Shown piece by piece: positions 1-64,000 of a stretch of 64,000 nucleotides of DNA (positions within the stretch are counted from its first letter, which is position 1; every line of letters begins with the position of its first letter). Below the pieces are notes generated by a model. It was not told the DNA's origin and ran no database searches. It saw only the letters and a list, made by a program, of their open reading frames with translations. A program made the position numbers and the translations under genes. This DNA comes from Halomonas sp. M20 (GTDB lineage Bacteria > Pseudomonadota > Gammaproteobacteria > Pseudomonadales > Halomonadaceae), in contig NZ_JACNMQ010000001.1 in the NCBI RefSeq assembly GCF_020622265.1, forward strand, positions 124,001 to 188,000, given 5' to 3'.

Positions 1-1288
1 AGGGGCTTTCAAAGGTAGGCACGGCTTCAAGCACGCGACAGTTGTCGGGCGCGAGCCACCGGGTCAATTCATCGGCGGCGTCTTCAAGCGTCTCTGATTC
101 AGAGTGCGCCATTCTCGTACGCGCTTTCAGGGCCAGACCACGAGCCAGGGTTTTGGGCCATTCATCCAGGTCATGAGGTGGCGCATCAGGTATAGCGGCA
201 GTACTGGCTTCGGCTAGCTGGCTGGCCAGCTGCTTGACTCGGGCCTGACAGGTAGCGATCAGTGTCTTGTTGTCGTTCAGGTCTGTTTCGCTATCCAGAG
301 TGAGGCTCAAAGATAGCGTGGCAGACGTGACACAAGCAGTAAGACGCGCTTTCAAGTCCCAGAGGGGGTGCTTGGCCTGCAGGGTGGCGGCAAGGCTGCC
401 ATCGTTTAGCGCACTGACTAGCTGCTCGCCGATTCGCTGCTGCTCGGCGGTTATTGGCGCCGGTAGTGGCCAGAACAGTTCCAGCGCGGGTTGAACGAGA
501 GGCTGGTTCTCGGGCGGGCACCATTGTATCCAGCCAGGCTGAGCCCAGCGTGTGCTTGCGCTTCGCTGCTCTCTTGCAAAAAGCGGGGGCGAACCATCTT
601 CGCGAAACCTGTCTGCCGCGGCTGTCAGTAACTCGAGCTGCTGCTCCAAGGGCTGCGGTCCCAGCATGACTAGACTCAGACGCTCGGCACGATAATGGCA
701 TGTGTGAAAGTCGTGAAGCGCAGAGCGCAGTGCTGATATGTCTGCCTCCAGGCTCTGGCGATTGCCATGGTGGCAGTCAAAGGCAGGATGCGACGCCTGG
801 AAAAGTTGTGACAGGGCGCGCTGCCGATGCAGTTCGGGGTCCGCCATCCGCGCCTGGAATTCAGCCTCGATCACCTCGACTTCCCGGGCGATGAGTGTCT
901 CTCTCAAAGATGGATGCAGAGTAATATCGAGCATCCTTTCCAGGCCTGCCTGGGCCGTTCTCGGGGGCAGGGTCAAATGAACATCCGTGCTGTACTCGTC
1001 GGTATGGGCGTTGTAGCGCCCGCCTTGATCGCCCACCCAAGCGGCGAAATCTCCGGGCTCGGGATGGCAAGACGACCCCAGAAACAGCGCATGTTCGAGC
1101 AGATGAGCAAGCCCGGGCAGGTCTTCAGGCTCATCGAGATAACCTGCGCCGATGGCGCAGACCAAACGTACCTGGCGTGCGCTGGGCACTTCGATGGCTA
1201 GGATGCGTGTGCCACTCGTGAGCTGATGCTCTGCCATACGACTACCCGATGGAAGGAGGCGCGGCATCTGGTCCTTCATGACGTTCAT
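1..1288 (-). CDS. pqqF: PqqF, M16 insulinase-like zinc protease (C-terminal part outside window)
   Basis: Predicted zinc metalloprotease of the M16 family that acts in PQQ biosynthesis, probably cleaving the PqqA-derived peptide. Translating the minus strand from 1288 gives an open frame of at least 429 codons that runs off the left edge. The inverted zinc motif is visible as HLLEH about 60 residues in (consensus HxxEH), followed by LFLGS and a GGRYNAHT segment typical of M16 N-terminal domains. The start ATG overlaps the pqqE stop as ATGA (1288-1285), so the two are translationally coupled; an in-frame ATG at 1279 is an alternative. Last gene of the pqqA-F unit. Family members are about 750-800 residues, so roughly half is missing here. 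Confidence 0.87.
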
Positions 1289-2451
1289 TCGTGAAAGAAC
1301 ACCCGAGATTCCCGAACGTTGCGCAATGTCAGTTCCTGTAGGGAACGCGCGTCAGTGGCGGCTTCATTTCGGGCGGCTTCGATCAGATGATGATCCGGAG
1401 ACAGATCGCACACCGGGTCCGTGGCGCTGGCGTCCCCGGTTAATAGATAGGCTTGGCAGCGGCAGCCGCCGAAATCCCGGTGGCGCTCGTCGCAGTCACG
1501 ACAGGGGGAGGGCATCCAGTCCTCGCCGCGATAGCGATTAAAGGCATCGCTTTGATACCAGATCGCCTTCAGGGGCTGCTCGCGCACCGTAGGAAACGTC
1601 ATGGGTAAGATACGTGCGCTGTGACAGGGCAGCACTGCGCCGTCCGGGGCCACGGTCATGAAGATGGAACCCCAACCTCCCATGCAGGGCTTGGGGCGCG
1701 TTGCATAGTAGTCCGGTATCACGAACAGTAGGCGCATCTCCTGACCCTTGGCAGCAAGATGCTCGCGCCAGCGCGCGGTAGTGGCCTCGGCGGCTTCCAA
1801 CTGTTCACGGCTGGGCAGAAGCCCGGCGCGATTGAGATGCGCCCAGCCATATAGCTGGCAGTTGGCCAGCTCCACCGCGTCGGCGCCAAGCTCGGCGCAC
1901 AGGGCGATGATGTCGTCGATTTGGTCGATATTATGCCGATGCAACACCACGTTGAGTACCATGGGATAGCCTGCGGCCTTGACCGCCCTGGCCATGGCCA
2001 GCTTCTTGGCATGGGCCTTGGGTGAGCCCGCCACTGCCGCGGCGACCTCCGCATCCGCTGCCTGCAGGCTGATCTGGATATGATCGAGTCCTGCCTCTCG
2101 TAGAGCATCGATGCGGGCTTCATCGAGCCCCAGCCCGGAGGTGATCAGATTGGTATAAAAACCTAGCCGATGGGCCTCGGCTACCAAGGCTTCCAGGTCC
2201 TTGCGCACCAAAGGTTCGCCGCCGGAAAAGCCTAGCTGCACGGCGCCCATGGCTCGAGCCTGACGCAGTACGTCGAACCACTCCTCGGTGCTCAATTCAT
2301 CCTGTTGGGCGGCAAAGTCCAGCGGGTTGGAACAGTAGGAGCACTGCAGCGGACAGCGATAGGTCAGCTCCGCCAGCAGCCACAGCGGGCCGCCCGGTGT
2401 CGGTTTTGCAATTGTCGATGCGGAAATCGAGTGTGAATGCCGTTCACTCAT
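1285..2451 (-). CDS. pqqE: PqqE, radical SAM peptide cyclase of PQQ biosynthesis
   Basis: Radical SAM enzyme that cross-links the conserved Glu and Tyr of PqqA, with PqqD presenting the peptide. The protein has 388 residues, the usual family length. The radical SAM cluster motif CPLQCSYC lies near residue 34, followed by [12 protein letters not shown]. The C-terminal SPASM region has its cysteines in CMGGWGS, PCHSARI, CRDCDER, GGCRC and DPVC. The start overlaps the end of pqqD by 8 bases, and the stop overlaps the pqqF start. All key cluster cysteines appear intact. Confidence 0.96.
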
Positions 2452-2719
2452 GACGAATCCAGCCTTGGTTGGCGGCGTCCAGCAGAAATTCTTCCACGTC
2501 TGCGGTCATTTCGTCTCTGGGCGCCTCGGGAAAGCGGCGCTGCAGCTCGTCGACCAGTGCGGCCACGTCTCGCTCGCCGTCGAGCAGCGTCAAGATCGCG
2601 CCGGCGCTTTCGTTGAGCTGTACCATCCCTTCAGGATAGAGCAATACGTGGCGCTGCTGGGCGTCTTCCCACTGCAGGCGCCAGCCCGGGCGCAGGCGAT
2701 AGACAGTTGTCGGGTTCAT
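2444..2719 (-). CDS. pqqD: PqqD, PqqA peptide chaperone
   Basis: Small cytosolic protein of 91 residues, family-typical, that binds the precursor PqqA and delivers it to PqqE. The sequence fits the PqqD domain: [20 protein letters not shown] at the N-terminus, then [19 protein letters not shown] with the characteristic Asn-Glu-Ser/Thr-Ala, and a C-terminal DAANQGWI. The ATG overlaps the pqqC stop as ATGA and its end overlaps pqqE by 8 bases, so pqqC, pqqD and pqqE form one coupled translation unit. Confidence 0.94.
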
Positions 2720-3516
2720 GAAAGCCCCCGATGATAGACGCGCTCGTCGGTAACCGTGTGATAGGGCGCCCGATCAAGCTGATAAGCCAGTGTCATGGCG
2801 TCGAGCATGCTCCATAGCACATCGAGTTTGAACTGCAGAATGTCCAGGGCGCGCTGCTGGGTCGCCGGTGTCGTGCAAAGATCAAGGGCTAGTTCCAGGC
2901 CGTGATCCACGTCGCGTCTGGCTTCTCCTAGGCGCTTGCGGAAGTAGGCGTAGCCTGTGGCGTCGATCCAGGGATAATGGGTTGGCCAGGTGTCCAGGCG
3001 ACTCTGATGGGCCTGAGGGGCGAACAGCTCAGTAAGCGAAGAAATCGCGCCTTCGCGCCAATCAGCTCGGCGCACGAAGTTGACGTAGGCGTCAACAGCA
3101 AAGCGCACCCCGGGCAGCACGTGTTCCTGGGACCACAGTTCCTCGCGACTCAAGCCCACCGCCTCGCCCAGAGTCAGCCAGGCCTCGATGCCGCCGCCAT
3201 CATCTGCGTGGCCATCGTGATCCAACAGGCGTTGAATCCAGCGCCGACGGGCGCTCGCATCCGGACAGTTGGCCAGCAGCGCCGCATCCTTGAGTGGAAT
3301 GTTGATCTGATAATAGAAGCGGTTGGCCACCCAGCCGCGAATCTGTTCCGGGGTGGAGCGGCCCTGGGCCATGTCCACCTGATAGGGATGATGAAGATGG
3401 TAGTAATCGCCCTTGGCCAGCAGCGCCTTATGAAAAGCGTCGCGATCCAGCGTTTTATCCGCTGTCTTCTCGGATGCGGCGAAGGAGGTGGCAAAAGGCG
3501 AGGCATTCGGTGGCAT
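2716..3516 (-). CDS. pqqC: PqqC, pyrroloquinoline-quinone synthase
   Basis: Cofactor-free oxidase that performs the final ring closure and eight-electron oxidation to PQQ. I place the start at 3516 because AAGGAG lies 9 bases upstream; the frame extends to 3558 but that start has no Shine-Dalgarno. The resulting 266 residues match the family (about 250). Recognisable segments are [30 protein letters not shown], and [11 protein letters not shown] near residue 95, plus the C-terminal [15 protein letters not shown] helix. It is separated from pqqB by about 110 bases and overlaps pqqD by 4. Confidence 0.95.
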
Positions 3517-3627
3517 GACGGGGTTCTCCTTGAAAATTAGGCAATCCATGGCCGGCAAGGTTAGTCATGTTTTTGATAGGACGCTATCGACACTTTTGAA
3601 GTTCATATTTCATGGCTCCAAGCCCTA

Positions 3628-4557
3628 TCATGGCTCGAAGCGCAGGCCGTCGAAGGCAACCTCGATGTTGCGGGCATCGAGTTCCGCCCGCTCGCTGGAA
3701 TTCTCGTCGAGAATCGGATTGGTGTTGTTGATGTGAATCAGAATACGCCGGGTGCGTTCGGGCAATTGCTCGAGTTCGCTCAGCAGCCCGCCCTCGCCGG
3801 ATAGCGCCAGATGGCCCATGTCCTGCCCGGTGGCCTTGCCGACCCCGGCCTGTTGCAGCTCGTCGTCCTGCCAGACGGTACCGTCCACCAGCACACAATC
3901 AGCGCGTTTGAGCCAATCGCGCAGGTCATCATCCGGTTTGCCCAGGCCCGGTGCGTAGAACAGCGAACGACCGGTGCGAGTGTCTTCGATGTACAGGCCG
4001 ATGTTATCCCCCGGGGTAGGGGCACCACGCCGCGGTGAATAGGGCGGGGCGTTGCTATGCAGGGCAATGGCGGTAAAGGCCAGGTCCGGGCAGAACGGCA
4101 CCGAAAAACGGGCAACGTTCTGATCGTTAGCCACTTCGACAGGCTGCCAGCGCAATCCGCCCTGCCAATGCTCCAGCATGGGAAAGAGTGGAAATCCGGT
4201 GCTCAGATCCTGATGCACGTTCGGGGTGCACCAGACATCCAGCGGACAGCCTTCCCGCAGGGATAATAGGCCGGATGTATGATCGATCTGACCATCCATG
4301 AGCAGCACCCCGGCAATGCCGGTATCCCGAGGCTGACGCTTGGGATGCAGTTCGCGATTGGCGCCGATCTGGGCGCGAATATCCGGCGAGGCATTGCACA
4401 GCAACCAGCGCTCGCCGTCGCTACTGATGGCGATGGAGGACTGGGTGCGCGCCTGGGCGTTCAGACTTCCATCGCGCAAACCAAGACAGTTGCGACAGTT
4501 GCAGTTCCATTGCGGGAAGCCGCCTCCCGCGGCCGAACCTAACACCAGAACCTGCAT
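3628..4557 (-). CDS. pqqB: PqqB, metallo-beta-lactamase-fold PQQ biosynthesis protein
   Basis: PqqB belongs to the metallo-beta-lactamase superfamily and is assigned to late steps of PQQ synthesis (hydroxylation of the PqqA-derived tyrosine has been proposed). It has 309 residues, the usual length. The N-terminus [19 protein letters not shown] and the cysteine pair WNCNCRNC are family hallmarks; the loop [18 protein letters not shown] replaces the classical HxHxDH motif. An AAGGAGG ribosome site precedes the ATG. It lies downstream of pqqA and the hairpin at 4579-4605, so expression is probably lower than that of pqqA. Confidence 0.96.
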
Positions 4558-4578
4558 CTTGTTCCTCCTTGATAAAGC

Positions 4579-4605
4579 AAAACGCCCCGATCATCGGAGC
4601 GTTTT
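4579..4605 (-). terminator. Hairpin between pqqA and pqqB
   Basis: On the minus strand the sequence reads AAAACGCTCCGAT followed by ATCGGGGCGTTTT, a stem of about 12 pairs with one wobble, ending in a short T run. It begins 17 bases after the pqqA stop. A partial terminator here would let the short pqqA message be made in excess over pqqB-F, an arrangement known in other pqq operons. I cannot judge read-through efficiency from sequence. Confidence 0.75.
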
Positions 4606-4621
4606 CAATGACAAGCTGAAA

Positions 4622-4693
4622 TCAGCGATTGGCGATATAGAGGGTGACCTCGAAGCCAAGGCGCAGATCGTTATAAGAGGGCTTGGTCCACAT
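4622..4693 (-). CDS. pqqA: PqqA, 23-residue PQQ precursor peptide
   Basis: Ribosomally made precursor whose Glu and Tyr side chains become PQQ. It has 23 codons, too short for ordinary gene callers. It begins [14 protein letters not shown] and carries the conserved Glu15-Val-Thr-Leu-Tyr19 spacing (ExxxY), followed by IANR. GGAG lies 9 bases before the ATG. First gene of the pqq operon, divergent from xoxF, with a probable attenuator directly downstream. All residues needed for PQQ formation are present. Confidence 0.97.
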
Positions 4694-5067
4694 GGTTCTT
4701 CTCCGATCATTGGGGTGGGGCTCACGAATAATTACTTTACACTTCTTCAGTAAAGCACTCTAGCCAATAGTTGCATTGCGACCTAGGTCTAATGGTAGTA
4801 AGGCGGCGCGTCAAAAGCTATAAGATTTATCCGATCGAATCTCAAAACAGTTGTAAACCAATAGATTGTTAAGAAGTGGTACACCATTGTCGAGATGAAC
4901 AATTGTGTTGCCCTCTGTGAAATGGCCGAAAGGCCCCTCTCTTCTCCTATGCAATCTCGCATCCTGTGCTAGACCTTATAAGGTGTTGCTGGAAAGTAAT
5001 AACAACGACAAGCTTGCCGCGAGCAGGGAATAGCCCGTGGTGAGACCCTCACCCCGGAGATGATGTC
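4694..5067. promoter_or_regulatory. Divergent pqqA/xoxF control region
   Basis: A stretch of 374 bases without a gene separates pqqA (leftward) from xoxF (rightward) and must hold both promoters. I can see four symmetric elements: CTTTAC/GTAAAG (4735-4755), a GGCC-GAAA-GGCC tetraloop hairpin (4924-4935), a perfect 12-base palindrome ACCTTATAAGGT (4973-4984), and GGTGAG-acc-CTCACC (5039-5053) just before the xoxF ribosome site CGGAG. None is assigned to a known regulator. The region is more AT-rich than the flanking genes. No convincing sigma-70 pair was identified. Confidence 0.55.
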
Positions 5068-6906
5068 ATGCTAAAGGAGATGAAATATGCCATTGCGACC
5101 ATAGGGCTCTTGGCCGCTACCACGCTTCAAGCCAACGACAATCAGCTTGAATTACAGAACAACCCCGAACTATGGGCCACCCAGCTCGGCAACTATCAAG
5201 GCAATCGCTACAGCAAGCTCGACCAGATCAACCGCGACACTATCAACGGCCTGCGCCCTATGTGGCAATTCTCGACCGGGGTGTTGCGCGGTCATGAGGG
5301 CGGCCCACTGTATGTCGGCGACGGTCGTCTGTATATCCACACTCCCTTCCCCAATAAGGTATTTGCCCTCGACCTGGAAGATCAGGGTCGTATCGTCTGG
5401 ACCTATGAGCCGGATCAAGATCCTCGGGTCATTCCTGTCATGTGCTGCGATACCGTCAATCGCGGTCTCGCCTATGCGGATGGCCGCCTGTTTTTGGGCC
5501 AGGCCAACAATACCCTGATCGCGCTGGATTCGGAGTCCGGGGAACTACTGTGGGAAGCCACCAACGGTGATCACACCAAGGGTGAGAGCAATACCATGTC
5601 GCCACTCGTGGTGCATGACAAGGTCGTGATGGGCATCAGCGGGGGCGAGTTCGGGGTGCGCGGTCATATGACCGCCTACAACGTCGAGTCGGGAGAAAGA
5701 GTCTGGCGCGGGTACTCCAACGGCCCCGATAGCGATGTGCTACTCGATCCGCAAAAAACCCTGATGATGGGCAAGCCCATCGGTGAGGCGGATCTGGGCG
5801 TGAGCACCTGGCCGGAAGGCGAATGGAAGCGCGGCGGCGGCGCCCCCTGGGGCTGGGTCACCTACGACCCTGAACTCGATCTGATCTACTACGGTTCGGG
5901 TAATCCAGGTAGCTGGAATCCGGAGCAACGCACCGTGAACGGCGAACCCGCGGACAATAAGTGGGCCATCACGGTATTTGCCCGGGACCCTAATACCGGC
6001 GAGGTCAAGTGGGTCTATCAAAAGGTGCCCTTCGATGAATGGGACTACGACGGCGTCAACGAGAATCAGCTGATCGATGTGGAGATCGACGGTGAGCAGC
6101 GCAAGGGCCTGGCGATCATCGATCGTACCGGCTTTGGCTTTCTGCTCGATCGGGAGTCCGGCGAACTTCTTGTAGCCGAGAAATTCGCTCCGGAAACCAA
6201 CTGGGCGAGCCATTACGACATGGACACCGGCCGGCCGGTGGTCAACGAGGAGTTCAGCACCTTCCGTCAAGGGGTCAATGTCAACACCACGGATATCTGC
6301 CCTACTGCCATGGGCGCCAAGAACATGCAGCCCAGCGCCTACTCCCCGGAAACTGGCCTGCTCTATGCCGGCATCAACCGTATCTGCATGAACTACGAGC
6401 CTTACGAAACCGAGTATGTCGCGGGTCAGCCCTATGTCGGCGCTACCCTCACTATGATGCCCGCCCCGGTGCAGGAGGGGGACGGCAACAAAGGGCGCAT
6501 GGGCAGCTTCATCGCCTGGGACCCGGTCAAGGGTGAAGTCGTTTGGGAAATCGATGAGCGCTTCGCGGTCTGGAGCGGTGCCTTGGCCACGGCAGGTGGA
6601 CTTGCGTTCTACGGCACCCTGGAAGGCCATGTGAAGGCGGTGAACATCGATACCGGTGAGGAGCTATGGAGCTTCAAGACCCCGTCGGGAATCATCGGTA
6701 ACATCAATACCTTCCAACATCAAGGCAAGCAGTATCTAGGCGTGCTGTCTGGGGTCGGTGGCTGGGCGGGCATAGGTCTGGCAGCGGGTCTCGAAGATCC
6801 TGAAGAGGGATTAGGGGCGGTCAGCGCCTTTGCCTCTCTCAAGGATTACACCGAGCTTGGTGGCGTACTGACGGTGTTCGCCTTGTCGGATGCGCCAGAC
6901 GCCTGA
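5068..6906 (+). CDS. xoxF: XoxF-type PQQ-dependent alcohol dehydrogenase, predicted lanthanide-dependent
   Basis: Periplasmic quinoprotein that oxidises methanol or other primary alcohols and passes electrons to a cytochrome c. The 612 residues start with a signal peptide (cleavage near LQAND, residue 22). The eight-bladed propeller shows the vicinal disulfide Cys126-Cys127 in VMCCD, the metal ligands Glu194 (GGEFGVRG) and Asn279 (GSGNPGSW), and catalytic Asp326 in WDYDGVNE. Asp328, two residues later, is the extra metal ligand that marks lanthanide enzymes; calcium MxaF enzymes have Ala there. Overall wording (RYSKLDQIN, STGVLRGHEG, CDTVNRGLAYADG) is closer to XoxF than to ExaA. First gene of an operon with its cytochrome and XoxJ. 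Substrate range cannot be read from sequence. Confidence 0.9.
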   Translation: MLKEMKYAIATIGLLAATTLQANDNQLELQNNPELWATQLGNYQGNRYSKLDQINRDTINGLRPMWQFSTGVLRGHEGGPLYVGDGRLYIHTPFPNKVFALDLEDQGRIVWTYEPDQDPRVIPVMCCDTVNRGLAYADGRLFLGQANNTLIALDSESGELLWEATNGDHTKGESNTMSPLVVHDKVVMGISGGEFGVRGHMTAYNVESGERVWRGYSNGPDSDVLLDPQKTLMMGKPIGEADLGVSTWPEGEWKRGGGAPWGWVTYDPELDLIYYGSGNPGSWNPEQRTVNGEPADNKWAITVFARDPNTGEVKWVYQKVPFDEWDYDGVNENQLIDVEIDGEQRKGLAIIDRTGFGFLLDRESGELLVAEKFAPETNWASHYDMDTGRPVVNEEFSTFRQGVNVNTTDICPTAMGAKNMQPSAYSPETGLLYAGINRICMNYEPYETEYVAGQPYVGATLTMMPAPVQEGDGNKGRMGSFIAWDPVKGEVVWEIDERFAVWSGALATAGGLAFYGTLEGHVKAVNIDTGEELWSFKTPSGIIGNINTFQHQGKQYLGVLSGVGGWAGIGLAAGLEDPEEGLGAVSAFASLKDYTELGGVLTVFALSDAPDA

Positions 6907-6914
6907 GGTATGTG

Positions 6915-6954
6915 CTCACTCACCGGCTTGATAGCTCTTGGGCCGGTGAGTGAG
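6915..6954 (+). terminator. 13-base-pair stem-loop after xoxF
   Basis: CTCACTCACCGGC (6915-6927) pairs perfectly with GCCGGTGAGTGAG (6942-6954) around a 14-base loop. No T run follows, so it is more likely an intercistronic hairpin that protects the xoxF message or reduces read-through into the cytochrome gene than a full terminator. It would give xoxF excess over the accessory genes. Confidence 0.6.
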
Positions 6955-7016
6955 TCATCCACTCATAATGGCTGTTGGCCGATGGAAAGACCGATGTGTC
7001 GAAGGAGGCTCATTGT

Positions 7017-7523
7017 ATGGCTTTGATCAAGACGCTACGACTCTCACTTGTTACAGGCGCCATAGGCGCGGTGCTGTTCATTGGTGTGACGACTGTGTCA
7101 GCTGAGGCAGAGGGAAAGGAAGGGGTTGGGCCCGGGGACTATACGGTCATCGACGGCAAGGTCGATCAGGGCACCTATGATGGTTACATCGCCTATACCC
7201 GCTCCTGCATGGCCTGTCATGGACCGGATGGTCTGGGTTCCTCCTTTGCTCCAAGCCTGATCAAACGCGCCCAGCAGCGTAGCTTTGCCGAATTCGCCAG
7301 GACCATAGCCGGCGGGCTACAAATTCAACCGGGCAAGGTCATGCCGTCTTTTGCCGACGACGAGTATGTATTGAGCAATATCGAGAATATCTATAGCTAT
7401 ATGCAAGCCCGTGGGGCGGAGGAAGTGGGTCGTGGGCGACCCAAGGTGATCGCGCCGGACGCCGACGCGGACAAAAAAGAAATTCCTGAAAGCACCAACA
7501 ACAAGAATGAAGAGTCGAAGTGA
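7017..7523 (+). CDS. xoxG: Periplasmic cytochrome c, electron acceptor of XoxF
   Basis: Single-haem cytochrome c of 168 residues, predicted to accept electrons from XoxF. I start it at 7017, where GAAGGAGG stands 9 bases upstream; the frame opens at 6975 without a ribosome site. A signal peptide (VTTVSAEAEG) is followed by YDGYIAYTRSCMACHGPDG with the haem motif CMACH, then GSSFAPSLIK, and the probable axial Met in GKVMPSF. It resembles the methanol-metabolism-related class c cytochromes found with MDH genes. The charged C-terminal tail rich in Asp, Glu and Lys is variable. The symbol xoxG rests on context and is less sure than the cytochrome call. Confidence 0.85.
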   Translation: MALIKTLRLSLVTGAIGAVLFIGVTTVSAEAEGKEGVGPGDYTVIDGKVDQGTYDGYIAYTRSCMACHGPDGLGSSFAPSLIKRAQQRSFAEFARTIAGGLQIQPGKVMPSFADDEYVLSNIENIYSYMQARGAEEVGRGRPKVIAPDADADKKEIPESTNNKNEESK

Positions 7524-7571
7524 TCGAGTAGGTGCATGTCCGGCTGGAACATCACTTCTTGGGAGGACGCC

Positions 7572-8423
7572 ATGCGAGGGAACTGTCGTTTGCTGACGCC
7601 ACTCATCATCGCCACTCTATTGGGACTGTCCATTGGAGCGAATGCCGATTTACCCGAGCGCGAGTCCCGAGAGTATTTGCGGGTGTGCGCCGACAGCAAT
7701 AACCTGCCGTTCACCAATCGTCGGGGTGAAGGATTCGAGAACCGTATTGCCGAGCTGATTGCGGAGGAGCTGGACGTTCCGCTGCGCTATGTCTATGCCC
7801 CTCAGGTCATGGGGTTCATACGCGACACCCTGGATGCGCGTCTTTGCGATCTGGTTATGGGTGTCGCCGCGGGCTACGGGTTCGTCCAGAACACCATTCC
7901 CTACTATCGCTCCGTGTACGCCCTGGTGGTGCCGGAAACCTCGGGTCTCGATGTGAACAGTCTCGACGCGCCGCAGCTGGCCGGTCGGCGTATCGGCGTG
8001 GTCTTCGAGACACCGCCGACGGTGCCATTGCGCCGCGCCAGCGCCCGTGTACGCAGCTACGCATTGCAGACCGATACCCGAGTGAGAAGACCGGTCAAGG
8101 ATGCGGTGAAGGACGTGGCCAACGGCGTCACCGACGCCGCCGTGCTGTGGGGGCCCATCGCGGGGCATTATGCGGCGCGCCAGCAGCCGCCACTCAAGAT
8201 CATCCCGCTGGTCGACGACACCACCGAGGCGCCGCTCTCCTATCGCATCACCATGGGGGTACGCCACGGCGAAAGCCGCTGGCGAGACTGGCTCAACGAC
8301 TTCATCGAGCGCCGCCAGGCGGATATCAACGCCATTCTGATCGACTACGAAGTGCCACTGCTCGACGAGCACGGTCGGCTTATCGACCCCAAAGCGATCT
8401 CGGAGGAGGCTGCCCGTGACTGA
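7572..8423 (+). CDS. xoxJ: XoxJ/MoxJ-like periplasmic substrate-binding protein
   Basis: Member of the quinoprotein-dehydrogenase-associated family of periplasmic binding proteins (MoxJ/XoxJ), thought to help mature or activate the dehydrogenase. The chosen ATG at 7572 has GGAGG 5 bases upstream. A signal peptide (LLGLSIGANA) precedes EYLRVCADSNNLPFTNRRGEGFENRIAELIAEEL, the typical opening of bacterial extracellular solute-binding folds, and VMGVAAGYGFVQNTIPYYRS. About 283 residues, family-typical. It sits 48 bases behind the cytochrome and overlaps the next gene by 8 bases. No transporter with matching specificity is known for this family. Confidence 0.87.
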   Translation: MRGNCRLLTPLIIATLLGLSIGANADLPERESREYLRVCADSNNLPFTNRRGEGFENRIAELIAEELDVPLRYVYAPQVMGFIRDTLDARLCDLVMGVAAGYGFVQNTIPYYRSVYALVVPETSGLDVNSLDAPQLAGRRIGVVFETPPTVPLRRASARVRSYALQTDTRVRRPVKDAVKDVANGVTDAAVLWGPIAGHYAARQQPPLKIIPLVDDTTEAPLSYRITMGVRHGESRWRDWLNDFIERRQADINAILIDYEVPLLDEHGRLIDPKAISEEAARD

Positions 8424-9120
8424 TCGGCGCTCTTCGTCATCGAGTTCCTTGTCATCAGGGCCGTCTTCAGCAGGTGCCTCGGCGATGTGGTTGCTGCTGA
8501 TTGTTCTGGCGCTGCCTTCTCTTGCCAGCGCGCAGTATCCCGGCGCCGAGCCCCTGGATTGGCCCTGCGAGCAGCGACTGATTCCCGCGCTTGCCTGGGG
8601 CGCCCTATGGGACGGCCCCTCGCCGGAGGCGCTGAAAAAGCAGTGGTGGGAGGACGAAGAAGTGGGCGCCGTGGTGCGCTTTGCCACCGCCCGCAAAACT
8701 CCGCGGGATGTTGCCATCGCCCGGGTGCGTAGTTTTGCTGAAGATGTCGCAAGCGGGCAGCAGAGCGCTGGCCGGAGCTTGACTCAGGAAGAGATAGAGC
8801 AGCGGCTGACACTGCTGTTTGCCGGCCTCTTCGAGCGTATCGATCGTGAACGCAATCGCGTCATTGCGGTAATACGAGGCGCCGCTCGCGCGCAAGTCGC
8901 AAGGCTGGATCGTATTTCGAGGATGATCGACAGGCTGGAGGTGCTGAGCGCCTCGGAGACTGCCAGTAACGACGCCATCGAACGTCTGCAAGAAGCGCTT
9001 TACTGGGAGCGGCAAACCTTTCGCATGCGCCAGCAAGCCTTGCCGGCGTTCTGCGAAAAACCCTATCTGCTGGAAGAGTCGTTGAGTCGGATGGTGAGGG
9101 ATATCCGTTCGCAGATGTGA
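8416..9120 (+). CDS. Unrecognised exported protein of the xoxF operon
   Basis: I do not recognise this family. The start is GTG at 8416 with GGAGG upstream, overlapping the xoxJ end by 8 bases, so it is translationally coupled. The 234 residues begin with a Ser-rich segment, then a hydrophobic stretch (MWLLLIVLALPSLASAQ, residues 24-40) that looks like a signal peptide, followed by PLDWPCEQRLIPAL. The rest (residues 80-230) is strongly helical and charged, with runs such as RVIAVIRGAARAQVARLDRI that could form a coiled coil, and two cysteines (LDWPC, PAFCEKPY). Location between xoxJ and the Ped-type ABC genes suggests a periplasmic role in the same system. Function unknown. Confidence 0.8.
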   Translation: MTDRRSSSSSSLSSGPSSAGASAMWLLLIVLALPSLASAQYPGAEPLDWPCEQRLIPALAWGALWDGPSPEALKKQWWEDEEVGAVVRFATARKTPRDVAIARVRSFAEDVASGQQSAGRSLTQEEIEQRLTLLFAGLFERIDRERNRVIAVIRGAARAQVARLDRISRMIDRLEVLSASETASNDAIERLQEALYWERQTFRMRQQALPAFCEKPYLLEESLSRMVRDIRSQM

Positions 9121-9157
9121 ACCCGTCGCTAGGCGATCGCTGAGCGTGGAGGGGCCT

Positions 9158-10435
9158 ATGCAGTGTCGTGTTGAGGATCGTACTAAAAGCCCTCCTGAAA
9201 CGGGACGCAGGGGGTCTATGATCGCCGAGATCGGTCTGTATCCGCTGTTCCTGATGCTGTTTTTACTGAGCACTTTTCAGGCTCAAGCCCAGAACCAGGC
9301 CCAGAACCCAGGCAGTGCAACCGTCACCATCGGCTATCTAGGGCTCGCTCGGCCCGACGCGCTGGAGTCCTTGTCGGTGCTCGATCCGGTGCTAGATGAC
9401 GAAGGCGTTCAAGGGGCGCGGCTGGCGATCGCCGACAACAACACCGCTGGGCAGTTCCTGGGCCAGGAATTCGTGCTCGTCGAGGCTATCGTGACCTCCA
9501 GAACCGAGGTGTCGGACGGTTTGCAGCAGCTTGTCGAGCAGGGCGCCGACTGGATCGTTAGCGGATTGCCTCGGGCGGCTCTGGAAGTGCTGTTGGAAGA
9601 GCCGGCGCTGGAGGATCGCGTAGTCTTCAACGCGGCGGCGCCCGACGACGCTCTGCGTGGTAAGTCCTGTCGGGCGAATCTTTTTCACACCACTCCCAGC
9701 CGGCGCATGCTGGCGGATGCCCTGGCCCAGTTTCTCGGCTACAAGCAGTGGACGCGCTGGGCGCTGGTGCATGGCAACACCGATGAAGATCGCCTTCGTG
9801 TCAAAGCTCAGCGCGGCGCAGCCAAGCGCTTTGGCCATGCCATCGTCGACGAGTCTATGTGGCCCTACGACCCCATGGCACGCCGCGCGGAGGGCGGCTT
9901 TCACGCCATCCAGCGGGAAATTCCTGTGTTTGTGCAGGCCTTCGCCGAGCATGATGTGCTGGTCATCGCCGATGAGAATGACTACTTCGGCGAATACTTC
10001 CCTTTTCAGACCCGGCTGCCTCGGCCGGTGGCCGGGACCCAGGGCTTGACGCCCACCGCCTGGCACCGTGCCCATGAATCCTGGGGGGCGGTACAGCTGC
10101 AACGACGCTTCGAGGAGCAGGCCGAGCGCTGGATGACGCCCCGGGATTTCGCCGCCTGGCTGGCAGTGCGCTCCCTGGGAGAGGCGGCGGCCCGCACCGG
10201 TGCGGTGGCACCTGAAAAGCTGCGCGACTACATGACCGGCGAAGCGTTCGAGCTGGCCGGCTACCTGGGCCTGCCGGTGAGCTATCGCCCCTGGAATCAT
10301 CAGCTGCGCCAACCCATTCTGGTCACCGGGCCGCGCATGGTGGTGTCCGTCTCGCCCCAGGAGGGCTATCTGCATCCGGTGTCACCGTTGGATACACTCG
10401 GAGCCGATCAAGGAGAGTCCCAATGTCGTTTTTAG
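9158..10435 (+). CDS. ABC substrate-binding protein of the PQQ-alcohol-dehydrogenase (Ped-type) system
   Basis: Periplasmic binding protein of the leucine-binding-like fold, of the type found in PQQ-dependent alcohol dehydrogenase clusters. Start is uncertain: ATG 9158 follows GGAGGGG closely, while ATG 9218 would give a cleaner signal peptide (IGLYPLFLMLFLLSTFQAQA). After it come VTIGYLGLARPDALESLSVLDP, QGARLAIADNNTAGQFLGQEF and WALVHGNTDEDRLRVKAQRGAA, the lobe-and-hinge pattern of branched-chain-type binding proteins. Its C-terminal 13 bases overlap the beta-propeller gene. Ligand unknown; by position it serves the ABC pair at 11427-13030. Confidence 0.83.
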   Translation: MQCRVEDRTKSPPETGRRGSMIAEIGLYPLFLMLFLLSTFQAQAQNQAQNPGSATVTIGYLGLARPDALESLSVLDPVLDDEGVQGARLAIADNNTAGQFLGQEFVLVEAIVTSRTEVSDGLQQLVEQGADWIVSGLPRAALEVLLEEPALEDRVVFNAAAPDDALRGKSCRANLFHTTPSRRMLADALAQFLGYKQWTRWALVHGNTDEDRLRVKAQRGAAKRFGHAIVDESMWPYDPMARRAEGGFHAIQREIPVFVQAFAEHDVLVIADENDYFGEYFPFQTRLPRPVAGTQGLTPTAWHRAHESWGAVQLQRRFEEQAERWMTPRDFAAWLAVRSLGEAAARTGAVAPEKLRDYMTGEAFELAGYLGLPVSYRPWNHQLRQPILVTGPRMVVSVSPQEGYLHPVSPLDTLGADQGESQCRF

Positions 10436-11430
10436 GAACAACAACAATTAAACGCACCGCTTCGAGCGCCACCCTGGCCGTTTTCCTGCTGCTGCCCACG
10501 GCGGTCCTGGCGGAGCGCGTCTTCGTCTCCAACGAGAAGGACAACACCGTCTCGGTGATCGACGGCAAGACCTTGGAAGTTGTCGAGACCATCAACGTCG
10601 GGCGACGACCCCGGGCCATGGCGTTCAGCAACGATGGCAGCGAGCTGTTCGTGGCGGTGGGGGATGACGAGGCCATCGACATGATCGACCTCGCGTCGTT
10701 GAAGGTGGTACGCAGTCTGGCCTCCGGCGAGGACCCGGAGGTGATTCGTGTCGATCCCAACCAGCCCTATATCTATGTATCTAACGAAGACGACAATATC
10801 GTCTCGGTACTTGACTATCAGCAGCGCCGTCGAGTCACCCAGATTCCCGTGGGCGTCGAACCCGAGGGGCTCGGGGTCAGCCCGGACGGCAGATGGCTGA
10901 TCGCCACCTCCGAGACCTCGAACATGGCCCACATCATCGACCTCGAGTCCATGGAGGCGGTGCATCATCGTCTGGTAGGGGCGCGCCCCCGTTACGTGGA
11001 ATTCACCGAGGATGGCAGTAAGGCCTGGGTCTCCGCGGAAATCGCCGGAAAAGTGGCGATCATCGACATGCAAGACACCTTTGACGTCATTCACAGCATC
11101 GACTTCGAAGTGCAGGGGGTGCCTAAAGAAGCGGTGCAGGCGGTGGGCATGCAGCTGACCTCGGACGGTCGCTACGCCTTCGTCGCCCTGGGGCCTTCGA
11201 ATCGGGTGGCGGTGGTGGACCAGCAAAGCCATGAGGTGCTCGACTATCTGCTGGTAGGCCAGCGGGTCTGGCATCTGGCGCTCAACGTGGGCGAGAGCCG
11301 GCTGTTCACCACCAACGGCGTCAGCGGCGATGTCACGGTGATCAACGTCGAGGGCGATGTGAACGACTTTGAGGCGATCCGCTCCATCCCCGTGGGCCGC
11401 TTCCCCTGGGGCGTGATCGTCGAGCCGTGA
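10423..11430 (+). CDS. YVTN-repeat beta-propeller protein of the PQQ alcohol dehydrogenase cluster
   Basis: Exported protein of 335 residues built from repeated 40-residue YVTN-type blades: RVFVSNEKDNTVSVIDGKT, PYIYVSNEDDNIVSVLDY, KAWVSAEIAGKVAIIDMQ and RLFTTNGVSGDVTVINVEG. A signal peptide ends at VLAERV (about residue 30). This matches the PQQ-dependent-catabolism-associated propeller family. The role is unknown; similar propellers bind metals or act as scaffolds. AGGAG precedes the ATG; the stop is overlapped by the GTG of the ATPase gene (GTGA). Confidence 0.88.
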   Translation: MSFLGTTTIKRTASSATLAVFLLLPTAVLAERVFVSNEKDNTVSVIDGKTLEVVETINVGRRPRAMAFSNDGSELFVAVGDDEAIDMIDLASLKVVRSLASGEDPEVIRVDPNQPYIYVSNEDDNIVSVLDYQQRRRVTQIPVGVEPEGLGVSPDGRWLIATSETSNMAHIIDLESMEAVHHRLVGARPRYVEFTEDGSKAWVSAEIAGKVAIIDMQDTFDVIHSIDFEVQGVPKEAVQAVGMQLTSDGRYAFVALGPSNRVAVVDQQSHEVLDYLLVGQRVWHLALNVGESRLFTTNGVSGDVTVINVEGDVNDFEAIRSIPVGRFPWGVIVEP

Positions 11431-12221
11431 GTCATAATGACAGGGCCTCGCTGCAGGCTTCTCCGGCCTCGGTAGCCGAGGGTTCGGACGCGACTGCGCT
11501 GCAGGTGCGGGATCTGAGCTTCGGCTACAAGGGCAGTCCGGTGTTGGAGGGGGTGTGCCTTACCTTGAAAGTAGGGGAGTTCGCGGTGCTGCTGGGCCCC
11601 AACGGCGCGGGCAAGACGACGCTGTTTTCCCTGATCACACGGCTATACGCCCATCGACAGGGGACCATTCGCATCGGGGAGGTCGATCTGCAGCGACAAT
11701 CGGCGGTGGCCCATGTCCGGATGGGGATGGTGTTTCAGCAGCCCACCTTGGATCTTGATCTTACGGTCAAACAGAATCTTGCGTATTTCGGCGCCCTGCA
11801 CGGCATGGCGCCGGGGCTCGCCAGGCAGCGGGCCCTGCAGCAGCTTGCACGACTCGACATGCAGGAGAGCTTGAATTCCCGGGTACGCCATCTCTCTGGG
11901 GGGCAGCGCCGTCGAGTAGAGATCGCACGAAGCCTGCTGCATGAACCGCGCCTGCTACTGCTGGACGAACCCACGGTGGGGCTCGATATCGCCTCGCGCC
12001 GAGGGCTGGTCGAGCACGTTCATCGTTTATGTCATGAACAGGGAGTGGCGGTACTGTGGGCGACGCATCTCATCGACGAGGTCGATTCGAATGATCGGGT
12101 GATCCTGCTGCATCGCGGTCGGGTACGTGCCCAGGGCAGCGTGATGGATCTGCTGGCCCAGGCGGATGCCGCGACGCTAAGCGATGCCTATGATCATTTC
12201 GTTCAAGGGACCGCGTCATGA
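11427..12221 (+). CDS. ABC transporter ATP-binding protein (Ped-type)
   Basis: Cytoplasmic ATPase of 264 residues for the permease encoded next. It has Walker A GPNGAGKTT, Q-loop FQQPTLDLDLT, signature LSGGQRRRVEIA, Walker B LLLLDEPT and the H-loop ATHLIDE. The type is that of multidrug or natural-product exporters. The start is GTG overlapping the previous stop (GTGA); the end overlaps the permease by 4 bases. The family is known from PQQ-dependent alcohol dehydrogenase clusters such as ped of Pseudomonas putida. What it moves, and the direction, are not established. Confidence 0.92.
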   Translation: MSHNDRASLQASPASVAEGSDATALQVRDLSFGYKGSPVLEGVCLTLKVGEFAVLLGPNGAGKTTLFSLITRLYAHRQGTIRIGEVDLQRQSAVAHVRMGMVFQQPTLDLDLTVKQNLAYFGALHGMAPGLARQRALQQLARLDMQESLNSRVRHLSGGQRRRVEIARSLLHEPRLLLLDEPTVGLDIASRRGLVEHVHRLCHEQGVAVLWATHLIDEVDSNDRVILLHRGRVRAQGSVMDLLAQADAATLSDAYDHFVQGTAS

Positions 12222-13030
12222 ACCTTGCCGCCTACGGCCACTGCCTGCGGGGGGTGGTGGGGCGCGAGCTGCTGCGCTTTTTGCATCAGCGTAGCCGCTT
12301 CGTGGCGGCATTGGTCAGGCCGCTGGTGTGGCTGTTCGTGTTCGCCGCGGGGTTTCGCATGGCGCTGGGTGTGGCCATGACCGAGCCCTATCAGACCTAC
12401 GTTCTCTACGAGGTCTATATCGTGCCGGGATTGGTGGGCATGATTCAGCTCTTCAACGGCATGCAGAGTTCGCTGTCCATGGTCTACGACCGGGAGATGG
12501 GGAGCATGCGAGTGCTGCTGGTCAGCCCTTTTCCCCGCGGATATCTGCTGATGTGCAAACTGCTGGCGGGCACCCTGGTGTCTATCCTGCAGGTCTATGT
12601 ATTCCTGGCGATCGCCTATCTTTACGGAATACAGGCGCCCCTTATGGGCTATGTGCTGGTACTGCCGGCGTTGATCGTCACCGGTTTTCTGGTGGGGGCG
12701 CTGGGCATGCTGCTGTCGAGTGCCGTGCGTCAGTTGGAGAACTTCGCCGGCATCATGAACTTCGTGATCTTTCCGATGTTCTTTCTGTCTTCAGCGCTTT
12801 ATCCGCTATGGCGCCTACGGGAAGGCAGCGAGCTGATCTATCGGATCGCCGTACTCAATCCTTTTACCCATGCGGTGGAGATGATTCGCTTTGCGTTGTA
12901 TGAACAGCTCAACGTCGAGGCGACGCTGATCGTGCTGGCGACAACCCTGATACTGCTCTGGCTCGCCATTATCGCCTACAACCCGGCCAAGGGCATGATG
13001 ACCCAAAGGGGCGGGCCGGGCGGGGAGTAA
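12218..13030 (+). CDS. ABC-2 type permease, PedC-like
   Basis: Membrane subunit of 270 residues with about six hydrophobic segments and the ABC-2 layout: VRPLVWLFVFAAGFRMA, GMIQLFNGMQSSLSMVYDREMGSMRVLLVSPFPRGYLL, and a late FFLSSALYPLWRLRE followed by NPFTHAVEMIRFALY. These are typical of the NodJ/DrrB group and of PedC. ATGA coupling to the ATPase gene. It ends the operon: the TAA at 13030 abuts the convergent gene at 13031 with no spacer. Confidence 0.9.
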   Translation: MNLAAYGHCLRGVVGRELLRFLHQRSRFVAALVRPLVWLFVFAAGFRMALGVAMTEPYQTYVLYEVYIVPGLVGMIQLFNGMQSSLSMVYDREMGSMRVLLVSPFPRGYLLMCKLLAGTLVSILQVYVFLAIAYLYGIQAPLMGYVLVLPALIVTGFLVGALGMLLSSAVRQLENFAGIMNFVIFPMFFLSSALYPLWRLREGSELIYRIAVLNPFTHAVEMIRFALYEQLNVEATLIVLATTLILLWLAIIAYNPAKGMMTQRGGPGGE

Positions 13031-13429
13031 TCAAAAGCAGCGCAGATCGGCTTCCGCTTGGGCACTACGAAAGGCCCGCAGACGATCCTGCATGCTGCGT
13101 TCGGTGCGAAACAGCATGCCTGATTCTCCCCGCTGTTCCTGCATGCTCAAGATGGTCTTGACTGCTTCATACGCCTCATAGGGCATCAGTTCGGCGATGA
13201 CATCAATGCTGCAGGAGCATTTCTGCATGGTCAGATAGCTCTGATCGTTGGCGGCCATGCAGCCAAGCACGTAATCCACCCGCTCTTCGGTCGAGTATTC
13301 TTGAAGATGATCCCCGGGCACTTCCTCCGCCTGGGCCGGGAGCGCCGCAAAAGCGCTCAAGCTCAGCAAGGCTAGCAATAAAAGGCGTCGTGGGTGTTGA
13401 AGCCAAGCGCTGATCTTGTGATTGTGCAT
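13031..13429 (-). CDS. Small exported four-cysteine protein, unrecognised
   Basis: A 132-residue protein with a clear signal peptide (basic start, LLLLALLSLSAFAALPAQA, cleavage near residue 34). The mature part holds Cys57, Cys71, Cys73 and Cys131, around VDYVLGCMAAND and MQKCSCSIDVIAELMPYEAY, suggesting disulfides or a metal site. GAGGTGG stands upstream of the ATG. It is convergent with the PedC-like permease and shares the junction base to base, so no terminator separates them. I do not recognise a named family; a role in the PQQ dehydrogenase system is inferred from position only. Confidence 0.8.
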   Translation of the reverse strand: MHNHKISAWLQHPRRLLLLALLSLSAFAALPAQAEEVPGDHLQEYSTEERVDYVLGCMAANDQSYLTMQKCSCSIDVIAELMPYEAYEAVKTILSMQEQRGESGMLFRTERSMQDRLRAFRSAQAEADLRCF

Positions 13430-13597
13430 ACGCCACCTCGGTCATGTTCACTAATAAGGCAAGACCTCATTGATTCATTTCCAAGTATGGCACCTTAAAG
13501 AGATTTACATCATCGAAGCCGGAAATTCGCGGCTTTTCTTGCCGGGAGCCATGACGTAAGGTCTTGCCTGGTATCTCAATCAAAGCCCATCGTCTTC

Positions 13598-14419
13598 ATG
13601 AAAGATCATATTACGCCCTTCCAGCTCGTGCTACTGGTGCTCTCCCTCTATGTGTTGGGCGCGCTGATTGCCGATCTGTTCTTTACCTTGTCGCCCGAAA
13701 TGGCGCAGCTTCTCAACTATCTCGATATTGTTGTCTGTGTGTTCTTCTTTCTCGATTTCAGCGTTCGTTTCTATGCAGCACCGAACAAGTGGCGTTTCAT
13801 GCGCTGGGGCTGGATCGATCTACTGGCGAGCATTCCGGCGGGACTATTCATGGCGGGGCGGCTGGTGCGGGTCGTTCAGATTCTGCGCTTGCTGCGGGCG
13901 CTCAAGTCGATGCGCATGCTATGGCGGCTAATGTTTCGCAATCGCGCCAAGGGTATTTTTGCTTCAGCCGCTACCACCACATTGCTGCTGGTAGCCTTCG
14001 GTTCGATAACCATCCTGCTGGTGGAAAGCCCCAACCCCGACAGCCCTATCGATACGGCGGAGGAGGCGCTATGGTGGGCTTTCGTGACGGTCACTACCGT
14101 AGGCTACGGGGACTATTATCCCATCACCACGCTCGGGCGTGTCGTCGCGGTGTTGCTGATGATCTGTGGCGTGGGACTGTTCGGTAGCTTCGCGGCCTAT
14201 GTCGGGTCGCTGTTCATCGACGATCAAAGCGACGAGGACGAGCGCCAGCACCAGGCGAGCCGGCGAATGATACGCCATGTCTATCAGGAGATGGGGGAGT
14301 TGCACACCGAGGTGCGTGCTTTGCGCGAAGAGATCAGGGAATTGCGTACGCTACGCTTGAATCAAGATACTGGGCCACAAGGTGACTCGCCGGCCTCCTC
14401 GAAGGACACCGACGCCTAG
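13598..14419 (+). CDS. Voltage-gated-type potassium channel
   Basis: Inner-membrane cation channel of 273 residues with six predicted helices. S1-S2 are FQLVLLVLSLYVLGALIADLFF and LDIVVCVFFFLDFSVRF; S4 (LVRVVQILRLLRALKSMRML) carries the spaced arginines of a voltage sensor; the pore has the K+ selectivity filter TTVGYGD in WAFVTVTTVGYGDYYP. After S6 there is a cytoplasmic coiled coil (GELHTEVRALREEIRELRTL) that may set tetramerisation. Single gene, apparently its own transcription unit, divergent from the four-cysteine protein. Confidence 0.92.
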   Translation: MKDHITPFQLVLLVLSLYVLGALIADLFFTLSPEMAQLLNYLDIVVCVFFFLDFSVRFYAAPNKWRFMRWGWIDLLASIPAGLFMAGRLVRVVQILRLLRALKSMRMLWRLMFRNRAKGIFASAATTTLLLVAFGSITILLVESPNPDSPIDTAEEALWWAFVTVTTVGYGDYYPITTLGRVVAVLLMICGVGLFGSFAAYVGSLFIDDQSDEDERQHQASRRMIRHVYQEMGELHTEVRALREEIRELRTLRLNQDTGPQGDSPASSKDTDA

Positions 14420-14449
14420 TCACCAGACCTTTTCCTAGCCAGCACTGAT

Positions 14450-14836
14450 TCACTGCTTGATTTGATAATCGCCTTCCAGCACCTGCTGTTCGCGATGAGG
14501 GCGTTGGTCTCCTTGCTGGGACTGAGCAGTGCCGGAACCAACGTTGTGGGCCTGGTTGGCTCGCATCTGCTCCATACGCTTTTTCATGCGATGACGCACC
14601 AGAGGCAGCATGAGCCAGCCGATCAACAAAAAGAAAAGGCCGAGCAGGGTGCCGATGACCATCATCACCCCGAACATCAGCCAGGTCAGGATCAGTTTGA
14701 AGCCGCTGCCCTTGGAACCGCTTGTTCTGGAACCATTGGCGTCCTGGGTGGGGCGCGCTTGACGCGCCCGAACCTGCCATTGACGTGCTGCCTGCCAGGC
14801 AGCATTGTCCGAACGATTGTTGCTCGATTCAGTCAT
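14450..14836 (-). CDS. Small membrane protein, unrecognised
   Basis: A 128-residue protein with a hydrophilic, Gln/Arg/Ser-rich N-terminal half, one long hydrophobic stretch (ILTWLMFGVMMVIGTLLGLFFLLIGWLMLPLV, residues 49-80; probably two tight helices), then a basic cluster RHRMKKRMEQM and a polar tail. I know no family for it. It overlaps the 3' end of the PepSY-like gene by 8 bases on the same strand, so the two are co-translated. It is convergent with the channel gene, 30 bases away. Confidence 0.72.
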   Translation of the reverse strand: MTESSNNRSDNAAWQAARQWQVRARQARPTQDANGSRTSGSKGSGFKLILTWLMFGVMMVIGTLLGLFFLLIGWLMLPLVRHRMKKRMEQMRANQAHNVGSGTAQSQQGDQRPHREQQVLEGDYQIKQ

Positions 14837-15299
14837 TCTCTACTCCGGTGACCGAGAAGTCGTTGCCATCCAAATGCATTTCGACTTCCTGGTTCTGTGT
14901 GTCGTAACCCTCGATCTCGATGCTTCCGTCTTTATCGACCTCGATCTTCTCGAATTGTTGCAAATCCGAATCAAAAGCGTTGTTCAACGCCTGGCGGACC
15001 TCATCGCCGCTCAATGCCCAGTCCGGCACCTGGTCCTTGCGGCGCTTTTCCTCGATCAGACTGCCATTCTCTACAGCCATCTCTACTTCGAGTTGCCAGC
15101 CGTCCTTGCCCCAGCCTTCGAATTCGATTTGATCACCATCGTCCGTGGAGATCTCTTCATAATGAGTGAAGCCGTACTCATCGGCCTTGTCGAGTAGCGA
15201 CTCGAGTTGCGCACGTTCCAACTGACCATCATCGGCCCATACCGGCGAGGTAAAGCCGATTAGAGCAACGGGAACCATGAGGAGTGGTAAGGTTTTCAT
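14829..15299 (-). CDS. PepSY-like exported protein
   Basis: A 156-residue exported protein. The ATG at 15299 has GGAG 9 bases upstream; the frame extends to 15317. The signal peptide ends at SPVWADDG. Two repeated beta-alpha units follow, each with a beta strand pattern like IEFEGWGKDGWQLEVEMAVENGSLIEEKRR and IEIEGYDTQNQEVEMHLDGNDFSV, which resembles PepSY repeats. PepSY proteins are thought to regulate proteases or to act with two-component systems. It forms a two-gene unit with 14450-14836, divergent from another PepSY gene and the two-component system. Confidence 0.8.
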   Translation of the reverse strand: MKTLPLLMVPVALIGFTSPVWADDGQLERAQLESLLDKADEYGFTHYEEISTDDGDQIEFEGWGKDGWQLEVEMAVENGSLIEEKRRKDQVPDWALSGDEVRQALNNAFDSDLQQFEKIEVDKDGSIEIEGYDTQNQEVEMHLDGNDFSVTGVEND

Positions 15300-15460
15300 A
15301 GCGTATTCTCCATGCATTCTTTGTCAATCGTCCACCGGGTGCGTCCCGGATAACGTCACTTTAAGTCGGGTGACCTTGCACAGTGCTGAAAAGATGGTTC
15401 ATCTTTCATTCATGATGATTTTGGCAAGCTGATCCCAGACAACACTTCAACTGAGCGACG

Positions 15461-15808
15461 ATGTTCTTGAACCACATGCCGATTCTGTTCAAACCTGCGC
15501 TAGCGTTGGGGCTGGTCGTGCTGGGCATCGGCCTCATCGCTCCGTCTCAGGCCAGCGACTGGCGCGGCTTGCACGATGAGGTGCAGAGTGGTCGCCTGGT
15601 CGCTCTTTCTTCGGTTCTTGACTGGCTGGAAGCGCATTATCTCGGTGAGGTGTTGGAGGTGGAAGTGGAGCATGACGATGGCAAGCCACGCTACGAAGTA
15701 GAGATGATTGGTCCTCAAGGGCAGCTGGTGGAGTTCGAGTTCGATGCTACCAACGGCGAGTTGATCGGTATCGAAGGGGTCAATATCGATGCCATGCAGC
15801 GACCATAA
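15461..15808 (+). CDS. PepSY domain protein
   Basis: A 115-residue exported protein with one PepSY repeat. The signal peptide is LALGLVVLGIGLIAPSQAS; the domain follows as ALSSVLDWLEAHYLGEVLEVEVEHDDGKPRYEVEMIGPQGQLVEFEFDATNGELIGIEG, the standard PepSY shape. It lies 10 bases before the response regulator, so it belongs to the same operon; PhoPQ-like systems in this group often carry such a PepSY gene. A start at 15476 is also possible. Confidence 0.87.
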   Translation: MFLNHMPILFKPALALGLVVLGIGLIAPSQASDWRGLHDEVQSGRLVALSSVLDWLEAHYLGEVLEVEVEHDDGKPRYEVEMIGPQGQLVEFEFDATNGELIGIEGVNIDAMQRP

Positions 15809-15818
15809 AGGCGAGGCA

Positions 15819-16490
15819 ATGAAATTATTGTTGGTAGAGGATGATCGCGCTCTGGCCGAAGCGCTGGGAGAAGCGCTGCGCGATGCGGGGTTGATTGTCG
15901 AAATAGCGGCGAATGGCAGTGAAGGCGATTTCCTGGTGCGTACCGAGCGCTACGATGCTCTGATTCTTGACCTAGGATTGCCGGATGGCGATGGCACCCG
16001 CTGGCTGGCGCAGTGGCGCGAAGACGGTTTTGATCTGCCTGTACTCATTCTCACCGCGCGCGAGCGCTGGTCCGACAAGGCCGCAGGTTTTTCCGCCGGT
16101 GCCGACGATTACGTAACCAAGCCCTTTGAGACCGCCGAGGTGCTGTTCCGTCTGCGCGCGTTGGTGCGGCGTAGTCATGGCCATTCTCATCCAGTGCTCG
16201 TAAGCGGAGCACTCGCCTTCGATACTCACAGCGGCAGGGTCACCCTGGCCGGACGACCGATCAACCTGACGGCTCAAGAGTCAAGGTTGCTGGCCTATCT
16301 GATGCACGCCATACCGCGTACCGTCAGCCGCAGCGAGCTTTCCGAGCATGTCTACGATCGCGACCATGAGCCGGATTCCAATGTCATCGATGTGCAGATC
16401 AGCCGCCTACGGCGAAAGCTTGGCAGCGAGCGTATCGAAACTCTGCGGGGGCAGGGGTATCGTGTGGTGGCTGTTGAGACGCTGGCATGA
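15819..16490 (+). CDS. OmpR/PhoP-family response regulator
   Basis: DNA-binding response regulator of 223 residues. Receiver domain: acidic pair EDD (7-9), phosphoacceptor Asp51 in LILDLGLPDGDG, and the conserved Lys in VTKPFE. A C-terminal winged helix (about 125-220) ends in IDVQISRLRRKLGSERIETLRGQGYRV. GCGAGG upstream supports the ATG at 15819 rather than the frame opening at 15789. The stop overlaps the kinase start (ATGA). Target genes unknown; the flanking PepSY genes are likely ones. Confidence 0.94.
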   Translation: MKLLLVEDDRALAEALGEALRDAGLIVEIAANGSEGDFLVRTERYDALILDLGLPDGDGTRWLAQWREDGFDLPVLILTARERWSDKAAGFSAGADDYVTKPFETAEVLFRLRALVRRSHGHSHPVLVSGALAFDTHSGRVTLAGRPINLTAQESRLLAYLMHAIPRTVSRSELSEHVYDRDHEPDSNVIDVQISRLRRKLGSERIETLRGQGYRVVAVETLA

Positions 16491-17896
16491 TGCAAGGCAG
16501 GTTCAGCGCGATTACGCATTGGAGTCTGAGGCGGCGGCTGATGATGGCGTCCCTGATACTGGTCCTGTTAGTGCTGCCTCTGGCGGGCATGGGGCTTGCC
16601 TATAATTTTCGCGAGGCGGTAACCACTTCCTTCGATCAGCGTTTGACGTCGCTGTTGCAGGTGATTCTGGTTCGACTCGAGCGGGACCCGGTCAGTCGCC
16701 AGCTTGATGTATCCCTAGGCGATTCACGCTTTTCAAGAGTGTTCTCGGGTTGGTACTGGCAGGTGACCGACACTGAAAATACGACCCTGGTTTCTCGCTC
16801 GCTGTGGGATCAGCGCCTGCCGGTGACTCAGGCAGAAGGAATGACACTGCGTAATGCTCAAGGCCCTCGGGGTGAGCCGCTGCGCATTGCCGAACGCGAC
16901 GTACGGTTGCCGGGCCATTCGCGCCGCCTGCACGTTAGCGTAGCGGCGTCCCGAGAGGAGTTGAATTCAGAAGTGGCACGCTTTGAGTGGTTGCTGGGGT
17001 TGTCGCTTCTAACGCTAGGGGTGCTGCTGCTGGCCGGGCTGGCCCTGCAAATCCATTGGGGGCTGGCACCGCTTCGACGTCTACATGCCAACCTACGTGC
17101 CATCGAGAGCGGTGAGCATAAACGACTGGATACACATCTGCCCGGCGAGCTTCGAGAGCTGGCCCAGGCCATGAACGAGGTGATCGAGCGCGACGAGCGT
17201 ATGATTACGCGGAGTCGTGATGCCGCAGGTAACCTGGCTCATGCCTTGAAGACCCCGGTCAGCGTGCTCAAGACTCTGGGGGATCGTCTTGCCAAGGAGT
17301 CTCGTCATCAGATACGCGAAGAAGTGGCGCGTATCGATACTGCAGTGCGCCACCATCTGGCACGGGCATCTGTTGCGGGAAGCACGATGTTAGCCGGTCG
17401 AGTACCGCTGAAAGCGACCGTCGCGCCAATCGTCAGCGGCCTTGCACGCCTGGCTGAGCGTCGAGGCATCATGTTCGAGTATCATCTCGATGCGACACTC
17501 GATGTGCGCATGGACCCTCAGGATTTGCAGGAGCTGGTCGGCAACCTGCTGGATAATGCCCTGCATTGGGCCGACACTCACGTAAGGCTGAGCGCGGTTG
17601 CCGCGAATAAAGGCCTGTACTTGAGCGTCGAGGACGATGGGCCAGGCATTGATCCGGAGCAGCGAGAGCGGGTCTTGAAGCGGGGCGCCCGGCTGGATGA
17701 GCGGTGCTCTGATGATTCCGGCTCTGAATCGAGGCCCGCTCCTGGTTTTGAATCGAACTCCGATACTGGCTCTGGGCTGGGGCTTGCCATCGTCGGAGAT
17801 TTGATGGCGCTTTATGGTGGAGAGTTGCAGCTTGGGGAGTCCGCTCTTGGCGGGCTATGTGCTCGGGTCTGGTTACCCGGCACGACATCCGCATGA
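16487..17896 (+). CDS. PhoQ-like sensor histidine kinase
   Basis: Inner-membrane kinase of 469 residues paired with the regulator before it. It has TM1 (LILVLLVLPLAGMGLAY), a periplasmic sensor of about 130 residues, TM2 (LLGLSLLTLGVLLLAGLAL), a HAMP linker, then the phosphorylation site His252 in GNLAHALKTPVSVLK, and the ATPase motifs NLLDNALHWA, EDDGPGID and GSGLGLAIV. The NLAHALKTP wording is characteristic of the PhoQ group. An insertion rich in Ser and Glu (about residues 405-425) interrupts the G-box region. Confidence 0.93.
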   Translation: MMQGRFSAITHWSLRRRLMMASLILVLLVLPLAGMGLAYNFREAVTTSFDQRLTSLLQVILVRLERDPVSRQLDVSLGDSRFSRVFSGWYWQVTDTENTTLVSRSLWDQRLPVTQAEGMTLRNAQGPRGEPLRIAERDVRLPGHSRRLHVSVAASREELNSEVARFEWLLGLSLLTLGVLLLAGLALQIHWGLAPLRRLHANLRAIESGEHKRLDTHLPGELRELAQAMNEVIERDERMITRSRDAAGNLAHALKTPVSVLKTLGDRLAKESRHQIREEVARIDTAVRHHLARASVAGSTMLAGRVPLKATVAPIVSGLARLAERRGIMFEYHLDATLDVRMDPQDLQELVGNLLDNALHWADTHVRLSAVAANKGLYLSVEDDGPGIDPEQRERVLKRGARLDERCSDDSGSESRPAPGFESNSDTGSGLGLAIVGDLMALYGGELQLGESALGGLCARVWLPGTTSA

Positions 17897-17977
17897 CCTT
17901 CCAGGGCCAAGTTGCGTTACCATGCGCGTCATTCCTTCAGCAATTATCCAGACACCCCCGCGTTAAAGGAGATGCCC

Positions 17978-18934
17978 ATGTCCAGCCAACTGGATGCCCT
18001 CAAGCAACTTTCGATGGTGGTTGCCGATACCGGCGATCTCGATGCCATTCGCCGCTACGAGCCTCAGGACGCCACCACCAATCCGTCGCTGATCTTGAAG
18101 GCCTTCGATCTGCCCGGCCATCAGGCGCTGATCGACGAAACCCTGGCAAAGGTCAAGGGCGAGACAAGCGATGTCCAGGCACGTATCGATCAAGCCGTGG
18201 ATCGTTTGTCGGTGGCCATCGGCAGCGAGATCGCCGGTATCGTGCCAGGGCGGGTCTCCACTGAAGTGGCGGCCAAGCTCTCCTTCGATAAAGACGCCAG
18301 CATCGCCAAGGCTCATCAGCTGATCGAACTTTACGATCAGCACGGCATCGGTTGCGATCGAGTGCTGATCAAGCTGGCTTCGACCTGGGAAGGTATTCGC
18401 GCCGCCGAGACTCTTGAGCGCGAAGGTATCCAATGCAACCTCACGCTGCTGTTCAGCGACGCTCAGGCCCGGGCTTGTTTCGATGCCGGTGTGCATCTGA
18501 TCTCGCCTTTCGTCGGTCGTGTCACCGACTGGTACAAGAAGGAGACCGGCAAGGAGTACGCGCCGGAAGACGATCCCGGTGTCCAGTTCGTGCGCAATGT
18601 CTGCCGAGTGGCCAGCAACTACCGTTATGACACCGTGGTCATGGGGGCGAGCTTTCGCACCACCGGGCAGATCCTGGCCCTGGCGGGCTGCAATCGCCTG
18701 ACCATCTCACCGACGCTACTCGAGGAGTTGGCCGGTAGCGAAGGCAATGTGGAGCGCAAGATCACCGATGTAGGGGAGGCCAGCGAGCGCCTGACGCCGC
18801 TGAACGAAGCTGCATTCCGCTGGGGCCACAATGAAGACGCCATGGCCAACGACAAGCTGGCGGAAGGTATTCGCCGCTTTGCCGCGGATCAGAATGAGTT
18901 GGAAAAGCGACTGCAGCAGCGCCTAGAGGGGTGA
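17978..18934 (+). CDS. tal: Transaldolase
   Basis: Cytosolic pentose-phosphate enzyme that transfers a dihydroxyacetone unit from sedoheptulose-7-phosphate to glyceraldehyde-3-phosphate. AAAGGAG stands 6 bases before the ATG at 17978, giving 318 residues, the TalB length. The Schiff-base Lys132 is in [16 protein letters not shown], and [11 protein letters not shown] and TLLFSDAQA are signature segments. It stands alone, 81 bases after the kinase gene and convergent with azlD (10-base gap). Confidence 0.97.
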
Positions 18935-18944
18935 CTACGGAAAA

Positions 18945-19259
18945 TTAGCCTACCAACGCCCGCCAAAGCGCCGCGCTGAGAATGCCGGCGGCGATGGCGA
19001 TCAGGGGCTTGCGCGTGAGCAGCATGGCGACAAGCGTCGCCACCAAGGCCAGACGCGCGCCCCAGTCGCCTTCGACCGCCGTGGGCATGATCACCGCAAC
19101 CAATACCGACCCGGACATGGCATTGATGAAGCGCTCCATGCGTGGGCCGATAGGCACCCGTGACATGATCAGCACACCGCCACTGCGGGTCAGGTAAGTG
19201 ATCAAGGCCATGATCAGGATTGCCAACAGGGCTCCGAGGGGCGTTGTCGGCAGGCTCAA
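18945..19259 (-). CDS. azlD: AzlD, small subunit of branched-chain amino acid exporter
   Basis: Membrane protein of 104 residues that works with AzlC in export of branched-chain or related amino acids. I place the start at a TTG (19259) overlapping the azlC stop as TTGA, which gives the family length and the usual opening LGALLAILIMALITYLTRSGG. Four hydrophobic segments follow, ending VGATLVAMLL-type helices and LSAALWRALVG. The longer frame beginning at 19400 would overlap azlC deeply and is not credible. Confidence 0.85.
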   Translation of the reverse strand: MSLPTTPLGALLAILIMALITYLTRSGGVLIMSRVPIGPRMERFINAMSGSVLVAVIMPTAVEGDWGARLALVATLVAMLLTRKPLIAIAAGILSAALWRALVG

Positions 19260-19987
19260 GAGGCACGCCTCGTGTTGCGGGTGCCCTTGGCCGGCAACCA
19301 TAATCCGGCCAGGCCACCAGCCAATGCACCGACAATCACGTGGGAATTGGCGGGTAACCAGCGCAGCGCGACGAAAGCGGACAGTGCGGCAACGCTCCAC
19401 GGTATCAGAATGGACAACTGACGTGCGCCGCCGACCAGCATTGAGAGCAGAAAGCAGCCCATGATCACATCGAGCCCATAGCGTTCGGGATCGGTGATGC
19501 CGCTACCGAAGATTACGCCGATCAGTGTTCCGATCAGCCAAGCCAGCCACAGCGCCAATCCGCCGCCCACTAGCATACCAACGTTACGTTCGCCACGGCG
19601 AAAGTCGTCGGCGGCCATCGCCCAGTTTGAGTCACTCAATACCACAAGGCTGGCATAGCGCTGGCGGGTCGGCAGGTGTTGCAGCCAGGGATAGAGCGCA
19701 GCGCCCATCAGCAGGTGGCGGGCATTGATGGCGAAGGTCGTGGCGATCAAGGCGACCAGCGGAATCTCGGGGCCCCATATCTCGAGGACGGCAAATTGAG
19801 AGGCGCCGGCGAAGACCAGCGCGCTCATCAGTAGCGTCTCGACATCCGATAGCCCGCGTTGGGCCGCGGCGACCCCGAAAGCCAGACCAAAAGCGATGAC
19901 GAACAGCGCCATAGGCGCCATGCGCCGCATGCCGAGAAGCGTGCCGGCAATATCCAGGCGCGCGCCGGTTGAGGAAGGTGACGCCAT
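19256..19987 (-). CDS. azlC: AzlC, large subunit of branched-chain amino acid exporter
   Basis: Inner-membrane protein of about 243 residues with the AzlC pattern: LFVIAFGLAFGVAAAQRGLS, MSALVFAGASQFAVLEIWG, FAINARHLLMGAALYPWL and SDSNWAMAADDF. The YgaZ/AzlC family exports amino acids such as branched-chain ones. An ATG at 19987 is chosen; a TTG at 20005 also opens the frame, and neither has a strong ribosome site. It is coupled to azlD by a 4-base overlap. Confidence 0.88.
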   Translation of the reverse strand: MASPSSTGARLDIAGTLLGMRRMAPMALFVIAFGLAFGVAAAQRGLSDVETLLMSALVFAGASQFAVLEIWGPEIPLVALIATTFAINARHLLMGAALYPWLQHLPTRQRYASLVVLSDSNWAMAADDFRRGERNVGMLVGGGLALWLAWLIGTLIGVIFGSGITDPERYGLDVIMGCFLLSMLVGGARQLSILIPWSVAALSAFVALRWLPANSHVIVGALAGGLAGLWLPAKGTRNTRRAS

Positions 19988-20077
19988 GCGAGTCTTACCG
20001 TGCAAGTTTTATATTAGTGAATCTCGTATCCTGCCTCTGCCACGGGATGACTGCAAGTGGATTGGTTGGTCGGAAAA

Positions 20078-21073
20078 CTAGGTTCGCCACACCTCGGCCA
20101 GAATCTCGAAGGAGCGCTTGCGGTCCACTTGGCGATAGACATCCGTGGCGATCATCAGCTCGTTCGCCTGAGTCTGTTCCAGAAAGCGCTCCAGCCCTTC
20201 GCGCACCGTTTTCGGGCCGCCGATGACCGCGGCGCCCATATTCTGGGAGACCATGGCGCGCTCCTGGGGTGACCAGTCGAGGCTATCCGTGGGTGGCAGG
20301 GAGCGGGTGCTGCGCCCGCGAATCAGGTTGAGAAACTTCTGATGAGCGGTGGAGGCAAGATAGGTCGCCTGTGCATCGTTGTCTGCAGCGATCACCGGCA
20401 TTCCTACCATGGCGTAGGGTTCGTCGAGCACATGGGATGGCTGGAACTGTTCGCGATACAGGCGCAGTGCCTCGAACAGATAGCCTGGGGCGAACTGGGC
20501 AGCGAAGGCGAAGGGCAGGCCCAGGCGGGCGGCGAGTTGTGCGCTGTAACCGCTCGAGCCCAGCAGCCAGATCGGCACATGAGTACCTTGCCCGGGATTG
20601 GCCCGCACCCGCTGATCCGGCAGGGCGTCTCCCAGATAGCGGCGCAGCTCATCGAGCTGATCGGGAAAATCGCTTACCCCGGAACGTGGATCGCGACGCA
20701 TGGCCGCCATGGTTACGCCGTCGGAGCCCGGTGCCCGGCCCAGCCCGAGATCGATGCGCCCCGGGTAGAGGGTTTCCAGGGTACCGAACTGCTCTGCGAT
20801 CACCAGGGGCGGGTGATTGGGCAGCATGATGCCGCCGGAGCCAACGCGAATTTGGCTTGTGGCGCCGGCGACATGGCCGATCAATACGGCCGTGGCAGCG
20901 CTGGCAATGCCGTCGATGTTGTGGTGCTCCGCCAGCCAGTAGCGATTGAACCCGAGGCCTTCGACCTGCTGGGCAAGATCGACGGTGTCGTCAAAGGTTT
21001 CAGCGACGCTGCCGCCCTGACGGATAGGGGCGAGATCCAGAACGGAGAGCGGGATATCGTGGAGTCGAGACAT
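20078..21073 (-). CDS. Luciferase-like flavin-dependent monooxygenase family protein
   Basis: LLM-class oxidoreductase of 331 residues, group of the YhbW/MsnO8-like proteins. GGGAG 8 bases upstream supports the ATG at 21073 over 21142. Typical motifs: [12 protein letters not shown] at the N-terminus, [50 protein letters not shown] and [24 protein letters not shown]. The substrate and even redox activity cannot be inferred. Monocistronic, behind a terminator. Confidence 0.92.
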
Positions 21074-21082
21074 GCTGTTTCT

Positions 21083-21117
21083 CCCAAAAAAACTTGGGCG
21101 CCATTTCGTTAGCGCCC
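21083..21117 (-). terminator. Terminator of the YqaA-like gene
   Basis: Read on the minus strand, GGGCGC (21117-21112) pairs with GCGCCC (21101-21096), followed within three bases by a run of seven T (the plus-strand A run at 21084-21092). It lies about 62 bases past the 21179 stop and directly before the ribosome site of the luciferase-like gene. Confidence 0.7.
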
Positions 21118-21178
21118 TTATTAGTGTTCTTTCTGGGGCCACCCATGTCGGATTGCAAGGCCTGGGCTTGCATAGGAC

Positions 21179-21787
21179 CTATAAGAAATAGTCTTTCAAT
21201 TGCCACCCCAGCCAGGCCACCAGCAGCACCAGCAGGAGTACACCCACCTTGCGAGAGTGCTTCTTCCAGATTCGCGTGGCGGCATCGCCGAATATCCGCA
21301 CCAATAGCGCCAAACCAAAGTAGCGTACGCCTCGCGCCATGCAGGCCGCTGCCAGAAACAGCAGGAAAGGGTAGTTGCTGGCGCCGGCCACCAGCATGGC
21401 GATCTGGAAGGGCACAGGCGTGATACCGATGGCCAAGATCGCCAGGAATCCCTGCTTCTCGAAGCGCGCCTGAAAACTGTCGTAGACCTGTTGACCGCCG
21501 AAGAACGAAATCAGCGCATCCCCCCACTGCTCCATTGCCAGGCTACCCAGCCAGAAACCCACCGTCGCGGCGGCCAGATTGCCTGCCAAGGCAACCGCCG
21601 CGATACGCCACTTCTTGTCCGGATGCGACAGCATCCAAGGAATGATGATGATCTCGATGGGAATGGGGATCAGCAGGGTTTCCAGCATCGAAGCCAGAAA
21701 CAGCAGCCAATAAGCATGGTTCGACCTCGCAAGCCGGTCGAGCCAGGCGGTGGAAGAGGCAATGGATGTGAAAGAAGGTAAAGGCAT
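21179..21787 (-). CDS. YqaA/DedA-type (VTT domain) membrane protein
   Basis: Inner-membrane protein of 202 residues with four to five hydrophobic segments. The VTT/DedA pattern is visible: ASMLETLLIPIPIEIIIIPWML, AGNLAAATVGFWLGS, a central FEKQGFLAILAIGITPVPFQIAMLVAGASNYPFLLFLAA with the conserved Gly-x-Thr-Pro-x-Pro, and a C-terminal helix. Family members act in lipid scrambling or membrane homeostasis. Monocistronic. Confidence 0.88.
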   Translation of the reverse strand: MPLPSFTSIASSTAWLDRLARSNHAYWLLFLASMLETLLIPIPIEIIIIPWMLSHPDKKWRIAAVALAGNLAAATVGFWLGSLAMEQWGDALISFFGGQQVYDSFQARFEKQGFLAILAIGITPVPFQIAMLVAGASNYPFLLFLAAACMARGVRYFGLALLVRIFGDAATRIWKKHSRKVGVLLLVLLVAWLGWQLKDYFL

Positions 21788-21901
21788 GAGCGGGCTGTGT
21801 AAGTAGATGATTTAAAGGTTTACCGCCGGGTGAATTAGAATGCTGCGATCTATAAGCTGTCGCAGCAATAGTCTATACGGTATTTCGCTCAAGGAAGAAA
21901 T

Positions 21902-23536
21902 ATGACCAATTTTGGACGGCAACGCGTCTTTATCGTCTCTGCTTTGATCATCGTCGCCCTGGTCGCGATCGGTGCTGCTTTTCCCCAGCAGTTCGGCGAT
22001 TTCGCCAGCTCCGCATTAGGGGTCATCGGTCGCTATTTTGGCTGGTTCTATCTGTTTTCGGTATTCGGTTTCGTACTGTTTTTGTTTGCACTTGCCTTTA
22101 GCAAGTACGGCAAGATCCGCCTGGGACCTCAGGACAGTACGCCGACCTATAGTTTCTTTTCCTGGATCAGCATGCTGCTGGCTGCGGGGTTCGGGGTAGG
22201 GTTGGTGTTCTATGGTATGGCGGAGCCTATGACCCACTATCTGCACCCGCCCTATGGCGACGTGCCTGCTGAAACCGCGGCTTCGGCGCGCTACGCCATC
22301 CAGTACAGCTTCTTCAACTGGGGCATTCACCAGTGGGCGGCATTCTCCATCGTCGGGCTGATCATTGCCTATTTTCAGTTCCGCAAGGGCCAGGCCGGGC
22401 TGGTCTCCTCGGTGCTCTCTTCCGTGACGGCCAAGCGTCCGAAGGCAAGGAAGCTGGCACCGGCCCTAGATATCTTCGCGGTGGTGGCCACGGTCATGGG
22501 GGTGGCAACTTCGATTGGCCTGGCGGTACTGCAGATCAACGGTGGTCTGCATGCGGTCTTCGGGGTCGAGGAAAGCGCGCTGTGGAAGTTCATCATCATG
22601 GGGGCGATGTTCGTCTGCTATATGCTCTCGACCTGGTCGGGTCTGGACAAGGGCATCAAACGCCTTTCCAACCTCAATCTGACCTTGTGCTTTCTTCTCA
22701 TGTTCTATGTGCTGTTCACCGGGCCCACGGTTGCCATTCTCGAGACCATCACGCTGGGCATCGGCGACTATCTGCAGAACTTTGTGGCCATGAGCCTGCG
22801 CACCACGCCGTACAGTGGCAAGACCTGGGCCACCGAGTGGACGGTATTCTACTGGGCCTGGGTGATTGCCTGGTCGCCCTTCGTCGGCACCTTCGTGGCG
22901 CGGGTCTCTCGCGGCCGTACCATCAAGGAGTATGTGTTTGGCGTTCTGATCGTTCCGCCGCTGCTGGCGTGTCTATGGATCGGTATCTTTGGCGGCGCAG
23001 CGATCAATCTTGAAATGTCCGGGGATGTCGGCCTGGCCGCCGCCACGGATGAGAACATCACCGTGGCGCTGTTTCAGATGTTCGAACTGATGCCTTTTTC
23101 CAACGTGCTCTCCGTCGTTGCTTTGCTGCTGATCTTCATTTTCCTGGTCACCTCTGCCGATTCCGCGACCTACATCGTGGCGCAGATGACCGATGGCGGC
23201 TCGATCGATCCGCCGCTCTACAAGCGCGTGGCCTGGGGCGTGCTCATCGCCGCCATCTGCCTGACCCTGATCATCGCCGGTGGTCTGAAAGGCTTGCAGT
23301 CCGCCGCAGTGCTTTCGGCATTGCCGTTCACCTTCATCATCTATGTCATGATATTCGTGTTGCTCAAGGAGTTGCGAGCCGATCGCAAGGCTATGCTCAC
23401 AACGCTCTATCGCCGTCATGGCGAAACCCCGGTGGGAGCGGATGCGTTCGAAGCGGAGCAGATGGCGGATGAAGATCGCTATCGGCGAGCGCCGGATGTA
23501 GTCAATCGGCGTATCAATCCAAGAGGGGGTCGGTAA
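21902..23536 (+). CDS. BCCT-family betaine/carnitine/choline transporter
   Basis: Secondary transporter of quaternary ammonium compounds, 544 residues, twelve predicted helices. Signatures: YSFFSWISMLLAAGFGVGLVFYGMAEP, FNWGIHQWAAFSIVGLIIAYF, and the family motif WTVFYWAWVIAWSPFVGTFVARVSRGRTIKEY. AAGGAAG stands 7 bases before the ATG. In a halophile it probably imports an osmoprotectant, but substrate is not determined by sequence alone. Another BCCT gene begins at 62677. Confidence 0.95.
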   Translation: MTNFGRQRVFIVSALIIVALVAIGAAFPQQFGDFASSALGVIGRYFGWFYLFSVFGFVLFLFALAFSKYGKIRLGPQDSTPTYSFFSWISMLLAAGFGVGLVFYGMAEPMTHYLHPPYGDVPAETAASARYAIQYSFFNWGIHQWAAFSIVGLIIAYFQFRKGQAGLVSSVLSSVTAKRPKARKLAPALDIFAVVATVMGVATSIGLAVLQINGGLHAVFGVEESALWKFIIMGAMFVCYMLSTWSGLDKGIKRLSNLNLTLCFLLMFYVLFTGPTVAILETITLGIGDYLQNFVAMSLRTTPYSGKTWATEWTVFYWAWVIAWSPFVGTFVARVSRGRTIKEYVFGVLIVPPLLACLWIGIFGGAAINLEMSGDVGLAAATDENITVALFQMFELMPFSNVLSVVALLLIFIFLVTSADSATYIVAQMTDGGSIDPPLYKRVAWGVLIAAICLTLIIAGGLKGLQSAAVLSALPFTFIIYVMIFVLLKELRADRKAMLTTLYRRHGETPVGADAFEAEQMADEDRYRRAPDVVNRRINPRGGR

Positions 23537-23597
23537 GGGCGATAGTCAGTCGACGGTGCTAAGCTAATGTAGTCGAGGCCGAGTATCGGACACTGCC

Positions 23598-23768
23598 ATG
23601 TCTTCATTCAGGAGACCTTCCTTCAAGAAATCTTCCACTTCTTCCCGGCGCGGGGCAACGCGCCGTTCCGCGCCGGAAAACGATCGTTGGCTCAACCGCC
23701 TGCTCGATATTGCCGTGGCTTCTGCCCTGTTGGTGGGAAGTGCGGCGCTATTGATCAGTCAGTTCTAG
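23598..23768 (+). CDS. Small basic membrane protein, unrecognised
   Basis: A 56-codon frame between the BCCT gene and the dehydrogenase pseudogene. It begins MSSFRRPSFKKSSTSSRR, rich in Ser, Arg and Lys, and ends with one hydrophobic helix (LLDIAVASALLVGSAALLISQF). No clear ribosome site is present, which lowers confidence. If real it would be a single-pass inner-membrane peptide with a cationic cytoplasmic tail. No family recognised. Confidence 0.45.
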   Translation: MSSFRRPSFKKSSTSSRRGATRRSAPENDRWLNRLLDIAVASALLVGSAALLISQF

Positions 23769-23807
23769 TGACCTTTCCACATTCGACCCATTGAAAAGGA
23801 GATTTCC

Positions 23808-24253
23808 ATGTTCGACCCAGGACACTTCCGGCTCGATGATCAGGTGGTGCTGATTACCGGCGCAGGGGCCGGTATTGGCCGAGGAATAGCCGAAACGTTT
23901 GCCGGGGCCGGGGGTCAGTGATCTGGATGCGAATGCCGCCAGCACGGTAGCGAAGGAAATCACTCGGCAGGGCGGCCAGGAGGCGAGCACGACCTGCGGC
24001 GTCACCAAGGACGAGGATCTTGAGCGATTCGTGAAGGAGGCCATCGCTCCGGGTGCCACCCGCACTGACGCGCTGAAATCCGTGCTGACGGACGAAATCG
24101 AGGAAAAAGATGCTAGCCCATACCCCGATCAAGCGCCTGGGTGAGCCGGAAGACATTGCCAATGCGGCGCTCTTTCTGTGTTCACCGGCGGCGAGCTGGA
24201 TCAGCGGTCAGATATTGACCGTTTCTGGTGGCGGCGTTCAGGAACTGGATTGA
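23808..24253 (+). pseudogene. Short-chain dehydrogenase (7-alpha-hydroxysteroid dehydrogenase-like), broken
   Basis: Remnant of an SDR gene with an intact AAGGAG ribosome site. Frame 1 encodes DDQVVLITGAGAGIGRGIAETFAGAG (Rossmann TGxxxGxG) and stops at about 23921. A second frame continues VSDLDANAASTVAKEITRQGG to KEAI, then jumps directly to [20 protein letters not shown], skipping the roughly 100 residues that hold the NNAG segment and the Ser-Tyr-Lys catalytic triad. An A5 run then shifts to a third frame, which carries the family C-terminus [28 protein letters not shown]. Three lesions: a small deletion, a large in-phase deletion, and a homopolymer shift. Cannot be active. Confidence 0.9.
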
Positions 24254-24268
24254 GCCAGCAGGCTGGTT

Positions 24269-24703
24269 TTAAACGGCGGACCCGCGCGTCTGCTCCAAGC
24301 CCAGCTGAAACACCCGAGCGAATACCAGGGTACCCACCCCCCAGGCGGCATTGACGATAAAACCGATGGGCAACACCATCAGACGAATGCCTTGCCCCTT
24401 GAGCGGAAAGACGATCAGCATGGCCACCAGGGTCAGTACGATACCGCCAAACAGTAGAGCCTTCCACCACTGTCCTTGCGCGACATTGAAGTGCGAAAAC
24501 AGCCATAGCATGATGATACCCCATAGCCCGCCCCAGAAACTGGCCGAGAACCATGCCGGTACACCAAACGGCGGCACCGCCGAGGCGTTGTAGGGCGCCG
24601 AAGGAATGACACCAAAGGCATGCAGCAGCCCGGCAGCAGCCTGATGGAAGCAGATCACGGCAAGAAAGCCGGCGATGAAGGCAAGAAGGATGAAACGCGC
24701 CAT
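24269..24703 (-). CDS. Four-helix membrane protein, unrecognised
   Basis: A 144-residue protein with four hydrophobic helices (FILLAFIAGFLAVICFHQAAAG; FSASFWGGLWGIIMLWLF; ALLFGGIVLTLVAMLIVF; LMVLPIGFIVNAAWGVGTLVF). GGAG precedes the ATG. The overall look matches widespread uncharacterised bacterial membrane proteins with HQ near the first helix; I give no function. It starts 46 bases downstream of the phzF-family gene and may share its transcript; it is convergent with the SDR remnant. Confidence 0.75.
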   Translation of the reverse strand: MARFILLAFIAGFLAVICFHQAAAGLLHAFGVIPSAPYNASAVPPFGVPAWFSASFWGGLWGIIMLWLFSHFNVAQGQWWKALLFGGIVLTLVAMLIVFPLKGQGIRLMVLPIGFIVNAAWGVGTLVFARVFQLGLEQTRGSAV

Positions 24704-24748
24704 AAAGACTCCGTGGTGGTGAGTTCGGGGCCTCAGTATGGTGCATGA

Positions 24749-25630
24749 TCAGCGAATCTGCATGGTACCCTGCCCGACGATCACCGCCTGACCCGCAATG
24801 CTGATCGTCATAGGGGCGTTGTCGCGACGCTCGGCCTTCGCGATTATCCGGCTGGGTCGGCCCATCTCTACGCCTTGATCGATGATCCAGCGCCAAGCGC
24901 CATTGCCGGGTTGCCTTATCGCTAATGTGCCCGCCAACGCTGCAGCCGCGCTGCCGGTCGCCGGGTCTTCACGCAGGCTACCTTCCATTGAAAACATGCG
25001 ACTACGCAATCTCCCTCCCTGCCCCGAGTTTGTTTCAATGACATAAAGATAGAGCGTGTCCTCGCCACTTGGCGTTATCCCGCTAGCCCAGAGGGTGGGT
25101 GCAGGAGTTGCTTTGGCCAATGCCTCCAGCGAGTCGAGTTCGACGAGGTGGAAGGCCAGGCCGCAGGAGCCAAGTACTGGCTCACTTATGACTTGGTGTT
25201 CCTCGAGGCCAAGCAACGACGCAGCCTTGGAGCGGTTGAGAGTGCTGGCGCTGACCTTAGCGGGTCGCGCCGTGGTGAAGCATGCCAGCTCTTCGTCGAA
25301 ATGCACCTCCAGCGGGCCCACGCCGGCTTCTAGAATCAACGCCTGTTCACGCTTTGCCCATCCCAGCTGCATCAGCAGATGCGCCGTGCCAACGGTAGGA
25401 TGACCGGCGAAGGGCAGTTCCATAGTTGGCGTAAAGATGCGAATCGGGTAGCGGTTGGCTTCATTCGCCTCGCTCACGAACACCGTCTCGGACAGGTTCA
25501 GTTCATTGGCAATGGCTTGCATGAGCTCGGTCGTCATGCTCTCCGCATGGGGAAAGACCGCCAGCGGGTTACCCGAGAAGGCGCGATCGGTAAACACATC
25601 CAGCAGATAATAGTCGGCTTTATTTATCAT
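24749..25630 (-). CDS. PhzF-family isomerase-like protein
   Basis: Protein of 293 residues of the PhzF/YddE family, diaminopimelate-epimerase fold. The start at 25630 has AGGA upstream; the frame opens further out at 25798 but that would swallow the DUF1127 gene. Motifs: LLDVFTDRAFSGNPLAVFP, LSETVFVS, FTPTMELPFAGHPTVGTAHLL and REDPATGSAAAALAG. The catalytic Glu of PhzF appears as the Glu of NLSETVF. Most members have unknown substrates. Probably co-transcribed with the DUF1127 gene 28 bases upstream. Confidence 0.9.
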   Translation of the reverse strand: MINKADYYLLDVFTDRAFSGNPLAVFPHAESMTTELMQAIANELNLSETVFVSEANEANRYPIRIFTPTMELPFAGHPTVGTAHLLMQLGWAKREQALILEAGVGPLEVHFDEELACFTTARPAKVSASTLNRSKAASLLGLEEHQVISEPVLGSCGLAFHLVELDSLEALAKATPAPTLWASGITPSGEDTLYLYVIETNSGQGGRLRSRMFSMEGSLREDPATGSAAAALAGTLAIRQPGNGAWRWIIDQGVEMGRPSRIIAKAERRDNAPMTISIAGQAVIVGQGTMQIR

Positions 25631-25658
25631 ATCTTTGTCCTGGTCCAGGGGTGTGAAA

Positions 25659-25826
25659 TTACGCCTTCCAGAATGGCTTACTGCCTTCGCGAACGGCATC
25701 GGCGCGCGATAACCCGATGTCCTTGAGCTGATGGAGTTCAAGCTCGAGCAGCTGTTGTCGGGAATAACGGCGATGCTGGTACTCACGGAGCCTAGCAAAG
25801 AGTCGAGTAAGGCGTGTCAGGGTCAT
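25659..25826 (-). CDS. DUF1127 (YjiS-like) small protein
   Basis: A 55-residue Arg-rich protein. It starts MTLTRLTRLFARLREYQHRR and has the DUF1127 signature ELHQLKDIGLSRADAV, ending in PFWKA. AGGAG lies 8 bases upstream of the ATG. DUF1127 proteins are small regulators; some bind RNA and affect phosphate or carbon uptake. Here it leads a likely operon with the PhzF-family gene and is divergent from the MocR regulator at 25998. Confidence 0.85.
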   Translation of the reverse strand: MTLTRLTRLFARLREYQHRRYSRQQLLELELHQLKDIGLSRADAVREGSKPFWKA

Positions 25827-25997
25827 GACAACTCTCCTGTGGGTGCATGTTCACTAACAGGCTACGGCCGTTATTGTTTGCAATACAGATTCAGAGGGCT
25901 ATAAATAAAAAGGGTGCAATTAAAGGAAAAAGCCGACTGTACCGTGCTAAAACTCATAGTCTGTACCGGTTGGGTGCGGTGAGGGGGTCTGTCTGTC

Positions 25998-27464
25998 ATG
26001 AAGCGCTATGAACAAGTAGCCGCTACCTTGCGCCAGCGCATGGAACACGGCATTTATCGGGTGGGTGATCGCTTGCCGTCGATCAGGGCGCTGTGTCGTG
26101 AGTTCGAAGTGAGTGTCTCCACTGCTCAGGCAGCCTATGGCCGGCTGGAGGATGTGGCACTGGTCGAGGCGCGCCCCAGATCCGGTTACTACGTACTACC
26201 GCGTCAGACGCCGACGGTGCTGCCGGCGCCGACACGACCGGCGCAACGACCGTTGGATGTGTCCCAATGGGACCAGGTGTTGGAACTGGTGGCTGTGCCC
26301 TGCGGCGATGAGATATTGATGCTGGGCAATGGCATTCCCGATCTCGACAGCCCGACACTCAACCCTCTGAAGCGTTCGCTGGCTGGTCTACACCGGCGTA
26401 GCGGCAGTCATGGACTGAACTACGATACGCTGATTGGTAGTCTTGAACTCCGGCACGAAATTACTCGCCTGGCGACGGCCTCGGGTTGCCTGCTGCATCC
26501 CGACGACGTGCTGATCACTACCGGGTGTCAGGAGGCATTGTCGATTGCCATCCGCACGCTGACCGCGCCGGGCGACGTGGTCGCGGTAGATTCCCCAAGC
26601 TTCTATGGCACCATGCAGATATTGAGGGCCAACGGCCTAAAGGCACTGGAAATCCCCACCGATCCATGCACCGGGATCAGCCTCGAGGCGTTGGAACTGG
26701 CACTGGAACAGTGGCCGATTCGCGCCATCCAAGTAACCCCGACCTGCAATAACCCGCTCGGCTATACCATGCCTGAGCCGCGCAAGCGCGCGCTGGTGGC
26801 TCTGGCGCAGCGTTTCGACGTGGCGATCATCGAAGACGACATCTATGGCGATCTGGCTTTCACGACACCGCGCCCCAAGACGCTCAAGGCCTTCGATGAC
26901 GAGGGCCGCGTGCTGCTGTGCAGTTCGTTTTCCAAGACGCTGACGCCGGGATTGCGGGTCGGCTGGATCGCACCGGGACGCTATCGCGATCAGGTGATGC
27001 ACATGAAGTACGTCTCGACCGGCGCCTCGGCGACCCTGCCGCAACTGGCAGTGGCCGAGTTCATTGCCAAAGGCCACTACGAGCATCACTTGCGCGAGAT
27101 GATTCGCCAGTACCAACGTCACCGTGACATCCTGCTCGGCTGGGTCGAACGGCATTTTCCCGCCGGCACCGGCATCAGCTATCCGCAAGGGGGGTTCCTG
27201 CTATGGCTGGAACTGCCGGCCGGTGTCGACTGCGTGCGCCTCAACGAGCGGCTGGCCAGCTCAAACATTCGTATCGCTCCCGGGTCGCTGTTTTCCGCTT
27301 CGGGTAAATACCGTCATTGCCTGCGTCTCAACTACGCTGCGCCGCTGACGTCCATCGTCGCTTCGGCAATTCGCACGGTAGGCGAGAGTGTCGCGACCAT
27401 GGTGGTTGAGGCCGAGGCGCTACAGGGAAAGGATGCAGCGAATGGAATAACCGGTGCGCTATGA
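25998..27464 (+). CDS. MocR-type transcription factor (GntR winged helix fused to PLP aminotransferase domain)
   Basis: Regulator of 488 residues. Residues 1-70 form a GntR winged helix (RYEQVAATLRQRMEHGIYRVGDRLPSIRALCREFEVS). Residues 110-470 form an aminotransferase fold with TGCQEALSIAIRTL, TPTCNNPLGYTMP, EDDIYGDLAF and the PLP-binding Lys in SSFSKTLTPGLRVGW. Such regulators usually act on a divergent gene; here that is the DUF1127-PhzF unit, with 171 bases between. GAGGGGG precedes the ATG. The stop overlaps the next gene (ATGA). Confidence 0.94.
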   Translation: MKRYEQVAATLRQRMEHGIYRVGDRLPSIRALCREFEVSVSTAQAAYGRLEDVALVEARPRSGYYVLPRQTPTVLPAPTRPAQRPLDVSQWDQVLELVAVPCGDEILMLGNGIPDLDSPTLNPLKRSLAGLHRRSGSHGLNYDTLIGSLELRHEITRLATASGCLLHPDDVLITTGCQEALSIAIRTLTAPGDVVAVDSPSFYGTMQILRANGLKALEIPTDPCTGISLEALELALEQWPIRAIQVTPTCNNPLGYTMPEPRKRALVALAQRFDVAIIEDDIYGDLAFTTPRPKTLKAFDDEGRVLLCSSFSKTLTPGLRVGWIAPGRYRDQVMHMKYVSTGASATLPQLAVAEFIAKGHYEHHLREMIRQYQRHRDILLGWVERHFPAGTGISYPQGGFLLWLELPAGVDCVRLNERLASSNIRIAPGSLFSASGKYRHCLRLNYAAPLTSIVASAIRTVGESVATMVVEAEALQGKDAANGITGAL

Positions 27465-28165
27465 GGATTCATGCCCGTGAAGTCTTCGGTTTGCTGTTGA
27501 TCGTCGTGGGCATCGGCTTTGACAAACAGTGGTGGACGATCCCGCGCGAGTGGGCGCCCTGGCAACCGCTGCACGTATCGGACCCATTGACCCCGATTAC
27601 ACAGTGGAAATTGTCACGCCTTGAAGACGATCGTGACGGTTGCCTGGCGGCGTTGCAGACTGCTCCCGAGGCGTCTTTGCGCTACACACCGCTCGATGAT
27701 TACACCCCGGTTGCCGACTGTCCGTTGATCAACGTGGTGCGGGTTCAGCGCGGCGAGGCAGCGTTCAACCGCAGCTTCGTGGCCTCTTGCCCCTTGGCGT
27801 TGACCTGGGCGCTTTATGAACAGCACCGTCTGCAGCCGCTAGCGCGGGAAATCTTTGGCCAGTCGATTTCTCAAGTACAGCATTACGGCAGCTTCGCCTG
27901 CCGCAATATCTACCATCGCAAGAATGCCCGACGTAGCGAACACGCCAGCGCCGCAGCGCTGGATGTGGCGGCGTTTCGGCTCGAGGAGGGTCAACGTATC
28001 GAGGTCTTGAAGGATTGGGGCAGCGAAGGGAAAGCGGGGGCGTTTCTCAAGCGCGCCCAGGAAGGCGCCTGTGGTCTTTTCGGTACGGTATTGGGTCCGG
28101 AGTACAATGCCGCTCATGCCAATCATTTTCATCTGGGCATGCGCGGCATGAGTTTTTGTCGTTAA
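27461..28165 (+). CDS. Extensin-like exported protein (DacA-unrelated peptidase fold)
   Basis: A 234-residue protein with one N-terminal hydrophobic anchor (VFGLLLIVVGIGFDKQWW) and an extensin-like C-terminal domain: NIYHRKNARRSEHASAAALDVAAFRL and YNAAHANHFHLGMRG. The His, Asp and HxH residues (EHASAAALD, HANHFH) fit a LAS-type zinc peptidase site, suggesting a cell-wall role. Conserved cysteines are present (DGCLA, DCPL, ASCPLA, FACR, GACGLF). It is coupled by ATGA overlap to the MocR gene, an unusual partnership, and ends exactly one base before the convergent aguA stop. Confidence 0.85.
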   Translation: MRIHAREVFGLLLIVVGIGFDKQWWTIPREWAPWQPLHVSDPLTPITQWKLSRLEDDRDGCLAALQTAPEASLRYTPLDDYTPVADCPLINVVRVQRGEAAFNRSFVASCPLALTWALYEQHRLQPLAREIFGQSISQVQHYGSFACRNIYHRKNARRSEHASAAALDVAAFRLEEGQRIEVLKDWGSEGKAGAFLKRAQEGACGLFGTVLGPEYNAAHANHFHLGMRGMSFCR

Positions 28166-29278
28166 TCAGGCTTGAACTTTGGGCTGCTGCTGGGTAATAC
28201 AGTGAATATTGCCGCCGCCCAAGAGGATTTCGCGGGCCGGCACGCCGATTACACGCCTGCTTGGAAAGAGACTTTCGAGGATGTTCTGGGCTTCGTCGTC
28301 GTGGGTAGGATCGAGCAAAGGCATGACGACGACCGAGTTGCCGATGTAAAAATTGACGTAGGAGCCCGCCATGCGGTCGCCGGGCTGACGAGGCTTCGAG
28401 CCGCTCAGACGATCGACGCCGCTGGCTTCCGTTTCGGCGATGGTCAGCGGTCCCGGCAGTGGCAGTAAATGAACCTTGAGGCGCCGCCCCTGTGCATCCG
28501 AGACCTTTTCCAGAATCTCTCGTGCCTCATAGGAAATGGCATGCTGAGGATCGCTTTCGTCATCGGTCCAGGTCAATGCCACCTCGCCGGCCGCGATGAA
28601 GCAGCACAGGTTGTCGACGTGGCCATCGGTCTCGTCCTGATAACAGCCCCGCGGTAACCAGACGATCTTGCTGACGCCGAGGAAGTCGCAAAGCAAGCGT
28701 TCCATGTCCGTCCTGTTCCACTCCGGGTTGCGGTTGGGGTTGAGCAGGCACTCCTCGGTGGTGATCAGCGTGCCTTCGCCATCCACATGAATCGCCCCAC
28801 CTTCAAGCACCAACGGCGAGATGAAGCGCTCGATCCCCAGTATCTCGGCGATCTTTATGCGAATGCGCCGATCCTTGTCCCAGGGAAAGTAGAGCCCGCC
28901 GTTGAGCCCGCCCCAAGCATTGAACTCCCAATCCACCATCGCCAGCCGGCCATCCGAATGCGTGAGGAAAGTCGGCCCGACGTCACGCATCCAGGCATCG
29001 TTGCTCGAAAGCTCCACCACGCGGATATGCGCGGGTAACTGGTGGCGCGCATTCTCGTACTGATCGTCGTTGACGCCGACGAACACCGTCTCGCTTTCGG
29101 CGATGGCGCTGGCTACCGCGACGAAAGCAACTTGCGCCGGCTTGGCACCGTAACGCCAGTTGTCTGGGCGCTGGGGCCAGAGCATCCAGCAGGCATCGTG
29201 AGGTGCAAACTCCGCGGGCATGGAAAAGCCGCGTTCAGCCGGAGGCGGGGTGCTGTTTGAAGCGCTGTTGTCGGTCAT
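28166..29278 (-). CDS. aguA: Agmatine deiminase
   Basis: Hydrolyses agmatine to N-carbamoylputrescine and ammonia in putrescine synthesis from arginine. The 370 residues match the family. The catalytic Cys360 lies in LGGGNIHCITQQQP; other signatures are PHDACWMLWPQRPDNWR, NDAWMRDVGPTFL, NAWGGLNGG, LEGGAIHVDGEGTLITTEECLLN and TDGHVDNLCCF. A start at the internal Met20 is possible as no clear ribosome site precedes either. No aguB is present in the window. Confidence 0.95.
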   Translation of the reverse strand: MTDNSASNSTPPPAERGFSMPAEFAPHDACWMLWPQRPDNWRYGAKPAQVAFVAVASAIAESETVFVGVNDDQYENARHQLPAHIRVVELSSNDAWMRDVGPTFLTHSDGRLAMVDWEFNAWGGLNGGLYFPWDKDRRIRIKIAEILGIERFISPLVLEGGAIHVDGEGTLITTEECLLNPNRNPEWNRTDMERLLCDFLGVSKIVWLPRGCYQDETDGHVDNLCCFIAAGEVALTWTDDESDPQHAISYEAREILEKVSDAQGRRLKVHLLPLPGPLTIAETEASGVDRLSGSKPRQPGDRMAGSYVNFYIGNSVVVMPLLDPTHDDEAQNILESLFPSRRVIGVPAREILLGGGNIHCITQQQPKVQA

Positions 29279-29511
29279 GGCGTTTACGATACGGCCGGTG
29301 GAGTTCCAGCTTCACACACTGCCAGCGAAGGCGCCATGGTATGTTTTACTCAACGGTTGAGTCTTGTCGATAGGGCTCGGGAGCATCGACACCTTGAAAA
29401 ACAGCAAGACGATGACCACAAATACTGATTAGCGAGTCAGCAGTAGCTCAGCGTTAAGTCTAACGAACTGCTAGGCTGAAGCAGATGCGATCAACGACAC
29501 AGGAGGTGACA

Positions 29512-30135
29512 ATGAAGCTGACCATACAGGGTATTCAGGATCAGCAACCCATTCCCGAGAAATTCGCCTTTGGCGTTCCCGGTGACGGTGAGCCCATGGC
29601 GACAGGACCGAATCGCAATCCCGCCCTGACTTGGGAAGGTGCACCGGAAGGCACGAAAAGCTTCGCCATCGTTGTGGTGGATCCGGACGTGCCGGAAGAT
29701 GCAAGTGATGCCAATCAGCCCGGCAAGATGCTGGCGGCGGATCTCAAGCGGCGCAATTTCTATCACTGGGTGCTGGTGGATATTCCGGCGGGTACCAGCG
29801 CCATCGAAGAGGGCGTGGCGTCCGATGGCGTCACGCCTCATGGCAAAGAGCCCGGCCCGAGCGAGCTTGGCCTCAAAGGTATCAACTCCTTCACCGACTT
29901 CCTGGCCGGTGATCCGGACATGGAAGGCACCTACGGCGGCTACGACGGCCCGTGCCCGCCCTGGAACGACGAGCGCATCCACCATTATCACTTCACGGTC
30001 TATGCGCTCGACGTGGAAACCTTGGGGCTGAACGGCGAATTCACCGGCGTCGAGGCGGAAATGGCCATTCAGGATCATGTGCTGGACAAGGCCACGGTGA
30101 CCGGCACCTACACGCTGAATCCCGCACTTCGATAA
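29512..30135 (+). CDS. YbhB/YbcL-family PEBP protein
   Basis: Phosphatidylethanolamine-binding-protein-like (Raf kinase inhibitor-like) protein of 207 residues. CAGGAGGTGA precedes the ATG at 29512. Family motifs: NRNPALTWEGAPEGTKSFAIVVVDPDVP, FYHWVLVDIPAG, GYDGPCPPWNDERIHHYHFTVYALDV. It is longer than E. coli YbhB because of an inserted segment around residues 55-110. Function of the bacterial family is poorly defined. A strong terminator follows. Confidence 0.92.
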   Translation: MKLTIQGIQDQQPIPEKFAFGVPGDGEPMATGPNRNPALTWEGAPEGTKSFAIVVVDPDVPEDASDANQPGKMLAADLKRRNFYHWVLVDIPAGTSAIEEGVASDGVTPHGKEPGPSELGLKGINSFTDFLAGDPDMEGTYGGYDGPCPPWNDERIHHYHFTVYALDVETLGLNGEFTGVEAEMAIQDHVLDKATVTGTYTLNPALR

Positions 30136-30150
30136 GCGTAGTACGTATCA

Positions 30151-30192
30151 CAAAACGGCCTTTGCTCATGAAAAAGCGAGGGCCGTTTTTTT
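30151..30192 (+). terminator. Terminator after the PEBP gene
   Basis: AAAACGGCC at 30152 pairs with GGCCGTTTT at 30181, and a run of seven T ends the element. It begins about 16 bases past the PEBP stop. The convergent tdh gene ends at 30193, so the same hairpin (A run on the opposite strand) may also serve tdh. Confidence 0.8.
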
Positions 30193-31218
30193 CTAAGCCC
30201 ACTCCAATATCACCTTCCCTGACTTTCCCGTTTTCATCACCTCGAAGCCCTTCTCGAAGCTGTCGATACCAAAACGATGCGTGATGACCGGACTCAGATC
30301 GAGGCCGGATTGAATGAGACTTGCCATCTTGTACCAGGTCTCGAACATCTCGCGGCCGTAGATGCCCTTGATGGTCAGACCCTTGAAGATCACCTTGGTC
30401 CAGTCGATGGCCATTTCCTTGGGCGGAATGCCGAGCATGGCGATCTTGCCGCCGTGGTTGATGACGTCGAGCATCTCGTCCACCGCCGCCGATACGCCGG
30501 ACATCTCCAGCACCACATCGAAGCCTTCATGCATGTGCAGGTCGGCCATCACATCCTGAAGTTTTTCGCGGGAAACGTTGACGGTGCGCGTCGCTCCCAT
30601 CTTGGCTGCCAGTTCCAGACGGTAGTCGTTGATGTCGGTGATCACCACATGGCGCGCGCCGATATGACGCACTACTGCGGCGGCCATGATGCCGATGGGG
30701 CCAGCGCCAGTGATCAGCACGTCTTCGCCGACCACATCGAAGGCAAGTGCCGTGTGCACTGCATTGCCGAAGGGATCGAAGATCGCCGCCAACTCATCGG
30801 ATATCTCATGCGGCAGCTTGAATAGATTGTAGGCCGGCAGCGTCATGTATTCGGCAAAGGCACCGGGGCGATTGACCCCCACCCCGACGCTATTGCGGCA
30901 CAGGTGCCGCCGCCCGGCGCGACAGTTGCGGCAGTGACCGCAGGTGACGTGGCCCTCGCCGGAAACGCGGTCTCCCACCTCGAACCCTCGGACCTCCTCA
31001 CCCAGCGCGACGATCTTGCCGGAATATTCGTGGCCGGTGATCATCGGCACCGGCACGGTGTTCTGCGACCACTCGTCCCACTGGTAGATGTGCATATCGG
31101 TGCCGCAGATGGCGGTACGATGAATCTTGATCAGCACATCGTTGTGGCCGATTTCCGGCACCGGCGCATCGATCATCCAGATGCCCGGTTCCGGCTTGAG
31201 TTTCGATAGCGCTTTCAT
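30193..31218 (-). CDS. tdh: L-threonine 3-dehydrogenase
   Basis: Zinc-dependent NAD dehydrogenase that oxidises threonine to 2-amino-3-ketobutyrate, the substrate of Kbl. 341 residues, as in E. coli. Catalytic zinc ligands lie in [11 protein letters not shown] and ITGHEYSG; the structural zinc cysteines in [15 protein letters not shown]; the NAD Rossmann motif is [16 protein letters not shown] overlap with kbl makes a kbl-tdh operon. Confidence 0.97.
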
Positions 31219-32408
31219 GAAATCACCTCGAGTTCGCGACCGATACGAGTAAAGGCATCGATGGCCGCGTCGATCTGCTCAGAAGTATGGGCCGCGGACA
31301 TCTGAGTGCGAATGCGGGCCTGCCCCTTGGGCACCACGGGAAAGGAGAAGCCGATCACGTAGATACCTTCCTGGAGCAGCCGATCGGCGAATTCGCTGGC
31401 CAGGCGCGCATCCCCAAGCATCACCGGAATGATCGGATGATCGGCGCCTGCCAGAGTGAAGCCCGCCTGGCTCATGCCGTCACGGAAACGGGCCACGTTG
31501 TCCCATAGCTGTTTGCGCAGCGCATCGCCCTGTTCGACCTTGTCGAGTACCGCCAGGCTGGCGGCCACGATGGGGGGCGCCAGCGCGTTGGAAAACAGAT
31601 AGGGGCGCGAGCGCTGGCGCAGCCATTCGGCAATGGCACCGCGGGCTGCGGTGACGCCGCCGGATGCCCCGCCCAGCGCCTTGCCCAGGGTGGTGGTGAC
31701 GATATTCACGCGGTTCATCACCTGATGGTATTCGTGGGTGCCACGTCCGCTGTCACCGAGAAACCCGGTGGCATGACAGTCGTCGATCATCACCATGGCG
31801 TCATAGCGCTCGGCAAGGTCACAGATACCTTTGAGGTTGGCGATCACGCCATCCATGGAAAACACGCCGTCGGTAGCGATCAGCTTGAAGCGCGCTCCGG
31901 CGTCATCGGCTTCTTTCAAACGGGCTTCGAGTTCCGCCATGTCGTTGTTGGCATAGCGATAGCGCTTGGCCTTGCATAGCCGTACCCCGTCGATGATCGA
32001 GGCGTGGTTCAGGGCATCGGAGATGATCGCGTCCTCGGCACCGAACAAGGTCTCGAATAGGCCGCCGTTGGCATCGAAGCAAGACGAGTAGAGGATGGCA
32101 TCGTCCATGCCCAGGAACTCCGCCAGGCGTTTTTCCAGACGGCGATGTTCTGCGTGGGTGCCGCAGATGAAGCGCACCGAGGCCATGCCGAAGCCTTGTT
32201 CATCGAGGCCATGCTTAGCAGCGTCGATCAGCTCGGAATCGTCCGCCAGCCCCAGGTAGTTGTTGGCGCAGAAATTGATGACCTCGCCGCTTGCCACCTT
32301 GACCTTGGCCCGCTGGGGCGAGAGCAGTTCGCGCTCCTGCTTGTAGAGCCCTTCCTCACGCAACTCGTCTAGTTGTTGCTTCAGATGGGCCTGAAATGTG
32401 TTGGACAT
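31215..32408 (-). CDS. kbl: 2-amino-3-ketobutyrate CoA ligase (glycine C-acetyltransferase)
   Basis: PLP enzyme that cleaves 2-amino-3-ketobutyrate with CoA to glycine and acetyl-CoA. 397 residues, family length. Signatures: [70 protein letters not shown] and the PLP Lys in [13 protein letters not shown]. First of the two threonine-catabolic genes, 52 bases behind the NhaC-type antiporter gene on the same strand. Confidence 0.97.
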
Positions 32409-32460
32409 GGATAGATCTCCCTTGAACGAACGGGCTTGAAAGAGTGGGGCGCCAAGCGGT

Positions 32461-33945
32461 TCAGCTCAGTGCTGCAGGTCTTTCCTTTACTGCCTCGCCA
32501 TTGGGGCCTTCGAATTTCAGCCCCCAACTGGTCAGGGCGGCGAACAGCATGATCAGCGCCAGGAACCAGCCTTGAAAGACGAAGGGGAATACTTCGGTCG
32601 GCACCACCGCTGGCAGCCAGTCGTAGGTGCCTTGCATCGACGTGATCGTCGACCACCCTAGCAGCACCGGTGCGCCCCAGGGAAAGATATACCCCAGCGC
32701 GGAGGTGACCGCGTCGAGCATGTTGGCCCGCCGATAGCGGTGGATGTGATAGCGAGTACCGAGTTCACGCACGAAAGGCGCGGCGGCGATCTCGGCGGCG
32801 GTGTTGATGGTAATGGCGCTGTTGAGCAGAGCGACGATACCCCAGATCGAGGTCTCGGCACGTTTGACGGAATTCCCGATCCAGGCCATCAGCCTGCCGG
32901 TAATCATCTCCATGGTGCCGCCGAGCTTCATCAAATAGGCGGCGGCAACGATGAGCAGGATCAGTATCGACATGGTGACGTAGCCCTGCACCCCATTGAC
33001 CAGTGCACCGGTGATCACCGTATCGGAATCCTTGTCGAACGCGATGATCTCGGACAGAGAGCCGGTATTGACAATGACGATGGTAGGTATCGCCACCAGA
33101 ATGCCCCAGGTCAGCGAGGTCAATAGGTGTTGACCGGATAGCGCCAGGATCAGCACCAGGGCGAAGGGCACCAGCATCACCAGCCCCAACGGCTGGGTGG
33201 ACTCCATCATCGCGTTCAGCGCGGCGGGATCGGTGGCGCTACTGTCGCCCCCGCCCCCGAACAGCACGTAGAGGATCGCCGCGGGGGCTGCAGCCATGAT
33301 CGAGTACTTGAAACGGCTGCGCACCACCCCGGGCACATCCGCGTCCTGAGTGGTGGCGGAGACGATGGTAGTGTCCGATACCGGTGCCAGGTTGTCGCCG
33401 AAGATGGCGCCGGAGAGGATCGCCGCAAAGAGCATCACCGGATCGCTGCCCACGGCAACGCCGGCGGGGTACATCAGGGTACAGAAGGCCACGGTAGTGC
33501 CGTAACCGGTGCCTACGGCAGTCGAGAAGATGGCGGCCAGTATGAAGGTCAACGCCACGAACCAGCCCCCGGTCATATCCGAGATGGCGCCCAACCACAC
33601 CAGGCCTTCCACCAGGCCGCCGACCTGTAGCACCTGAGCGAACATGCCGGCATAGAACCAGGCGACGATGGCGACCACGCCCACGGGTTGGGTCAGCCCC
33701 TCGAACAACCCCTTGGCGTAGTCTTCCCATTGACTGGTGCAGAAAAATAGCCCCAGGGTGATGCCGAACAAGGCGCCCATCACCAGGCCGATCTCCGACG
33801 AGAGGCCAAGCACACTGATGCTTATTGCCCAGATCACGAAGAACAGCAATGGTATCGCTGCGCCCCAGGCCCCAAGACGAAACGAGAGGGCTGACACGCC
33901 TTCATCTTGGGCGGTTTGTTGCTGATCCGTCGGCGTGCTGCTCAT
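32461..33945 (-). CDS. NhaC-family Na+/H+ antiporter-like transporter
   Basis: Polytopic membrane protein of 494 residues with about twelve helices. Hallmarks are [38 protein letters not shown] and [23 protein letters not shown], the conserved core of NhaC proteins. It could exchange Na+ for H+, or for an organic anion such as malate/lactate as in MleN. It precedes kbl-tdh by 52 bases, so an amino-acid-linked role is possible. Upstream 158 bases separate it from the divergent FAN1 gene. Confidence 0.88.
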
Positions 33946-34103
33946 AATTCATTCCTTGTTATTCATTGCCTGTCATCAGCGTAGCAATTGAGACGAAAGA
34001 TGTCGGTGATAGATAGAGAAACGAGCGGTCTTTTGGCTTTAGCCAGCGGATTGGACACGTTGCCTGCATTCACTGACTTCTGTCGTTTTGCTATCATGGA
34101 TGG

Positions 34104-35798
34104 ATGAACAGTGCTTTAGCTTCTCGCTCCTTTGCTGCGTCGGTGGATGACCCCTTTTACTATCTGATCAACTTTCGCTTCGTGCTCGATTGGGTCGGGG
34201 AGCGTTACGGCGATCTGCTGGATACTCGGGAACTCGACTTCATCGCTTGCTTTCGCGCCTTGCCCCGTGCCTCCCAGGCCCTGCTGGTGCGCATGATCAT
34301 GCGCAAGGGCACGTTGTTCCGGATCAGCAAGCTCGCTTACTCTGAGATCGGCTCGACCCGGGACGCGGCCGAGTCGTTGATTGCCCAGAGTTTGATCGAC
34401 GATGCGCCGGAACTGAGCCTGGAGCAGCTGTTCGGTCTGCTGACTAAGGTCGAACTCGTCGCTGTGTTCAAAAGCGATATCGGTAGCGCGAATCTCAGGA
34501 AAGCCGAGCTGCTCGAGAGACTCAAGCCTGCATTCGAAGATACCCAATGCTTCGATGCCTGGTATCTGGAAAGTGATGACGGCGTCTATGCGCTGCCGCT
34601 CATGGACTTGTGCGACCGCTTGCGCTTGATGTTCTTCGGCAATCTGCGCCAGAACTGGTCGGAATTCGTGCTCGCCGACCTGGGCATATTTCGCTACGAG
34701 CGTGTACCGTTCACCCTTGAGTCCCGCGCCTTCCAGAGTCGCGACGATGTGGACGCTTATCTGCACCTGCACCGCTGCCGGGAGCGTTTCGAGGCAGGCG
34801 AGCCACTGGAGGGTGTGCTCGCCGAGGTGCCGCCAGCCTTCGTCGACAACCCTTGGCTCGAATCCCGACGTGCCAAGCTGCTGTTCATGCTGGGTCAGCA
34901 CTGCGAGCGCACTGCGATGCTGGAAACCGCACTGATGCTTTATGCCGATTGCATACATCCCGGTGCCCGGTCACGTCGCCTGCGGGTATTGGAACGGCTT
35001 GAGGCATTCGACGATGCACTGAAACTTACGAGTGAGATGGAAAGGGCGCCGGAAAGCGAGGCCGAATCCCAGCATATTGATCGGGTAACGCCGCGTCTTC
35101 GGCGCAGGCTGGATCTGCCCAAATTGCCCCGGCAGGCAAGCGCAACCGTCGAGCGCATCGATCTGCTGCTACCCAGGCCGAGTGCCCCGCGCTCGGTGGA
35201 AAGCGTGGTGCGCGAACATCTCGATGACGTCACGGGTCCAGTGCATTACGTCGAGAATGGACTGATCAACTCGCTGTTCGGGCTGCTTTGCTGGGAGGCG
35301 ATTTTCGCGCCGTTGCCCGGGGCCTTCTTTCATCCGTTTCACGGCGCCCCGGCGGATCTGCTGCGCCCGGATTTTCATACTCGCCGCGAAGAGTCGTTCG
35401 CTACCTGCCTGGCCCAGCTCGATTCGTCGGCTTACCTGGAAACGATTCGCAAGAACTTCGCCCTCAAGCAGGGTTTGCAGTCGCCCTTCGTGCACTGGGG
35501 CATCTTGAGTGAGCCGCTACTGGAGCAAGCGCTGACCTGCTTTCCTGCTGAACATCTCAAACTGTGGTTTAAGCGTTTGCTGCGGGATATCAAGGTCAAC
35601 CGCGCTGGCCTGCCGGACCTGATCCAGTTCTGGCCCGATCATGAAGATTCTCTCAAGCGCTATCGAATGATCGAGGTGAAAGGCCCAGGGGACCGTCTAC
35701 AGGACAACCAGCGGCGCTGGCTGGCGTTCTGCGCCGAGTATGAAATGCCGGTGACGGTGTGCTATGTGAAATGGCAGGAAGGCGACATGGCCTCATGA
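34104..35798 (+). CDS. FAN1-type structure-specific nuclease (VRR-NUC)
   Basis: A 564-residue protein of the FAN1 family, involved in interstrand crosslink or branched-DNA repair. The N-terminal FAN1 region reads FYYLINFRFVLDWVGERYGDLLDTRELDFIACF and RKGTLFRISKLAYSEIGS. The C-terminal VRR-NUC (PD-(D/E)xK) domain shows GLPDLIQFWP, then IEVKGPGDRLQDNQRRWLAF, giving the Asp, Glu-x-Lys and Gln residues of the active site. The last 4 bases overlap the helicase start, so both are made from one message and probably act together. Confidence 0.93.
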   Translation: MNSALASRSFAASVDDPFYYLINFRFVLDWVGERYGDLLDTRELDFIACFRALPRASQALLVRMIMRKGTLFRISKLAYSEIGSTRDAAESLIAQSLIDDAPELSLEQLFGLLTKVELVAVFKSDIGSANLRKAELLERLKPAFEDTQCFDAWYLESDDGVYALPLMDLCDRLRLMFFGNLRQNWSEFVLADLGIFRYERVPFTLESRAFQSRDDVDAYLHLHRCRERFEAGEPLEGVLAEVPPAFVDNPWLESRRAKLLFMLGQHCERTAMLETALMLYADCIHPGARSRRLRVLERLEAFDDALKLTSEMERAPESEAESQHIDRVTPRLRRRLDLPKLPRQASATVERIDLLLPRPSAPRSVESVVREHLDDVTGPVHYVENGLINSLFGLLCWEAIFAPLPGAFFHPFHGAPADLLRPDFHTRREESFATCLAQLDSSAYLETIRKNFALKQGLQSPFVHWGILSEPLLEQALTCFPAEHLKLWFKRLLRDIKVNRAGLPDLIQFWPDHEDSLKRYRMIEVKGPGDRLQDNQRRWLAFCAEYEMPVTVCYVKWQEGDMAS

Positions 35799-38113
35799 AC
35801 TACAGCGTTGCAGTCCGCGCCTTGTGCGAGTTCACCGCCAAGACCGGCGATCTCGATCTGCGCTTCACGCCGTCGCCCTCCGCCCAGCAGGGCATCGCCG
35901 GTCATGCGTTGGTGGCCTCGCGTCGCGGTGACGGCTACGAGCGCGAGATTTCACTCGAAGGGAATTATCGCCATCTGCGGGTGCGTGGTCGTGCTGACGG
36001 CTTTGATCCTGTGCGCAACCAGCTCGAGGAGGTGAAGACCTTTCGCGGCGACCTGGCGCTGATACCGGCCAACCATCGGGCGCTACACTGGGCTCAGGTA
36101 AAGATCTATGGCTGGCTGCTATGCCAGAGTCGGGAACTGGACGAGATTCGCCTGGCCCTGGTCTATTTCGACATCGTCAGTCAACGGGAAACGCTGCTCA
36201 GCGAGGTGTTCTCGGCGGCGGAGCTTCAAGGCTTCTTCAACCAACAGTGTGAACGCTTCATTGTCTGGGCCGAGCAGGAATTGGCGCACCGAACGGATCG
36301 AGATCACGCCCTGAGCGAGTTGAAATTTCCCCATGCCTGTTTTCGCAACGGCCAGCGCCCCTTGGCCGAAGCGGTCTACAAGGCTGTCGGCACCGGTCGT
36401 TGCCTGATGTTGCAGGCGCCTACCGGCATCGGTAAGACCCTGGGCACACTGTTTCCCATGCTCAAGGCGCTGCCGATTCAAAACCTGGACAAGTTGTTCT
36501 TTCTGGCGGCCAAGACGCCGGGTCGGCGCCTGGCACTGAATTCCCTGCGCTCGCTCATGCCCGAACAGGAACGGGAGCAAGCGCCGGCGCCGTTGCGGGT
36601 GCTGGAACTAGTGGCCCGGGACAAGGCCTGCGAGCATCCCGACAAGGCATGCCACGGCGAGGCCTGCCCCTTAGCCAACGGCTTCTACGATCGCCTGCCC
36701 GGTGCTCGCGAGGCAGCTGTCAAAACAGGAATGCTTGATCAAGTGGCATTGCGGGAAGTGGCCCTGGCACATAGTGTCTGCCCCTACTATTTGAGCCAGG
36801 AGCTGACGCGCTGGAGTGATGTAATAGTGGGTGATTACAACTACTACTTCGATCTCAACGCCATGCTCTTCGGCCTCACTGTCGCCAATCAATGGCGGGT
36901 CGGGGTGCTGGTGGACGAGGCCCATAATTTGGTCGAACGTGCTCGGCGCATGTACAGCGCCGAACTGGATCAGGCCGCTTTCAAGGCGCTGCGTCGAGGG
37001 GTGCCCGTGGCACTCAAGAAGGCGTTGGATCGGCTCGATCGGCAATGGCGTGATCTCGGCAAAAGCGTCGGAGAAGAGGGGGCGCCTTCGGGCTATCGCG
37101 TACTCGATTCGCTCCCGACGAAGCTGTTGAATGCCTTGCACAATGCCGTCGCCGCGATAACCGATTACCTTACCGAGCATCCTTTTGGTCTCGATGCTGC
37201 GTTGCAGACCTTCTATTTCGACGCTATGCACTTCTGCCGCCTCAGTGAGCTGTTCGACGAGCATTCATTGTTCGACATGACCTTCCGGCCTGGCAGGCGC
37301 GGGGGAGCAACGTCAACGCTGTGTCTGCGCAATATTGTGCCGGCGGAATTCCTGAATCCGCGCTTCGACGCGACCCGCGCCACGGTGCTGTTCTCGGCGA
37401 CCCTGAGCCCGAGCCGCTACTACGGCGATCTACTGGGCTTGCCGGCGAGCACGCCCTGGATGGAAGTGGAATCGCCCTTCAGCACCGAGCAGCTGTCGGT
37501 GCAGGTCATCGATCGGGTCTCGACGCGCTTTCATCATCGCGCGGCATCCTTGGCGCCCATCGTCGAGTTGATGAGTCATCAGTTTGCAGTGTGTCCGGGC
37601 AACTATCTGGCATTCTTCAGCAGCTTCGATTACCTCGAACAGGTCGTCGGATTGCTCCGCCAACGCCATCCCGACATTCCCGTCTGGGTGCAGTCGCGAC
37701 GCATGGATGAGCCGGCACGCCAGACATTTCTCGAGCGCTTCAGCGAAGACGAGCAAGGGATCGGCTTTGCCGTGCTGGGAGGGGTGTTCGGCGAAGGCAT
37801 CGATCTTCCTGGCGAGCGCTTGATCGGCGCCTTCATCGCCACTCTGGGCTTGCCCCAGATGAACCCGGTGAACGAGCAGTTCAAGCGTCGCATGGGCGTG
37901 CTATTCGGCAGCGGTTATGACTACACCTATCTTTATCCCGGCGTGCAGAAAGTGATTCAGGCTGCCGGTCGCGTCATCCGCACCCAGCAGGATCGCGGTG
38001 TGATCTATCTCATCGATGATCGTTTCGCCGGCCCCCAAGTGCAGAGATTACTGCCTGGCTGGTGGCAGATGGCTAGTTCTGCGGCGACTCGTCATTCGCA
38101 TCCGTTTGGTTAG
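35795..38113 (+). CDS. DEAH-box iron-sulfur helicase with N-terminal nuclease-like domain
   Basis: A 772-residue superfamily 2 helicase of the Rad3/DinG type. I start it at 35795 (ATGA overlap with the FAN1 gene). Residues 60-130 resemble a PD-(D/E)xK nuclease: RADGFDP, then LEEVKTFRGD with Glu-Val-Lys. Walker A is PTGIGKTLG; the DEAH box is VLVDEAHNLVE. Four cysteines between them (CEHPDKACHGEACPL and HSVCPYY) fit the 4Fe-4S cluster of XPD-like helicases. The C-terminal motif VI is QAAGRVIRTQQDRG. Its final 41 bases overlap the convergent gene at 38073. Confidence 0.92.
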   Translation: MNYSVAVRALCEFTAKTGDLDLRFTPSPSAQQGIAGHALVASRRGDGYEREISLEGNYRHLRVRGRADGFDPVRNQLEEVKTFRGDLALIPANHRALHWAQVKIYGWLLCQSRELDEIRLALVYFDIVSQRETLLSEVFSAAELQGFFNQQCERFIVWAEQELAHRTDRDHALSELKFPHACFRNGQRPLAEAVYKAVGTGRCLMLQAPTGIGKTLGTLFPMLKALPIQNLDKLFFLAAKTPGRRLALNSLRSLMPEQEREQAPAPLRVLELVARDKACEHPDKACHGEACPLANGFYDRLPGAREAAVKTGMLDQVALREVALAHSVCPYYLSQELTRWSDVIVGDYNYYFDLNAMLFGLTVANQWRVGVLVDEAHNLVERARRMYSAELDQAAFKALRRGVPVALKKALDRLDRQWRDLGKSVGEEGAPSGYRVLDSLPTKLLNALHNAVAAITDYLTEHPFGLDAALQTFYFDAMHFCRLSELFDEHSLFDMTFRPGRRGGATSTLCLRNIVPAEFLNPRFDATRATVLFSATLSPSRYYGDLLGLPASTPWMEVESPFSTEQLSVQVIDRVSTRFHHRAASLAPIVELMSHQFAVCPGNYLAFFSSFDYLEQVVGLLRQRHPDIPVWVQSRRMDEPARQTFLERFSEDEQGIGFAVLGGVFGEGIDLPGERLIGAFIATLGLPQMNPVNEQFKRRMGVLFGSGYDYTYLYPGVQKVIQAAGRVIRTQQDRGVIYLIDDRFAGPQVQRLLPGWWQMASSAATRHSHPFG

Positions 38114-38453
38114 CTTCAGCTGGATTGACCACCACCCGAAGCTTGCGCTGATCTCCAGAGGGCAAATGCAGCGTGAAGATGGCTCGAGTGGGGCCTGGCG
38201 GCGTCAGTTGCCAGTAGCGCTTATCGCTGGTCACCTCGCTTCCCCAGCCGTCTTGATCGACGAACCAGGTCGCAACTTGCTCGCTGTCCAGACATAGGCG
38301 TTCGTCCTCGCCTAGAGCAAATGGCGTAGTCTGAGAGGTGGTGTCGGTGATATCCAGCACCTTGTCACAACCATGCGCGGGGGTGTTCGCTTGCGCCAAG
38401 GCATCGCCAGCGACGAACGTCATCAGTAACGCGGCAGAAAGAAACGATTTCAT
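38073..38453 (-). CDS. Small exported protein, unrecognised
   Basis: A 126-residue protein with a signal peptide (LSAALLMTFVAGDALAQA, cleavage near residue 21). AAGGAG stands 8 bases before the ATG. The mature part has two Cys (HGCDKVLD, ERLCLDSEQ) that may pair, and a beta-rich body (RYWQLTPPGPTRAIFTLHLPSGDQRKLRVVV). No family recognised. Its 3' end overlaps the helicase gene by 41 bases in the opposite orientation. Confidence 0.75.
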   Translation of the reverse strand: MKSFLSAALLMTFVAGDALAQANTPAHGCDKVLDITDTTSQTTPFALGEDERLCLDSEQVATWFVDQDGWGSEVTSDKRYWQLTPPGPTRAIFTLHLPSGDQRKLRVVVNPAEANQTDANDESPQN

Positions 38454-38709
38454 ACAGGGCTCCTTCCAATGGAGGCATATTGTTGAGCAAATGCTCGGTT
38501 GCTCCGGCTATCGCGTCCTTGCGCGCCATTTGGCTATTTAATCACCGGCAGGTTGATCCGTCATCACATGGATCAAGAAGATGGTACTTATGATTCTCTG
38601 GTGGAAAAACGAACGACACGCCCATATCTCTTCTCTAAGTCACATTGTCACATGAGCCGCAGACCACCGCGGAAACCCAATTGTTTCTGAGTCGACAGGC
38701 CCCATTTCC

Positions 38710-39651
38710 ATGCTCGGATTTCTTCAAGGTTTTGCCTACGGGCTCTTCATCACTTGCCTGCCCTGGTTTCTGATCGGCATGATCAGCCCTGGGTTGGCCC
38801 TTGGTACGCTGATGCCGGACCGTCTCCAGGTGGTCATTCGCTACTGGCTGACGGTACCTTTCGTTGCCATGCTGCTGTGGATGACCTCGCTTTGGGGCGG
38901 TTTTGGCCCCAGCCTGCTGGGCTGGCTTGCGGGGTTGGGTGCGGTGGCAGTCGCCGTACCGATCGAGCGGCGAATTCGTGGCTGGCTGATGAAGCGGAAG
39001 CAGCGTCGTCTCGAAGCGCAACTGAATGCCGAGAAGGCGCGTCGCCAGCAACAGCAGGCCCAGGAGGCCAGCGAAAAGGGTGGCGCCACTCTCGATCCGC
39101 AACATCCCCCGATGAACGCAGACGACGTCATCCGTGCGCTGTGTACCGCCAAGGAGCGCTTGATTGCCGTAAGCCAGCCTCAGCTCGCGGTGCAGGCGGA
39201 TCGTTTATACAACCGCTACCTGCGGGTCACGAAGGTGTTGCAGGAGCGTTTCGATACCAGCGAGCTCGCCTTCGAGCGCTCCCGCACCCTGGTCTCGGAA
39301 GTCTGTTTTGCCGCGGTGGACAACTTGACCAGCATGGCCGCCCAGGCCAGCGGCATCGCTGGCGTGGACGGCGACTTCGTGCGCCGTCGCCTGTCCCGGG
39401 AGCGCAATAGCCTGAGCCTGACCGAGCGCGCCACCCTGGAGCGGCGCCTGACGCTGCTCACAGAAACCCAGCAGCATCTGGATGAACTCAGCGCGCGTAA
39501 CGAAGCTGCGTTGACTGCCCTGGACGATGCCGCCGTGACCATGGCGCGCATCGAGACTGGCCGCCCTCAGGCTTCGATCGATGCGGATCAGGCCCTGCGC
39601 GATCTGAGTCATTTCGTCGAGCGGGCCGAGCGCTATGGGCGGCCACGCTGA
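38710..39651 (+). CDS. XpaC-like membrane protein
   Basis: A 313-residue protein. Two N-terminal helices (GFAYGLFITCLPWFLIGMISPGLALG and WLTVPFVAMLLWMTSLWGG plus a short third) are followed by a charged linker (RKQRRLEAQLNAEKARRQQQQ) and a long helical domain (residues 130-313). The pairing with a TelA gene 54 bases downstream is the standard xpaC-telA arrangement, linked to tellurite and antimicrobial resistance. No ribosome site is obvious before the ATG. Confidence 0.8.
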   Translation: MLGFLQGFAYGLFITCLPWFLIGMISPGLALGTLMPDRLQVVIRYWLTVPFVAMLLWMTSLWGGFGPSLLGWLAGLGAVAVAVPIERRIRGWLMKRKQRRLEAQLNAEKARRQQQQAQEASEKGGATLDPQHPPMNADDVIRALCTAKERLIAVSQPQLAVQADRLYNRYLRVTKVLQERFDTSELAFERSRTLVSEVCFAAVDNLTSMAAQASGIAGVDGDFVRRRLSRERNSLSLTERATLERRLTLLTETQQHLDELSARNEAALTALDDAAVTMARIETGRPQASIDADQALRDLSHFVERAERYGRPR

Positions 39652-39705
39652 TGCACTATGTTAATGGCAGATAGCAATGACGGGTATCAAAGGGGTGACG
39701 AATCG

Positions 39706-40887
39706 ATGAGTGATGAGCGTGACAGGGCACGGGCGGCAGAACAGCTGCGCTTGCCGCCGGCAGAGGAAATCGCAAGGAACCTGCAGGGGGAGTTCGAGTC
39801 TCGCAAGCCCCAGGAGGACGAGGCGTCACTCGCGGCCCAAGCTGACAGTTTCGTCGACGATCTGCTGGCCCGGAGCGAGTCTGCGGAAAGCCAGCGTCGC
39901 AGCGTGGATGAGATGGGCAGCGACATACAGCGCCAGGCCGCCTATCGCAGCGAAATGCTGCAGACGCCCATTCGCAAGCTTGCCCATCACGGCGAGGACG
40001 GCGGGCCGGTGGCAAAGGCCTTGACTAGCCTGCGGGAGCGAATGACTCATCTCGACCCCAATCGGCACAAGTTGACGCGAGGCGGCCTCGATAAGCTGAT
40101 GGCCCGCATTCCCGGCGTCGGCAACGGGCTTCAGCGCTATTTCCGCAAGTACGAAAGTGCCCAGCAAGCACTCGATGCCATCATTCGCGATCTTGAAGAG
40201 GGCCGCGACATGCTGCGTCGCGACAATCTGACCCTGAGTGACGATCAGACGGCGCTACGAGACATTTTGGGTCAGCTACAGCACCAGATCGCCCTGGGCA
40301 GGTTGATCGACGAGCGTCTGGAGCGACGCGTGATGAGCCTGGAAGAGAGCGATCCCAAACGGGCTTTCATTGAAGAGGAGCTGCTTTTCCCGCTACGACA
40401 GCGCATCGTGGATCTGCAGCAGCAACTGGCGGTCAGTCAGCAAGGCGTACTGGCTTTGGAAGTAGTGATTCGTAACAACCGGGAACTCATTCGCGGCGTG
40501 GATCGGGCCATCAACGTCACTGTCTCGGCGTTGACCGTGGCGGTCACCGTGGCCTTGGCCCTGGCCAATCAGCGCCTGGTGCTCGATCGGGTCGAAGCCC
40601 TCAACGCCACCACCTCCGGCATGATCGCCGGCACCGCCAAGTCCTTGCGCAGCCAGGGGGTGGAGATCCAGAACCGCTCTGCCTCTACCATGCTGGATAT
40701 GGAAAAACTCGAACAGGCCTTCGGCGACGTGCTGGCGGCCATCGACGATGTCTCTCGCTATCGCCGGGAAGCACTCCCTCGGTTGGATGAGCAGATCGAT
40801 CGCCTGCAGGCCCTGGCTCGCCAAGGGGATGACGCCATTCACCGGCTCGAGCGTGGCAGCGATGCCAGCTCTGGTAATGCCATATAA
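39706..40887 (+). CDS. TelA-family toxic anion resistance protein
   Basis: A 393-residue all-helical cytoplasmic protein of the TelA family. Typical segments: RIPGVGNGLQRYFRKYESAQQALDAIIRDLEEGRDMLRRDN, LVDDL-like early helices, LDELLFPLRQRIVDLQQQLAVSQQGVLALEVVIRNNRELIRGVDRAINVTVSAL and TMLDMEKLEQAFGDVLAAID. The ATG at 39706 has AGGGG 10 bases upstream; ATGs at 39658 and 39664 are in frame without a site. Mechanism of the family is unsettled. Operon with the XpaC-like gene. Confidence 0.88.
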   Translation: MSDERDRARAAEQLRLPPAEEIARNLQGEFESRKPQEDEASLAAQADSFVDDLLARSESAESQRRSVDEMGSDIQRQAAYRSEMLQTPIRKLAHHGEDGGPVAKALTSLRERMTHLDPNRHKLTRGGLDKLMARIPGVGNGLQRYFRKYESAQQALDAIIRDLEEGRDMLRRDNLTLSDDQTALRDILGQLQHQIALGRLIDERLERRVMSLEESDPKRAFIEEELLFPLRQRIVDLQQQLAVSQQGVLALEVVIRNNRELIRGVDRAINVTVSALTVAVTVALALANQRLVLDRVEALNATTSGMIAGTAKSLRSQGVEIQNRSASTMLDMEKLEQAFGDVLAAIDDVSRYRREALPRLDEQIDRLQALARQGDDAIHRLERGSDASSGNAI

Positions 40888-40956
40888 AGTGCAAGTATCC
40901 CATATGAGCGGGCAGCCATGCCCGGATCGCCAATCTCGAACGGGAGTAACCATCTC

Positions 40957-41367
40957 ATGATTCAGGTGCGCAACATCGATCATATCGTGCTGCGGGTAAA
41001 GGATCGGCAGGCGATGCAGCATTTCTATGAACGGGTGCTCAACTGCCCCGTCGAGAAAACCAACGAGGAGATCGGGCTGATTCAGCACCGCGCTGGTACT
41101 TCGTTGATCGACCTGGTGCCGGTGGAGGGCGAACTCGGCCGCATGGGCGGCGCGGCGCCGGGGGAGGAAGGACACAACGTCGATCATGTCTGCCTGCGTC
41201 TCGATCCCTTCGATGGCGAGGCCATTCAGCAGTACTTGCGGGAGCTGGGTGTCGACCCCGGCGAGATCGTGCAGCGTTACGGTGCCGAGGGTACCGGGCC
41301 TTCTATCTACATCAACGACCCGGAGGGCAATACCGTCGAGCTCAAGGGGCCGCCGGAGGCACCGTGA
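40957..41367 (+). CDS. VOC-family (glyoxalase-like) protein
   Basis: A 136-residue protein with one vicinal-oxygen-chelate fold pair. It opens NIDHIVLRVKDRQAMQHFYERVLNC with the first metal His, continues NVDHVCLRLDPFDGEA, and ends SIYINDPEGNTVELKGP with the metal Glu. A GGGAG site precedes the ATG at 40957; the frame opens at 40918. Substrate unknown. The stop overlaps the GTG of the protease gene (GTGA). Confidence 0.9.
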   Translation: MIQVRNIDHIVLRVKDRQAMQHFYERVLNCPVEKTNEEIGLIQHRAGTSLIDLVPVEGELGRMGGAAPGEEGHNVDHVCLRLDPFDGEAIQQYLRELGVDPGEIVQRYGAEGTGPSIYINDPEGNTVELKGPPEAP

Positions 41368-41888
41368 ACGACGAGGACAAGGCGGTACGACGGGCTGGAA
41401 TCGGCATGATGCTGCTGTTCTGGCTGATCGTGATGGGCTTTGGGGTATGGTGGTTTCAGGGCTTCATCGATGAACGGTACAACCCCAATGCAAATCTTGA
41501 CCGGATTGCGGAGGATGGCGAACCGGTTACCCTTGAGCGCAATGCGTCAGGACACTTCGTTGCCACGGGATATATCGACGGCGAGCCAGTCGAGTTTTTG
41601 CTGGACACCGGGGCGAGCCTGGTCTCGGTACCCACGACTCTTGCGGATCGCCTTGGATTGCAGCGAGGTGCCACCGCGGATTTCAACACCGCCAACGGGC
41701 GCGTTCGCGGGCATTTGACGACGATCGATGAGATCGAGTTGGGCAGCCTGAAGGCAAGAGACGTACGCGGCTCGATAAACCCTGGGCTCGGAGGCAGTAC
41801 CGCGCTACTGGGGATGAGCTTCCTTAGTCGTTTCGATATCGAGATCCGGGGGGCCAAGATGGTGTTGAGACCGACAGGACAAGGTTGA
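41364..41888 (+). CDS. Clan AA retropepsin-like aspartic protease, membrane-anchored
   Basis: A 174-residue protein with a GTG start overlapping the previous stop. One N-terminal transmembrane helix (MMLLFWLIVMGFGVWWFQGF) anchors a retropepsin-like domain in the periplasm. The active-site triplet is EFLLDTGASLVSV and the later flap and psi-loop appear in GSTALLGMSFLSRFDIEI. This matches the TIGR02281-type single-domain aspartic proteases of proteobacteria, which would act as dimers. A hairpin begins at its stop codon. Confidence 0.88.
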   Translation: MNDEDKAVRRAGIGMMLLFWLIVMGFGVWWFQGFIDERYNPNANLDRIAEDGEPVTLERNASGHFVATGYIDGEPVEFLLDTGASLVSVPTTLADRLGLQRGATADFNTANGRVRGHLTTIDEIELGSLKARDVRGSINPGLGGSTALLGMSFLSRFDIEIRGAKMVLRPTGQG

Positions 41889-41910
41889 GATCGGTAGTAG
41901 GTACCGATCT
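41888..41910 (+). terminator. Stem-loop at the aspartic protease stop
   Basis: AGATCGGTA pairs perfectly with TACCGATCT around the loop GTAGG; the stem begins at the last base of the stop codon. Only TCT follows, so termination strength is uncertain. It separates the VOC/protease pair from the YdhR-like gene. Confidence 0.5.
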
Positions 41911-41933
41911 TCTATCATCAAGAAGGAGGCGTC

Positions 41934-42236
41934 ATGGCCGTAGTATTGCAGGTTCACTTTCCTTTCGATGGGCCCTTCGACGAGGCAATGGTCGAAGCCA
42001 TGCAATCTCTTGCACATACTATCAATGACGAGCCGGGTTTTTACTGGAAACTGTGGACGCAAGATGCTGAAGCGAAGCTGGCCGGGGGCGTTTATCTTTT
42101 TAATACGCGTGAGCAGGCCGCAGCCTATCTCGACAAACATAGCCGCCGACTAAGCGAAATGGGAATCGAGGATATTCAGTCCCGGATTTTCGAGGTGAAT
42201 GAAGATCTATCGGTGATCAATCACGCTCCCTTGTAA
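41934..42236 (+). CDS. YdhR-like monooxygenase family protein
   Basis: A 100-residue ferredoxin-fold protein of the YdhR family. Motifs: LQVHFPFDGPFDEAM, INDEPGFYWKLWTQDAEAKLAGGVYLFNTREQAAAYLDKH and SRIFEVNEDLSVIN. It lacks a cofactor site and the family's oxygenase activity is largely inferred. GAAGGAGG precedes the ATG. Monocistronic. Confidence 0.9.
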   Translation: MAVVLQVHFPFDGPFDEAMVEAMQSLAHTINDEPGFYWKLWTQDAEAKLAGGVYLFNTREQAAAYLDKHSRRLSEMGIEDIQSRIFEVNEDLSVINHAPL

Positions 42237-42381
42237 TACTGATGTCAGGATTTATCGGCTTGCAGGGGAGCGAAACCATATGGGGTTAACGGTACCGTTA
42301 GTGGATGTAGTTGTGTCGCTTCAATAGGTTATGCTACTTGTAAAAGCGGATGAACGTTGAAGCTATAAAAGGAATGTGTTC

Positions 42382-42561
42382 ATGGGTATCGAAGTAGGTG
42401 GCCTGTTAGGTTTGATCTGGCTGATCATCGTCATCTGGGCTATCGTCAAGGTCGCTCAAAGTGCGGCCAGTACGCTTGCCAAGATAGTCTGGATCATCGT
42501 GCTACTGGTATTTCCTCTGGTCGGCCTGATTGTCTGGTTATTGTTTGGCCCCAAGGGGTAG
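42382..42561 (+). CDS. Two-helix membrane peptide (PLD-N/cardiolipin synthase N-terminal-like), copy 1
   Basis: A 59-residue protein of two hydrophobic helices (GLLGLIWLIIVIWAIVKVAQS and IVWIIVLLVFPLVGLIVWLLFGP) ending in GPKG, the same fold as the N-terminal domain of cardiolipin synthases. AAAGGA lies 8 bases before the ATG. A near-identical gene follows at 42815. Function unknown. Own strong terminator. Confidence 0.82.
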   Translation: MGIEVGGLLGLIWLIIVIWAIVKVAQSAASTLAKIVWIIVLLVFPLVGLIVWLLFGPKG

Positions 42562-42582
42562 CGATTCAAGGTGAAGTCGATG

Positions 42583-42618
42583 ACGGGCAGGCCATGAATG
42601 GCCTGCCCGTTTTGTTTT
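42583..42618 (+). terminator. Terminator of copy 1
   Basis: ACGGGCAGGCCAT pairs perfectly with ATGGCCTGCCCGT across a minimal three-base loop, followed by TTTGTTTT. A very stable intrinsic terminator 22 bases past the stop. Confidence 0.9.
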
Positions 42619-42814
42619 AGATAAAGCTATTGATCACTAGATGGAGTAAAAGAGGTGGCGTAAAAGCTCTCAAGAGATTTCGACAGTGCCCTTACTCAAT
42701 GAGCGGTAGTGGATTGTCGAGATCAAGCTGACATAATAAGGTCGCAATTCAAGCTTGTGCTATCATGCTGATGGCGAACGGAAGCATCTAACGATTGTTT
42801 ATGGAGAGGTATGT

Positions 42815-43015
42815 ATGGATAACTTGTTCGGCAGCCTAGGTAACGCCTTCGGCGGCATTCTGAGTCTGATCTGGCTGATCATCGTCATCTGGGCCATCGT
42901 CAAGGTAGCCAAAAGCGGCGCCAGTACGTTGGCTAAGGTCATCTGGATTCTTGTACTCATCTTCTTCCCGTTGATTGGCTTTATCCTCTGGTTGATATTC
43001 GGACCCAAGGGCTAG
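42815..43015 (+). CDS. Two-helix membrane peptide (PLD-N-like), copy 2
   Basis: A 66-residue paralogue of the previous gene: it begins MDNLFGSLGNAFGGI and then repeats the LIWLIIVIWAIVKVA core and the FPLIGFILWLIFGPKG end. GGAGAGG stands upstream of the ATG. At DNA level the first helix is almost unchanged between copies. It has its own terminator and, with about 200 bases upstream, probably its own promoter. Confidence 0.82.
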   Translation: MDNLFGSLGNAFGGILSLIWLIIVIWAIVKVAKSGASTLAKVIWILVLIFFPLIGFILWLIFGPKG

Positions 43016-43035
43016 ATAGGGTTCAGTATCATCCG

Positions 43036-43068
43036 AACGGGCAGCTCATGAGAGCTGCCCGTTTTTTT
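43036..43068 (+). terminator. Terminator of copy 2
   Basis: AACGGGCAGCT pairs with AGCTGCCCGTT across CATGAG, followed by a run of seven T. It shares the ACGGGCAG...CTGCCCGT stem with the terminator of copy 1, as expected if gene and terminator were duplicated together. Confidence 0.9.
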
Positions 43069-43202
43069 GTGAAGATGTAGCGAGGACATGGCATGGCGAA
43101 CGGTGATAAAAAGCGTTCAAGGCGTTGTTAAAGCATTGAGCAAGCGATGGGCTCCGGCAGTTCCTCGCGGAGTAATATTGACTCGTCAGCTTTACTTGGG
43201 TT

Positions 43203-46200
43203 TTACGAAGACGTGGAATCCATTTCGCGTTCCAGCCGCCGGGAAATCGCCTGGGGTGAGCCGGTATGACGCGCCAGTAGATCGTAGGCCACCGGAATCA
43301 CGAACAGGGTGAAGAGCGTCGCGGCAGCAACGCCACAGAAGATCACCGTGCCCAGCACCAGCCGGGTTTCGGCACCGGCGCCGGAAGAGAGAATCAAAGG
43401 CACGGCCCCGGCGATGGTGGTGACCGAGGTCATCAGGATCGGCCGCAGTCGGGTAAGCGATGCCTCGATCAGGGCATCGCGAAATTCCCGGCCTTCGTCC
43501 CGCAGCTGATTGGCGAACTCGACGATCAGGATGCCGTTCTTGGCGGCAAGCCCTACCAGCATGACAAGGCCCACCTGGCTGTAGATGTTGAGGGACTGCC
43601 CCGTCAAATAAAGCCCGAGCAATGCACCGCCAATGGCCAGCGGCACCGTCAGCATGATCACCAAGGGATGTACGAAGCTCTCGAACTGTGCCGCCAGCAC
43701 CAGAAATACCACGATTACGCCGAGCACGAACAGGAAGGTGGTATCGCCGCTGGACTGTTGGTAATCCCGGGCGGCGCCCTTGGTATCGGTCTGTACTTCC
43801 GCCGGGAGAATCTCGTCCACCGTGGCTTCCAGATAGCTCAAGGCCTCGCCCATGGAGTAGCCGTCCGCCAGGTCCGCCTGAAGGGTGATGGCGCGCAGGC
43901 GGTTGTAGCGGCTATAGGTGCTGGGCCCGGCATAATCCGTCAGGGTCACCAGACTGGAAAGCGGGATCAGTTGATTGGTACGCGCCGAGCGCACGCGAAT
44001 GTTGTCCAGGGCGTTGGGAGAGGTGTGAATGCCACGCTCCGCCTCGAGGATGACATCGTACTCCTCGCCGCGATCGACGAAGCGAGTGACGTTGCGCCCG
44101 CCCAGCAGGGTTTCCAGGGTGCGACCGATTTCCGTGACGGTGACACCAAGATCCGCCGCCTGGGTGTAGTCGATCTCGACCCGCAGTTGCGGCTGATCCT
44201 CCTCATAGTCGCTCTCCAGATTGAGGAGTCGCGGGTTGTCCTGACGAATGTATTCCATCAAGGTATCGCGCCACGCCACCAGCTCCTCGTAGGTACCGCC
44301 GCCCAGCACGAACTGCATCGCCTGCTCGGTGCTGCCGCCAAAGCCGCGCCGCATGATGGGGAAAACCCGCACGCCGGGCAGGTCGTCGAGACGTTCGCCG
44401 ATCTCGTCCATGATCGGCCAGGCAGCGCGGCGCTCGGACCAGTCACTGAGGCCTGCAATGACGAAGCCGGTATTGAAGTTCTCGCTGGGGCCGCCACGGC
44501 TGAGCGGCGCCAGCACCAATATACGATCGACTTCGCCCTTTTCGCGTAGAGGCAACAGGCGCGCCTCGACTTCGTTCATGTAGTCCAGCATGTAATCGTA
44601 GGTGGCGCCGGGCGGGCCGGAGACGATGACGAAGAAGGTGCCACGATCTTCCCGAGGAGTGTACTCCGCCGGAAGCAGCGTATAGAGCCAGGCAGTTCCG
44701 ACGAGTAGCGCGGCAAAAACACCCACCAGCAACCAGCGCAGCGCAAGGGCATGTTCCAGCAGGCGACGATAGACACGCTGAGAGGCTCCAAGCACCAGCG
44801 CCACGCGATGTGCCATGGCGCTTTCATGCATCTGTGAGGAAAGAATCTTTGAGGTCAGCATGGGCGTCAGGCTCAGCGCCAACAGGGTCGAGATAGCAAT
44901 GGCCGCCGCCAGGGTCAGGGCAAATTCCGTGAACAGTCGGCCGATATCGCCCTGGAGAAAGCTCAGTGGCACGAAGACTGCAATCAATACCAGGCTGGTG
45001 GAGACCACGGCGAAGGTCAGTTGGCGGGCGCCTCGAAAAGAAGCCACCAGCGCCGTTTCACCGTAGAGGTGCATGCGCCGGTGAATGTTCTCCACCATGA
45101 TGATGGCATCATCCACCACCAGGCCGATCGCCAGTACCAGCGCGAGAAGCGTCAGCAGGTTGATGGTGAACCCAAGAATCGCAAGGATGGCGAAGGTGCC
45201 GATCAGGGCGGTGGGAACGGTGATCAGTGGTACCAGGGTGGTGCGCAGATTGCCGAGGAATATGAAGATGGACACCACCACCAGCGCCATGGCGATTCCC
45301 AGGGTAATGACAACTTCATCTATCGCACCGGCGACGAATTCCGAGGCGTCATAGCTGAGCCGCAGCGACATGCCCGGCGGCAGGGTAGGGGCGATGCGCT
45401 CCATTTCCTGCTGCACCGCTTCGGATAGCGCCATGACATTGGCGGTGGATTGCTTGATTATTCCAAGGCCTATGACCGGCACGCCGTTGCCGCGAAACAG
45501 GGAGCGCTCTTCCACGGTACCCAGCGCCACCTGGGCCACATCCTTCAGGCGCACCAGATAGCCGTTGGCGTCCTGATCCAGCACCAGGGATTGGAAATCC
45601 TCCGGGGTGGCGAAATTACGCGGCAGGCGCAGGATGAACTGGCGATCTCTCGATTCCAGCGAGCCCCCGGGAAGTTCGACGTTCTCTTCACGCAGCGTGC
45701 TCTCGACATCGCCGACGGTCAGATTTCGCGCCGCCAGGGCGTCGCTGTCGAGCCACACTCGCATGGCATATTCCCGATCGCCGCCTACGCGCACCCGCGA
45801 TACGCCTTCCTGCACCGAGAAGCGATCCAGCAGGTAGCGATTCGCATAGTCCGTCAGTTCCGGGGAGGTGTAGCCATCGCCGGCCAGCACCAGCCACATC
45901 ACTACATCGGAGCTGGCATCCTCCTTGCTGATTTCCGGCGCCTCCGCCTCATCCGGCAACTCGTCCCGAGCGCCGGCGATACGATCGCGAATATCGTTGG
46001 CGGCATCATCGATGTTCTTGTCGAGGCGGAACTCGGCGCTGATGCTGGAGCGCCCGTCCTGGCTGCTCGAAGAGATCACCTGGATACCGGAGATACCCGC
46101 AATCCTGTCTTCAAGCACCTGGGTGATCCGGGTTTCCACCACGTTTGCAGAGGCGCCAGGATAGCGGGTATCGACGCTGATGATGGGCGGATCAATGGTG

Positions 46201-46313
46201 GGATATTCCTGCAGCGGCAGTCGGGTCAGGGCCAGCAGGCCGAAGGCCACGATCAGCGCCGCGATGACGATCGCCAGCACCGGACGCCGAACGGAGATGT
46301 CCGACAGCAGCAT
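43203..46313 (-). CDS. RND efflux transporter, inner-membrane subunit
   Basis: A 1036-residue proton-driven pump of the hydrophobe/amphiphile efflux class. It opens MLLSDISVRRPVLAIVIAALIVAFGLLALTRL-type TM1 with the expected EYPTIDPPIISV segment. The proton relay aspartates are in GLVVDDAIIMVENIHRRM (TM4). The second half begins LLVGVFAALLVGTAWLY, with GLAAKNGILIVEFANQLRDEG and a Ser/Thr-rich C-terminus. It follows the fusion-protein gene with a one-base overlap (TGATG). No outer-membrane channel is encoded beside it, so it may use a TolC elsewhere. Substrate unknown. Confidence 0.95.
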   Translation of the reverse strand: MLLSDISVRRPVLAIVIAALIVAFGLLALTRLPLQEYPTIDPPIISVDTRYPGASANVVETRITQVLEDRIAGISGIQVISSSSQDGRSSISAEFRLDKNIDDAANDIRDRIAGARDELPDEAEAPEISKEDASSDVVMWLVLAGDGYTSPELTDYANRYLLDRFSVQEGVSRVRVGGDREYAMRVWLDSDALAARNLTVGDVESTLREENVELPGGSLESRDRQFILRLPRNFATPEDFQSLVLDQDANGYLVRLKDVAQVALGTVEERSLFRGNGVPVIGLGIIKQSTANVMALSEAVQQEMERIAPTLPPGMSLRLSYDASEFVAGAIDEVVITLGIAMALVVVSIFIFLGNLRTTLVPLITVPTALIGTFAILAILGFTINLLTLLALVLAIGLVVDDAIIMVENIHRRMHLYGETALVASFRGARQLTFAVVSTSLVLIAVFVPLSFLQGDIGRLFTEFALTLAAAIAISTLLALSLTPMLTSKILSSQMHESAMAHRVALVLGASQRVYRRLLEHALALRWLLVGVFAALLVGTAWLYTLLPAEYTPREDRGTFFVIVSGPPGATYDYMLDYMNEVEARLLPLREKGEVDRILVLAPLSRGGPSENFNTGFVIAGLSDWSERRAAWPIMDEIGERLDDLPGVRVFPIMRRGFGGSTEQAMQFVLGGGTYEELVAWRDTLMEYIRQDNPRLLNLESDYEEDQPQLRVEIDYTQAADLGVTVTEIGRTLETLLGGRNVTRFVDRGEEYDVILEAERGIHTSPNALDNIRVRSARTNQLIPLSSLVTLTDYAGPSTYSRYNRLRAITLQADLADGYSMGEALSYLEATVDEILPAEVQTDTKGAARDYQQSSGDTTFLFVLGVIVVFLVLAAQFESFVHPLVIMLTVPLAIGGALLGLYLTGQSLNIYSQVGLVMLVGLAAKNGILIVEFANQLRDEGREFRDALIEASLTRLRPILMTSVTTIAGAVPLILSSGAGAETRLVLGTVIFCGVAAATLFTLFVIPVAYDLLARHTGSPQAISRRLEREMDSTSS

Positions 46314-47485
46314 CAGTTGTCGTCCTCGCTGCGCTGGGCATCGAGAATCTCGCTGACGCTGGTGTTCTCATCGACGACACCGATCAAGCGTACCCGAACG
46401 CCTTGCCGCAGACGATCGCCGCCGTGGCTGACCACCATGTCGCCTTGCTCGAGGCCTTCGAGGATCTCGATCTCACCTTCCCGGCGAGAGCCTATTTCCA
46501 CTTCCCGGCGCTCGACTGGGGCGCTTTCGACATGATCGTCTTTCACTTCATCATTTTCTGTTTGCCGGACGACCCACACATACTGACGCCGACCTTGCGG
46601 CACCAGGGCGCTTTCAGGGATCACGAGGGTCTGGCGCGGCGCACGTGTCACCGTTACGCGCATCAGCATGCCAGGGCGCAGCAGGCGCTCGTCGTTGTTC
46701 AGCAGGGCGCGAACCCCGACACTGCGGCTGACGGGATCGACTCGGGAGTCGATGATGCTGACGGTGCCTTCAAACACCTCGTCCGGATAGGCGCTGCTTG
46801 TGGCGACGATGGGAAGACCAACCGCCATCATGCCCAGCTGAACTTCGGGAATGCGGAAGTCGAGCTTTAGACGCTCCACGTCATCCAGGGTCACCAACTC
46901 GCTGCCCGGCGTCACAAGCGTACCGATACTGAGCTGGCGCGCACCGACGACGCCCTCGAAGGGGGCGCGTATCGTATGATCATCGAGTCGTGCCTGGAGC
47001 GCCTGGATTTCCGCTTCGACCTGACGCAATTGAGTACGGCTGTCCTCGAGATCCGCCAAGGGCGCCAGATCGCGCTGCTGCAATCTGGCCAGACGTTGCA
47101 CCGCGTTGGCCCGCTCTTCACGTAGTGTCTGTGCGGCCTTCAGGTCGGCGCGTTCCTCACTGGCGGACAGGCGCACCAGCACCTGGCCCTTCGCCACCTT
47201 TTCGCCGCCCTCAAAATTTAGCGCTTCAACGGTGTCGGTCACCGTGGAGGATAGGGTGACGCTCTCGTTGGCCCGCAGTGTACCCAAGGCGGCCAGCGGG
47301 TCCGACCAGTCCGTGAGAATGGTGCGTGCGCCGATGACTGCTGTCACCTCAGAGGCATCATCGGGCTGCTGAGCGAGTAGCCCGGGGGGAAAACAGATGA
47401 TCAGCAGCGCAAACGCAAGAAATACAGGTGTAGTGACAACGTTCAGACGTTTCAAAAACTCAAAAGAAAGACAAGCTGATGGCAT
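46313..47485 (-). CDS. RND efflux membrane fusion protein
   Basis: Periplasmic adaptor of 390 residues. A signal peptide (VFLAFALLIICFPPGLLAQ) precedes the lipoyl halves (EALNFEGGEKVAKGQVLVRL and DDHTIRAPFEGVVGARQLSIGTLVTPGSELVTL), a helical hairpin (residues 115-165), and the barrel and membrane-proximal domains (RPGMLMRVTVTRAPRQTLVIPESALVPQG). There is no lipobox. First gene of the efflux operon. Confidence 0.94.
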   Translation of the reverse strand: MPSACLSFEFLKRLNVVTTPVFLAFALLIICFPPGLLAQQPDDASEVTAVIGARTILTDWSDPLAALGTLRANESVTLSSTVTDTVEALNFEGGEKVAKGQVLVRLSASEERADLKAAQTLREERANAVQRLARLQQRDLAPLADLEDSRTQLRQVEAEIQALQARLDDHTIRAPFEGVVGARQLSIGTLVTPGSELVTLDDVERLKLDFRIPEVQLGMMAVGLPIVATSSAYPDEVFEGTVSIIDSRVDPVSRSVGVRALLNNDERLLRPGMLMRVTVTRAPRQTLVIPESALVPQGRRQYVWVVRQTENDEVKDDHVESAPVERREVEIGSRREGEIEILEGLEQGDMVVSHGGDRLRQGVRVRLIGVVDENTSVSEILDAQRSEDDN

Positions 47486-47858
47486 GGTGACTACAATCGT
47501 GAAAGTAAAGAGCGGTGGGTATCACTATATTGCTTCAAGGGCATTAGAGAATCACTGTATAAATGACTACGCGAACAAATTACTGCATTGCGCGGTGCTC
47601 GAAGACTCGCTTAACCCCATGTTATGTCTCGCCTTCTGCGCCCCGTGCGCCTTGTGGCGTAGCGACGCCCGCTTATTTCGCTCGGCACTTTATTCAGCAA
47701 TTACTTAGTTGCATCTTAGCAAGCATTACACTACGGCATCGCTCGAATAGAGGCACAATGTGTCGGTTGTCGGTGTGGCGCTAGCTGATGCGTATGGCAT
47801 GTTGATAGTACGATGACGAAACGTATTTCTCTGGGCCAATGATAAGCGAGACAACAGC
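47486..47858. other. Intergenic region between the efflux operon and mgsA
   Basis: These 373 bases lie between two divergent genes and hold no credible coding frame. The composition is more AT-rich than flanking genes. I see no clear hairpin terminator, operator or tRNA. A segment near 47580-47700 has a different, Cys/Ser-rich shadow translation and may be decayed coding DNA, but I cannot identify it. Confidence 0.4.
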
Positions 47859-48335
47859 ATGACCGATTCTCATCTTCGAAAAATGACCCACCGAACACTA
47901 CCCACACGCAAGCGCATTGCCTTGATTGCCCACGATGACAAGAAAAAAGAAATGTTGGAATGGGCCGCGCGCTGGCAGCCCGTATTGGCACAACATGAAC
48001 TGACGGGTACTGGGACCACGGCGACCCGAATAACCCAGCATCTCGGCTTGCCAGTGACGGCGATGATGAGCGGCCCCTTGGGAGGCGATCAACAGATAGG
48101 CACACTCATCACCGAGCAGAGGCTCGATTTGCTGATTTTTTTCTGGGATCCTTTTTCACCTCAGCCTCATGATCCCGATATCAAGGCCCTGCTGCGCTTG
48201 GCTGCCTTGTGGAATATTCCCGTCGCCTGCAATGCTACCAGTGCGGACTTCATCATCAGTTCGCCTTATCTGGACCAGGAGTGTCAGATAGCCATTCCCG
48301 ACGTCGAGGATTGGATGTCAAAGCGCAGCGTATAA
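47859..48335 (+). CDS. mgsA: Methylglyoxal synthase
   Basis: Converts dihydroxyacetone phosphate to methylglyoxal and phosphate, bypassing lower glycolysis when phosphate is short. 158 residues. The core ALIAHDDKKKEMLEW, TGTGTTATRI, SGPLGGDQQIGTLI (catalytic Asp), IFFWDPFSPQPHDPDIKALLRLA and IPVACNATSADFII match the family. A start at 47883 (MTHRTLPTRKRIA) would match E. coli MgsA length better. The glpK remnant nearby is metabolically related but on the other strand. Confidence 0.95.
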   Translation: MTDSHLRKMTHRTLPTRKRIALIAHDDKKKEMLEWAARWQPVLAQHELTGTGTTATRITQHLGLPVTAMMSGPLGGDQQIGTLITEQRLDLLIFFWDPFSPQPHDPDIKALLRLAALWNIPVACNATSADFIISSPYLDQECQIAIPDVEDWMSKRSV

Positions 48336-48477
48336 TGTTTCAGGCGCACCGCTACCCCTGCAGCATTTCGGAGTTTGTTGAATTGTCGTCGGGCTCGGCG
48401 GTGGCACTCTGCGACTCCGTCAGCAAAGAGAAGGAGCCCTATGGCGTGTAGTCGTTGGTTGCCTGAATGATGGCGGA

Positions 48478-48690
48478 TCATTCCCCCTCGTCACGTTCCC
48501 AGTCCATGGGGCGCCGCACGGCTTCCACAATGAAGATCGCGCCTTCCAGGGCATATTCGATCTTGCCATCCAGCCCCCAGGCAATCGTGGTGACCCGGTC
48601 ATTCTGCGACATGACCGGGGTGCCGCCGGTATTCATCAATAGGAAATAGCCGGTGCCGTAGATGTTTTTGACCATGCCTTTCTCGAAAGA
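48478..48690 (-). pseudogene. Remnant of glycerol kinase (glpK) central segment
   Basis: The minus-strand frame reads [20 protein letters not shown], then [20 protein letters not shown] and ends WERDEGE. This is the internal GlpK region that in intact enzymes reads roughly CFEPGMxKNTYGTGCFxLMNTG and TTIAWGxxGKVxYALEGSxF, about residues 250-310 of 500. Neither the N-terminal nor the C-terminal parts are present on either side, and the frame stops soon after. The conserved Tyr-Gly-Thr-Gly is intact but Cys is replaced by Tyr. A decayed fragment, not a gene. Confidence 0.85.
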
Positions 48691-48751
48691 TGTATTATTT
48701 TTCCATGAAGGTTTCCTCGGCGTGTTTCAATGATTGAAGAGCCACCAATAC

Positions 48752-48782
48752 AAAACGCCCCATCCTTGAGTGGATGGAGCGC
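48752..48782 (-). terminator. Terminator of 37-residue protein gene A
   Basis: On the minus strand, CGCTCCATCC pairs with GGATGGGGCG (one wobble) across ACTCAA, followed by TTTTG. It starts 7 bases after the stop of the small gene at 48790-48903. Confidence 0.8.
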
Positions 48783-48789
48783 TTGAATG

Positions 48790-48903
48790 TCAGCGTGACG
48801 ACTCTTTGTAATGGCCGGGAACCGTGACCCGCTCGCCGTTGGGGAGCTGGCGAACGTAGGTTGGAACATAGACCCGCGTGATGATGCTCTTGCGTTCAGT
48901 CAT
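48790..48903 (-). CDS. 37-residue protein A of a paralogous pair
   Basis: A 38-codon frame (with stop) preceded by AGGAGGT 8 bases upstream and followed by an intrinsic terminator, so it is very probably translated. It reads MTERKSIITRVYVPTYVRQL and ends VTVPGHYKESSR. It aligns without gaps, end to end, with protein B at 49092-49205: shared are Val11, Val13-Pro14, Arg18, Gly23, Val26, Val28-Pro29, His31-Tyr32. The pattern VxVPxxxRxxxxGxxVxVPxHY recalls the short HTRKTxSGKxVxVxxH motifs seen in assorted tiny bacterial proteins. Function unknown; basic, no membrane segment. Confidence 0.75.
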   Translation of the reverse strand: MTERKSIITRVYVPTYVRQLPNGERVTVPGHYKESSR

Positions 48904-49053
48904 GAAAGATACCTCCTACACGTTACGGTAACACCTTCCCCGCTTCATCATCATGACTGCGGTCAATGTCACTGGTACATGGCTTGGAGCGCGATCGTTG
49001 CCGAAGGGCGTCACTGCAATGGCAGCTTTCTATTGTGTAGGTGAGGATAGTAC

Positions 49054-49085
49054 AAAAAGGGCTACCCCTTATGGGGAGCCCTTTT
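49054..49085 (-). terminator. Terminator of 37-residue protein gene B
   Basis: On the minus strand AAAAGGGCTCCCC pairs with GGGGTAGCCCTTTTT (one mismatch region) across ATAA, ending in five T. It begins 7 bases after the stop of the small gene at 49092-49205, the same distance as for gene A. Confidence 0.82.
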
Positions 49086-49091
49086 GCACGG

Positions 49092-49205
49092 TCAGTTCGG
49101 TGTTGAGCGGTAATGCTCAGGCACGCGAACAGGCTTACCTGAAGATGTCTTCCTGGTATGTGCAGGAACATGCACCTTCTTATTGCCGGATCCAGTCTTA
49201 GCCAT
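49092..49205 (-). CDS. 37-residue protein B of a paralogous pair
   Basis: Same length as protein A: 37 residues. AAGGAG stands 8 bases before the ATG. It reads MAKTGSGNKKVHVPAHTRKT and ends VRVPEHYRSTPN. Basic (Lys/Arg/His-rich), no hydrophobic stretch. The gene-plus-terminator unit is 302 bases from the A unit with the same layout. No function assigned. Its upstream 205 bases also contain a candidate small RNA on the other strand. Confidence 0.75.
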   Translation of the reverse strand: MAKTGSGNKKVHVPAHTRKTSSGKPVRVPEHYRSTPN

Positions 49206-49272
49206 GGCTAATCTCCTTCAATAGTGAGGCGACCAACTTGACCTAAGCTAGACTGAGGAAGACAATGCTTCC

Positions 49273-49364
49273 GCTTTTGGTAGCTTAGCCTACCCGAACG
49301 GCTAGGGGTGGTCGCACACCCTTGCAGTCGAGACGCCCGAAGTTACCGCTTCGGGCGTTTTTTT
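49273..49364 (+). ncRNA. Candidate structured small RNA
   Basis: A plus-strand transcript is suggested by a promoter-like pair TTGACC (49238) and GACAAT (49261) with a 17-base spacer, and by an intrinsic terminator: ACGCCCGAAG/CTTCGGGCGT (49333-49358) followed by seven T. Between them are two more perfect five-pair stems: TAGCC/GGCTA (49286-49304) and GGGTG/CACCC (49306-49321). No open frame with a ribosome site lies inside. The terminator points away from nrdB, which is on the other strand, so it does not serve nrdB. I do not match it to a named RNA. Confidence 0.45.
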
Positions 49365-49365
49365 A

Positions 49366-49398
49366 TTGGTCTCTGCGCAAATGCAACGCAAAGACCAA
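49366..49398 (-). terminator. Stem-loop after nrdB
   Basis: On the minus strand TTGGTCTTTGCG pairs with CGCAGAGACCAA (one wobble) 12 bases past the nrdB stop. No T run follows on this strand, so it may protect the 3' end or end transcription weakly. Confidence 0.5.
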
Positions 49399-49410
49399 CA
49401 CTTTGCTGAA

Positions 49411-50664
49411 TCAATCCCAGCTCAGCGCACCGCCAACCTGATATTCGGTGACCCGGGTCTCGAAGAAGTTCTTCTCCTTTCTAAGGTCGATGATCTCGCT
49501 CATCCAGGGGAAGGGGTTGCTGGCACCCGGAAACTGCTCTTTCAAACCGATCTGCGCCAGGCGGCGGTTGCAGATGAAGTGCAGGTACTCTTCCATGATC
49601 GCGGCGTTCATGCCGAGCACGCCGCGAGGCATGGTGTCTCGGGCATATTCGATCTCGAGCTGGGTACCTTCGAGGATCATTTGGGTGACTTCGTCCTGGA
49701 ATTCCGGTGTCCACAGGTGCGGGTTCTCGACCTTGATCTGGTTGATCATGTCGATGCCGAAGTTCAGGTGCATGGACTCGTCGCGCAGGATGTACTGGAA
49801 CTGCTCAGCGACGCCGGTCATCTTATTACGCCGACCCATGGAGAGGATCTGGCTGAAGCCGCAGTAGAAGAAAATGCCTTCGGTGACCACGTAGAAACCG
49901 ATCAGGTTGCGCAGGAACTCCTGGTCGGTTTCCGGAGTGCCGGTCTGGAAATTCGGGCGTCCCAGGGCCTGGGTGTGCTTCAGGCTCCAGGCGGACTTGC
50001 GCGCCACGGAATCGACTTCGCGGTACATGTTGAAGACTTCGCCTTCGTCCATGGCCAGGGATTCGATGCAGTATTGGTAGGCGTGAGTATGAATCGCCTC
50101 CTCGAAGGCCTGGCGCAGCAGGTACTGGCGGCATTCGGGGTTGGTGATGTTCTTGTACACCGCCAGCACCAGGTTGTTGGCTACCAGCGAGTCGGCAGTG
50201 GAGAAGTAGCCTAGCGAACGCATCACGATCAACCGTTCGTCCTCGGTCAAGCCATCCTGGCTCTTCCATAGGGCGATGTCGGCGTTCATGTTCACTTCCT
50301 GGGGCATCCAGTGATTGGCACTGCCGTCGAGATACTTCTGCCAGGCCCAGTCGTATTTGAGGGGCACCAGCTGATTGACGTCGGCCCGGGCATTGATCAT
50401 GCGCTTGTCGTCGACCTGCACGCGACCGGCGCCCATTTCGAGCTCTTCCAGACCCGCAGCGATATCGAGTTCGTCCAGGGCCTGTTCGGCTCGGGCAAGG
50501 CGGTCGGTGTCGGCGACCTTGTAGGCGCCGGCACTTTCTTTGACTTCCGTCTCCGCCTTGGCTTCGGTTTTGGGTGCAGCCGTCGGCTTTGCCTGATTAA
50601 GGGCCTGGCTCGGCGCCGGTGCGGTGACGGTATCGTCGTCGTGGAATTCGTCCCAGTTCAGCAT
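49411..50664 (-). CDS. nrdB: Class Ia ribonucleotide reductase, small (radical) subunit
   Basis: Di-iron tyrosyl-radical subunit that, with NrdA, makes deoxyribonucleotides. I start it at 50664 (AGGAGAC upstream), giving 417 residues. Iron ligands and radical surroundings appear in [19 protein letters not shown] and [20 protein letters not shown]. The first about 80 residues are a low-complexity Ala/Pro/Glu-rich extension not needed for the core. C-terminus [21 protein letters not shown] carries the NrdA-binding tail. It follows nrdA with 235 bases between. Confidence 0.96.
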
Positions 50665-50899
50665 TGAAAGTCTCCTATTAAATCTCACTCAAGATGATTC
50701 GCGGCTGTTCCGGCAACGGTTCTGCGCGGAGGCGCTGTGAACCCTTCCTTGGGCGCTACTTTTGCTCTCTGACCGCCATGGATGGCGGAAATGCCGGAAT
50801 GGAATGGATCGTTTTCCGGCCATGGCAAAAGACCTCCGCTGCGAACTATCGCCGGCGCCGCTCGATTGTGGTTCATCGAGCGCAGCACGTTCCTGTCGG

Positions 50900-53797
50900 C
50901 TACTGGCAGGCCTCGCAGCCCAGTTCATCGATTTCGCCGGCGGAGGGCGCGCGCTGCCCACCCTTGCCGGTGAGGAAGTCCTCGATACCACGTGGCTCCT
51001 GAGCCTGAGGAACGGGCGCCGGTGCAGACGTCTCGGCGGACGAGCCATTGCCCACGGCGTTGTGCTTGCTACGATCGACAGTGGATTTCTCCACCGCAGT
51101 AGCCCCCAGCGCACGCAGGTAATAGGTGGTCTTGAGGCCGCGGAACCAGGCCATGCGATAGGTCACGTCGAGCTTCTTGCCGGAAACGCCAGCGATGTAG
51201 AGGTTCAGCGACTGGGCCTGATCGATCCACTTCTGGCGCCGCGAGGCGGCCTCGACCAGCCACTTGGGCTCGACCTCGAAGGCGCTGGCGTAGCGGGCCT
51301 TGAGATCCTCCGGTACACGATCGATGGGCTGCACCGAGCCGTCGTAGTACTTCAGATCGTTGATCATCACCTCGTCCCACAGGCCGCGTTCCTTCAGGTC
51401 GTTGACCATGTGGGCGTTGACCACGGTGAACTCGCCGGACAGGTTCGATTTGACGAACAGGTTCTGATAAGTCGGCTCGATGGACTGGGTGACGCCACAA
51501 ATGTTGGAGATCGTCGCTGTCGGAGCGATCGCCATCACGTTGGAGTTGCGCATGCCTTGGCTGGCGACCTTCTCGCGGATGCGGTCCCAGTCCTGGGTGG
51601 TGGAGGTGTCGACCTCGATGTAATCGGCGCCGCGCTCCTGCACGAGCTTGTCGATGGAGTCGATGGGCAGCACGCCCTGGCTCCACAACGAGCCGTCGAA
51701 GCTCTGGTACGTACCACGTTCGGCGGCCAGGTCGCTGGAAGCTTCGATGGCGTGATAGCTGACCAGTTCCATGGAGGTATCGGCGAAGTTCACCGCTTCC
51801 TCGGAAGCGTAGGCGATGCCCTGGGCATACAGCGCATCCTGGAAGCCCATGATGCCCAGCCCTACCGGGCGATGCTTGAAGTTGGAGTTCTTGGCCTGGG
51901 GGACCGCGTAGTAGTTGATGTCGATGACGTTATCCAGCATGCGCACAGCGGTACGCACGGTTTTCTTCAGCTTGTCGCCATCGAGCTGACCGTCGACGAT
52001 GTGCTGGGCCATATTGACGGAGCCCAGGTTACACACCGCGATCTCGTCGACGGAGGTGTTCAGGGTGATCTCGGTGCACAGGTTCGAGGAGTGCACCACA
52101 CCGGCGTGCTGCTGCGGACTGCGCAGGTTGCAGGGGTCCTTGAAGGTGACCCAGGGGTGGCCGGTCTCGAACAACATCGAGAGCATCTTGCGCCACAGAT
52201 CCTTGGCCCTGACCCGCTTGTAGAGCTTGAGCTGACCGGTGTAGGTCATCGCCTCGTACTCTTCGTAGCGCTTCTGAAAGGCGGCACCATAAAGGTCGTG
52301 CAAGTCCGGGCAGGTGGAGGGTGAAAACAGCGTCCACTCCTTGTCGTCGAATACCCGCTTCATGAACAGATCCGGCACCCAGTTGGCGGAGTTCATGTCG
52401 TGGGTACGGCGGCGATCGTCGCCGGTATTCTTGCGTAGCTCGAGGAATTCCTCGACATCCATGTGCCAGGTCTCCAGGTAGGCACAGACCGCGCCCTTGC
52501 GCTTGCCACCCTGATTGACTGCGACGGCGGTGTCGTTGACTACCTTGAGGAAAGGAACCACGCCTTGTGATTTGCCGTTGGTACCCTTGATGTAGGAACC
52601 CAACGCCCGCACCGGCGTCCAGTCGTTGCCGAGCCCACCGGCCCACTTGGAGAGCATGGCATTGTCACGGATTGCACCGTAGATACCGTCAAGGTTGTCA
52701 GGCACTGTGGTCAGATAGCAGGAGGAGAGCTGGCTTCTAGCAGTGCCGGCGTTGAACAGTGTCGGCGTGGAAGCCATGTAGTCGAAGCTGGAGAGCAGCT
52801 CGTAAAACTCGATGGTCCGGGCCTCGCGGTCGTCCTCGTTGAGGGAAAGCCCCATGGCGACCCGCATGAACATCACCTGGGGTAGCTCGTAGCGCACATC
52901 ATCGCGATGAATGAAGTAGCGGTCGTACAGGGTCTGCAGGCCAAGATAGGTGAACTGGTTGTCCCGGGTGTGATCGAGGGCATCGCCCAGGCGCTCGAGA
53001 TCGAACTCGGCCAAGCGCGGATCGAGCTGTTCGAATTCGATGCCGTGGGTGACATAGGCCTTGAAGGCTGGCTTGTAGAGCTCCGACATCTCGCCAAAGG
53101 TGGCTTCTTCCGCGATCTCCAGGAAAGAAAGCGCTTCACGGCGCAAGTTGTCCTGCAGGAGTCGGGCGGTGACGTAGGTGTAGTTGGGGTCCTTCTCCAC
53201 CAGCGTCCGAGCGGTCATCATCAACGCCGTGGCGACGCCGTTCATGGTCACGCCATCGTAGAGGTTCTTCAGCGAGTCATGGACGATCTTGTTGGCATCC
53301 ACGTTGGCCAGGCCTTCGCAGGCATCCTGCACCAGGATCTCGATGCGCCCCAGGTCCAGGGGGCGGGTGCTGCCATCGGACAGGGTGACGTTCAGGGTCG
53401 GGTGAGGCTTGGCGATATCGCCGCCGGCAGCCTGGCGCGCCCGGGCGTGCTCTTCACGGTACAGCACGTAGGCCCGGGCGACTTTCTGCTCGCCGCCGCG
53501 CATCAGTGCCAGTTCGACCTGGTCCTGAATGTCCTCGATGTGCAGAGTGCCTCCATCGGGCATGCGGCGCTTGAAAGCCTCGGCAATCTGCTCGGTGGAA
53601 CGGGCGATGAAGTCGCGAACCCGGGACGAGGTGGCGGCATTGTCCCCTTCGACGGCAATGAAGGCCTTGTTCATGGCGACGGAGATCTTATCGGGATTGA
53701 AGGCAGCCAAGTCGCCACCGCGTTTGATCACGCGAAGCCGTTGGGGGGCCGTCAGGTTCACGGAAGTCTCGTTTGAAGAAAGTGTAGTGGTGTCCAT
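50900..53797 (-). CDS. nrdA: Class Ia ribonucleotide reductase, large (catalytic) subunit
   Basis: Catalytic subunit of 965 residues (start at 53797, AGGGA upstream). An N-terminal ATP-cone (LRVIKRGGDLAAFNPDKISVAMNKAF) is followed by a second cone-like region (RPLDLGRIEILVQDACEGL), as in long pseudomonad NrdA. The active site shows SQLSSCYLTTVPDNLDGIYG and the triad segment NLCTEITLNTSVDEIAVCNLGSVN. The C-terminal thiol pair is GCEAC in IDELGCEACQ. First gene of nrdAB; a NrdR box lies about 130 bases upstream. Confidence 0.97.
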   Translation of the reverse strand: MDTTTLSSNETSVNLTAPQRLRVIKRGGDLAAFNPDKISVAMNKAFIAVEGDNAATSSRVRDFIARSTEQIAEAFKRRMPDGGTLHIEDIQDQVELALMRGGEQKVARAYVLYREEHARARQAAGGDIAKPHPTLNVTLSDGSTRPLDLGRIEILVQDACEGLANVDANKIVHDSLKNLYDGVTMNGVATALMMTARTLVEKDPNYTYVTARLLQDNLRREALSFLEIAEEATFGEMSELYKPAFKAYVTHGIEFEQLDPRLAEFDLERLGDALDHTRDNQFTYLGLQTLYDRYFIHRDDVRYELPQVMFMRVAMGLSLNEDDREARTIEFYELLSSFDYMASTPTLFNAGTARSQLSSCYLTTVPDNLDGIYGAIRDNAMLSKWAGGLGNDWTPVRALGSYIKGTNGKSQGVVPFLKVVNDTAVAVNQGGKRKGAVCAYLETWHMDVEEFLELRKNTGDDRRRTHDMNSANWVPDLFMKRVFDDKEWTLFSPSTCPDLHDLYGAAFQKRYEEYEAMTYTGQLKLYKRVRAKDLWRKMLSMLFETGHPWVTFKDPCNLRSPQQHAGVVHSSNLCTEITLNTSVDEIAVCNLGSVNMAQHIVDGQLDGDKLKKTVRTAVRMLDNVIDINYYAVPQAKNSNFKHRPVGLGIMGFQDALYAQGIAYASEEAVNFADTSMELVSYHAIEASSDLAAERGTYQSFDGSLWSQGVLPIDSIDKLVQERGADYIEVDTSTTQDWDRIREKVASQGMRNSNVMAIAPTATISNICGVTQSIEPTYQNLFVKSNLSGEFTVVNAHMVNDLKERGLWDEVMINDLKYYDGSVQPIDRVPEDLKARYASAFEVEPKWLVEAASRRQKWIDQAQSLNLYIAGVSGKKLDVTYRMAWFRGLKTTYYLRALGATAVEKSTVDRSKHNAVGNGSSAETSAPAPVPQAQEPRGIEDFLTGKGGQRAPSAGEIDELGCEACQ

Positions 53798-54244
53798 GGT
53801 GCCGGAATCCCTAATCTGCGTTGTATGGGGAATCTTACGTCGACGACGTGGTTCGAAAACCGTCAACAGTGCCTTGAATAGTCGTGTTATCGAGTCTTGA
53901 CAGCACTGGGTTCAATTGTTAGCTAAACACATTATATTGTGCTCGCGGGTAGCTTGACTACAAGATAGTGTGCCAAAAGAAGGGGTGCAAGAGGAACAAC
54001 CTGTGGATATCTTGTGGCTCGGCTGGGAGTGGTTTCACTCTTGTGTGAAAAAACGCGAGGTTACGCTACGGCTAAAAAAATAGTAAAAAAGTGTGATAAC
54101 GCAGTCGAGCGCAATATGGTTGAAATTAGGTATCATTTGATTCTTTCCACTATGTTAGAGAGTGTTCATCTCGTAACCTTGTGTAGCAAGGTGTAGCATT
54201 GTCTCGAATACCCACGATGTCATGGTATCAACAGGCCAAATAGG
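53798..54244. other. Divergent control region between nrdA and the RstA-like gene
   Basis: 447 bases without a gene, AT-rich. Contains the NrdR box at 53927 and a weaker second half-match at 53956-53971 (right half AGATAGTGT), about 29 bases away. TGTGGATAT at 54002-54010 differs from a consensus DnaA box at one position. A tract of A and T (54040-54100) and a short GTAGCAAGGTGTAGC direct repeat precede the response regulator. No RNA gene seen. Confidence 0.5.
53927..53942. promoter_or_regulatory. NrdR box upstream of nrdA
   Basis: ACACATTATATTGTGC matches the NrdR consensus ACACWATATATWGTGT at 14 of 16 positions. NrdR is the ATP/dATP-sensing repressor of ribonucleotide reductase genes. Located about 130 bases upstream of the nrdA start, consistent with control of that promoter. 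Confidence 0.8.
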
Positions 54245-54964
54245 ATGGATGACAGTTTGGACAGCAAACAGAAAGACCTCGTACTAATTGTCGAGGATGA
54301 TGAACGCTTGGCCAACCTGACCCGAGAGTATCTTGAAACCAACGGGTTTCGGGTTGCCATCGAGGCTGATGGTACGCATGGGGTAGAGCGCATCATCGAA
54401 CTGGAACCGGATATCGTCATACTCGATCTCATGTTGCCCGGCGAAGATGGGTTGTCGATCTGCCGACGGGTCAGACCGCAATATGCCGGTCCCATATTGA
54501 TGCTGACCGCACGTACAGACGACATGGATCAGGTGCTGGGACTGGAAATGGGCGCCGACGACTACGTGCCCAAGCCGGTGCAGCCCCGAGTCTTGCTGGC
54601 GCGTATGCGCGCCTTGATGCGCCGCAGCGATCAGCTCGAAAGTAGCAACAGCGGCGCGGCCCGCCTGACCTTCAACGATCTGCTGATCGACAGTGCTACT
54701 CGGGAGGCCTGGCTAAGCAACGAGCGCATCGATTTGACCAGCGCCGAATTCGACCTGCTCTGGCTACTCGCGGACAACGCCGGTCGGGTACTGACCCGGG
54801 AAGAGATTTTTTCGGCACTGCGCGGTATCAAGTACGACGGTCAGGATCGCTCCATCGATGTTCGGGTATCGCGTATTCGTCCCAAGATCGGTGATGATCC
54901 CAATCAGCCCCATCGCATCAAGACGGTGCGCAGTAAAGGTTATCTCTTCGTCAAGGATGTTTGA
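54245..54964 (+). CDS. RstA-like OmpR-family response regulator
   Basis: A 239-residue DNA-binding regulator. Receiver: acidic pair EDDE (18-20), phosphoacceptor Asp61 in IVILDLMLPGEDG, and Lys in VPKPVQPRVLLARMRALMRR. C-terminal winged helix with LTSAEFDLLWLLADNAGRVLTREEIF and SIDVRVSRIRPKIGDDPNQPHRIKTVRSKGYLF. The GIKYDGQDRSIDVRVS wording fits RstA. It overlaps the frame of the kinase gene slightly. Divergent from nrdA. Confidence 0.93.
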   Translation: MDDSLDSKQKDLVLIVEDDERLANLTREYLETNGFRVAIEADGTHGVERIIELEPDIVILDLMLPGEDGLSICRRVRPQYAGPILMLTARTDDMDQVLGLEMGADDYVPKPVQPRVLLARMRALMRRSDQLESSNSGAARLTFNDLLIDSATREAWLSNERIDLTSAEFDLLWLLADNAGRVLTREEIFSALRGIKYDGQDRSIDVRVSRIRPKIGDDPNQPHRIKTVRSKGYLFVKDV

Positions 54965-54969
54965 TAGCC

Positions 54970-56601
54970 ATGCGCCGTACCCTTGCCGACAGTACCTTTG
55001 TGCGGGTCTATGCCACGCTGCTATTGGCACTGGTATTGACCTTCGGGTTGGCAATGATGGGTTATGTGATCGTCGATCAGGTGCGACGCGAACACTATCG
55101 CGAGCGCTTGGCGGATACGCCCATGGCGCTGCTCACGAATCTACTGAGCGAAGTGCAGCCCGCCGAGCGTAAGCAATGGCTGCAGCGCCAGGGTGAACAT
55201 CTTGACATGCAGCTGTCCTTGTATCGTCAGGATGAGCAGTTGTTCAGCTACTTCCAAAGTCGGCGGCTCGAGGCTGGGCGTCCACTGGTAACATACGACG
55301 ATGACAGCAGTACATGGCATCTATGGCGCCAAGTGCCCGGAGAGCCGCTGTTGTTGAAGGTGACGCTGGCCCAGCTTTCGGATCAGCAGTTGCGTGGCCT
55401 GGTCGATACCCTGCGGGATTGGCTCGAAGGCATGGTAAGTCCCGAACGCCCGTTACAAACGTTGACGGAAAAGCAGTCGCTTCCGGTCACACTCTCTTCG
55501 ATCCCGCCCGGGCTGCTCGACCCTCTTCAACGTGAACGACTGGCGGACGGCGATATCGTGCTGCAGTGGATGGCTGAGCAGGGCTCGATATCGGCCCATG
55601 CGCTATTGCTATCGCCGGTGGATGGTTCTCAACGCTGGCTCAATGTAGGTCCAATCTACGCTTTCAACACCATGCCGTTGATCCTGACCCTGGGGCTGGT
55701 GCTTGCATCGTTGCTGGTATTAGCCGGCGCCATCTATTTGATCGTACGCGGTGTCGAGACCCGCATGGCTCGGCTGGAGAAGGCAGCTACCCGGATTGCC
55801 GGCGGCTATCTAGATACCCGGGTCAAGGTCGAAAGCAGCGACTTCATGGGGCGTCTGGGTATGGCCTTCAATGGCATGGCGGCTCAGGTGCAGTCGTTGC
55901 TGCGTGCGCAGCAGGAGATGATTCGAGCCGTGTCCCATGAGTTGCGTACTCCAGTGGCCCGTATTCGTTTCGCGGCACAGATGGTCGAGGACATGACGGA
56001 GCAGGAGGCAGTACGGCGGCAGTTGAAGGGCATCGACAGCGATATAGAAGAACTCGATCAGCTGATCGATGAAATACTGACCTATGCGCGCCTGGGCAGT
56101 GATAACGTCAGTGGTGGGAGTATCGATACTGATATCGTCGAATGTCGTGCCATGGCCCAGCGGGTAGTCGAGGCATTGAGTTCGCTACACCCCTCTATTC
56201 GTATCGAGGTAGCCCCGGGAGAGGAAGTCGATGTCGTTGCCGAGCCCCGCTATTTGCAGCGCGCATTGCAGAACCTGGTAGCCAACGCCTGTCGACATGC
56301 CGAATCACGGGTTCTGATCCGCCTGACCCAGGATGCCCGGGCGATACGTCTGGATGTAGAAGACGATGGCCCCGGCGTGCCCGAGAGCGATCGCATGGAT
56401 ATCTTCAAACCCTTTGCGCGGCTCGACAACAGCCGCACGCGTCGCTCTGGTGGCTATGGTCTGGGGCTCTCCATCGTGCAGAAGGTGATGCTATGGCATG
56501 GCGGTAGTGTGATAGTCGATGAAAGCCTGGATTTGGGCGGCGCACGGTTCAGCCTATTGATTCCAGCATCGGTACAATCCACAAAGGAAAACATTGTTTG
56601 A
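54970..56601 (+). CDS. RstB-like sensor histidine kinase
   Basis: A 543-residue membrane kinase partnered with the preceding regulator. TM1 is VYATLLLALVLTFGLAMMGYVIV; a periplasmic domain of about 200 residues; TM2 ILTLGLVLASLLVLAGAIYLIV; HAMP; His323 in RAVSHELRTPVARIRF; N-box NLVANACRHAESRV; G-boxes EDDGPGVPES and GGYGLGLSIV. A TTG at 54961 would also open the frame; I take the ATG at 54970. The stimulus is unknown. Confidence 0.92.
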   Translation: MRRTLADSTFVRVYATLLLALVLTFGLAMMGYVIVDQVRREHYRERLADTPMALLTNLLSEVQPAERKQWLQRQGEHLDMQLSLYRQDEQLFSYFQSRRLEAGRPLVTYDDDSSTWHLWRQVPGEPLLLKVTLAQLSDQQLRGLVDTLRDWLEGMVSPERPLQTLTEKQSLPVTLSSIPPGLLDPLQRERLADGDIVLQWMAEQGSISAHALLLSPVDGSQRWLNVGPIYAFNTMPLILTLGLVLASLLVLAGAIYLIVRGVETRMARLEKAATRIAGGYLDTRVKVESSDFMGRLGMAFNGMAAQVQSLLRAQQEMIRAVSHELRTPVARIRFAAQMVEDMTEQEAVRRQLKGIDSDIEELDQLIDEILTYARLGSDNVSGGSIDTDIVECRAMAQRVVEALSSLHPSIRIEVAPGEEVDVVAEPRYLQRALQNLVANACRHAESRVLIRLTQDARAIRLDVEDDGPGVPESDRMDIFKPFARLDNSRTRRSGGYGLGLSIVQKVMLWHGGSVIVDESLDLGGARFSLLIPASVQSTKENIV

Positions 56602-56620
56602 AAAAAAGGTGATGACAACA

Positions 56621-57052
56621 ATGACTACAATCACGACCGAGGCCTTGAACGGCTCTTGGGCCCTCGTGCACTTCGTTTATCGCTGGCCGGATGGTCGCGA
56701 ACTGGCGCCTCTGGGGCAGGCCAGTGGACAACTTCTTTATCTGCTCGAAGACGATGCTCCTGGACGCATGGCAGTGCAGGTAGTGGCCAGTGAACGACCA
56801 TCTCTCGATCCCGATAGTGAGGCCAGCCTGGCGGCACATTTTCGCAGTGGTTTTGCCTACGGTGGGCGCTGGTCGTTACATAAGGGCATGGTGCACCATC
56901 AAGTCGAAATCGCCAGCATTCCCAGCTGGGAGGGGAGTCAGTTGGCGCGCCGGATTCAACTCGTCGATGATCGGCTGATACTGTCTACCGACGAGCCCAG
57001 CCCGCAGCTGCCCCAGGGCGGCTACGAGACGGTACTGGAATGGCAACGTTGA
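56621..57052 (+). CDS. Lipocalin-like domain protein
   Basis: A 143-residue protein of the lipocalin-like (DUF4334-related) type: NGSWALVHFVYRWPDGRELAPLGQASGQLLYLLEDD, ERPSLDPDSEASLAAHFRSGFAYGGRW and HHQVEIASIPSWEGSQLARRIQLVDDRLILST. Several Met codons compete; AAGGTGATG makes 56621 the best start. No signal peptide. Substrate unknown. Lies 20 bases after the kinase gene and may share its transcript. Confidence 0.82.
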   Translation: MTTITTEALNGSWALVHFVYRWPDGRELAPLGQASGQLLYLLEDDAPGRMAVQVVASERPSLDPDSEASLAAHFRSGFAYGGRWSLHKGMVHHQVEIASIPSWEGSQLARRIQLVDDRLILSTDEPSPQLPQGGYETVLEWQR

Positions 57053-57190
57053 AGAGCTGGTTTGACCTACTTCGCTCGGCAATACGGCGTTAAAACTGAT
57101 CTTGAAGTGCTCTTTCACTCTTATAAACTCCGCCTTTTCGATCAGTTTCGCCTGGTCTTGCCATCGCTCGTAACGATCAGGAACCGGTTC

Positions 57191-58105
57191 TCACGCTGGT
57201 TTGATCCCCTCCAGCACCGCAAAGGACGTCTCCCGAGCGGTGCGCAGGAAGTCCTCCATCCAAGGTAGATCACGCTGCTCTTCGCGAATCGCGGCAAACA
57301 GCGTACTCCATACCCCTTTCTCCCCCAGAGGCAGTGCGCGCACATAGCCGCGCTCCAGATACTCCGTCAGCGCCCAGTTGGGAAGAGCGCAGACGCCGCG
57401 TCCGCTGGCCACCAGCTGCATCATCATCACCGTCAGCTCCGCGGTGCGTATCTCCTTGGGCGACACCTTGGCAGGCTCGAGAAACTGCGTGAAGACGTCC
57501 AGCCGACTATGTTCCACCGGATAGATGATGAGGGTTTCTTCCGCCAGCTCCTTGGCAGTGACGTAAGGTTTGTCCGCTAACGGGTGCTGCCGGGAGAGCG
57601 CCAGCAAGCCTTCATAGCGAAACAGCGGCTCGTAATGCACACCGGCCAGGGGCTGAGGGTCGGCGGTAATCACCAGGTCGAGCTGCTCCCGGGCCAGGGC
57701 GGGCAAGGGGTCGAAGCTGCGCCCGCTGGGGATGTCGACCTCCACTTCCGGCCAGTGATCGCGAAAATGATCGATGGTGGGCATCAGCCATTGAAAGCAG
57801 CTATGGCACTCGATGGCCATGTGCAGACGACCCTGTTCCTCTCCCGCCAGCCGCACCAGATCCCGCTCCGCCATGCGCACCTGAGGCAGTATCTGTTCCG
57901 CCAGTTCCAGCAGGCGCTCTCCGGCGTGGGTAAAGGTGACAGGCCGGGTCTTGCGCAAGAAAAGAGTGCTGTTCAAGCGCTCTTCAAGGTCCTTGATTTG
58001 ATGAGACAAGGCCGACTGAGTCAGGTGTACCCGCTCAGCCGCTTCCACCAGGGAGCCCGCATCGCGCAGGGCAATGAGTGTGCGAAGATGTCGAAGCTCG
58101 AGCAT
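57191..58105 (-). CDS. metR: MetR, LysR-type regulator of methionine biosynthesis
   Basis: Homocysteine-responsive LysR regulator of 304 residues that activates metE. GGA upstream and homology to MetR (MIEVKHLKTL start) place the ATG at 58105 rather than 58123. The winged helix is ELRHLRTLIALRDAGSLVEAAERVHLTQSALSHQIKDLEERL; the effector domain shows ECHSCFQWLMPTIDHFRDHWPEVEVDI. It is divergent from metE with 133 bases between and a MetR site next to its own start. Confidence 0.95.
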   Translation of the reverse strand: MLELRHLRTLIALRDAGSLVEAAERVHLTQSALSHQIKDLEERLNSTLFLRKTRPVTFTHAGERLLELAEQILPQVRMAERDLVRLAGEEQGRLHMAIECHSCFQWLMPTIDHFRDHWPEVEVDIPSGRSFDPLPALAREQLDLVITADPQPLAGVHYEPLFRYEGLLALSRQHPLADKPYVTAKELAEETLIIYPVEHSRLDVFTQFLEPAKVSPKEIRTAELTVMMMQLVASGRGVCALPNWALTEYLERGYVRALPLGEKGVWSTLFAAIREEQRDLPWMEDFLRTARETSFAVLEGIKPA

Positions 58106-58109
58106 CGTA

Positions 58110-58122
58110 TGAAATCCGTTCA
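58110..58122. promoter_or_regulatory. MetR-binding site
   Basis: TGAAATCCGTTCA matches the MetR consensus TGAANNNNNTTCA exactly. It lies 4 bases upstream of the metR start, so it probably serves metR autoregulation and metE activation. A degenerate second element may lie around 58173-58195 (TTCAACGCATATGGTGAA). Confidence 0.82.
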
Positions 58123-58238
58123 CGTTGATGATTAATTAATTTAGTTTGATTCACCTTTCGCCGCCAGTAACACTTCATTCAACGCATATGGTGAAAACTA
58201 TTACGGATTTTACTGTTTAATTTCTTCAAGGAATAACG

Positions 58239-60524
58239 ATGACACTGGCACATACTCTTGGCTATCCCCGCATCGGTGCCCAACGAGAGCTCAAGCATGC
58301 CCTCGAGGCGTATTGGAAAGGCGAAATCGATCAGGCGGCCCTGGAAGAGACTGGCGCTGAATTGCGCAAGCGTCACTGGGATGATCAGCGTGATGCTGGC
58401 CTCGATCTGGTCAGCGTGGGTGATTTTGCCTTCTACGATCAGGTACTCAATCTTTCGGCGTTGATCGGGGTAGTGCCGCCGCGTTTCGGACATGATGGAA
58501 ATGACGTGGATCTCGATACCACTTTTCGCATGGCACGAGGTCGCGCACCTACCGGCACCTCCGCCGCCGCCTGCGAGATGACCAAGTACTTCGACACCAA
58601 CTATCACTATCTGGTCCCGGAGCTTCACCAGAATCAGAGTTTTCGTATCGCCAGCGAGCGCTTGTTCGATGAGGTCGAGGAGGCCAAGACGGCCGGTCAC
58701 AAAATCAAGGTGTCGCTGCTCGGCCCCGTGACCTGGCTGTGGCTGGGCAAGGAGAAGGACGAGGGTTTCGATCGTCTCGATCTGCTCGAGGGGGTCATAA
58801 AAGTCTATGGCGACATCCTGGCACGTCTTGCCCAGCAAGGCGTCGAGTGGGTGCAGCTCGATGAGCCGGCCCTGGTACAGGATCTGCCCAAGCCCTGGCA
58901 GCAGGCGTTTGAGCATGCCTACAACCGTTTGCAGTCGGCTCGGGTCAAGGTACTGCTAGCCACCTATTTTGGCGATCTGGGAGACAATCTGGCCTTGGCG
59001 GTTGGTCTGCCTGTCGAAGCGTTGCATATCGACATGGTGCGTGGCCCGAATCAACTCGAGCGCGTCATCGATCGCTTGCCGAGCTACAAGATTCTTTCCG
59101 TTGGCGCCATCGACGGACGCAATATCTGGCGCGCTGATCTGGCCGCCCTGCGGGAGACTCTCGCCCAGGCCAGGTCGCGGCTGGGAGACCGCCTATGGCT
59201 GGCGCCGAGTTGTTCGCTGCTGCACGTGCCTGTGGATCTCGCAAGCGAAACGGCGCTTGATAGCGAGCTCAAGAGCTGGCTGTCCTTTGCCCGCCAGAAG
59301 CTCGATGAAGTCGCGCTTCTGGCGCGGCTGCTGGACGATCGCGGCACCCCTGAAGATGAAACGCGCCTGGCGGAGGCCACCGCTGCGCTTGAGGCCCGGC
59401 GTAATTCGAATCGCATTCACAAGCCTGCCGTTGCCAAGCGTCTCGGCGCCCTTGGCAAGAACGATGCGGAGCGGGCCAGCGCCTATTCGGCCCGCGCTCG
59501 GAAACAGCGCCAGCGTTTCGATCTGCCACTGTTCCCCACTACCACCATTGGCTCATTCCCCCAGACCGATAATATTCGCGCCGCTCGCCGCGCCTTCAAG
59601 GCAGGCACTCTGGAGCTCGCAGCCTACGAAAACTGTATGCGTGAAGAGATCGCCTTTGCGGTCGAGCGCCAGCAGGCTTTGGGCCTTGATGTGCTGGTGC
59701 ACGGGGAAGCCGAGCGCAACGACATGGTGGAGTACTTCGGCGAATTGCTCGATGGCTTTGCCTTCACCCGGTTTGGCTGGGTGCAGAGCTACGGGTCACG
59801 CTGCGTCAAGCCGCCGGTCATCTTCGGCGACGTTGCTCGCCCTCAGGCCATGACCGTGCGCTGGAGCGAGTATGCGCAAAGCCTGACCCAGGCGTCGATG
59901 AAAGGCATGTTGACCGGACCGGTGACGATCCTGCAGTGGTCCTTCGTGCGGGACGATCAACCCCGTGAAACCACCTGCCGTCAGATCGCGCTGGCGCTGC
60001 GGGACGAAGTGGCGGATCTCGAGGCGGCCGGCATCGGCATCATTCAGATCGACGAGCCGGCACTGCGAGAAGGCTTGCCTTTACGAAGGGAGCATTGGCA
60101 GGCGTACCTGGACTGGGCAGTGGAGTGCTTCAAGCTCTCGGCAGCGGTGGCCCAGGACGACACCCAGATTCATACCCACATGTGCTACTCGGAGTTCAAT
60201 GACATCATCGGCGCCATCGCGGCGCTGGATGCGGACGTCATTACCATCGAGACCTCCCGTTCCGACATGGAGCTGCTCGATGCTTTCGAAGACTTCGCCT
60301 ATCCCAACGAGATTGGGCCAGGGGTCTACGACATCCACTCGCCGAACATTCCCGAGGTGAGCTGGATGGTGGATTTGATGCAAAAGGCCGCGGAGAAGGT
60401 GCCTGCCGAGCGCCTGTGGATCAACCCCGATTGCGGTCTCAAGACTCGCGGCTGGGCGGAAGTCGAGCCGGCCCTGGCTAACATGGTGACGGCGGCGAAA
60501 GAGTTGCGGCGTAACTACGATTGA
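58239..60524 (+). CDS. metE: Cobalamin-independent methionine synthase
   Basis: Transfers the methyl group of 5-methyltetrahydropteroyl-tri-glutamate to homocysteine. 761 residues, family length. N-terminal [23 protein letters not shown]-terminal [25 protein letters not shown]. Zinc ligands are His647 and Cys649 in [10 protein letters not shown] and Cys732 in [16 protein letters not shown] stands upstream of the ATG. Controlled by MetR. No metH in the window. Confidence 0.97.
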
Positions 60525-60661
60525 AGCGGCATTAATCGATGATGCGGCGGCTCAATTGCACAAAATGAGGCCGAAAAAGGAGGTGGTAAACAGCATGATC
60601 CGCAGGCAATGACTGGTAACATCATCTTCAATTAATTAGTTTTTTAATTCTGGAGGTGGTT

Positions 60662-61441
60662 GTGAGGTTCATTGCTACTGGGGTCTTTGCGTTCATTTTG
60701 ACGGGGTGCGCCGCCTCATCTTCGCTATTGCCCTCCGCTTCGCCTCCAACGGAGGAGCGGGGGGTCGACTCAACCCCTGCCGCTCCCGCAGTAGGTGCCG
60801 ATGCATCGCAAGGGCAACCCTCTACCTCCTCACCCTTGTTGCCATCGGCCTTTTTCGCCGATGGCGGCGAAGCGTTCATGGCCTGGCGCTGTACCCCGAC
60901 TCAGGATCTGATTACCGCCTTTCCGGACAATCGGTTGCGTCTATGGTCCGGACAGGGATATTTCGAACTCGACCCGGCCGTGGTGGCGTCTGGCGCGCGC
61001 TACGTCCAGAACGATCTCTCGTTCTGGAACAAGGGCACTATCGCCCTCGTCGAGAGCGATAAAGGGCGGCTCGAATGTCGCCAGGATGTACAGCGCGACA
61101 CTTGGGGGCGCCACCAGCATCCCGATACGATCTTCTACGCCAAGGGCCACGAACCCGGTTGGGCGCTCAGACTGGATCGCAAGACCTCGAGACTGAGCTG
61201 GGTGACGGACTATGGCAAACGCACCCTGATACTTCCCTACAAGGTGGGCAAGATCGTCAACGGCCAGCATGCCAGCATGACCCTGGTCAGCCTGGATGCA
61301 GCTCAGCCACTGACCGTCGAACTGGAGGCCAGGGCCTGTTTCGATACCGCAAGTGGCAAGCCTTTCCCGGTGCGCGTCAATATCACCTCTGACGGGCAGC
61401 AGCTTCTCGGCTGCGGTCAGGGTATCGAGAAGCGTCCGTAG
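60662..61441 (+). CDS. MliC-domain lipoprotein with C-terminal COG3650-type domain
   Basis: A 259-residue lipoprotein. The start is GTG at 60662 with GGAGG 6 bases upstream. The signal peptide ends in the lipobox LTGC, so it is membrane-anchored. After a Pro/Ser-rich linker (residues 20-65), FMAWRCTPTQDLITAF ... ASGARYVQNDLSFWNKGTIALVE forms an MliC (lysozyme inhibitor) domain with the conserved Ser-Gly-Ala-Arg-Tyr. The C-terminal part, FYAKGHEPGWALRLDRKT ... GKPFPVRVNITSDGQQLLGCGQGI, fits the COG3650 type. The two are usually separate proteins, so this is a fusion. It overlaps the convergent gene by 25 bases. Confidence 0.85.
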   Translation: MRFIATGVFAFILTGCAASSSLLPSASPPTEERGVDSTPAAPAVGADASQGQPSTSSPLLPSAFFADGGEAFMAWRCTPTQDLITAFPDNRLRLWSGQGYFELDPAVVASGARYVQNDLSFWNKGTIALVESDKGRLECRQDVQRDTWGRHQHPDTIFYAKGHEPGWALRLDRKTSRLSWVTDYGKRTLILPYKVGKIVNGQHASMTLVSLDAAQPLTVELEARACFDTASGKPFPVRVNITSDGQQLLGCGQGIEKRP

Positions 61442-62514
61442 GCGGACGCCTTGGAAGAAGGGCATGCTTCGACAGAGACTGCTCGAGATGGACGAATGAA
61501 GGCAGAAGGGCACAGACGCAGGTCCGGGGAAAAGATGCGCCGGGCCAGCAAGGCGAGCGCTCGAGAACCGGCAGAGCGCGCGGTTAGCAACTGCGTGGCA
61601 ATCGGCTCCCAGCCGTCGCCGTCCCTTGCTGCAAGATAAAAAACGAAAGGATGAAAGCCGGGCATGCCCAGGCGCAGATCCGTGGCAATCAATCCCGTCG
61701 TCCCATCCCCTGCCTGGGTGCGATAGCTCAGGAACGGTCCGGCGAACCAGTAAAGGCGGCGTCCGCTGGCGATATTCAGCGCAGCCTCCTCAAGGCGTGC
61801 TCCTCGTGGAAAGCTCTCGAACAGCGGTGCTTGGGTATCGAACAATCCTATAAGGGCTTCCTGATAGTCGCCGTCGTCGATCACCGTGACTCGCCACAGC
61901 AGTGTATTGAACGGAGTCGGCTGTACCAGCCGAGGCGCATCCTCCAGTCCTTGTCTTGCAAGTAAAGGCTCGACCCGGGCATCGATGATCCCTTTTGCGC
62001 CCAGGGAAAACACCAGATAGGCACTCGACAGGGCCAATCCCCAAACCAGCGCATGGGACCGATAACCTCGTAGCAGTACGTAAACCACAGCGACAAACAG
62101 CGGCAGAGTGTATAGTGGGTCGATAATGAAAATGCTCGACCAGCTGACCGGCGGGAGACTCAGCGGCCACAGGAGCTGAGTACCGTAGGCGGTGAAGGCA
62201 TCGAGTAGCGGATGGGTCAACAGACAGGCGCCATAAAACAGGCCCCATTGCCTCAGGGAAATTCCCCTTCGGGTAATGAAGCGTGCCGACAGCAGTGCAA
62301 GTATCAGTGCCAAAGCGCTCAATACCAGCAGCGAATGACTGAAGCCGCGATGATAGGTATAGTCCGCCACCGCATCGCCGTAGTCGATCATCACATCGAG
62401 ATCCGGCAGGGTGCCGAGCACGGCGCCGGCAAGCAGCGCCTTGCGCCCCAGGCGTGGGCCGAGAATGGCGCCTCCCACCGCGGCGCCCAGACAGGCCTGA
62501 GTCAAGGAATCCAT
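61417..62514 (-). CDS. YdjM-type membrane-bound metal-dependent hydrolase
   Basis: A 365-residue integral membrane protein of the YdjM/DUF457 family. The metal-binding histidines appear in MDSLTQACLGAAVGGAILG, LPDLDVMIDYGD (Asp pair), HRGFSHSLLVLSAL and ACLLTHPLLDAFTAYGTQLLWPL. The C-terminal half is soluble with an FVFYLAARDGDGWEPIA core. E. coli YdjM is SOS-regulated; I see no LexA box here. Its 3' end overlaps the MliC lipoprotein gene. Confidence 0.88.
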   Translation of the reverse strand: MDSLTQACLGAAVGGAILGPRLGRKALLAGAVLGTLPDLDVMIDYGDAVADYTYHRGFSHSLLVLSALALILALLSARFITRRGISLRQWGLFYGACLLTHPLLDAFTAYGTQLLWPLSLPPVSWSSIFIIDPLYTLPLFVAVVYVLLRGYRSHALVWGLALSSAYLVFSLGAKGIIDARVEPLLARQGLEDAPRLVQPTPFNTLLWRVTVIDDGDYQEALIGLFDTQAPLFESFPRGARLEEAALNIASGRRLYWFAGPFLSYRTQAGDGTTGLIATDLRLGMPGFHPFVFYLAARDGDGWEPIATQLLTARSAGSRALALLARRIFSPDLRLCPSAFIRPSRAVSVEACPSSKASAYGRFSIP

Positions 62515-62676
62515 GAAGATAGTTGTCCTTGTACAGTAAAAGCATGACGATTTTCATTATAACCGGGTGTAGCCCTTGCAGCCGTTGCAATCGCATGTGA
62601 TAAAGCGCCGTGGTGGCGCATGAGCAGCTTTCAAGAAAATTCAAACGCAGAGAATATTCTCTAACGAGACAAAAAA

Positions 62677-64000
62677 ATGACAGAAAACTCTCACAAAAAT
62701 GGGGGCGCTTCGGTCTCCAAAGATTCACTCATCGATACAGACTATGTGGTGGGTCAGGATAATGTCGAGGGGAGTTTCGGCCCTTTCAGCTTCGACATAC
62801 ACAATCGGGTATTTGCCGTTTCTGCGGGCATCACGATTGCGTTCATCCTCCTCACATTGCTGTTTCCGGACGTTGCTGGCCAGGTTTTCCAGGCGGTCGT
62901 CAATTTTTCTATCAAGACGCTGGACTGGTACTTCTTCATTGCCGTCAATCTCTATCTGTTTTTCTGTCTTGCGCTGGTGATATCCCCTTATGGTGCGGTG
63001 CGACTGGGGGGGAAGGAAGCACGGCCCAGCTACTCCTATCTTTCCTGGTTCTCGATGCTGTTCGCTGCGGGAATGGGGATCGGGCTGCTGTTCTTTGGCG
63101 TGCTTGAGCCGGTCTACCACACTGCCGTATCAATGCCGCTGAATACGCCGGCGCCCTTCGGTGCGGACGGTGAGCTCATTCAGGAGAATATTGCCCAGGC
63201 TCGGGCGATGGGCCTCGCGGGCACCTTCCTGAACTGGGGGCTGCATGGCTGGGCGATCTATGCATTGATGGCGCTGTCCCTTTCGGTATTCACTTACAAT
63301 AAAGGCCTGCCGTTTTCGATACGCTCTTCCTTTTATCCGATCTTGGGGGAGCGAGTCTGGGGCTGGCCGGGCCATGCAATCGATGTGCTGGCGGTGTTTT
63401 CCACCCTGTTCGGACTGGTGACGTCTCTGGGGCTCGGGGCACAGCAGGCCAATGCGGGCTTCAACTATGTCTTTGGGCTCGAAATCAGTCTCACGGTCCA
63501 GATCAGCATCATCGTCATCGTTACCGCAGTCGCCATGATCTCGGTCTGGCGCGGGCTCGATGGCGGCGTCAAGGTGCTCTCCGAGATCAATATGATCGCC
63601 GCCTTTTTATTCTTTCTGTTTGTGCTCTTTGCGGGGCCGACTCTCACGGCTCTCGGCAGCGCCTGGGATGGGGTGACTACCTATATCCGGGAGTTCGTGC
63701 CGCTTTCCATGCCCTTCGGCCGCACGGACGATGCCTATCGGGAGGACTGGAGTGCCTTCTACTGGGCCTGGTGGATTTCCTGGTCACCGTTTGTCGGCAT
63801 GTTCATCGCTCGGGTAAGCCGGGGCCGTACGGTGCGCGAATTCGTCATTGCAGTACTGCTGGTGCCAACCCTGGTGATCTTCCTCTGGATGGGCGTCTTC
63901 GGTGGCATTGCGCTCGATCAGGTGTTTACCGACCCGCAAGGCAGCCTGGTGAAAGCCAACGTGATCGACAGCTACAGCCCGGAGCTTTCCCTGTTCGGTA
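62677..64000 (+). CDS. BCCT-family transporter (3' end beyond window)
   Basis: Second osmoprotectant transporter of this window; 441 codons are visible. It has an acidic N-terminal tail of about 45 residues (TDYVVGQDNVEGSFGPF), then SYSYLSWFSMLFAAGMGIGLLFFGVLEP, FLNWGLHGWAIYALMALSL and the family motif YWAWWISWSPFVGMFIARVSRGRTVREF. It differs clearly from the first BCCT gene (21902-23536) and so is not a recent duplicate. The ATG at 62677 lies after an A7 tract, with no strong ribosome site. Confidence 0.95.
   Translation, partial: MTENSHKNGGASVSKDSLIDTDYVVGQDNVEGSFGPFSFDIHNRVFAVSAGITIAFILLTLLFPDVAGQVFQAVVNFSIKTLDWYFFIAVNLYLFFCLALVISPYGAVRLGGKEARPSYSYLSWFSMLFAAGMGIGLLFFGVLEPVYHTAVSMPLNTPAPFGADGELIQENIAQARAMGLAGTFLNWGLHGWAIYALMALSLSVFTYNKGLPFSIRSSFYPILGERVWGWPGHAIDVLAVFSTLFGLVTSLGLGAQQANAGFNYVFGLEISLTVQISIIVIVTAVAMISVWRGLDGGVKVLSEINMIAAFLFFLFVLFAGPTLTALGSAWDGVTTYIREFVPLSMPFGRTDDAYREDWSAFYWAWWISWSPFVGMFIARVSRGRTVREFVIAVLLVPTLVIFLWMGVFGGIALDQVFTDPQGSLVKANVIDSYSPELSLFG

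Follow-up and report, generated by a model that had tools for sequence, protein, structure and literature searches.

Two selected 37-residue genes downstream of nrdB in Halomonas sp. M20 and their predicted, possibly nucleic-acid-binding hairpin

Two neighboring open reading frames, which we call A and B, lie in the 64,000-nucleotide stretch of the Halomonas sp. M20 genome analyzed here (the window). Judging from their substitution patterns and conserved starts, both are genuine genes under selection, and structure predictions suggest that their products are most likely nucleic-acid-binding microproteins. Gene A (48790..48903, minus strand), identified from the list of open reading frames, its homologues, and dN/dS, encodes the basic protein MTERKSIITRVYVPTYVRQLPNGERVTVPGHYKESSR, while gene B (49092..49205, minus strand), identified from the same list, a PHROG match, relatives that also adjoin nrdB, and dN/dS, encodes the basic protein MAKTGSGNKKVHVPAHTRKTSSGKPVRVPEHYRSTPN, a member of the phrog_21154 family. 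The two 37-residue proteins align without gaps, with 12 of 35 positions identical (BLASTP, E 4e-7), and share M1, S6, V11, V13, P14, R18, G23, V26, V28, P29, H31, and Y32. The coordinates, lengths, and shared residues had already been given in an earlier reading of the sequence alone, and they are as stated there, both genes being on the minus strand.

Expression signals and the leader of B

Each gene has the strong ribosome site ascribed to it in the sequence-only reading. For A, this is AGGAGG (48912..48917, minus strand), 8 bases before the ATG and unchanged in the three nearest relatives that were aligned; for B, it is AAGGAG (49213..49218, minus strand), 7 bases before the ATG, with GAGGA in three relatives. 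Each gene is also followed by an intrinsic terminator. That of A (48753..48784, minus strand) has a stem of 13 pairs, two of which show two-sided changes across the window and three relatives, and that of B (49055..49084, minus strand) was found by a terminator scan (inner stem 49079-49064 plus a T-run) and in the window and three relatives. In these four-sequence comparisons, non-pairing cells number 1 of 52 for A and 1 of 40 for B, and two-sided changes are present. Both terminators had been placed 7 bases past the stop, a distance that is right for B and lies between 5 and 7 bases for A, depending on the outer pairs counted. A consensus scan found no minus-strand promoter for either gene; since each has its own terminator, A and B are probably transcribed separately.

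Upstream of B lies a 425-residue open reading frame (49411..50688, minus strand) from the same list, which we take, from sequence knowledge, to be nrdB, the gene for the beta subunit of ribonucleotide reductase. It is followed by a terminator-type hairpin (49330..49361), which the scan lists on the plus strand and whose inverted repeat is conserved on the minus strand at four B loci. The roughly 120 bases between this hairpin and the ATG of B (49206..49329, minus strand) form a leader that is conserved in an alignment of four genomes. For the five pairs of these genomes that are farther apart, the leader is 72 to 77% identical, compared with 41 to 51% for the third codon positions of B. Of its 116 columns, 71 are invariant, whereas among the third positions of conserved residues the count is 9 of 27 (Fisher p 0.01). 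A search of 110 family genomes found the leader in two, both of which carry B. Rfam gave no match for it at the gathering score. Although 4 of the 38 predicted pairs show two-sided changes, the folding z-scores reach only -1.4 to -2.2, and we do not claim an RNA structure; the leader may be a promoter, an operator, or an RNA element.

On the other side of A, positions 48478-48675 (minus strand) carry what is presumably a remnant of a glycerol kinase gene, named from sequence knowledge. It corresponds to the C-terminal part and shares 70 to 75% identity with the gene located after A in three related genomes (G009, G010, and G005); the rest of the gene is absent between the remnant and A.

Distribution, selection, and the family of B

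Matches to A (E <= 0.01, own genome included) occur in 172 of 275 family genomes and 12 of 24 genera; within the genus, 9 of 14 genomes have one. The 172 include at least one match that is probably to a B copy (G059, E 0.007), but as the query was a single sequence, the counts are lower bounds. Close copies of B (at least 81% identity) were found in 4 of the 275 genomes, own included, the other three copies being 84, 84, and 81% identical; in the 57 further genomes of the 61 with B matches, the identity is 37 to 52%, and these matches lie at A matches as far as compared by eye. Wider searches, with the own genome included each time, yielded 3 of 369 and 5 of 274 genomes in the class and, at E <= 1e-7, 4 of 390 in the order.

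At the 31 A loci that we read, the start and the core are the same, and most have a strong ribosome site. Four of them, all from the own genus (L010-L013), encode proteins longer by 12 to 14 residues at the C-terminus, and their ribosome sites are weaker. For 25 of these loci, after removal of one truncated at the end of its contig and five that differ in N-terminal length, the median dN/dS is 0.13 (Nei-Gojobori), with all 272 computable pairs below 1 and dS saturated in 25 of 297 pairs. For B, the median is 0.11, and all 6 pairs of its four sequences are below 1. The codon positions agree with this, as third positions vary at 30 of 33 sites in A, against 15 and 14 for the other two, and at 27 of 37 in B, against 6 and 8. 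The sequence-only reading had called A and B real micro-genes, a claim that it tied to homologues in the Halomonadaceae and to coding selection, and both are found.

B matches phrog_21154, a family of unknown function, across residues 1-37 (PHROGs v4, E 1.4e-5), and this is the sole convincing match among four family libraries. Seven further proteins were scanned against PHROGs: all six of the B type match phrog_21154, and a second A-type protein matches only phrog_8996, at 0.039, while A itself has no match up to E 10. Pfam gave only matches below its cut-offs (Adeno_VII, DUF6799, and DDA1) and no HU family, and NCBIfam gave none. The phrog_21154 profile also has a match in the E. coli control genome, but when the nrdAB stretch and three prophage stretches of E. 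coli were scanned with HMMs, the B family gave nothing and A1 a single match, at E 0.86. A literature search by title found nothing on these proteins.

Outside the host family, relatives of B occur on Marinobacter and Synechocystis plasmids (62% identity) and in two Marinitoga viruses (54%). A degenerate DNA pattern for the ends of B retrieved 95 stretches from genome contigs and 28 from viral contigs, and an open frame spans the pattern in 120 of these 123, giving 105 distinct proteins of 39 (57), 36 (27), 37 (15), or 38 (6) residues. Their mean net charge (K+R-D-E) is +9.8, compared with +7 for B and +4 for A. Because the pattern fixes MAKT and HxRSTP(N/D), the conservation of those residues in this set is imposed rather than found, and copies with other ends are missed. 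Independently of the pattern, K9, V11, and V13 are invariant in the 106-row family alignment, and K8, G23, and V28 are kept at 90% or more. By the record titles of the 80 matches listed, the taxa include Bacillota, Bacteroidota, Patescibacteria, Cyanobacteria, Gammaproteobacteria, and others. On this sequence evidence, B is a local copy of a family that is widely spread through phages, plasmids, and the chromosomes of many phyla; in contrast to phrog_21154 at large, it is chromosomal, adjoins nrdB, and carries its own leader. It had also been expected that ordinary gene callers would miss such genes, which proved partly true for the B family: of eight phage records with a match, four have no annotated feature there, three have a hypothetical protein (which in the Helicobacter record is another gene, on the opposite strand), and one record is unannotated.

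A and B are homologous, as the sequence-only reading held in calling them duplicated, but they are not a recent tandem copy. A profile of 17 A proteins matches one of 106 B-family proteins at 96.7% (hhalign, E 4.5e-10), and A comes second when the six-frame translation of the window is searched with a profile of the B family from which A was left out (E 1.8e-4). However, A and B are 32% identical, whereas B is 45 to 84% identical to 105 other B-family proteins and A is 58 to 89% identical to 16 other A proteins, so that each is closer to outside homologues than to its neighbor. By its profile homology, A is thus a distant relative of the B family, and from these identities, together with the presence of close B copies in 4 genomes against 172 for A, either the two are old paralogues or B arrived separately. 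By these comparisons, A is a diverged lineage, separate from B, that persists in much of the host family.

A predicted hairpin and what it may hold

Both proteins contain an internal repeat. Residues 10-18 match residues 25-33 far above the eight other offsets tried, and of 2000 column shuffles for each family, none reached the repeat score in the B family (first 30 rows) and two did in the A family (17 rows). AlphaFold2 predicts the same four short strands for A and B, forming a kinked hairpin, with a mean pLDDT of 82.9 for A and 79.2 for B and values of 88 to 93 in two central blocks. The two models are not independent, since the alignment behind the A model combined A with rows of the B family. 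In the 17 aligned A proteins, the turn residues P21, N22, and G23 are kept at 90% or more. The two copies of a VxVPxHxR-like unit, with a 15-residue period, are predicted to fold into a single beta-hairpin.

The best structural look-alike of this hairpin, a weak one, is the beta-arm of HU and IHF. Among the titles of matches listed by a second structural aligner, HU, IHF, and other nucleoid or histone-like proteins account for 16 of 19 with the A model and 11 of 13 with the B model; the five remaining titles comprise four for DNA-acting proteins (Tn5 transposase twice, a relaxosome, and PI-SceI) and ACP-DBH1, which could not be placed. Foldseek, at E <= 0.001, found no match for the B model in the PDB or for the A model among viral proteins. 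By eye, the P21-N22-G23 turn of A is reminiscent of the N-P-x-T-G turn of HU. However, HU and IHF have a helical dimer body, which A and B, with 37 residues and only strands predicted, do not. Sequence similarity to HU or IHF is not convincing either, as hhalign gives probabilities of 0.3% and 12.4% against E. coli hupB, hupA, and ihfA (ihfB was left out). Searched by sequence, the PDB yielded nothing up to E 1 and weak partial matches up to E 5 and 10, the best being hydroxylamine oxidoreductase at 0.067.

Given these models, the products of both genes are probably positively charged hairpins able to hold DNA or RNA. The fuller reading that we favor, tentatively and at somewhat below even chances, is that these basic, repeat-built hairpins grip nucleic acid in the manner of an HU/IHF arm. 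Binding would occur through the charged strands and the turn, with no helical body; the place of the genes after nrdB would be an inherited position rather than a sign of function, and B would probably be regulated through its conserved leader. A more sweeping version, in which A, B, and their relatives form a superfamily of stand-alone DNA-gripping hairpins like the HU/IHF arm, among the smallest of nucleoid-type proteins, which phages and plasmids have carried into many phyla and Halomonadaceae chromosomes have retained, with B under leader control, seems to us doubtful.

The hairpin could instead bind rRNA or mRNA, perhaps its own leader, as a ribosome- or RNA-associated microprotein. Small ribosomal proteins are similar to A and B in size, charge, and strong ribosome sites, and ribosomal proteins regulate themselves, a habit that the conserved leader of B would suit. 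A profile search of the PDB also returned ribosome hibernation promoting factor twice, at non-significant E values of 0.82 and 2.4. However, no ribosomal protein appears in the PDB sequence matches at any of the three thresholds, the folding of the leader is not well above that of shuffles, and the spread of the genes (A is undetected in 103 of 275 genomes, and B is confined, as a close copy, to four) is patchier than would be expected of a core ribosomal part. We regard binding to RNA rather than DNA as possible, though on the unlikely side.

Mobile elements, ribonucleotide reductase, and wider meaning

The occurrence of the B family in 28 viral stretches, with copies in phages and on plasmids, raises the possibility that these proteins serve phages or integrative elements, through lysogeny control, immunity, or the take-over of the host, and that the Halomonadaceae kept chromosomal copies. 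Within the fetched stretches, a gene for an ImmA/IrrE-like peptidase is present at 30 of 120 loci and one for an XRE-type regulator at 15 of 120, mostly upstream and on the same strand; we treat this association as no more than a lead. A B-type gene also follows a conserved small gene, putatively Cas2-like, whose product contains MP(I/V)YAISYDL, on a Marinobacter plasmid (L066, 4662-4991, plus strand) and in two genomes of one genus (L224, 1209-1451, and L225, 1210-1491, in reverse-complement coordinates); the gaps are 9, 49, and 9 bases, respectively. A second small protein family (MYIFRA.IT.KDG...WVGPGPEP) is encoded by the next open reading frame upstream of the B-type gene at 6 of the 120 loci, clostridial ones such as L168 and L085.

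Against a service to mobile elements, PADLOC gave no match for the four proteins tested, and A is spread across a family. Furthermore, of ten genes near A or B in two genomes (G065 and G094, the latter without an A match), seven have Pfam matches, none of them to a mobile element: a TonB receptor, Ada, an oxygenase, an AMP-binding protein, a short-chain dehydrogenase, Antibiotic_NAT, and DUF4910. These ten, five from the nrdB-A interval of G065 and five downstream of B in G094, also led us to drop the idea that this interval is a hotspot for defense or mobile-element genes. We consider a mobile-element accessory role unlikely.

The neighborhood of ribonucleotide reductase, noted in the sequence-only reading, is conserved as a position. 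Our comparison covered 74 listed A matches, from 72 of the 76 genomes that have A together with NrdB; the other four matches lay outside the list or, in the case of G059, are probably B. Of the 74, 73 (in 71 genomes) are on the nrdB contig, and all 73 are downstream on the same strand. The distance ranges from 45 bases to 35 kb, with 10 of 73 within 500 bases, 24 within 1 kb, and 63 within 10 kb; thus, the order is conserved, with other genes in between. B, in turn, lies about 200 bases downstream of NrdB in all four family genomes with a close copy, and as a single further case, in Neptuniibacter (L121), nrdA, nrdB, a YfaE-like gene, and a B-type gene (5384-5491, minus strand) follow one another on one strand. 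These positions would suit a small regulator or assembly partner of the reductase, with a role like that of yeast Sml1, and YfaE of E. coli, which is ferredoxin-like, is likewise encoded by a small gene after nrdB. However, A and B have no cysteine and less than half the length of YfaE, and we see no relation between them.

Co-occurrence also speaks against such a partnership. Across the 275 family genomes, A and NrdB occur together in 76, A alone in 96, NrdB alone in 69, and neither in 34, a negative association, so 96 of the 172 genomes with A have no detected NrdB of this type; NrdB was counted only at E <= 1e-50, and more distant reductases may be present elsewhere in the A-only genomes. 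Seventy-five of the 96 come from one genus (G192-G273), in which no genome has both, and the two genomes of that genus with NrdB (G230 and G273) have no A match. In four A-only genomes, we read 15 to 19 kb around A and found no relative of NrdA, NrdB, or NrdJ. Among the 120 pattern loci, just three show NrdB, two of which are the Halomonas copies already counted, and one more shows NrdJ. Given the 96 genomes and the four loci, a role in ribonucleotide reduction is unlikely, and we give the specific idea of a reductase partner very little weight. That A and B are chance open reading frames, for which nothing but their short length speaks, is contradicted by selection, conserved starts, terminators, and homologues across phyla, and we regard it as negligible.

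What emerges is a conserved family of proteins of 36 to 39 residues to which the libraries searched assign no function. If the hairpin of A and B does grip DNA, as the reading that we favor would allow, it would represent a minimal form of the arm of a nucleoid protein. A hairpin with an internal repeat is, at such a size, easy to synthesize, so its target could be found quickly.
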